Below are positions 1 to 27,140 of a stretch of DNA of 27,140 nt, piece after piece. Under the pieces are notes generated by a model. It had not been told where the DNA came from, did no database searches, and was given only the letters and a program-made list of their open reading frames with translations. The stretch lies in the IMG/VR virus record IMGVR_UViG_3300032820_000090, positions 1-27,140 of that record, one strand, 5' to 3'. Position 1 is the first letter of the stretch. The number at the start of each line of letters is the position of its first letter. Made by a program: the position numbers and the translations under genes. This DNA comes from a virus.

Positions 1-1
1 T

Positions 2-178
2 GGAGATTTGAAACTAGCAGTATTGGACTTAGTTACATACTATCTAAAAGATGAACATAAGTTACGACAATCTATAGCAGGAGCTAGCTTACAGAACCAA
101 GGCAGCTCTACACAACGAGACAATGTATCTTTCCCAGATCACATTAAGCGAGTCTTAGACTTGTATAAGAACTTTTAA
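2..178 (+). CDS. Head-tail connector, gp6-like (3' end only)
   Basis: An open frame enters from the left edge and stops at 176-178, giving 58 visible C-terminal residues. They contain a helical stretch (LAVLDLVTYYLKDEH) followed near the end by FPDHIKRVLDLYKNF. This pattern, a long helix and then a proline-led helix ending in LxxYK, is typical of the C-terminus of HK97 gp6-like head-tail connector proteins, which form a ring beneath the portal. Its position just before a gp10-like protein and a tail terminator fits the usual neck order. The stop overlaps the next start by one base (TAATG), so translation is probably coupled. The N-terminal half lies outside the window, so the family call rests on the tail end and the context. 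Confidence 0.6.
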   Translation, partial: GDLKLAVLDLVTYYLKDEHKLRQSIAGASLQNQGSSTQRDNVSFPDHIKRVLDLYKNF

Positions 179-1551
179 TGGCTGCACAAGATTTAGACAA
201 ATTAAAAGCTGAATTAACGTATTTACTCGAGAAGGAGTCAAAAGATTTTCGAGCCCAGAATTCAGATATAAAAGTACATAGCTTCGGATGTAGCGTAGCA
301 CAGGTTAAAAAAGAATGTATGGCTGAGCTTAAAAAGAGAGAAGCTACAAACCAAGCAGGACAAGTGTTGAAAGCATTAGAACGTATAGTTGATAAGCAAG
401 TTCCTATTATGGTTGCAAATATGTACAGAGATGCAAAACCGCACTTTGGCAAATTGTGCAAAGTGAAAATCGGAGGAAACACAACAGGTTTTAGAATTGT
501 ATTAGAGCCTAAAGACCGAGAAGCGGGCACCAAAATTTATGATAAAATAAGGGAATTTAAAGGCGGGAAGAAAGACAAAAAAGGGCACCAAGACGCACTT
601 ATAAAAGCTCTAATGAAAAAAATCGACGAGTTAAATACTCCTAATAAAAAAGGGGAAAGTAGAGGCATAGCACAGCTTGATCCGGTCCAGAAGCAGTTTT
701 TTAATATAGGGCACGATAAAGGGTACGCTGTTGTAGAGCAAATGCAAAGTAGGGCTGAGCATGCTTTATTTCAGTTTGATGCAACAGAGTATATGCCCGC
801 CGAATTATTTGAAAGTCTAGAAGTAATGGTTAGTAGAGAAAATAAAACAGACTTTGATGTAATAAGATGTAGTTTAGAGAGTAGTAGAGAGAATAAATCA
901 AAAGGGTCTTCTATAGAGCAGCCCCAATTTAATAAGATGAAAAGGGATTTACAAGCAATCCTAGATGCCATGGATGCAAATGAGTGGGTAAGGTTAGGAG
1001 GCTCTGATTCTAAATTAGAGAAAGTAGTTAAGAGAATACTAAATCCTTTTGCAAAAGCAGGAGCTAAAAGTAGTAAACTAAAAACAAATATAAAAGACGA
1101 AAAAATAAAGGATAAAAATTCTAAGGCAGCAAGAAAACAGCCTAAAAGAAAAAAAGTTACTATACTTCCTGCTTATGTTGATAAATTTGCTCCTAAATCA
1201 GGTCGAAAAGCAAAATCCAATGATAAGTCTGGTAGTTTGTTTAGTTATATGGCAATGATAAATAAAAAGCTGCCTTCAATGATAAAAAAGAATATGAGAG
1301 CCCCCCGCTTAGAAAACCAAAGTGGCAGATTTGCAGCGAGTGTTAAACTACAGGGCGTAAATACAACGCCTCAAGGGCACCCTAGCTTTGGGTATACTTA
1401 TGAAGAGGATCCGTACCAAATATTTGAGGTAGGAACAGGAAGCGCTCCTTGGGCTACTCCTCAAAGAGACCCGAGAAAGCTTATAGATGCCTCTATACGA
1501 GAAATAGCGGGACAAATGGCACTAGGAAGATTTTATACTAGGAGACTGTAG
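178..1551 (+). CDS. Neck / tail-completion protein, gp10-like, with long N-terminal extension
   Basis: Product of 457 residues. The last ~100 residues (about 355-457) look like an HK97-gp10-type neck or head-tail joining protein: helix LPSMIKKNM, then SGRFAASVKL, GHPSFGYTY, DPYQIFEVGTG and a final RDPRKLIDASIREI helix. Such proteins usually have 100-200 residues, so about 250-350 residues are extra. The extension is mostly predicted helical and charged. Around residues 292-350 it becomes very rich in lysine (KKAARK/PKRKK-like runs), probably a flexible basic linker. The start at 178 shares its A with the previous stop and has no clear ribosome binding site, which suggests translational coupling. 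Context (connector before, terminator after) supports a role at the neck. The function of the N-terminal part is unknown. Confidence 0.6.
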   Translation: MAAQDLDKLKAELTYLLEKESKDFRAQNSDIKVHSFGCSVAQVKKECMAELKKREATNQAGQVLKALERIVDKQVPIMVANMYRDAKPHFGKLCKVKIGGNTTGFRIVLEPKDREAGTKIYDKIREFKGGKKDKKGHQDALIKALMKKIDELNTPNKKGESRGIAQLDPVQKQFFNIGHDKGYAVVEQMQSRAEHALFQFDATEYMPAELFESLEVMVSRENKTDFDVIRCSLESSRENKSKGSSIEQPQFNKMKRDLQAILDAMDANEWVRLGGSDSKLEKVVKRILNPFAKAGAKSSKLKTNIKDEKIKDKNSKAARKQPKRKKVTILPAYVDKFAPKSGRKAKSNDKSGSLFSYMAMINKKLPSMIKKNMRAPRLENQSGRFAASVKLQGVNTTPQGHPSFGYTYEEDPYQIFEVGTGSAPWATPQRDPRKLIDASIREIAGQMALGRFYTRRL

Positions 1552-2003
1552 TGTCCAAAGATAGATTGTACACCTCTCGTAGGTCGGGGATAACCAAAGC
1601 TCTTGCAGATGCGGTAGCAAAGATAGATGGTAGAGGTTTATATTATCAAGCTGTCGCAGAAACCAGTCCTAGATTAAAGTTTTGGGATGAAGTGGAAGAA
1701 TTTCCTGCAATTCACTTAAACGCAGGATCAGAGACACGGCAGTATCAAACTGGTGGGTACAAAGATAGGTTTTTAACTGTAACAGTACGTTGCTATGTAA
1801 ACCAAGAGGACTCAGTTTCCGCATTAGATGAGTTATTAGAAGATGTAGAAACAGTTCTTGAAGAAAACAGTAAGCTACTCTATCTTGATAGAAACGGGTT
1901 AGAACAGCATACTCATCAAATTACTATTCTCAGTATTGATACTGATGAAGGTGTACTAGATCCTCTTGGAGTTGGAGAAATCCTGATAGAGGTTCGTTAC
2001 TAA
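1551..2003 (+). CDS. Tail terminator / tail completion protein (gpU-like role)
   Basis: Product of 150 residues starting with GTG that overlaps the preceding TAG stop by one base; no upstream alternative is possible and the next in-frame ATG is far inside. The protein is compact alpha/beta: an N-terminal helix, a central strand segment FPAIHLNAG, a strand FLTVTVRCYV, a helix DELLEDVETVLEEN and a C-terminal pattern IDTDEGVLDPLGVGEILIEVRY-like (see 1921-2003). The helix followed by 'xxDEGxxxPxGxxxxxxxVxY' is common in phage tail terminator proteins, which cap the tube at the end that docks to the head. Size and place immediately before the tail tube gene agree. The call rests on pattern and context, without catalytic residues to test. 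Confidence 0.6.
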   Translation: MSKDRLYTSRRSGITKALADAVAKIDGRGLYYQAVAETSPRLKFWDEVEEFPAIHLNAGSETRQYQTGGYKDRFLTVTVRCYVNQEDSVSALDELLEDVETVLEENSKLLYLDRNGLEQHTHQITILSIDTDEGVLDPLGVGEILIEVRY

Positions 2004-2066
2004 GAAAATACTGACAAGAACAAACGTTCACGATTCAGTCTTTTCAAGATCATAGGGAGATAAACT

Positions 2067-3779
2067 ATGGCACAACAATTATATTTTAGCCGTGATACCC
2101 GGATGTTTGTACAGTTTAGAACTACAACTGAGAACACCGAGTTAGCCGCTGATTTGGCAAAAGGGGCTTTGTGGGAGATCCCTGTATTAGACGGATATAG
2201 TTTCTCACAAGCAACAAATACGTCAGAGATTGCTCTGGCAGAAATGGAAAGTAGTGCAGGTATAAGTAGACGAGGTCGTCGTATGTTTACTGACTCTCTT
2301 GCACCAGCCGAATGGTCGTTTAGTACATATGCACGTCCTTTTAAATCACTTGGGCAAAACGCTATTCAAACAAATGCGTATGATGGTGTTAAGGCTGCAG
2401 AACTTACTACAGGCGTAGATGTTCACGCGGTAGAAGAAGTTTTATGGGCTTCTATGTTTGGCGCAGATACTTATACCGCAGCTAGTAGTACCTTTACAAG
2501 AGGGGTACAAGCGGTATCAGGGCCTGTAATTACTCCAGCCCCTACTACAAGCACGATTGTTATAACTGAATCTAATAGATCAGCATTGCACTCATTTACT
2601 TTATTCTTCTTAATTGATACAGCAACGGCTAACCCCTTGCTTTATAGAATGCCAGAAGCTATTGTTAATGAAGTAAGTATTGATTTTGATGTTGACGGTA
2701 TTGCAACTCTTAATTGGACAGGTTTCGCTAAAGAAATCCAAGATAATTCAGAGAAATTAGGAATATCAAGTACGCATGAAGCTACCGTATCTGGTGGTAG
2801 AGTTGGTGGCGGTAACCTTGTAGTGGGAGACCTTATTATTGACACAGGTAATTCAAGGGCTATTCATATAGCTACTAATGTTGGCTCATCTACTGCTACT
2901 ACAACGCAGGCCATCGATGAAGCTACTACTAGTACTCAAAACTTTATTCGTAACCGGCTTACTGGTGTAACTATTGAAACCGCTGATGCTGCAGATAAAG
3001 TAACAGGCACTTTCCCAGGGGCGTACGCTACTATTTCAGCTATAGATGCAGTCAATGATGTTTTAACAACTTCTGATGTACATAACTTTACAACAGGGGA
3101 TCAAGTCTATGTTATTGGAGCTACAGGAAATACAACCTTTAATGGGCTTCATAAATTCGTACGTGTAGGGGATCAAACGGGAACTTATGATGGTGGTACT
3201 AATGCTACTACAGAATTCTCTTTATATGATAGCAAAGCTGAAGCAGAACTCCTAGGTAATGCTGGAGGAAGAGTTATATGTACAGGAACTTATAATGCTA
3301 ATACAGGTGTGGTCGCAAACGGTAAGTATAGTTTGACAATGACTGGTGGTAGTTTTAATATTGGAAATAATATTAGCTATCTTGTACCGGAAGAATTGGG
3401 AGCAATTAACAAGCCGCTTGAACACGTAACAGGTACACGAACTGCTACGGGTTCTGCAACTTGTTATTTAACTCTTGAAGATACTGACAGTAGTAATGGT
3501 ACTTCTAGACAGTTCTTTAATGACCTAGTAGGTACAGGTGCAATGGCTAAAGTTGTGAACAAGTTTAAAGTTGAAATGCACGTTGGTGGTACGGCTGCTA
3601 CAGCTAACACTACTGACCCCGCATTGAAAGTTACTTTTCCAACTGCCCACATCGAAGTCCCGTCCCACTCTGTTGAGGATGTGATTTCTCTTGAAACCAA
3701 CTTCACCGCGCTTCCTACAGACTTTGGAGCCGCTGACGAAATAACTAGTTTAGAGTATAGACCTCCCTCTAGTTACTAA
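2067..3779 (+). CDS. Major tail tube protein with inserted decoration domain
   Basis: Product of 570 residues. It is probably the structural subunit that stacks into the tail tube. It begins MAQQLYFSRDTRMFVQF and has many beta segments, including the WEIPVLDGYSF and RRMFTDSLAPAEWSFSTYARP regions seen in large phage tube proteins. About residues 316-410 look like an insertion: TTSDVHNFTTGDQVYVIG, FNGLHKF and TEFSLYDS fit the small beta fold often annotated as 'E1 FCCH-like' in phage structural proteins. The core then resumes with KYSLTMTGGSF. Typical tube proteins have 150-300 residues, so this one is large. A 63-nt gap precedes it, with an AGGGAGA ribosome binding site at about 2054-2060. A strong hairpin follows directly, consistent with separate, abundant expression. 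The tube assignment is good; the insert assignment is moderate. Confidence 0.75.
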   Translation: MAQQLYFSRDTRMFVQFRTTTENTELAADLAKGALWEIPVLDGYSFSQATNTSEIALAEMESSAGISRRGRRMFTDSLAPAEWSFSTYARPFKSLGQNAIQTNAYDGVKAAELTTGVDVHAVEEVLWASMFGADTYTAASSTFTRGVQAVSGPVITPAPTTSTIVITESNRSALHSFTLFFLIDTATANPLLYRMPEAIVNEVSIDFDVDGIATLNWTGFAKEIQDNSEKLGISSTHEATVSGGRVGGGNLVVGDLIIDTGNSRAIHIATNVGSSTATTTQAIDEATTSTQNFIRNRLTGVTIETADAADKVTGTFPGAYATISAIDAVNDVLTTSDVHNFTTGDQVYVIGATGNTTFNGLHKFVRVGDQTGTYDGGTNATTEFSLYDSKAEAELLGNAGGRVICTGTYNANTGVVANGKYSLTMTGGSFNIGNNISYLVPEELGAINKPLEHVTGTRTATGSATCYLTLEDTDSSNGTSRQFFNDLVGTGAMAKVVNKFKVEMHVGGTAATANTTDPALKVTFPTAHIEVPSHSVEDVISLETNFTALPTDFGAADEITSLEYRPPSSY

Positions 3780-3809
3780 AGCTTAAGGGGCTTCGGCCCC
3801 CTTTGCTTT
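3778..3809 (+). terminator. Hairpin terminator with cUUCGg tetraloop
   Basis: The stem GGGGC/GCCCC (3787-3791 with 3796-3800) closes a TTCG loop, the extra-stable C(UUCG)G tetraloop. A bulged C lets AA/TT pairs extend it, and AAAGC (3778-3782) pairs with GCTTT (3805-3809) beyond a small internal loop. The stop codon of the tube gene lies at the base of the stem. The tract after the stem is pyrimidine-rich but has no long T run, so efficiency is uncertain. It separates the tube gene from the promoter at 3830. Confidence 0.75.
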
Positions 3810-3829
3810 CACCATCTTAAAAATACTTC

Positions 3830-3858
3830 TTGACATTTATTGTCTTATACAGTATAAT
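3830..3858 (+). promoter_or_regulatory. Consensus sigma70-type promoter upstream of the tail chaperone genes
   Basis: TTGACA at 3830-3835 and TATAAT at 3853-3858 are separated by exactly 17 bases, a perfect match to the bacterial housekeeping promoter. An A/T-rich stretch (TTAAAAATA) lies just upstream and may act as an UP-like element. It sits between the terminator after the tube gene and the chaperone start at 3888, whose AGGA ribosome binding site is at 3873-3876. It would drive the tape-measure and tail-tip genes separately from the head and tube genes. Confidence 0.85.
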
Positions 3859-3887
3859 TTAACTTTTAACCAAGGATATATTAACCC

Positions 3888-4331
3888 ATGCCAGAGTCAA
3901 AAACAACAAGTACTAAACCACAAGTTTCATTAAAGAGTCTAATGACTCCGAGCAAGACAGTTACAATAGAGTATCCCCGATTTGAGGGAATGACTGTTGA
4001 TTTATGTTATTTAGCACGTGAAGAGCTTGTAAAACTAAGAAAAAGGTGCCTTGGTACTAGATGGGATAAGAAAAATCATCAACCAATTGAAGAATTGGAT
4101 GACGATAAATTTATTGTAGAATACTGTAAAGCAGTTATAAAAGGGTGGAAAGGCTTAAAATACTCATACTTAGAAGAGCTTCTATTAGTGGATATCACTG
4201 GCCTTGATCCAGAAGACACTTTGCCGTTTACTCCGGATAATTCGGAATTGTTGATGAAGAATGCAACAGATTTCGATACTTGGGTAACTGAAACAGTAGG
4301 TGACCTTGAAAATTTTACCAAAAACAAGTAG
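3888..4331 (+). CDS. Tail assembly chaperone, lambda gpG-like (0-frame product)
   Basis: Product of 147 residues ending DLENFTKNK at TAG 4329-4331. It lies between the tube and tape-measure genes, where lambda G and its relatives sit, and has the expected size (about 140). The N-terminus is polar, followed by beta/alpha segments (VTIEYPRFEGMTVDLCYLAREELVKLRKR, positions 3960-4052) and an acidic C-terminal helix. Chaperones of this type bind the tape measure and recruit tube subunits, and are absent from the finished virion. The start has an AAGGA site 11 bases upstream and lies 30 bases downstream of a consensus promoter. The end carries a frameshift signal (4310-4352) that yields a longer GT-like form. 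Sequence similarity alone is weak; context and frameshift make the call strong. Confidence 0.85.
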   Translation: MPESKTTSTKPQVSLKSLMTPSKTVTIEYPRFEGMTVDLCYLAREELVKLRKRCLGTRWDKKNHQPIEELDDDKFIVEYCKAVIKGWKGLKYSYLEELLLVDITGLDPEDTLPFTPDNSELLMKNATDFDTWVTETVGDLENFTKNK

Positions 4332-4741
4332 TTGAAATACAAAAACTACTTGAAAGGTACGTTCAAGAACAAGGTAGCATAGATTTAGATAAATATCTAA
4401 AAATATGTGAACAAATGGGACAAGAGCCTGATCCCGCTAAAATGCCGCTCGACTCTTCGGAATTTCCTGAGGAAGTCCAAGTGGCATTTTTTATGTTCTC
4501 ATTTTTATCAGATAATTGGGACGGTATGTCAGGTAACTATATGGGCAAGGAGTGGTCTAGCTGTCAACATTTATTTGAAGTATATGAAGTAGAGGACCCT
4601 AAAACAGTATTATTTTTTATGAAGCTGTATGAGTATGTATTAGTAAAGTATAGAATGGATAAAGCTGAAGAAAAGCGTAAACAAGAAGAACGTAAATCGC
4701 AGCAAGGGGGTAAAACGTATACCCATAATGTAAGAGGCTAA
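3888..4741 (+). CDS. Frameshifted tail assembly chaperone, lambda gpGT-like fusion
   Basis: The -1 frame is open from 4310 to the stop at 4739-4741 and is best read as a fusion: 143 codons of the G-like gene up to TTT 4314-4316, then re-reading T4316 as the first base of TAC, giving ...ENF-YQKQVVEIQKLL... and 141 further codons, 284 residues in all. The T-like part contains a helical region, the conserved-looking LSDNWDGMSGNYMGKEW segment and a Lys/Glu/Arg-rich end (DKAEEKRKQEERK). An ATG at 4415 exists in this frame but has no ribosome binding site and would cut off about 33 coherent residues, so independent initiation is unlikely. In lambda the T part binds the tube protein while G binds the tape measure. 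The stop overlaps the tape-measure ATG (TAATG). Confidence 0.85.
4310..4352 (+). promoter_or_regulatory. Programmed -1 ribosomal frameshift signal
   Basis: The slippery heptamer A AAT TTT (4310-4316) fits the X XXY YYZ rule in the reading frame of the upstream gene. After an 8-nt spacer (4317-4324) comes a perfect 9-bp stem, CAAGTAGTT (4325-4333) with AACTACTTG (4344-4352), around a 10-nt A-rich loop. The 0-frame stop TAG (4329-4331) lies inside the 5' arm. The -1 frame has a stop TGA at 4307-4309, directly touching the heptamer, so slippage can only be productive at or after this site. Spacer and stem lengths match known signals. Confidence 0.88.
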
Positions 4742-7700
4742 TGGCTAAGAAGAACCAAGTATATATCGATATAATAGTTGATGATGATGGCACTACTAAG
4801 CGAGTAGCTGTAGATGCTAAAAAGCTTGGTGTCGAGCTTGATAAATCTGCTAATGCCGCAGACAAAGGAGCAAAAGGTACCGATAAGTTATCTAGGTCTA
4901 ACAAAAATCTAGACAGGAACATGCGTGGAACGGCAAAAATGTCGGGAAACCAAACTAAAGAATTCTCAAAAATGCAACAAGGGATGGGTGGCCTTGTTGC
5001 AGTTTACGCTACTCTTGCAGCTCAAGTCTTTGCCGTATCTGCTGCTTTCCAGTTTTTACAAAGTGCAAGTAACATACGAAATTTAATAGCAGGGCAGGAA
5101 GCGTTAGGCGCCGTTACAGGTACTGCCTATAAAACTATTACAAGTAGTATTATTGCAGCAACTGATGCTCAAATAAACTACTCAGATGCTGCAAAAGCGG
5201 CTGCTATTGGAACTGCCGCAGGTCTTTCCGCAGGTCAACTAGAGAAATTAGGTACGGTAGCAAAACATGCTTCCTTTGCATTGGGTAGAGATTTAACAGA
5301 CTCATTTAATCGTCTTGTACGGGGTGTAACAAAAGCAGAACCAGAACTACTTGATGAACTAGGTATTATACTAAGACTTGAGACGGCTACAGCAAAGTAT
5401 GCAGATAGTATAGGAGTAAATGTTAATAGTTTAACCGCTTTTCAAAGAAGTCAAGCGGTTGCAAATGAAGTGTTAGAACAAGGAACTCGTAAATTTGGTG
5501 CTATCGAGGCTATGATGACTAAGGATGCAGCAGCTCTTGCTCAATTCACCAAATCTTTTGATGATTTATTTAACACTTTTAAAACCGGCATAATCAATCT
5601 ACTAGGCCCTATCCTTCAGTTTCTAAGTAAAAATACTCTGGCACTCACTGCTAGCTTGGCTTTATTTGCCATACCTATAGTAAAAGCAATCATACCTAAT
5701 TTAGATACATGGAGAGAGAAGCAAAACAAATTATTCATGGATCATCAACATGAGGCTGCTATTTATCTGGATAAGTCAATGGAGCAATCAAAAGCTCTTG
5801 AGCAACTTACTGATAATGAAACGAAACTCGCTGCCGCAAACAAAAAGACAGCGGAAGCGCAGAAGAAGAAAACAGACAAAGGTGGAGTAGGCTATGTGAG
5901 TGGCGGAGCAGGCTCCCCTCAAGCAAGAGCAGCAGCAAAAAAAGGGTTAAAATTAGCTCAAGAAGACTTAATCAAGCATACCCAGGTGCAGCGAGGTATT
6001 TTTAAAGGGTACACAGCTGACGAAGTTCGTATGGCTCAAATGTCGTATAATAAACGTACACAAATGGCAGAAACTCATACCCAGTTTGTACTTAGGAAGT
6101 GGAAGCAGATTAGTATTGGTGCTAAGATCATGTCGGCTTCAGTAAGAGCAAGCTGGGCTACTATGATGGGTAGCATGGTAGCTCTAACACAGGCTGGTGC
6201 TGCTGCTATGCAAAAGGCAATGTCAATGGCGGGGTGGATAGGCATTATAGTTATGATGGCTCAGCTCGGGAAACAGGGCTGGGACTGGCTGCATCCTCAG
6301 AGTGAGGAAGCGAAGAAAGCGGGAGAAACATTAGATGAGTTGAGTGAAAAATATAAAGATTTAGGGGCGGAAATGGAGAGGGCTGCTCATGCTCGCAAGA
6401 ATTTTACTACAGGATCTATGGATGCTACAAATATTGGGCAGGTAATGCAAAGCGCCGATATACCCGGTCTGGTAGATGACTTGAATGAGATGGCGGCGAT
6501 GGAAGATAAGACTAGTGAGAAGTTCAAAAACTTGTACGATAAGCTTAACCCCGTACTGTGGCAACTAACTAAAATAAATCCTGAATTCAGCAGACTGCAT
6601 CATGCCATGCATTTTGGATTACCAATTCAGGAGGAGCTGAAAAAGTCATTAAAGGGGATAGCTGAGGGCTACGTAGAGGTCGGTAGTACAATTTCGAATT
6701 TACCTGAGCTTTTAAGTAAGGCTAACGCATCTTTTACTTCTTTAACTAAAAGTTTAGTAAAATCTAATCCTTTAGACCAGTTTTTAACAGATGAAAAAGC
6801 TGCTATTGCTGGTTTGGAGATGGATAGGACAGCAAAAGAGGAAAAGATAGGGGTGTCTAAAATTGCCTTGGATGACGCAAAGAAATATGAGGTAGAGCAG
6901 GGAAAAATAGACAAAAGAATGTTAGCTGGTTTGAAAGGAACACATTCTGAGGCAATGAAGCTACATTGGGCGCAAGCAGATGAAGAAGAAAAGGCAGAAA
7001 TTCGTAAAGGTGGTTTTAATTTGTGGGGTGGTGCTGCCGGTTGGAGAGGGCTGGGGAAGGGTATCAGAACCGACCCCGTTCAACAACTTGATAAAACAGA
7101 GATGGATGCCGCCGAATTAGAGCTGGAAAGAAAACATGCTAAAAATATTGAACTGGAAAATGAGGCAGATGCAATATTGGAGACGAGAAAGAAAAGAGCG
7201 AAGGTATTTATAAAGTTAAGAAGTGAGCAATTAGCGCTTACCCGGAAAAGGATGGTACTAGAAAAAAAATCGATTCAAAATACTGTACTAGGGGTTACTT
7301 TAGAAGGAAAATTACATAATATAGCGCAAAAAAGACTAGCAGGTTCCAAAGCAATTAATAAAGCAGAAGATATGCTTGCGATAGCAAGGAAAGTAAAAGA
7401 GACGGAGTCATCTAATCTAAGTACCCTAGAAAAGCAAAATAATGCCGATATGGTAACTGCGGCCGAAGAGCAGTTAGAACTTGCTCAAGAACAGGAAAAA
7501 CTAAACGAGAGAAAAAGGAAGCAAAAAGAAGAAGACCTTAGGCTAGAAATTGCAATATTAGGAGTAACTTTAGCTATTGCGGCAAATAATAGGTCAATTG
7601 CTGCTTCAAGAGGTACAATAAAAAAGGAAGAAGCTATGGGAGGAGGTACTTGGGCTTCCCAGGGTATTATACATAAGGAGCAAAGAAAAATATTAGCTCT

Positions 7701-8703
7701 TAATGTTGTTAATGCAAAAAACGCAGCAGAGGCGGCTGCAAAGACTTACGATGTCACATACGCCAGAATAAAAGAAGAGTTGGAAACTACCCGGACAACC
7801 AGCGCAGGTCATAGCGGATTGCTTAGTACTCAGGAAAGTCTAGATATAGCTTTAGCAGCGGAAGCGAGGGCGCATTTAGAAGTGGGAACAGATGCAGCCG
7901 CACAGAAGGTTGCAGATACTAACACTGAGTGGGAGGCACATAAAGGGATAGCAGCGACAAAGGTAAAGAGTCTGGAGCATACACTAGAGGAAGCGGAGCT
8001 TGGGCTAGAACTAGTAAACGTGGCTGACCATCTGCTAGAAACAGAAAGACAGATTGCAATATGGAAATTGACAAATGTCGACTATACACAAGCGCAAATA
8101 GACGAGATGCGAAGACTGGCAAATCAAACAAAGAAAGTAAATGAGGCAAAAGACGATTTTGAAACTATGAAGGATTCTATATACCAAGGATTTGAGGGTG
8201 CTTTTGAAAGTCTTATTACAGGAGCGAAAAACGCAAAAGAAGCATTTGCAGATATGGCTAAAAGTATACTACAGGCAATGGCACAAATAATGGCAAGAAA
8301 GATGGCCATGGCCGCGATGGATATGATAGGTATGCCTATGGCAAGGGGGGGTATAACGCCGTCTTATGCTTCAGGAGGATACGCTTTAAATAAACATAAT
8401 TACTCAAGAGGAGGCCCAGCAAGAGGTGCTCAATCTGGTTACGCAGCAATTCTACATGGGAATGAAGCAGTAGTTCCACTTCCTGACAATCGTCATATTC
8501 CTGTAGATATACAAGGTGGTGCAGGCCAACAGAATAATGTAACTATCAATGTGTCTATGGACAATAGTGGTAATAAGTCAGATTCTAATTCAGATAGTAG
8601 GATGGGAGAAAACTTAGGGCGGGTAATTTCTCAAACAGTACAAGAAGAGTTGCAGTATCAAAAGAGATCGGGTGGAATACTAAATCCATATGGGGTAGCA
8701 TAA
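4741..8703 (+). CDS. Tail tape measure protein (lambda gpH-like)
   Basis: Product of 1320 residues, the second-longest gene here. It is predominantly helical, with Ala-, Lys- and Glu-rich coiled-coil stretches (roughly residues 600-1180) and hydrophobic segments at about 80-112 (GLVAVYATLAAQVFAVSAAF), 280-312 (LALFAIPIVKAIIP) and 475-512 (MAGWIGIIVMMAQLG). Hydrophobic segments of this kind in tape measures are thought to help DNA cross the host inner membrane. The C-terminus has the Gly-rich hallmark of lambda-type tape measures (MARGGI, YASGGYA, HGNEAVVPLPDNRHIPV) followed by a polar end. At about 0.15 nm per residue, the known ratio for this family, the tail would be near 200 nm long. No lysozyme or peptidase domain was recognised. 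The start overlaps the upstream stop, and the gene follows the G/GT pair exactly as in lambda. Confidence 0.93.
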   Translation: MAKKNQVYIDIIVDDDGTTKRVAVDAKKLGVELDKSANAADKGAKGTDKLSRSNKNLDRNMRGTAKMSGNQTKEFSKMQQGMGGLVAVYATLAAQVFAVSAAFQFLQSASNIRNLIAGQEALGAVTGTAYKTITSSIIAATDAQINYSDAAKAAAIGTAAGLSAGQLEKLGTVAKHASFALGRDLTDSFNRLVRGVTKAEPELLDELGIILRLETATAKYADSIGVNVNSLTAFQRSQAVANEVLEQGTRKFGAIEAMMTKDAAALAQFTKSFDDLFNTFKTGIINLLGPILQFLSKNTLALTASLALFAIPIVKAIIPNLDTWREKQNKLFMDHQHEAAIYLDKSMEQSKALEQLTDNETKLAAANKKTAEAQKKKTDKGGVGYVSGGAGSPQARAAAKKGLKLAQEDLIKHTQVQRGIFKGYTADEVRMAQMSYNKRTQMAETHTQFVLRKWKQISIGAKIMSASVRASWATMMGSMVALTQAGAAAMQKAMSMAGWIGIIVMMAQLGKQGWDWLHPQSEEAKKAGETLDELSEKYKDLGAEMERAAHARKNFTTGSMDATNIGQVMQSADIPGLVDDLNEMAAMEDKTSEKFKNLYDKLNPVLWQLTKINPEFSRLHHAMHFGLPIQEELKKSLKGIAEGYVEVGSTISNLPELLSKANASFTSLTKSLVKSNPLDQFLTDEKAAIAGLEMDRTAKEEKIGVSKIALDDAKKYEVEQGKIDKRMLAGLKGTHSEAMKLHWAQADEEEKAEIRKGGFNLWGGAAGWRGLGKGIRTDPVQQLDKTEMDAAELELERKHAKNIELENEADAILETRKKRAKVFIKLRSEQLALTRKRMVLEKKSIQNTVLGVTLEGKLHNIAQKRLAGSKAINKAEDMLAIARKVKETESSNLSTLEKQNNADMVTAAEEQLELAQEQEKLNERKRKQKEEDLRLEIAILGVTLAIAANNRSIAASRGTIKKEEAMGGGTWASQGIIHKEQRKILALNVVNAKNAAEAAAKTYDVTYARIKEELETTRTTSAGHSGLLSTQESLDIALAAEARAHLEVGTDAAAQKVADTNTEWEAHKGIAATKVKSLEHTLEEAELGLELVNVADHLLETERQIAIWKLTNVDYTQAQIDEMRRLANQTKKVNEAKDDFETMKDSIYQGFEGAFESLITGAKNAKEAFADMAKSILQAMAQIMARKMAMAAMDMIGMPMARGGITPSYASGGYALNKHNYSRGGPARGAQSGYAAILHGNEAVVPLPDNRHIPVDIQGGAGQQNNVTINVSMDNSGNKSDSNSDSRMGENLGRVISQTVQEELQYQKRSGGILNPYGVA

Positions 8704-9281
8704 TGGCAATCGGATTAATAGTAACAAATATTACTGATAAAGTTATACCTGATAAATCTTTATCTAAAGCTTCTTCACCCACTATATTAGTTGCACAATT
8801 CGGAGACGGGTATCAACAAAGAATAGCAAGTGGGTTAAATTCTATAAAAGAGAGTTTTACTGTTACGTTTAATAACCGTCCTAAAGCAGAAGCAGATGAT
8901 ATTGAAGCATTTTTTAGGGCAAAAAAAGGTATGACTTCTTTTGCCTTTACTTACCCCGATACTAATTCTACTTCAGCAGCTACAGCGGTTACTAGCGGAA
9001 GCCCTGGATCTACAATAAATATTACATTAACTTCTTCAACTAACAACTTAGATATATCTCCAGAAGCAACAGTAACGGGCCAAAGTGTGACTGTAGTTAG
9101 TATTTCAGGCACCGCATTAGTATTAAGTGGGGCAATAAATGTGGCGGCAGATACTACTTTAAATTTTGTTAACCCTAACGAACGAGAAGTGAAAGTAATT
9201 TGTCCAAGCTGGAGCGTTACTTTTTCTAATTCTGACCATTATAATGTAAGTGCAACTTTTGAGAGAGTATACGAGCCGTGA
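8703..9281 (+). CDS. Minor tail protein, lambda gpM-like, with inserted beta module
   Basis: Product of 192 residues. The ends match the M-like minor tail family: AQFGDGYQQRIASGLN (31-46), SFTVTFNNRPKAEADDIEAFFRAKKGMTSFAFTYP (51-85) and the closing VKVICPSWSVTFSNSDHYNVSATFERVYEP pattern (163-192). Lambda gpM has about 110 residues. The excess is one block at about 87-157, inserted where the family normally runs straight from the 'F.W.P' strand into the 'CPSW' strand. The block (INITLTSS, VTGQSV, ISGTALVLSGA, DTTLNF) also occurs in the J-like protein at 14599-14784. M-like proteins join the tip complex to the tube. Start and stop overlap the neighbouring genes (TAATG before, GTGA after). Confidence 0.88.
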   Translation: MAIGLIVTNITDKVIPDKSLSKASSPTILVAQFGDGYQQRIASGLNSIKESFTVTFNNRPKAEADDIEAFFRAKKGMTSFAFTYPDTNSTSAATAVTSGSPGSTINITLTSSTNNLDISPEATVTGQSVTVVSISGTALVLSGAINVAADTTLNFVNPNEREVKVICPSWSVTFSNSDHYNVSATFERVYEP

Positions 9282-10492
9282 GCACCGTAGATACTATAGT
9301 AACAGATGCCCAAGACTTAGAAATAGGTAGCGGGATAGTAGAGTTATATGAGATTGAAATAGGTACAGGTGATGATAATACTTTATACTTTCATCCTGGG
9401 AAAGATTTAGATAATGGTACTACAGATAATGATTTAATATTTGATGGAAACACTTATGTAGCTCTGCCTATTTTTTTAGAGGGAATAGAAAAGTCAGCTG
9501 AAGGAGCGTCGCCACGCCCTACGTTAACATTTGCAAACGTAGAGTCTATTCTTAAAGATAACTCACTCTTTAAAACTCAAATGGATGATGGTACTTGGGA
9601 TGCTAAAATTGATAAAATTGATGTAAATTCGGATAATTTTACTATGGAGAGTTTAATAGGTGCCCGAGTTACTAGAAGAAAAACTTTAGAAAAGTATACG
9701 GGCGATGGGGTAGCAGGCTACGAATTCGGAAAAGAACTATATATAATCGATAGAATATCAAACAAAAGTAATATTTTTATAGAAGTAGAGTTAGCCTCCC
9801 CAATGGATTTAGGGGGAATTAGGCTGCCAAGACGTCAAGTAATTGGAAAGTACTGTCCTTGGGTTTATCAAGGGGGAGAAACTGATATTACTAAAAGTGC
9901 TTGTAATTGGAAAACTCATGAGCAATTCGAGGACAAAGACGGAGCCATTTATAGTTTTTATTTTACAGGAAATGATGAGCCTTTAGTATTAGCTAGTTAT
10001 TTAACCCGAGCGGATGAACAGGTCGGGGAGACATATAACTCCAGTACTCCATATGAAAGGGGGAATATCGTATCCACAGGATCATCTCCATACTTATTTT
10101 GGAGATGTGAAAGAGACGCCCAAGGCGTTGACCCCTCTGACGCTGCAACACAGTGGCAAGCAATAAGAACGTATACCGTATGGAGCGATAGCGTAACCTA
10201 TCCTGTTGATTCAGCAGACTCCAGAAAAAACTCATATGTTAAACATGCCAATACTATATGGAGAGCAGTTAGAGAAAACTCCGGTATAACCCCCGGTACA
10301 AATGAAAGTGCATGGACTAGAGGAGATACTTGTGGTAAGCTACTTAAATCTTGTAAAATCAGGTATCAAGGAATACCGCTTGTCAACGAAGATGATGGCT
10401 CCTATGCTGCTGATGCGATACCTTCTCCCGCAACAGATACAAATGTCCCCTTACCTTTCGGGGCGTTCCCCGGAACTAGGAAGTTCCGTTAA
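9278..10492 (+). CDS. Minor tail protein, lambda gpL-like, with chitin-binding-like insertion
   Basis: Product of 404 residues from a GTG whose last two bases begin the upstream TGA stop (GTGA). Alternative ATGs are more than 100 codons downstream. The core matches L-like tail-tip proteins: an N-terminal beta domain with LYFHPG and LTFANV, a KYCPWVYQGG segment and the end PLPFGAFPGTRKFR. Cys193, Cys209, Cys352 and Cys359 correspond to the four cysteines that hold an iron-sulfur cluster in the gpL family. About 140 residues separate the second and third cysteines, much more than in lambda (gpL has 232 residues). Residues 252-349 of this insert contain two units of aromatic pattern W/Y...Y..G..V...Y.....N.G..P......W, resembling CBM5/12 carbohydrate-binding modules. 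A further Cys277 lies in the first unit. Confidence 0.87.
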   Translation: MSTVDTIVTDAQDLEIGSGIVELYEIEIGTGDDNTLYFHPGKDLDNGTTDNDLIFDGNTYVALPIFLEGIEKSAEGASPRPTLTFANVESILKDNSLFKTQMDDGTWDAKIDKIDVNSDNFTMESLIGARVTRRKTLEKYTGDGVAGYEFGKELYIIDRISNKSNIFIEVELASPMDLGGIRLPRRQVIGKYCPWVYQGGETDITKSACNWKTHEQFEDKDGAIYSFYFTGNDEPLVLASYLTRADEQVGETYNSSTPYERGNIVSTGSSPYLFWRCERDAQGVDPSDAATQWQAIRTYTVWSDSVTYPVDSADSRKNSYVKHANTIWRAVRENSGITPGTNESAWTRGDTCGKLLKSCKIRYQGIPLVNEDDGSYAADAIPSPATDTNVPLPFGAFPGTRKFR

Positions 10493-11190
10493 TGGAGTAT
10501 TTAGACAATATTACAAAACACTTTGAAGAAGAGTACCCCAGAGAGGGCTGCGGTATTCTTTCTGTTGTCAAAGGTAAGAGGGTATGGAATCCTTGTACAA
10601 ATTTAGCAAAAAATGAAGAAGACTTTATACTTGACTCTACCGAGTTCTTAAAAATAAAGAGAACAACAGACATAATAGCAATAGTACACAGTCATCCGGA
10701 TGCAAGTCCAGAACCTAGTGAACTAGATATAAAATATTGTAATACTTTAGGAATCCCCTATTATATCTTTAGCTACCCTGAGATGGAGCTACATATATTA
10801 GAGCCTGAAATTAATACTACTGGCTTATATGGAAGAGAGTATGAATTTGGAGTAACAGATTGCTTTGAGGCTGCTAGGGACTATCTACTTAGTAAGGATA
10901 TAGTTATACCAAAAAGAGCAATGTTCGAAGATGATTGGTGGGAAAAAGGATTAGATTATTTTAACGATGAATTGATTTCTGAATGGAATCACAGCCCTGT
11001 AGAGTTATCGGAAATACAAGCAAATGATGTACTAATTTTTAAAGTTTTAGCAGACACAAATAATCATTGTGGGGTGTATATAGGTAACGACTGTTTTTAC
11101 CACCATGCAAATGAAAGACTGTCTTGTAGAGAGAATTTATACCCTCTATGGCACAAATACTTAGTAGGAGCTTATCGATATGATGCGTAA
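10492..11190 (+). CDS. Tail-tip maturation peptidase, lambda gpK-like (JAMM + NlpC/P60)
   Basis: Product of 232 residues with two hydrolase domains. Residues 1-105 form a JAB1/MPN-type metalloprotease: Glu18 (REGCGIL) and the full JAMM motif H66-S-H68-x7-S76-x2-D79, the zinc ligands and catalytic residues. Residues about 112-232 form an NlpC/P60-type cysteine peptidase: Cys124 in VTDCFEAARDYL, His192 in NHCGVYIG and a third polar residue in YHHANERLS (His204 or His205). Both catalytic sets look intact. In lambda the equivalent protein is needed for tip assembly or infectivity and is not kept in the virion; the NlpC/P60 half resembles peptidoglycan hydrolases. The gene lies between the L- and I-like genes, overlaps the former by one base and the latter by eleven. 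Confidence 0.92.
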   Translation: MEYLDNITKHFEEEYPREGCGILSVVKGKRVWNPCTNLAKNEEDFILDSTEFLKIKRTTDIIAIVHSHPDASPEPSELDIKYCNTLGIPYYIFSYPEMELHILEPEINTTGLYGREYEFGVTDCFEAARDYLLSKDIVIPKRAMFEDDWWEKGLDYFNDELISEWNHSPVELSEIQANDVLIFKVLADTNNHCGVYIGNDCFYHHANERLSCRENLYPLWHKYLVGAYRYDA

Positions 11191-11914
11191 TATATACTTA
11201 GAAGGAGAAATGGGCGAGAAATTCGGAACAGATTTTCAGTTTAATGCTCCTACAGTACAAGATGCTTTAAAATGCTTAGATGCTAATTTTCCTGATATGA
11301 AAAAATATTTTATAGACTGCCATGAGAATGATATAGGGTTTGAAGTAGATGTAGCTAATAATAAATTAGACTATGAGCTGGAAATGCTTATGACTCTTCA
11401 AAAAGGAGATATTACTATTACTCCTGTTCCTGCGGGTTCTAAGTCTGCGGCAGGAAAGATACTTGCAGCGATAGCTATGGTGGTAATAGCAATTTATGCT
11501 CCTCAGTTATTTGGTACTATGGGAACTACAACCGCTAACACGGCGTCGGCAGCTGGCGCAGTTTCGTACGGTGGTACAGCTGGGTTTTTTGGCACTGGAG
11601 GATCAGTCTTGGGGCTATCTACAGCGCAAATAACTATGGGTGCAGGCATGATGGCTGTAAATTTAGGTATGGCTGGAATAAATCAAATGATGGCTCCTGA
11701 TCCTGCTACTGATGGGGATCAAGAATCGTCCTATTTATTTAATGGGGCGGAACAAAATGTAATACAAGGAGACCCAGTACCTGTACTATATGGAACGTTA
11801 AGGGTGCCTGGGCAGCCTATAAGTTTCGAAATTGCAGGAGTAAATGCAAGAATTACCACTTTAGGGTGGGATTCATTTGCAAACAGCTATGCTCCAGTCA
11901 CTAAAGCGGGTTAA
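11180..11914 (+). CDS. Tail assembly protein, lambda gpI-like
   Basis: Product of 244 residues. The first ~95 residues form a ubiquitin-like segment typical of I-like proteins (IYLEGEMGEKFG, APTVQDALKCLDANFP, GDITITPVPAGSKS). A strongly hydrophobic stretch follows (KILAAIAMVVIAIYAPQLF, about residues 95-113), then a Gly/Ala-rich segment (AAGAVSYGGTAGFFG) and a PxLYGxxxVPG region (DPVPVLYGTLRVPGQPISFE, about 205-224) also found at the junction with J-like proteins. It begins inside the K-like gene (11-base overlap); a second ATG at 11183 is an equally possible start. In lambda, gpI is needed for assembly with J, K and L and is not found in the mature tail. The K-I-J order supports the assignment. 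Confidence 0.85.
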   Translation: MMRNIYLEGEMGEKFGTDFQFNAPTVQDALKCLDANFPDMKKYFIDCHENDIGFEVDVANNKLDYELEMLMTLQKGDITITPVPAGSKSAAGKILAAIAMVVIAIYAPQLFGTMGTTTANTASAAGAVSYGGTAGFFGTGGSVLGLSTAQITMGAGMMAVNLGMAGINQMMAPDPATDGDQESSYLFNGAEQNVIQGDPVPVLYGTLRVPGQPISFEIAGVNARITTLGWDSFANSYAPVTKAG

Positions 11915-11937
11915 GAACCCTATAAAGGAATTATACA

Positions 11938-14900
11938 ATGCCCCAACAATCCATAAATGCACTTGATAGACGTCTATACTCCTTAAATAATGACGGCTTA
12001 GCGAGTGCTATTCGTAGGAGTACAGAGCAAACTATACTAGTTGCTGATATGATCTCCGAAGGTCCTATTGAGGGCCTTGTGGGGGGCGGTGCAGGTATTT
12101 TTTTAGAGAATGATGCTCTTCAATCCACCGACGAAACCTCTATGCAGCCTCATAGTGGCGTTAAGGCTAGATTTACTGCAAATAGCGATGAGGTTATTGT
12201 AGACCCGGGAGCCAATACCTTTAACGCTTCTGTAGGGAGTGATGGCACAAAGTATCTCATGGTGTATGGAGTTTATAGTACTTCTGTTACCATGTCCGAT
12301 ATAACATTACCTACTAGTTCTTATACTTATGATGGAAGTCCTTATCAAAATTCAGATTTTCAAGCCGCATTTCAATTACGAATAGTACCAATAGGAGGCA
12401 AAGTTACTCTTACAAAAGTCGTTGGATCAACTGATGATATAGAGGCGTCCTGGGCTCATTCCACCGACAATAGTGGGGCTGCTGTAGTGACGAAAGTGGA
12501 AACTAATGCGGTATTTGTTAATCTTAAGTTGTCTGAAAGCGGGCACGATTTACGAGGGGGCTTAACTGATATTAGTGTAGGACCTCCGAACACTGCAGTT
12601 TTTACTTGGGGAGGACAATTAAATTGGAAGCTGCTAATGTCCGATGCAGACCGAGCAAACGGCGTAGTACATACTTTAGAGGCAGGAATATTTTTAGAGA
12701 TAGAAGAAATAGACGGTAACACTATTACTCTTGCTAGCGCACTGCCAAATGATTGGGTTACAGAGGATTATAGATTTGGTATAACTGCAGCAATACTAGA
12801 TGATGATGCAACCGGATCAGAAAGAGCCCGAATAGAAGAGAAATATCCAAATTCAGGGTGGAGTTTTAACTCAGGTACTATAGATCAATCTCCTATGCCT
12901 ACAATAGAGGGGATAGGGACTTCTTCTGTAGCCTTAACGGTTTCAGATGCAGCACTAAATAGGGATGCATCTAGAACAATTACTGCTTCGGGCGCTCAGG
13001 CTTCTGAGATTGATGAAGTAAAGATTTTAATAAACTACCCAAGTGGGCTATACATTGTCAGTGAAAACAGTGGTACTGAATACCCCGCTGGAGTGGCTTA
13101 TGAAATAGAATTGATGGTTGATAAAGGAGGAGAGGAGGTTTATAATACAATTCCCGGACCTAACGGTACGAAGTTTAACGGTACTCCGGTATGGACTCAT
13201 ACGGGCAAGCATAAAAGTGCTGTACAATTTGAAATGAGACTAAGCTTAGAGCATGAGCAGCCTTTTAATGGATTCAAAATAAAAATAACTAGGTTAACTA
13301 AACATGACCCTGAGGATACAACCGTTATTGTAGGAAATACTTCTGGGGGTGATGTTGGTGCAACAAGTTCTGACTTACATAGTGCAGAACGTAGACACAA
13401 AGGAGTATACACCAGTGTCATTACTAGTGTAATAGGCATAATAAAGGAGAAACTGTCTTTTCCGCATACCGCAATGGCTAATGTAAGTTTTAGTTCAAAA
13501 TCTTTTACCAATGTTCCTACTCGTAGTTATTTATGTCAAGGCTTAAAAATAAAAGTCCCCTCTAATTATGTAACAAGAGAACAAGGAGCTGATGGGAAGA
13601 CTGCTAAGTATACTCGTAACTCTTCGGGGGTAATTACTACTGTAGCTCAATTATGGGATGGAACCTTTTTAGACGATTTAGTGTATACAGATAATCCTGC
13701 CTGGGTATTTTATGATGTATTGACTAATAATAGATATGGTTTAGGAGATTTTTTAGAGGCTCAAGATATAGATAAGTATTCGTTATACAAAATCTCAAAG
13801 TATTGTGATGAATTGGTACCTGATGGAAAAGGGAGTACCGAACCTCGTTTTCGTGCAAATATATATCTTACAAAAGCCACAGACTCTTATAAAATATTGA
13901 AGGATATGGCTACTATATTTAGAGGTATTCTATACTGGACTGATTCCACTTTTAGACCTGTAATTGATCAGAAAACAGAACCGGTTTACAATTTTTCTAG
14001 AAGTAACATAATAGAGGGCTCTTTCAACTATGAAACTACCGGCTCTAAAACTCGTGTAAACCAAATGGTAGTTGAATGGTCAAATCCAGACTCAGACTAT
14101 AAATTAGAGCCTATTATTGTAGAAGATCGGGAAAATCAGAGTAGAACCGGAACAATAAAAAGTGAAAAAGCTGTAGCCTTTGGGTGTACTTCGGAGGGGC
14201 AGGCAATAAGATACGGTCGGTGGAAGCTATGGACAGCACTGAATCAGACAGAAATAGTTAATTTTTCAACTTCTGTAAACGCTGCGTTCTTGTCCCCGGG
14301 GGACGTAGTTAATATTCAAGATGAATCAGACTTTAATATAGCTTTTAGTGGTCGGGTTAACTCTTGTACTACTTCAAATATTACTATCGATAGGGCGATT
14401 TCTTCAGACTTTTCAGGTGGTTACACTTACACCATTGCTGTAGTACTCCCTAAAAGAACAGTACTGCTTAATCAAGATAGTGCTGTAATTGCAGATAATG
14501 GAGGAGGCAGTTCAACTTATACTAGAGGGGATAATATAACTCATGCCACTGTGGGGGGCTCTACTACTGAGCTATTATATAAAACAACTGGAACTGTAAA
14601 TGGTGCTGTAAATAATTCTATAAATGTGACTCTTTCTGCGTCTAATTCTCTCATTAATGTAGGAGATACTATAACAGGCACTTCCGTAGATAACAATATT
14701 ACAGTTGCAGCCATAAGTGGAACTAGTTTAACTTTAAGTGCTGCTCAAACTATTTCAGATACTACTTCTTTAACTTTTGAAAATGAAGATTTAACACGTA
14801 GGCAAATCGAAAGTGCTGTAGATACTACGGGTAATCTACTAAACTTACAGTATATAGCTGAAACAGTAGTAGAAGAAAGAACTCTAACTACTGGAAGTAC

Positions 14901-17900
14901 TACTACAGCGGATGGTCGAGATACTATTCCTATTTCTTCTGCTTTTTCTGTACTTCCTACTAACGGGGATATATGGGCTATAAAACAAATTAGCACTTCG
15001 GGAGAAAAAACATTAGCATCCTATAAGCCGTATAAAATACTAGCAATAGCCGAAAGTGGTGAAGAGCAATATAGTATAGTTGCGGCAGAATATTCTGACC
15101 AAAAGTTTGATTCTGTAGATTCAGAGTTTTCACTAGCATCAGCAGATCCTTTATTTCCCCCAGAAAATACAGAAGAAGTACCGCCTCCTCGTAATTTACG
15201 CATACTGACAGTATCTGATCCGGATCAAAGAGGGGAAGAGGTAGCAGTTGAATGGGACTCCCCCCTTGCTGTAGGCTCCTCGGGGGTTTCCACAACATAT
15301 GAGAATTTAGCAGAATTTAAAGTAGCTCAAACTTTCCATAAGATAGGAGGTTTTGGCGGCGGCATGGGGTTCGGTGGTATGCTAGAATTTCTTAAAGATG
15401 GAATTTCTGTTCCAGCCGAAACGCGATCATTAAAGTATTCTGGAGTTCGAAATGGGAAACATGTAGTAACAGTACAAACTGTTAGTGGGAAAGGAAGAAC
15501 TTCAAAAAAAGTATCCGCAACAATAAATATACGGGATGTTTTTGAAGGGAACTTTCCTCGCTTGGGAGGCTTAGTAAAAGGTGGATATGCTACAAGTGAT
15601 GTAGCCGTAATAGATTCGGGGGCTCAAAAAGGCTCTGTTAAGTTTGGTAAGACTTCTTTGGTGGCCGCTCCTTTACAGGATATAAATAAAGCAAAAAGAA
15701 ATACAAGTGCAGATGCAAATAGCTACGGGCTATCCTGTGTGGCACTGGCACATAGTAGCTGGCCGTATCAAGAGGGTGGAGTTGACTTAGGCTATTTAAT
15801 GATGGACTTTAGTGCCTTTGATGCCGCAAATGGATCAGCTAATGCTCTTAAACTAATAACAAGAAAGGTAGATACTACTACATACGGTAGAAATTTAGAT
15901 TACTGGTATGATGGTATTAAATTCGTGGCAGATGCTGATAGTATTTGGACTAGTTTAGGTACTTGTACAATGACTGAAGGTTCCAGCAAGATTGTAGGTA
16001 CAGGATTCTCTTCTCTAGATATAGGAACAGTAATTACAGTAGGAAGTAGCTATGGTGCAAAAATTGCTTATATAGAAAGTAACACTGTAATGTATGCAGA
16101 CTATCCGTGGGTAGCAGCAACTGCTAGTAGTCAAGCAATAAAAAGACAAGAGTTAGTTATTGATTACGAAGAAGATTTTATAATTGCACCCGTAAGTTAT
16201 AATGCGAGTGGCACAGATTCAGACGGAGGAAGCGGCAAGTATACCTTAGGAGGAGAGAACAATACAATGTCTTTCCTACAGATTACCCCTGAACTCGCTG
16301 GTATAGGTAAAAGTATAGTAGTCACTTCTAGTTTAAGCTTCTTGTCTTATGCAGCGGACGACACACAATTAACTAATATACCTAATACTGGCATAGTATT
16401 GACCGCTGCTGCTATTGGGTGGACTAATCCTGAATTTAAATTTACAGGAACAGGTTTTAGCCAAGTAAATCAAAGTGCAGAAAGTGCTTTTACCACTGGA
16501 ACTGATAATATAAGAGATTTTACAGTACATAATAATTCTGATGATATAGACTATGACGCTCTACCGGCAGATTTTACAGTAACGGTAAGAGAGGCTCTTG
16601 ATCCCGATAATGCAGTTACTACTAAATCCACAGTATATTCTATAGGTAAACTTAAAGAAGGATCACAAGGGGTTTCCGCAGCTGTAGTTTATTTATATAA
16701 AATGGCTGCAAGTATACCAGCAAGTATTGATGATACAACTAGTTTTCCTCAGTTAACGGTATCTATGACCACTGGTAAAATTATAGATGCTGCAGGATAT
16801 AGCATAAGCAGTAATCAAATTATGGATAGTACAGGGGGAGGAACCGGATGGTATACTGTAGTAACAGATACTAGTGTAACTGATGGAGTACAGTGGGTTT
16901 CCGCTGCTACTGCTAGCAGTACAGCAACTGCTGATACAATTGCTAGAACAGAATGGACAGATCCTGTACAGTTTAGTGGTTCGGCAGGAACCTCTGGTGT
17001 AAGTAGTGCTATTGCGGAACTTTATCAACGAACTAATAGTACTAGTGCGCCTGCTGATCCTGACCAGACTCTTACTTATACTTTTGCAACAGGTGTTTTA
17101 GCAAACAGTGCAGGAGGTACTTCAGGAACAGGTTTCAACAGTTGGGTTAAAGATGCTACTAGCCCAATTGAAAGTGCAAAATACTTATGGAAGATAACTG
17201 CCCCTGCTATAGCTACTGGAGCTACGGATACTATTACCTCTGCGAATTGGGCTGCTGCTATAATAGCAGCCCAATATGGTGCTGAGGGGGACCCCGGAGT
17301 AGCAGGTAAGCAAACTTTTAATAGCACCATGTATTATGGTAGTGGTGTAATTTCTGGTGCTAGCGCTCCTTTGGAACCTGCAGATTCTGGAACTTTTACT
17401 TTTTCAGGTCAAACATTTGGAACAACTAATGCTAACGTTAGTGACACTTCAGCGGCTTCTAAATGGTCTCTTGTCGCGCCTACTTTCGCCCCTTATGATG
17501 GTAGCGATAATAAACTAGTTTGGTATGCTTGTTCAGTGAAAGTTGAAGAAACTACTGCTGGGGGAGGCATAGGTACTCCAGATTTTTCAAATGTACATAT
17601 TGTACATAATTTCTTTGGAGTTGTGGCTTTTACAGATTTAAGCGACCCTGATAGTGATATTACAACAATTCATGGAGGTCATATTACTACAGGTACTATA
17701 CAAGGGCCTAACTTTGGATTAGCTACTCCAAATGGCAGTACTGATAGAGGTATGAAAATTATCTTAGCTCCTGGCAACGATAGTAATTCAACTACAACAA
17801 TTATGGAAGCAAGAGCCCAAGGAGCTACTTCATTTAGCTTAAATGAAAAGGGAGACGCATACTTTGCTGGAGAAATTGCTTCAGGAAAATTTTCGGGAAC

Positions 17901-18021
17901 AGGCAATGCTACTGGGTCAATAACAGTGGGGAGTGGAAATGTTATTATAGACGGAGATGATGAGCAAATTCGAATTAATGACGGTCAATATGATAGAGTA
18001 ATTTTAGGCAAGTTAAGCTAG
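11938..18021 (+). CDS. Central tail-tip / host-specificity protein, lambda gpJ-like
   Basis: Product of 2027 residues, about 1.8 times lambda J (1132). The start follows an AAAGGAA site. The N-terminus has the family motif LVADMISEGPIEGLVGGG. Residues about 585-800 form the J core ('phage-tail_3' type): AWVFYDVLTNNRYGLG, ILKDMATIFRGILYW and FLSPGDVVNIQDE. A beta module at 888-949 is shared with the M-like protein. A fibronectin type III-like unit spans about 1083-1202 (RNLRILTVSD, GEEVAVEWDSP, KHVVTVQTVSG) with a Gly/Met-rich loop at 1137-1148. Two tandem units of about 105 residues begin at 1578 and 1687 (GVSAAVVYLYK and GVSSAIAELYQR). The end is beta-rich (GGHITTGTIQG, IDGDDEQIRIND). It would form the tip cap and central spike that contacts the receptor; fibres could attach to its distal part. 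Confidence 0.93.
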   Translation: MPQQSINALDRRLYSLNNDGLASAIRRSTEQTILVADMISEGPIEGLVGGGAGIFLENDALQSTDETSMQPHSGVKARFTANSDEVIVDPGANTFNASVGSDGTKYLMVYGVYSTSVTMSDITLPTSSYTYDGSPYQNSDFQAAFQLRIVPIGGKVTLTKVVGSTDDIEASWAHSTDNSGAAVVTKVETNAVFVNLKLSESGHDLRGGLTDISVGPPNTAVFTWGGQLNWKLLMSDADRANGVVHTLEAGIFLEIEEIDGNTITLASALPNDWVTEDYRFGITAAILDDDATGSERARIEEKYPNSGWSFNSGTIDQSPMPTIEGIGTSSVALTVSDAALNRDASRTITASGAQASEIDEVKILINYPSGLYIVSENSGTEYPAGVAYEIELMVDKGGEEVYNTIPGPNGTKFNGTPVWTHTGKHKSAVQFEMRLSLEHEQPFNGFKIKITRLTKHDPEDTTVIVGNTSGGDVGATSSDLHSAERRHKGVYTSVITSVIGIIKEKLSFPHTAMANVSFSSKSFTNVPTRSYLCQGLKIKVPSNYVTREQGADGKTAKYTRNSSGVITTVAQLWDGTFLDDLVYTDNPAWVFYDVLTNNRYGLGDFLEAQDIDKYSLYKISKYCDELVPDGKGSTEPRFRANIYLTKATDSYKILKDMATIFRGILYWTDSTFRPVIDQKTEPVYNFSRSNIIEGSFNYETTGSKTRVNQMVVEWSNPDSDYKLEPIIVEDRENQSRTGTIKSEKAVAFGCTSEGQAIRYGRWKLWTALNQTEIVNFSTSVNAAFLSPGDVVNIQDESDFNIAFSGRVNSCTTSNITIDRAISSDFSGGYTYTIAVVLPKRTVLLNQDSAVIADNGGGSSTYTRGDNITHATVGGSTTELLYKTTGTVNGAVNNSINVTLSASNSLINVGDTITGTSVDNNITVAAISGTSLTLSAAQTISDTTSLTFENEDLTRRQIESAVDTTGNLLNLQYIAETVVEERTLTTGSTTTADGRDTIPISSAFSVLPTNGDIWAIKQISTSGEKTLASYKPYKILAIAESGEEQYSIVAAEYSDQKFDSVDSEFSLASADPLFPPENTEEVPPPRNLRILTVSDPDQRGEEVAVEWDSPLAVGSSGVSTTYENLAEFKVAQTFHKIGGFGGGMGFGGMLEFLKDGISVPAETRSLKYSGVRNGKHVVTVQTVSGKGRTSKKVSATINIRDVFEGNFPRLGGLVKGGYATSDVAVIDSGAQKGSVKFGKTSLVAAPLQDINKAKRNTSADANSYGLSCVALAHSSWPYQEGGVDLGYLMMDFSAFDAANGSANALKLITRKVDTTTYGRNLDYWYDGIKFVADADSIWTSLGTCTMTEGSSKIVGTGFSSLDIGTVITVGSSYGAKIAYIESNTVMYADYPWVAATASSQAIKRQELVIDYEEDFIIAPVSYNASGTDSDGGSGKYTLGGENNTMSFLQITPELAGIGKSIVVTSSLSFLSYAADDTQLTNIPNTGIVLTAAAIGWTNPEFKFTGTGFSQVNQSAESAFTTGTDNIRDFTVHNNSDDIDYDALPADFTVTVREALDPDNAVTTKSTVYSIGKLKEGSQGVSAAVVYLYKMAASIPASIDDTTSFPQLTVSMTTGKIIDAAGYSISSNQIMDSTGGGTGWYTVVTDTSVTDGVQWVSAATASSTATADTIARTEWTDPVQFSGSAGTSGVSSAIAELYQRTNSTSAPADPDQTLTYTFATGVLANSAGGTSGTGFNSWVKDATSPIESAKYLWKITAPAIATGATDTITSANWAAAIIAAQYGAEGDPGVAGKQTFNSTMYYGSGVISGASAPLEPADSGTFTFSGQTFGTTNANVSDTSAASKWSLVAPTFAPYDGSDNKLVWYACSVKVEETTAGGGIGTPDFSNVHIVHNFFGVVAFTDLSDPDSDITTIHGGHITTGTIQGPNFGLATPNGSTDRGMKIILAPGNDSNSTTTIMEARAQGATSFSLNEKGDAYFAGEIASGKFSGTGNATGSITVGSGNVIIDGDDEQIRINDGQYDRVILGKLS
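17246..17275. repeat. 11-bp perfect inverted repeat inside the J-like gene
   Basis: ATTGGGCTGCT (17246-17256) and AGCAGCCCAAT (17265-17275) are exact reverse complements with an 8-base spacer (GCTATAAT). The stretch is coding (NWAAAIIAAQ), so part of the symmetry could arise from alanine codons. No T run follows, so it is not an obvious terminator. Confidence 0.7.
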
Positions 18022-18040
18022 ACCACCACAAAAATAAACC

Positions 18041-18069
18041 TTGACTAAATAGGTGCTTTAGTATATAAT
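18041..18069 (+). promoter_or_regulatory. Sigma70-type promoter for the fibre gene run
   Basis: TTGACT (18041-18046) and TATAAT (18064-18069) are separated by 17 bases, one mismatch from consensus. As with the promoter at 3830, the -35 box follows an A-rich stretch (CAAAAATAAA) and a C. It lies in the 68-nt gap after the J-like gene. The next gene starts at 18090 with a GGAG ribosome binding site at 18078-18081. No hairpin terminator was seen between the J-like stop and this promoter, so read-through from upstream may add to it. Confidence 0.82.
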
Positions 18070-18089
18070 TTCAGAATGGAGAAAAAGAC

Positions 18090-18428
18090 ATGAGTGCAGG
18101 TACGTATAACTTAGTGGTTGACCAAGGTTCCAGCTTTGCTCTTGACTTAGCAATTAAGCAGGCAGGACTGGACTTAGATTTGACCAATTATACAGGTCGA
18201 GCACAGCTGCGTACAACCCATATTTCAGGGTCTGTCGCAGCTACTTTCACCGTAACTACAACTAATGCTAGTGCTGGCACGTTAAAATTAGAATTATCTC
18301 CAGCTACTACAGCGGCTTTAGCTCCTGGACAGTATGTATATGATTTGGAAATTTATACATCTAATGATGCTATTGTTAAACGAATTCTTCAAGGAGAAGT
18401 AACCCTCACCCCAGAAGTTACAAGATGA
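18090..18428 (+). CDS. Small beta-rich virion protein, possible fibre connector
   Basis: Product of 112 residues, all beta-type pattern: TYNLVVDQGSSFALDLAIK, then DLDLTNYTGRAQLRT, LKLELSPATTAAL and YVYDLEIYTSND, ending GEVTLTPEVTR. The order 'Y-N-L-x4-QG-x-F...DLTxYTxRxQxR...L...G.Y.YDLE' is common in small phage proteins at the start of baseplate or fibre operons and resembles the N-terminal beta-sandwich of upper-baseplate or fibre-connector proteins (BppU-N or LtfC-like). That resemblance is from memory of pattern, not an alignment. It is the first gene after the promoter at 18041 and overlaps the next start (ATGA), so it probably links the J-like tip to the fibres. Exact function is unknown. 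Confidence 0.6.
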   Translation: MSAGTYNLVVDQGSSFALDLAIKQAGLDLDLTNYTGRAQLRTTHISGSVAATFTVTTTNASAGTLKLELSPATTAALAPGQYVYDLEIYTSNDAIVKRILQGEVTLTPEVTR

Positions 18429-18841
18429 GTACTCAAACTACTTTACAAATAACTGAAGAAGTTACAGATGTAACCGCTACAGGGGATACCCTCAGTGTTA
18501 GTATAACTGATGATGTTACTGAAGTACAAGCATACACGCTTGCAATACCAATAAACTCTCCTGGGCAGCTTTCTGCTTCCGCAGTTACTGTTCAACCTTA
18601 TGGCAGTATTACTGCTCAATTTTTACAGGATGCTTTAGAACAATTAGCGGATAACGATACCTTCAAACAGGCTTCCGCCCCAACGGGTGCTCAAGTAGGG
18701 GAAGGAGATATATGGTATGACACAGACGATGAGCAATTCAAAGTCTATCGCGAAACAAGTACAGACACTTTTCAGTGGGTCCCCATAATAGTGGGTGCAG
18801 CTGCAGGCGATTCTGATACAATAGACGCAGGATCCTATTAG
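18425..18841 (+). CDS. Small fibre-associated virion protein
   Basis: Product of 138 residues with a start that overlaps the previous stop (ATGA). It has Thr/Val-rich beta repeats (LQITEEVTDV, LSVSITDDVTEV), then a helix FLQDALEQLAD and a module APTGAQVGEGDIWYDTDDEQ with KVYRETSTDTFQWVPI. The 'P..GdxWyDTdd..fkvYre' module is frequent in fibre and appendage proteins of marine phages. The protein ends DTIDAGSY, close to the DGGTYS end of the next gene product, which suggests a shared docking or oligomerisation tag. No enzyme motif is visible. It is probably a short fibre or fibre-attachment piece. Confidence 0.6.
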   Translation: MSTQTTLQITEEVTDVTATGDTLSVSITDDVTEVQAYTLAIPINSPGQLSASAVTVQPYGSITAQFLQDALEQLADNDTFKQASAPTGAQVGEGDIWYDTDDEQFKVYRETSTDTFQWVPIIVGAAAGDSDTIDAGSY

Positions 18842-18858
18842 GATATTCGGAGTAATAA

Positions 18859-19968
18859 ATGGCTCAAACAATTCAAATTAAGAGAAGTGCTAACGCAGGC
18901 AAACCCGCTGCGGTTGCCCAAGGCGAGCTATTTTATGCGTATGGGGCAGCGTCTGATGCGGCTGGTTACGGAAAAAGATTATCTATAGGCCATGTAGACG
19001 GTGGGGGCAATACTCCAGAGCTTGTTGGTGGCAAGTATTTTACGGATCTACTTGGAGGTGTTGTTGACCTCTCAGGAACGATAACTGCTTCTAAAGCAGT
19101 AATTCTGGATGGGGCTGCTGCTATAAATGAATGGAAAATTAAAGCACAAGGAGCTCTTAAACTTCATGAAGCAACTGCAAATGGCAGTAATTATGTAGGG
19201 CTAAAAGCTCCTGCAACAGTAGGAAGTGATTTAGTTTATACACTACCTGCTGCTGCAATTAATGCAAAATTTCTAAAATCAGATGGGTCAGGTGTATTAA
19301 GCTGGGCGGACCCAGATGCTCAAAATCTAACAATAAGTGACGGCACTACTACAGATGCTGTTACACTTGGAACAAATAATCTTGTTTTTAGCGGTACAGC
19401 AAACGAGATAGAAACAGCCGTTTCAGATAATACTGTTACTATTGGACTACCTAATAACGTAACAATCACAGGTAATTTAACAGTTAATGGAACTACCACA
19501 ACAATTTCAACAACAAACACTACAGTTGAAGACGCATTGTTAGAGTTAGGTACTGGAACTTCGGGGACTCCTGCAAACGATGCAGGTATTGTAATAGAAA
19601 GAGGTTCTGCTGATAATGCTTTTTTTGGTTGGGATGAACAGGCAAATAAGTTTGTTGTAGGCACAGGCTCTTTCACGGGTGCTAGTACAGGTGATTTAGC
19701 TATTACAACAGCAATTCTTATGGCAAATTTAGAAAGTTCAAGTGTAAATATTACAGGTGGAACAATACAAGGTATTACTGATCTTGCAGTTGCGGATGGC
19801 GGAACAGGTATCGGAGCAGTCGCAAAAGGTTCTCTACTTGTAGCAAATACCGCAAATACCCTTTCCGCCTTAGATGGCGGACAATCCGTGGATGGGATAT
19901 TATTATATACAGCATCCTCGGATACTATTTCTTGGGAAAATACCGTAGACGGAGGAACTTACTCCTAA
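18859..19968 (+). CDS. Tail fibre protein with IQIKR-type N-terminal domain
   Basis: Product of 369 residues with a CGGAG site before the ATG. The N-terminus MAQTIQIKR...GELFYAYG...LSIG...GGKYFTDLL (1-66) resembles the attachment domain found at the start of many phage fibre and tropism proteins (Mtd-N-like). Then come low-complexity fibre segments: FLKSDGSGVLSWADP, VTITGNLTVNGTTTTIST, a VEDALLELGTG block with DAGIVIERGSADNAFFGWD, and an ADGGTGI motif. Such repeats are typical of trimeric beta-structured shafts. It ends ENTVDGGTYS. No separate receptor-binding head is recognisable, so the tip may be supplied by a following gene. A paralogous N-terminal domain starts the next gene, with the stop and start overlapping. 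Confidence 0.78.
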   Translation: MAQTIQIKRSANAGKPAAVAQGELFYAYGAASDAAGYGKRLSIGHVDGGGNTPELVGGKYFTDLLGGVVDLSGTITASKAVILDGAAAINEWKIKAQGALKLHEATANGSNYVGLKAPATVGSDLVYTLPAAAINAKFLKSDGSGVLSWADPDAQNLTISDGTTTDAVTLGTNNLVFSGTANEIETAVSDNTVTIGLPNNVTITGNLTVNGTTTTISTTNTTVEDALLELGTGTSGTPANDAGIVIERGSADNAFFGWDEQANKFVVGTGSFTGASTGDLAITTAILMANLESSSVNITGGTIQGITDLAVADGGTGIGAVAKGSLLVANTANTLSALDGGQSVDGILLYTASSDTISWENTVDGGTYS

Positions 19969-20564
19969 TGGCAACAGCAATTCAAATTAAACGTGGCACA
20001 GGGTCAGCAGCTCCAGTTGCTGCAGATTTGATTGAAGGCGAACTAGCTTACGCTGAAGATAGGTCTAATAATGGTGCATCTGCTAAACTTTATATTAGTT
20101 CTATAAACTCAAGTTCTGCAGAAGTAATACAAACAATCGGTGGTAAGTATTATACTGATATAGTTGATGCGGCTACCAATGCTAATACAGCTTCCAAACT
20201 CGTTAAAAGAGATGGTAGTGGCAACTTTGCAGCCGGAACTATTACTGCAAACGTAACCGGTAATGTAAGTGGTACTGCAGGAAGTGCAACAGGTAATGCA
20301 GCCACAGCAACTAAAATTGCATCTATTACAAATAGTAATATTGTTCAATTAGCCGAAACACAAACATTAACAAATAAAACTCTAACAAGTCCGGTATTGA
20401 ATACAGGTATTAGTGGTAGTGCTATTAAAGATCAAGATGATATGTCATCTAATAGTGCTACTCATATTGCTACTCAACAATCGGTGAAGGCTTATGTAGA
20501 TACTCAGGTAGCAACAGCAGCATCAGTGGACGACGCCACAGCATTGGCAATCGCATTGGGATAA
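19968..20564 (+). CDS. Short tail fibre protein with IQIKR-type N-terminal domain
   Basis: The start at 19968 (TAATG overlap with the upstream stop) is preferred over an in-frame ATG at 19932, because it places MATAIQIKR at the N-terminus, matching MAQTIQIKR of the preceding protein. This gives 198 residues. Residues 1-65 (GELAYAED, KLYISSI, GGKYYTDIVD) form the same attachment domain as in the preceding protein. The rest contains fibre-shaft patterns: GNFAAGTITANVTGNVSG, AETQTLTNKTLTSPVL and THIATQQSVKAYVDTQV, ending in a short helix. The shaft is much shorter than in its neighbour, so it may be an adaptor or a trimerisation piece. No receptor-binding domain was recognised. Confidence 0.75.
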   Translation: MATAIQIKRGTGSAAPVAADLIEGELAYAEDRSNNGASAKLYISSINSSSAEVIQTIGGKYYTDIVDAATNANTASKLVKRDGSGNFAAGTITANVTGNVSGTAGSATGNAATATKIASITNSNIVQLAETQTLTNKTLTSPVLNTGISGSAIKDQDDMSSNSATHIATQQSVKAYVDTQVATAASVDDATALAIALG

Positions 20565-20568
20565 GATT

Positions 20569-20898
20569 ATGGCAAATACATTTAAAAACTCTTTTCTATC
20601 TGTAAATACAGGATATCAAACTTTGTATACTTGCACAGGATCAGGTAAAACTACAGTAATACTTGGTTTAGCACTATGTAATAAATCCGCGAATCCGGTA
20701 ACTGTTACAGTGCAGATTGAAGATGATTCTGCGTCTAATGCTGATTTTCAAATTCTTGAGCAAGTAAGTATACCCGCCCGTACCACATTAGAAGTTTTAG
20801 CAGGACAAAAATATATTTTAGAAGAAGATGATCTTATAAGAGTATTGGCTAGCGCTGCAGAAATTGACGCAACATTAGGAATCATGGAGATTACCTAA
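20569..20898 (+). CDS. Small beta-sandwich virion protein of unknown role
   Basis: Product of 109 residues. It has alternating strand-like segments: NSFLSVNTGYQTLYTCTG, TTVILGLALCNKSA, VTVTVQIEDD, FQILEQVSIPARTTLEVLAGQKYILEEDDLIRVLAS, and an end LGIMEIT. The pattern 'IPxxTTLEVLxGQKxxLxxxDxIRV' recurs in small proteins encoded among marine phage tail genes, where their role is undefined; a decoration or fibre-accessory role is likely. The apparent P-loop (GSGKTT, residues 24-29) is probably chance, since no other nucleotide-binding motif is present. It starts 4 bases after the previous stop and overlaps the next start by one base. Confidence 0.6.
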   Translation: MANTFKNSFLSVNTGYQTLYTCTGSGKTTVILGLALCNKSANPVTVTVQIEDDSASNADFQILEQVSIPARTTLEVLAGQKYILEEDDLIRVLASAAEIDATLGIMEIT

Positions 20899-21665
20899 TG
20901 GCTTTAACACTACTTAATTCATTAAGTATACCCCCTAATACTGTTGTAGCAACGGATATTGACGACGATGCTGTCACTTATGCAAAGATTCAAAACGTAT
21001 CTGCGACCGATAGGATCTTAGGGCGCGACTCTGCTAGTGCTGGGATTATTGAAGAGATTACGCCAGCCAATGTCAGAACTATGCTTAATGTTGACGACGG
21101 AGCAACAGCTGATCAGTCAAATGCTGAAATCCGAACAGCAGTTGAAGCCGCTACTGATTCTAATGTGTTTACTGATGCTGATCATTCAAAACTTAATGCA
21201 ATAGAAGCATCCGCTACAGCTGATCAGTCAAATGCTGAAGTTGAAACGGCTTATGATGCTCAAGTTGCTGTTGCTACACAAGGAGAAGCTGAAGCAGGCT
21301 CTTCAACATCTGTTAAGAGATTTACTCCCCAGAGAATTGGACAGGCTATAGCCGCATTAGCGTCTGGTGGTCTAACGCTAGTAGCTGTCCAAACAAGTGG
21401 ATTTACAGCTGCAGCAGGCAATCAGTACTTATGTAATACAACTGGCGGAGCATTCGCCATTCAATTACCCACCGGGGCTGTTGGCGATACCATCGGTATT
21501 ATTGACTATAGTGGAACATTTGATACTAATAATCTGACGTTAACGCAGCAGGGCAGCGAGTTGATTTTTAGAGCAGATGCAGACGGAGTGATTGATACAA
21601 AGAACTGGTCAACAAGTATTAAATACATGGATGCCACAGTTGGCTGGTTACCGGCGGGAGGTTAG
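20898..21665 (+). CDS. Tail fibre protein with small C-terminal beta domain
   Basis: Product of 255 residues. The N-terminal part has fibre spacer motifs (TVVATDIDDDAVTYAKIQNVSATDRILGRDSA at 20941-21036, then ANVRTMLNVDDGATADQSNAEI). A direct 24-bp repeat encodes TADQSNAE twice, 37 codons apart. The middle contains SSTSVKRFTPQRIGQAIAAL, a segment common to phage fibres. The C-terminal ~80 residues (from about LVAVQTSGFTAAAGNQYLCN to YMDATVGWLPAGG) look like a small beta domain also present at the end of the 22464-23528 protein (QLVCNHASAAFTITLPAG to YVDSGIGWFEV). The two proteins probably share an architecture of shaft plus small terminal domain. Receptor specificity cannot be inferred. Confidence 0.7.
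   Translation: MALTLLNSLSIPPNTVVATDIDDDAVTYAKIQNVSATDRILGRDSASAGIIEEITPANVRTMLNVDDGATADQSNAEIRTAVEAATDSNVFTDADHSKLNAIEASATADQSNAEVETAYDAQVAVATQGEAEAGSSTSVKRFTPQRIGQAIAALASGGLTLVAVQTSGFTAAAGNQYLCNTTGGAFAIQLPTGAVGDTIGIIDYSGTFDTNNLTLTQQGSELIFRADADGVIDTKNWSTSIKYMDATVGWLPAGG
21105..21239 (+). repeat. 24-bp direct repeat pair in the fibre gene
   Basis: Identical 24-base copies lie at 21105-21128 and 21216-21239, 111 bases (37 codons) apart and in frame. They encode TADQSNAE, a unit seen in marine phage fibres; a diverged copy (TADQTGAQ) occurs in the 22464-23528 gene. Confidence 0.8.
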
Positions 21666-21667
21666 AT

Positions 21668-22060
21668 ATGGCAGCAACATCAAGTTTATACGGTGGCGGC
21701 GTTAAGAGTATTCAAGTCGGGGTTTACAGTGGAGCAGGTGGAACTATTACTATATCTGCAGTTGTTGTAGCTAAGTCTATAATTTCAACCGTAAGTAAAA
21801 GTAGTGCAGGAACAGTAGCTGCTACTGGAAGTGTTACTGGGACATTGAACCCTAGTACTGGAATTGTATCCCCTGGGGGGCTCTATGCAAGTAACTATGA
21901 TTATCAAAAAGCAACGTATAGCGTTAGTTATACGGGGACTAGAAGTTTATCTGGGGGTTCTACAAGTTTAATTACTAAGCAGTATAGTGCTGTGATAACA
22001 AATTCTACAACAATTACTGCTGATGGCCCCTGTGAGTGGCAAGTAATTGAATATAGTTAG
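21668..22060 (+). CDS. Small Gly/Ser/Thr-rich tail protein
   Basis: Product of 130 residues with a GGGAGG ribosome binding site at 21656-21661. It is rich in Ser, Thr, Gly and Val and has alternating strand patterns (SIQVGVYSGAGGTITISAVVVAKSI at 21698-21780, GTVAATGSVTGTLNPSTGIV, YDYQKATYSVSYTGTRSL), ending CEWQVIEYS. I do not recognise a family. The segment NPSTGIVSPGGLYASNYDYQKATYSVSYTGT has the look of an Ig-like or small fibre-tip beta domain. Its place between two fibre proteins that share a C-terminal domain, and its size, suggest a fibre accessory or tip piece. It is followed 12 bases later by a tail-assembly-chaperone gene, which could serve it. Confidence 0.5.
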   Translation: MAATSSLYGGGVKSIQVGVYSGAGGTITISAVVVAKSIISTVSKSSAGTVAATGSVTGTLNPSTGIVSPGGLYASNYDYQKATYSVSYTGTRSLSGGSTSLITKQYSAVITNSTTITADGPCEWQVIEYS

Positions 22061-22072
22061 GAGAATAAAAAA

Positions 22073-22462
22073 ATGTTTTATGCAAATTTAGATGATCAAG
22101 GCGTTTGTATCGGTATTAGTAATGTTACTTCTACAATTGATGACTCCGCTTATATAGAAATTCCTAGCTATGATCAAAGCTACTTAAGAAGGAAGTATGT
22201 AGGCGGGGCTTGGACTGCCGAAGTAGTGCCTTTACAAGCCTATAAAGCAGCCCTTGTTGATACTACTCCAGAATCTGGTGCAGTAGAAGAACCTGTAGAA
22301 GAACCAAGAGATTGGCGGAACAGCGAACTTTCTAGAACAGATATTCTTATGTTACTACCAGACCATCCTGATAAAGATAATTTAACAACATACAGACAAG
22401 AACTCAGGGATTGGCCTAGCACTGGAGACTTTCCAGGTACAAAGCCGACTTTAGGAAGCTAA
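22073..22462 (+). CDS. Tail fibre assembly chaperone-like protein (copy 1)
   Basis: Product of 129 residues with an AGGAG site at 22059-22063. The N-terminal ~70 residues (MFYANLDDQGVCIGISNV, YIEIPSYDQSYLRRKYVGGAW) form a small beta domain typical of phage fibre assembly proteins. After an acidic Pro/Glu linker (EEPVEEPR) comes the C-terminal motif WRNSELSRTD...PDHPD...LTTYRQELRDWPSTGDFP, which matches the phage tail assembly chaperone C-terminal family (APC type). Such proteins help fold or trimerise a neighbouring fibre or adhesin. A paralogue at 24787-25083 shares the last ~40 residues almost exactly. The final codons (LGS) encode an AGGAAG sequence that serves as ribosome binding site for the next gene. 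Confidence 0.72.
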   Translation: MFYANLDDQGVCIGISNVTSTIDDSAYIEIPSYDQSYLRRKYVGGAWTAEVVPLQAYKAALVDTTPESGAVEEPVEEPRDWRNSELSRTDILMLLPDHPDKDNLTTYRQELRDWPSTGDFPGTKPTLGS

Positions 22463-22463
22463 A

Positions 22464-23528
22464 ATGCCATTTTTAGGGAAGCAGCCATCGCAAGGAATTA
22501 ATAAAACTGTATTACTCGATGCATTTAATGCGACGGCCACTGCTGCTTATTCTTTAGAAAAGGACAGTGTAGCGTATACGCCCGCAAGCGCACAATCGTT
22601 AATAGTTTCTTTAAATGGTGTAACACAGGCACCGATAGCAGCATATACACTAAGTAGTAATACAATAACATTTGCTAGTGACTTAACTACAGATGATGTA
22701 ATTGATTATATTATAGCACTTGAGGGCCCAATATCAACAGCTGTCACTGTCGATGATGATGCTATTTCAACGATAATGCTAAAAGATGATGCTGTTACTG
22801 CAGACAAGTTAGCTAACTCGATTAATACAGATATTGCTACAGGTGTAGCGGCTCTGCCTAAAGCTGGCGGAGCAATGACTGGTGCTATTACAACTAACTC
22901 AACCTTTGACGGTAGGGATGTTGGAACAGATGGTACTAAGTTAGATGGAATAGAAACTAGCGCTACAGCGGATCAAACAGGGGCCCAAATAAAAACAGCT
23001 TATGAGGCTCAAAGTAACGCTTTTACAGATGCACAGTTTACTAAGTTAGCGGGAGTAGCTACTAGCGCAAATAATTATGTGCATCCTAATCACTCTGGCG
23101 AGGTAACTTCTACTGCTGATGGCGCTACAGTAATTGCTAGTGCGGTTGTTGATGAAGATAATTTACTAATTAGTAATGGTGGATCTGACGGAAACTTCCT
23201 TCAAAAGCAATCAGGGAATGCTGGAGGATTAACATGGGCAGCCGCAGGTGGTACTTATAGTGCCTGGCTAGTAAAAGATGATGATTTTACTTGTGCTAGT
23301 GGTGCCCAGTTAGTTTGTAATCACGCAAGTGCCGCTTTTACAATAACTTTACCAGCAGGTTCAGCAGGAAATACAGTAGTTATAGCTAATGCGGGAGCGG
23401 CATTAGTGACAATAGAGGCTAATGGCAGTGAAAAAATTAATTCATCCACAGATGATGGCACATTGCCTCAAGGAAACTCAGTACAGTTAGTTTATGTCGA
23501 TTCAGGTATCGGCTGGTTCGAGGTATAA
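22464..23528 (+). CDS. Tail fibre protein, MPFLG type
   Basis: Product of 354 residues. It begins MPFLGKQPSQG, a conserved start of marine phage fibre proteins, followed by a beta domain (VAYTPASAQSLIVSLNGVTQAP, SSNTITFASDLTTDDVIDYI). The shaft includes DDAVTADKLANSI, GGAMTGAITTNSTFDGRDVGTDGTKLDGIETSATADQTGAQIKTAYEA (22864-23010), and a FLQKQSGNAGGLTWA motif. A small beta domain closes the protein (QLVCNHASAAFTITLPAGSAG...GWFEV), homologous to the end of the 20898-21665 product. The sequence AAAGGTYSAW at about 23238 contains the GGTYS element found at the ends of two other fibre proteins. It starts one base after the previous stop and is followed after two bases by the adhesin gene. Confidence 0.78.
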   Translation: MPFLGKQPSQGINKTVLLDAFNATATAAYSLEKDSVAYTPASAQSLIVSLNGVTQAPIAAYTLSSNTITFASDLTTDDVIDYIIALEGPISTAVTVDDDAISTIMLKDDAVTADKLANSINTDIATGVAALPKAGGAMTGAITTNSTFDGRDVGTDGTKLDGIETSATADQTGAQIKTAYEAQSNAFTDAQFTKLAGVATSANNYVHPNHSGEVTSTADGATVIASAVVDEDNLLISNGGSDGNFLQKQSGNAGGLTWAAAGGTYSAWLVKDDDFTCASGAQLVCNHASAAFTITLPAGSAGNTVVIANAGAALVTIEANGSEKINSSTDDGTLPQGNSVQLVYVDSGIGWFEV

Positions 23529-23530
23529 TT

Positions 23531-24787
23531 ATGGCAATATTAGGAAAAAGTAATGACTCAATATTTATGGAGCGAATATTTTCGCGTTCCACAACATGGT
23601 CCCCGCCCTTTGATTGCCGAGCTTATGTAACAGTTATAGGTGCAGGAGCTTCAGGAGCTTCTGCTAGAAATACTTCTGATAATAGAGCAGGGGCTGCTTC
23701 TGGTGGAGGCGCAGGGGGTTGTGGTAAAAGTTTGTTAAGACTAGATTCCTCTGTGACTTATTATATTACTATCGGTGCTGGAGGAACTTCTGTGACTGGT
23801 ATCACGGGCACCGCATTTGGTGTGGACGGGCAGAAGAGTGTTTTTGCTGATGGCAACGACCCTGACGCGGATGCCATAATAACAGCTACCGGAGGTATTA
23901 AAGGCATTCAAGCAGTAGCTGCTGATGTAGTAGCTACCCAAGCTGGAGGTGTTGGAGGATCAGCTACCGGAGGTAATATATGGAATGTCACTGGAGGTGC
24001 TGGAGGTAGCGCAACGGTTTCTTGGTACGAAGTAGCTGGAATTCATAACGCCGCTGCTGGTGGAGGTGCCCCAGGCATTTTAGGAGAGTCATTTAGAGGT
24101 GGAAATGCCTTATTAAGTGTCGATGGCTATAATAAATATGCTGCCACAGGAGGTGGTGGTGTAGGGGGTAGAGGTGGAGATGCTACTTTATCAGGAGGCC
24201 ATACGAACTATGCTATGACTCAAGGCGGTTCTGGAGACCACGATGGTGATGATGTTAGTCATGCAACTGCTTCAACAGGAAAGGGCTGCTGGAACTGGGC
24301 TACTGACGGTGATAATCCAGTTCGGAATAAGTGCTATGATTTGACTGCAAGATTAGGTATTAATGCAGCGGGTAGGGGGGTTTCCGGTGCATATAATGGG
24401 ACTACCTACGAGAAGTGGAAGGACGCCGCACAAGCAAGTTCGGGTAAAGCCGCTAGTATTTTTCATGGTTTAACTGGTCAAGGTGCAACTAGAACACAAG
24501 GAGATCATTATTCGTCTGCTGGCCCCGGTGCTGGAGGAGGAGGCTACGCATACTACGCAATTGATTGGACCTATACGTATATGTCCCCCGGCCTTTTTGG
24601 CGGTGGTGGTGGCGGTATTCCTAACTACGCAGATTCTACCTATAGTACTAATATTGGCTACTCAGGAGCGGGCAGCTTTGGTGCTGGAGGCGGGGCTATT
24701 GCGGGCTATGCCAGTAGTTCTAATGCTCATAATTCCGGTACTGGTGGCGCTGGTTTAGTTGTTGTAACGATTTTGGAGGCGCTGTAA
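23531..24787 (+). CDS. Glycine-rich tail adhesin / receptor-binding protein
   Basis: Product of 418 residues with very high Gly content in at least nine clusters, for example GAGASGASA, ASGGGAGGCG, GGVGGSATGGN, VTGGAGGSA, AAAGGGAPG, GGGGVGGRGGDA, GPGAGGGGYA, FGGGGGGIP and GAGSFGAGGGA, ending NSGTGGAGLVVVTILEAL. Between clusters lie variable segments rich in Tyr, Trp, Asn and Asp (CWNWATDGDNPVRNKCYD, YAYYAIDWTYTYMSP). This alternation resembles Gly-rich adhesins such as gp38 of T2/S16-like phages, which pack Gly motifs as polyglycine-II helices and use the loops to bind receptors. The N-terminal ~50 residues (FMERIFSRSTTWSPPFDCRAYVTVIGAG) probably anchor it. Its next gene is an assembly chaperone. 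The adhesin role is inferred from composition and context. Confidence 0.72.
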   Translation: MAILGKSNDSIFMERIFSRSTTWSPPFDCRAYVTVIGAGASGASARNTSDNRAGAASGGGAGGCGKSLLRLDSSVTYYITIGAGGTSVTGITGTAFGVDGQKSVFADGNDPDADAIITATGGIKGIQAVAADVVATQAGGVGGSATGGNIWNVTGGAGGSATVSWYEVAGIHNAAAGGGAPGILGESFRGGNALLSVDGYNKYAATGGGGVGGRGGDATLSGGHTNYAMTQGGSGDHDGDDVSHATASTGKGCWNWATDGDNPVRNKCYDLTARLGINAAGRGVSGAYNGTTYEKWKDAAQASSGKAASIFHGLTGQGATRTQGDHYSSAGPGAGGGGYAYYAIDWTYTYMSPGLFGGGGGGIPNYADSTYSTNIGYSGAGSFGAGGGAIAGYASSSNAHNSGTGGAGLVVVTILEAL

Positions 24788-25083
24788 TGAGTATTTATCG
24801 TGTGACAGATAGTGATGGTAACATCAGCAGAATAGTAGCCTCAGAAGAATTTGCTAAAGCACAATATGCCAGCTATGAGCTAGAGGTTGCTCCAGATGCA
24901 AGTGACTTAGAAATTGCACAGGCTGAAAAAGAGTGGAGAGATCAAGAATTACAACAAACAGATTGGATAGCCCAAACCCCTGACTATCCGAATCGTGATG
25001 CATACCTCACATACAGACAAGAATTAAGAGACTGGCCTAGTACTGGAGACTTCCCCGATACAAGACCGACTGTAGGGAGTTAA
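24787..25083 (+). CDS. Tail fibre assembly chaperone-like protein (copy 2)
   Basis: Product of 98 residues that starts on the last base of the adhesin stop (TAATG). The N-terminal ~50 residues (MSIYRVTDSDGNISRIVASEEFAKAQY) differ from those of copy 1 at 22073. The C-terminus WRDQELQQTDWIAQTPDYPNRDAYLTYRQELRDWPSTGDFPDTRPTVGS (24937-25080) matches it closely, so the two genes share the APC-type domain but have swapped front parts. The DNA differs at many synonymous positions, pointing to an old duplication. The placement directly behind the Gly-rich adhesin suggests that this copy serves the adhesin or the following fibres. The last codons (GTA GGG AGT) provide a GGGAG ribosome binding site for the gene at 25085. 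Confidence 0.72.
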   Translation: MSIYRVTDSDGNISRIVASEEFAKAQYASYELEVAPDASDLEIAQAEKEWRDQELQQTDWIAQTPDYPNRDAYLTYRQELRDWPSTGDFPDTRPTVGS

Positions 25084-25084
25084 G

Positions 25085-25225
25085 ATGCCTTTTTTAGGAG
25101 AACAACCAGCAGAAGCAGCAACCCTATTAGTAGCAGGTAGGTCTGCTATAACTTCAGTAGAATTAATAGGGGGGTCGATAACCGTAACAACTCGGTCCGG
25201 AACAGTTAGCGTAGGAGTAGTATAA
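25085..25225 (+). CDS. Short MPFLG-type protein, 46 residues
   Basis: A small gene of 46 codons plus stop, easily missed because of its size. It begins MPFLGEQPAEAA, matching the MPFLGKQPSQG start of the 354-residue fibre at 22464, and like that gene follows a tail-assembly-chaperone gene by one base. The remainder is beta-type (LLVAGRSAITSVELIGGSITVTTRSG, then SVGVV). A GGGAG site lies 10 bases upstream, and its TAA overlaps the next ATG (25225), so it sits in a coupled operon. It may be a truncated remnant of a fibre N-terminal domain or a genuine short accessory protein. The intact overlap junctions on both sides argue against random decay. Confidence 0.68.
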   Translation: MPFLGEQPAEAATLLVAGRSAITSVELIGGSITVTTRSGTVSVGVV

Positions 25226-26499
25226 TGGCAAATAGATTTCCACTTGTAGTGGATTCAACAAATAGTAATATAAGGGAGCTACCGTCAGGAGATAATCTTG
25301 ACTTAACAGGAAGTGGGATTACGGGCCTTGCTACGCTCTATGCAACAGATTTAATTTTAGGAGAGGATTCACAGACTGCTATTGATTTTGGCACAGCTAA
25401 TGAAATTGCTTTCAAAGCTAATGACGCCGCCCGGCTGACCTTAACAGAGTCATCTTTAAAACCTGTTACAACTAATCAAATCGATTTAGGAACGGCATCA
25501 CTTGAGTTTAAAAATGCTTACTTTGATGGGACAGTAACAGCAGATGAATTCGCAGGGCCGTTAACTGGCAATGCCGATACTGCTACAGCTGCTACAACTG
25601 CTGCAACAGTTACGACTGCTGCTCAATCTAATATTACCTCGTTAGGAACACTTACAACTTTAACTGTTGATAACGTCATTGTCAACGGTACAACCATTGG
25701 TCACACTAGCGATACTGATTTACTGACTTTAGCTAGTGGTGGACTAACAGCATTAGGCACAATAACTGTTGGTGTAGATGATGCTGGGCACGATGTTAAA
25801 TTCTTTGGAGATACAGCCAGTGCTTATATGCTCTGGGATACGTCAGCAGATGACTTAATCTTAGGGGGTGCTGCCAGAGTTGTTGTACCTGCTAATGGGC
25901 TTGTTATAGGAAGTACAGCAGTGACAGCAACGGGTGCAGAATTAAATCTTCTTGCTAGTGCAGGTACGTTAAAGCAAGCAGGCAAAGAAACCATATGGGT
26001 TCCTGCTACTGCTATGTACCCTAATACTACTAATGGTTGTTCAGCATTAACACAGGTAGCAATAGGAACAAATATGCCTGATGTAAAGGTTTTAGACTTC
26101 ATAGGAACAGGAAGTCAAGATGAATATGCTCAGTTTACAGTAGCATTTCCAAAAAGTTGGAACGAAGGTACTGTAACTTTTCAACCATTTTGGATGGTTA
26201 CAGGAACAAATGCAGGTACGGTAGCTTGGGGATTACAAGGTGTATCAATGGAAAACAGTGATCCTGCAGCGGATGAGTTTGGAACTGCTACTGTAACTAC
26301 AGCTTTAGCATTTAGCGGAACTTCTAATGATGTAATGGTTTCTGCTGAAAGCAACACGGTAGCTATAGAGCAAGTTGCAGATGATGCTGTGACCTTTTTC
26401 CAAATTTTTAGAGATGTAAGTGCCGATGACCAAACAGGAGACGCTAGGCTACTTGGAATTAAAATATTCTTCACCACTAACGCTGCAAATGACGCCTAG
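25225..26499 (+). CDS. Tail fibre protein, MANRFPL type
   Basis: Product of 424 residues. The N-terminus MANRFPLVVDSTNSNIRELPSGDNLDLTGSGI is a recurrent start of marine phage fibre proteins. The shaft has typical segments: DLGTASLEFKNAYFDGTVTADEF, PLTGNADTATAATTAATV, SLGTLTTLTVDN, and GHTSDTDLLTLASGGL / LWDTSADDLILGGAA (25570-25884). The C-terminal ~150 residues form a separate domain (KETIWVPATAMYPNTTNGCSALTQVA, KVLDFIGTGSQDEYAQFTVAFPKSWNEGTVTFQPFWM, FFQIFRDVSADDQTGDARLLGIKIFFTT) with beta-sandwich patterning, which I recognise from fibre ends of other marine phages but cannot tie to a ligand. It overlaps the 46-codon gene upstream and is followed after 9 bases by the lectin-like gene. Confidence 0.78.
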   Translation: MANRFPLVVDSTNSNIRELPSGDNLDLTGSGITGLATLYATDLILGEDSQTAIDFGTANEIAFKANDAARLTLTESSLKPVTTNQIDLGTASLEFKNAYFDGTVTADEFAGPLTGNADTATAATTAATVTTAAQSNITSLGTLTTLTVDNVIVNGTTIGHTSDTDLLTLASGGLTALGTITVGVDDAGHDVKFFGDTASAYMLWDTSADDLILGGAARVVVPANGLVIGSTAVTATGAELNLLASAGTLKQAGKETIWVPATAMYPNTTNGCSALTQVAIGTNMPDVKVLDFIGTGSQDEYAQFTVAFPKSWNEGTVTFQPFWMVTGTNAGTVAWGLQGVSMENSDPAADEFGTATVTTALAFSGTSNDVMVSAESNTVAIEQVADDAVTFFQIFRDVSADDQTGDARLLGIKIFFTTNAANDA

Positions 26500-26508
26500 G
26501 AGTAATTA

Positions 26509-27140
26509 ATGTCTTTTAGTGATAAAGTTTTAGGGTTTGGGGCCTTTGCCAATAGAGGAACCCCTTTCGAGATTAATCAGTCTTTGATGTTTAATGATAA
26601 CGATTCAGCATATCTTTCTCGTACTCCATCATCGGCTGGTAATCGTAAAACTTGGACTTTCAGTGCCTGGATAAAACGGAGTAACCTAACCTCAGGTAGT
26701 ACTTATCAACAAATTTTTGGCACAGGAAATTTTCACACAGGTACTTCATTTGGTGGATTGTATATTGACCTTAATGATTGCTTAATTGCTTTTGATAGTC
26801 CTATGGGTCTGGCTAGATATTCTAGTATGCGATTACGTGATACTGCAGCATGGTACCATATTGTTTTTGCAGTAGATGCGGCAAATACAGCTGCTCATAT
26901 GTATGTTAATGGGGTAGAAGTTACCAGTTTTTCAAGTAATACTGGACCTAATAACGTGGATGGGCGAGTTAATAATACTACTGAACATTTTCTAGGAAAG
27001 AATGATGGTACGGACAGCTATTTTGATGGCTATATGTCTGAAGTCCATTTTGTTGATGGAACAAAATTGGCTGCGAGTGATTTTGGAGAAACTAATGCAA
27101 TTACAGGTCAATGGGTTCCAAAAGAAGTCGAGGACGTAAC
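26509..27140 (+). CDS. LamG / concanavalin A-like lectin fibre protein (5' part, cut by window end)
   Basis: Open from ATG 26509 (AGGAG just upstream at about 26498-26502) to the window edge, 210 complete codons. After a short lead (MSFSDKVLGFGAFANRG) comes a LamG/ConA-like beta-sandwich at about residues 24-200: the pattern YLSRTPSSAGNRKTWTFSAWIKRS, IFGTGN, AWYHIVFAVDAA, AHMYVNGVEVTSF, EHFLGKND, YFDGYMSEVHFVDGT and FGETNAITGQWVPKE (26580-27120). The 'FDGYmsEVhFvDG' element with 'WtFSaWiKRS' is a strong mark of lectin-like domains in phage receptor-binding proteins, which bind sugars. The protein continues beyond the window, so total length and further domains are unknown. It is probably a receptor-binding fibre or tip protein. 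Confidence 0.82.
   Translation, partial: MSFSDKVLGFGAFANRGTPFEINQSLMFNDNDSAYLSRTPSSAGNRKTWTFSAWIKRSNLTSGSTYQQIFGTGNFHTGTSFGGLYIDLNDCLIAFDSPMGLARYSSMRLRDTAAWYHIVFAVDAANTAAHMYVNGVEVTSFSSNTGPNNVDGRVNNTTEHFLGKNDGTDSYFDGYMSEVHFVDGTKLAASDFGETNAITGQWVPKEVEDV

Follow-up and report, generated by a model that had tools for sequence, protein, structure and literature searches.

A lambda gpL-like tail tip protein, encoded by an uncultivated, probably marine phage, contains two tandem units that fold like CBM5/12 (chitin-binding type 3) domains, lodged between the second and third of the four conserved cysteines that are predicted to hold its Fe-S cluster. The source is an IMG/VR virus record of 27,140 bases, the whole of which was analyzed and is referred to here as the window. 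The homology to gpL, the conservation of the cysteines, the point of insertion, the tandem repeat and the fold were all computed. In the reading that we prefer, the units would form arms at the tail tip that make weak contacts with glycans of the host surface. Of the initial annotation of this protein, the gpL identity, the insert and its two units of CBM5/12 fold have stood, whereas the sequence motif that it quoted for them and the aromatic strip that it envisaged have not.

The tail tip locus and the gpL homolog

The gene in question (9278..10492, forward strand) has a GTG start, codes for a protein of 404 residues and overlaps by four bases the end of the preceding gene, which specifies a gpM-like minor tail protein (8703..9281, forward strand; PF05939, E 1.7e-23). 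Downstream of it lie the genes for a gpK-like protein with JAB and NlpC/P60 domains (10492..11190, forward strand; PF14464, E 2.4e-15, and PF00877, E 2.6e-10), for a product at the I position that has no Pfam match (11180-11914), and for a gpJ-like central tail protein of 2027 residues (11938..18021, forward strand; PF13550, E 6.3e-22), which matches gpJ homologs of phages with E-values down to 6e-68. PF05939, PF05100, JAB plus NlpC/P60 and PF13550 are thus encountered in succession, in the gene order M-L-K-I-J. The protein itself matches PF05100 (Phage_tail_L) with 80.2 bits (E 1.7e-22), well above the Pfam cut-off of 25 bits, as well as the minor tail protein family PHROG 18 (E 2.9e-35). Profile searches recovered lambda gpL (8iyk_L, E 6.7e-14), and the PDB entries matched in this way are the hub chains of lambda, T1, the F2-pyocin and gp21. 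The location of the gene between the gpM-like and the gpK-like and gpJ-like genes, taken together with these family matches, identifies its product as the gpL of a lambda-type tail tip hub, in line with the designation as L-like given in the initial annotation.

An N-terminal, HDI-like hub body (residues 1-192; 9278..9853, forward strand) can be aligned with the hub chains of lambda gpL, the F2-pyocin, T1 and gp21. It is followed by the four cysteines predicted to serve as Fe-S ligands, namely Cys193 in the context KYCPW (9854..9856), Cys209 in ACxW (9902..9904), Cys352 in DxCGK (10331..10333) and Cys359 in SCK (10352..10354), all on the forward strand. These residues are invariant in an alignment of 20 relatives, and their lambda counterparts are Cys173, Cys182, Cys205 and Cys212, respectively (PMC10721106). 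A [4Fe-4S] cluster is known in lambda gpL and its homologs, according to work cited in PMC10721106. With the gpL proteins of lambda and phage T1 (PF05100; 8iyk, 9l9p) the present protein shares, besides homology and the four cysteines, the M-L-K-(I)-J gene order and a spacing of 7 between the third and fourth cysteines, which is constant in 55/55 representatives and also seen in lambda (205/212). The remaining spacings differ: Cys1 and Cys2 are 16 residues apart here versus 9 in lambda gpL, and Cys2 and Cys3 are separated by 143 residues as opposed to the 23 between Cys182 and Cys205. A fifth cysteine, Cys277, which belongs to the first of the inserted units, is limited to near relatives.

The L, J and tape-measure proteins have no close relatives among cultured phages. 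Cellular genome collections yielded two matches, in a MAG labelled Euryarchaeota and in a Porticoccaceae MAG, and naming a host from these was rejected as too weakly founded. One relative with 58% identity (L113, PBHZ01000026.1) is encoded on a contig binned in a Euryarchaeota-labelled MAG; this is probably a mis-binned phage contig.

Two features elsewhere in the window are recorded here in their own right. The open reading frame at 3888-4331, which occupies a gpG-like position, bears ACCAAAAACAAGTAG at its end (4310-4340), from which the -1 frame continues without a stop into the open reading frame at 4415-4741; a lambda G/GT-type -1 frameshift ahead of the tape measure gene would be expected to show this combination. 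Downstream of the fibre-like genes, the short proteins encoded at 22073-22462 and 24787-25083 have a common C-terminal half (73 aligned residues, 48% identical, E 4e-24), with the end TYRQELRDWPSTGDFP(G/D)T(K/R)PT(L/V)GS; they may be attachment proteins or fibre chaperones that arose by duplication.

Two CBM5/12-fold units in the Cys2-Cys3 loop

In typical gpL proteins, as sampled from eight cultured phages, the separation of Cys2 and Cys3 is mostly 22-23 residues, compared with the 143 found here. The segment ending in FYFTGNDEPLV, within residues 226-240 (9953..9997, forward strand), is the counterpart of a YFDxNDxP-like segment that follows Cys2 in several insert-free gpL proteins of cultured phages; the comparison was made by eye and covered S-H1, KBS-S-2A, 48ST307, Silvergun and Kintu, and also single-unit relatives. 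The additional stretch of about 110 residues (roughly 243-351) is situated between this segment and Cys3. Within it lie unit 1 (residues 251-298; 10028..10171, forward strand) and unit 2 (residues 300-351; 10175..10330, forward strand), both with a CBM5/12-like fold. Unit 1 conforms to the pattern Y-x(5)-V-x(9-11)-W-R-x(8-9)-P-x(6)-W, whereas unit 2 displays a longer stretch between the Y and the V and carries an additional conserved segment, D-x-R-[KR]-[NS]-x-Y-V, in which D314 shows a conservation of at least 90%.

Searched with the unit-1 profile, the protein's own unit 2 reaches 21.3 bits, versus a maximum of 10.0 bits over 1986 shuffled sequences, and profile-profile comparison relates the two units with a probability of 96%; on the strength of these two results the tandem repeat exceeds chance. 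The reverse test is weak, in that the unit-2 profile gives the protein's own unit 1 a score of 10.0 bits, which 1 of 1959 shuffles also reached. No further CBM units were detected with either unit profile in the other reading frames of the window. These results agree with the earlier placement of two units at residues 252-349, between the second and third of four cysteines (Cys209 and Cys352), but a motif of the form W/Y-G-V-Y-N-G-P-W, by which they had been described, is absent from the protein on searching by eye.

The assignment of the units to the CBM5/12 fold derives from relatives and profiles, the protein's own sequence scoring nothing: neither the gpL sequence nor its insert matches PF02839 in Pfam at E <= 10. 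In the direct Pfam and PHROG search of the insert, which returned no CBM match, a match to Exo5 lay below the cut-off and was set aside as spurious. PF02839 does match inserts at the same position in 12 of 22 relatives at E <= 10, and four of these (L084, L073, L098 and L078) pass its gathering score of 26.2 bits, with 28.4, 29.6, 27.9 and 30.3 bits. The comparison with this family that had been proposed for the protein came out negative for its own insert and positive for those of the 12 relatives. When run against the PDB, the two-unit profile retrieved the CBMs of a Vibrio chitin-oligosaccharide deacetylase (E 7e-6); the unit-1 profile retrieved the chitin-binding domain of ChiA1 (1ed7, E 1.1e-4) as well as a chitinase (4txg, E 0.002), and the unit-2 profile a Vibrio chitin-oligosaccharide deacetylase CBM (E 1.5e-6). 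Furthermore, a profile confined to distant relatives (<35% identity) gives unit 1 a score of 27.6 bits versus a shuffle maximum of 10.5 bits.

Structure prediction points the same way. AlphaFold2, applied to the insert alignment alone, produced a model with a pLDDT of 87, for which the top Foldseek and VIA matches are CBM5/12 domains of chitinases and CBM5/12-like domains of phage tails. The first places in VIA go to CBM5/12 chains, which superpose at 0.8-2.7 Å over 41-54 residues with Z about 6-7.2; unit 1 matches the ChiC CBM with Z 7.2 (47 residues, 2.0 Å) and unit 2 the MmChi60 CBM5 with Z 6.8 (41 residues, 0.9 Å, 29% identity). All of these Z-scores are below 8 and weak taken alone, but they are consistent with the independent sequence profiles. 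The initial annotation had looked to a beta-sandwich as the mark of the fold; the fold that it proposed is supported by profiles and prediction alike, and it was the mark that had been wrongly chosen, since CBM5/12 domains adopt a small sheet fold with the L shape of a 'ski boot' (PMC8449059).

The absence of a PF02839 match to the insert itself at E <= 10, combined with VIA Z-scores under 8, is what could be expected if an aromatic-rich beta loop unrelated to CBM5/12 resembled these domains by chance. Such a chance resemblance is already contradicted by the relatives that surpass the Pfam gathering score, by the two unit profiles that independently find CBM5/12 chains in the PDB, by the shuffles that fall short of the unit-1 and distant-relative profile scores and by the CBM5/12 chains that fill the top structure matches, and we regard it as extremely improbable. 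Though diverged, the units genuinely belong to the CBM5/12 fold. They share this fold and its core Tyr and Trp positions with the domains of ChiA1 (1ed7), ChiC (1wvv/2d49), MmChi60 (4hmc) and the Vibrio deacetylases (9jeo/4nyy), and with the last of these also the tandem arrangement. From the chitin-binding domains of PF02839 they are distinguished by the missing ligand aromatics, by the extra DxR[KR][NS]xYV of unit 2 and by their setting in a viral tail protein. The model of the whole protein is poor in the vicinity of the cysteines (pLDDT <50 at 174-225 and 352-380), and consequently does not predict the pose of the inserted arm on gpL.

Distribution and evolution of the insert

A scan of viral contigs with the insert only recovered just five near relatives. 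When the insert of a CBM-rich relative was searched against cultured phages, no gpL was returned, and the four weak matches were in unrelated proteins, namely a tailspike and the products of unannotated genes. In a maximum-likelihood tree built on the gpL body upstream of Cys2, the insert-bearing proteins split from the cultured-phage sequences, which include S-CBS4 with its unrelated insert, with a support of 100/99. Within the insert-bearing group, proteins with one CBM-like unit and four longer forms group together (100/99), as do the two-unit proteins (94/81). The one-unit clade, in which Cys2 and Cys3 are 76-100 residues apart, includes the protein of the Porticoccaceae MAG; the single-unit inserts have no match in Pfam, and it is the unit profiles that relate them to the CBM-like units. 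On the single-unit branch there are gpL-like open frames of 570-913 residues (L156, L161, L171 and L172) with Cys2-Cys3 separations of 184-194. Some two-unit relatives add beta-rich segments, extending this distance to 213-353 residues.

The insert occurs in every member of its clade. Among the two-unit relatives the mean pairwise identity is 34% for unit 1 and 41% for unit 2, versus 52% for the body, and the divergence of the insert tracks that of the body (r 0.53 and 0.75); it is thus inherited with the gene rather than often swapped. The gpL homolog of Synechococcus phage S-CBS4 (L115), gp36, carries a different insert, about 260 residues long, at the corresponding place after Cys2 and before Cys3, indicating that this loop accepts unrelated domains.

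A separate observation concerns a beta-module of about 65 residues (centred around VxxISGTxLxLSxAxxIxxxTxLxF) that is common to the M-like (8982-9176, residues 94-158) and J-like (14587-14784, residues 884-949) proteins of the window, which are 38% identical over a stretch of 68 residues (E 4e-9). In five gpL relatives (L005, L018, L019, L081 and L085) it recurs within the CBM insert, in unit 1, and it looks like a mobile tail decoration.

A comparable interruption is known from two other tail tips. In the hub protein of RcGTA (Rcc01696), the ion-binding domain (residues 143-167 and 250-263) is divided by an oligosaccharide-binding domain (168-249; PMC7296036), and in that of roseophage R4C (vBDshSR4C_014) the ion-binding parts 142-161 and 244-266 flank an inserted domain at 162-243 (PMC10276861). 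In both, as here, a putative glycan-binding domain splits the ion-binding domain of an Fe-S hub, the glycan binding being the inference of those authors from the fold (PMC7296036, PMC10276861). The inserts are of different kinds: that of RcGTA and R4C is OB-like in fold and about 82 residues long, whereas the present one consists of tandem CBM5/12 folds that are not OB-like. The same small fold, often in tandem, is also present in tail proteins of the Agrobacterium phages Milano (8fqc) and 7-7-1 (9rkv) and of cyanophage A-1(L) (8kec), and in many BFVD entries for viral tail proteins that are named CBM5/12 or ChiA1-BD. The named phage proteins with CBM5/12-like domains are fibre, baseplate or other proteins, with no recognisable gpL-type Fe-S hub among the matches listed. 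The literature searched likewise contained no CBM-bearing gpL protein, which is not proof of absence. The combination was found neither there nor among the cultured phages; each of its elements, a widespread tail-domain fold and a known insertion hot-spot, was already known.

The ligand site and the role of the insert

The known binding determinant of CBM12 is Trp687 of ChiA1, which in the alignments stands two positions ahead of the conserved proline. This position is taken by V284 in unit 1 and by I337 in unit 2; across the two-unit relatives it is aromatic in 0/26 scorable copies of unit 1, while in unit 2 it is F or Y in 6/35 copies and W in 0/35. In CjCBM5 the ligand is held by the aromatic pair Y282-W283 and a third aromatic residue, with Y265 and W299 belonging to the core (PMC8449059). 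The pair corresponds to R279/D280 in unit 1 and to R332/E333 in unit 2, and is aromatic in none of the 35 two-unit relatives. As far as can be judged from alignment, the aromatic residues that the units do possess (Y259, W275, W293, W302, Y308, W328 and W346) mostly occupy fold-core positions. The aromatic binding strip once attributed to the insert is not supported: the chitin-contact aromatics are missing in both units, and nearly family-wide.

With the canonical contact aromatics absent, chitin binding through the known surface is unlikely, and from the sequence chitin binding by the two units appears unlikely in general; the fold may contact another sugar or may only serve as structure. 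The nearest solved relatives are chitin-binding CBM5/12 domains, and on that ground one could envisage a tip that binds chitin on particles or on crustacean or diatom surfaces and so brings the phage to chitin-attached hosts. The conversion of the CBM5 Y-W/W-W pair and the CBM12 Trp687 to R/D, R/E, V and I, and the loss of the pair in 35/35 relatives, render this very improbable.

We favor a different course, to which we would assign a probability of about 50%. The two CBM5/12-fold units have been inserted into the short Cys2-Cys3 loop of the Fe-S domain in the gpL hub of a lambda-type siphophage tail tip; the cluster would staple the base of the loop, and each of the three gpL copies (the protein is trimeric in lambda) would hold a two-unit arm outward from the tip cone, near the cell surface. 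During tip positioning, these arms could make weak, multivalent contacts with host surface glycans such as capsule, LPS core or peptidoglycan, in the manner of the unrelated OB-fold domain that occupies this loop in RcGTA and R4C; use of the canonical chitin-binding site would be improbable, as this is absent. The faster divergence of the insert relative to the body and the extra modules in some relatives fit the behavior of a region exposed at the surface. Against this reading, the known chitin-contact aromatics are lacking in both units and in nearly all of the family, and the insert is always present and tracks the body, unlike a freely swapped receptor-binding domain.

This constant presence and co-inheritance with the body would suit a structural or docking decoration, in which the units no longer bind sugar and act as a spacer or as a protein contact within the tip, for instance with gpJ or the side fibres. 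Beta-domains in phage tails often serve in this manner, and fibre and baseplate proteins of phages commonly contain the present fold; moreover, all canonical ligand aromatics are lost while the non-CBM residues R297, D314 and R316 are conserved, the D314/R316 segment and R297 having a structural look. One phage CBM that has been tested, from gp80 of cyanophage A-1(L), did not bind its host (PMC10966104), and attachment to host cells is thus not a given for phage CBMs. A purely structural role accords less well with an insert that diverges faster than the hub body, with the exposure of the loop in lambda, and with the different modules that other lineages place there, including the OB domain of RcGTA and R4C to which glycan binding was assigned by its authors. 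We consider such a role quite possible, if somewhat short of probable.

More broadly, the Cys2-Cys3 loop of gpL could be a general socket for exchangeable modules at the siphophage tip, filled by one or two CBM5/12 units, by an OB domain or by some other domain, or left empty. The Fe-S cluster would then staple the insert so that it does not disturb the hub. We put this forward tentatively and think it rather unlikely, but if true it would account for the presence of a conserved cluster exposed at the surface.

The fold alone is no basis for labelling such proteins 'chitin-binding', given that the chitin-contacting residues are gone in these gpL relatives. What emerges is a whole clade of metagenomic gpL proteins with one or two CBM5/12-fold units in a cluster-closed loop. 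Together with RcGTA and R4C, this clade points to the loop as a site of module insertion, and makes the roles of the cluster and of glycan modules at the tail tip testable.
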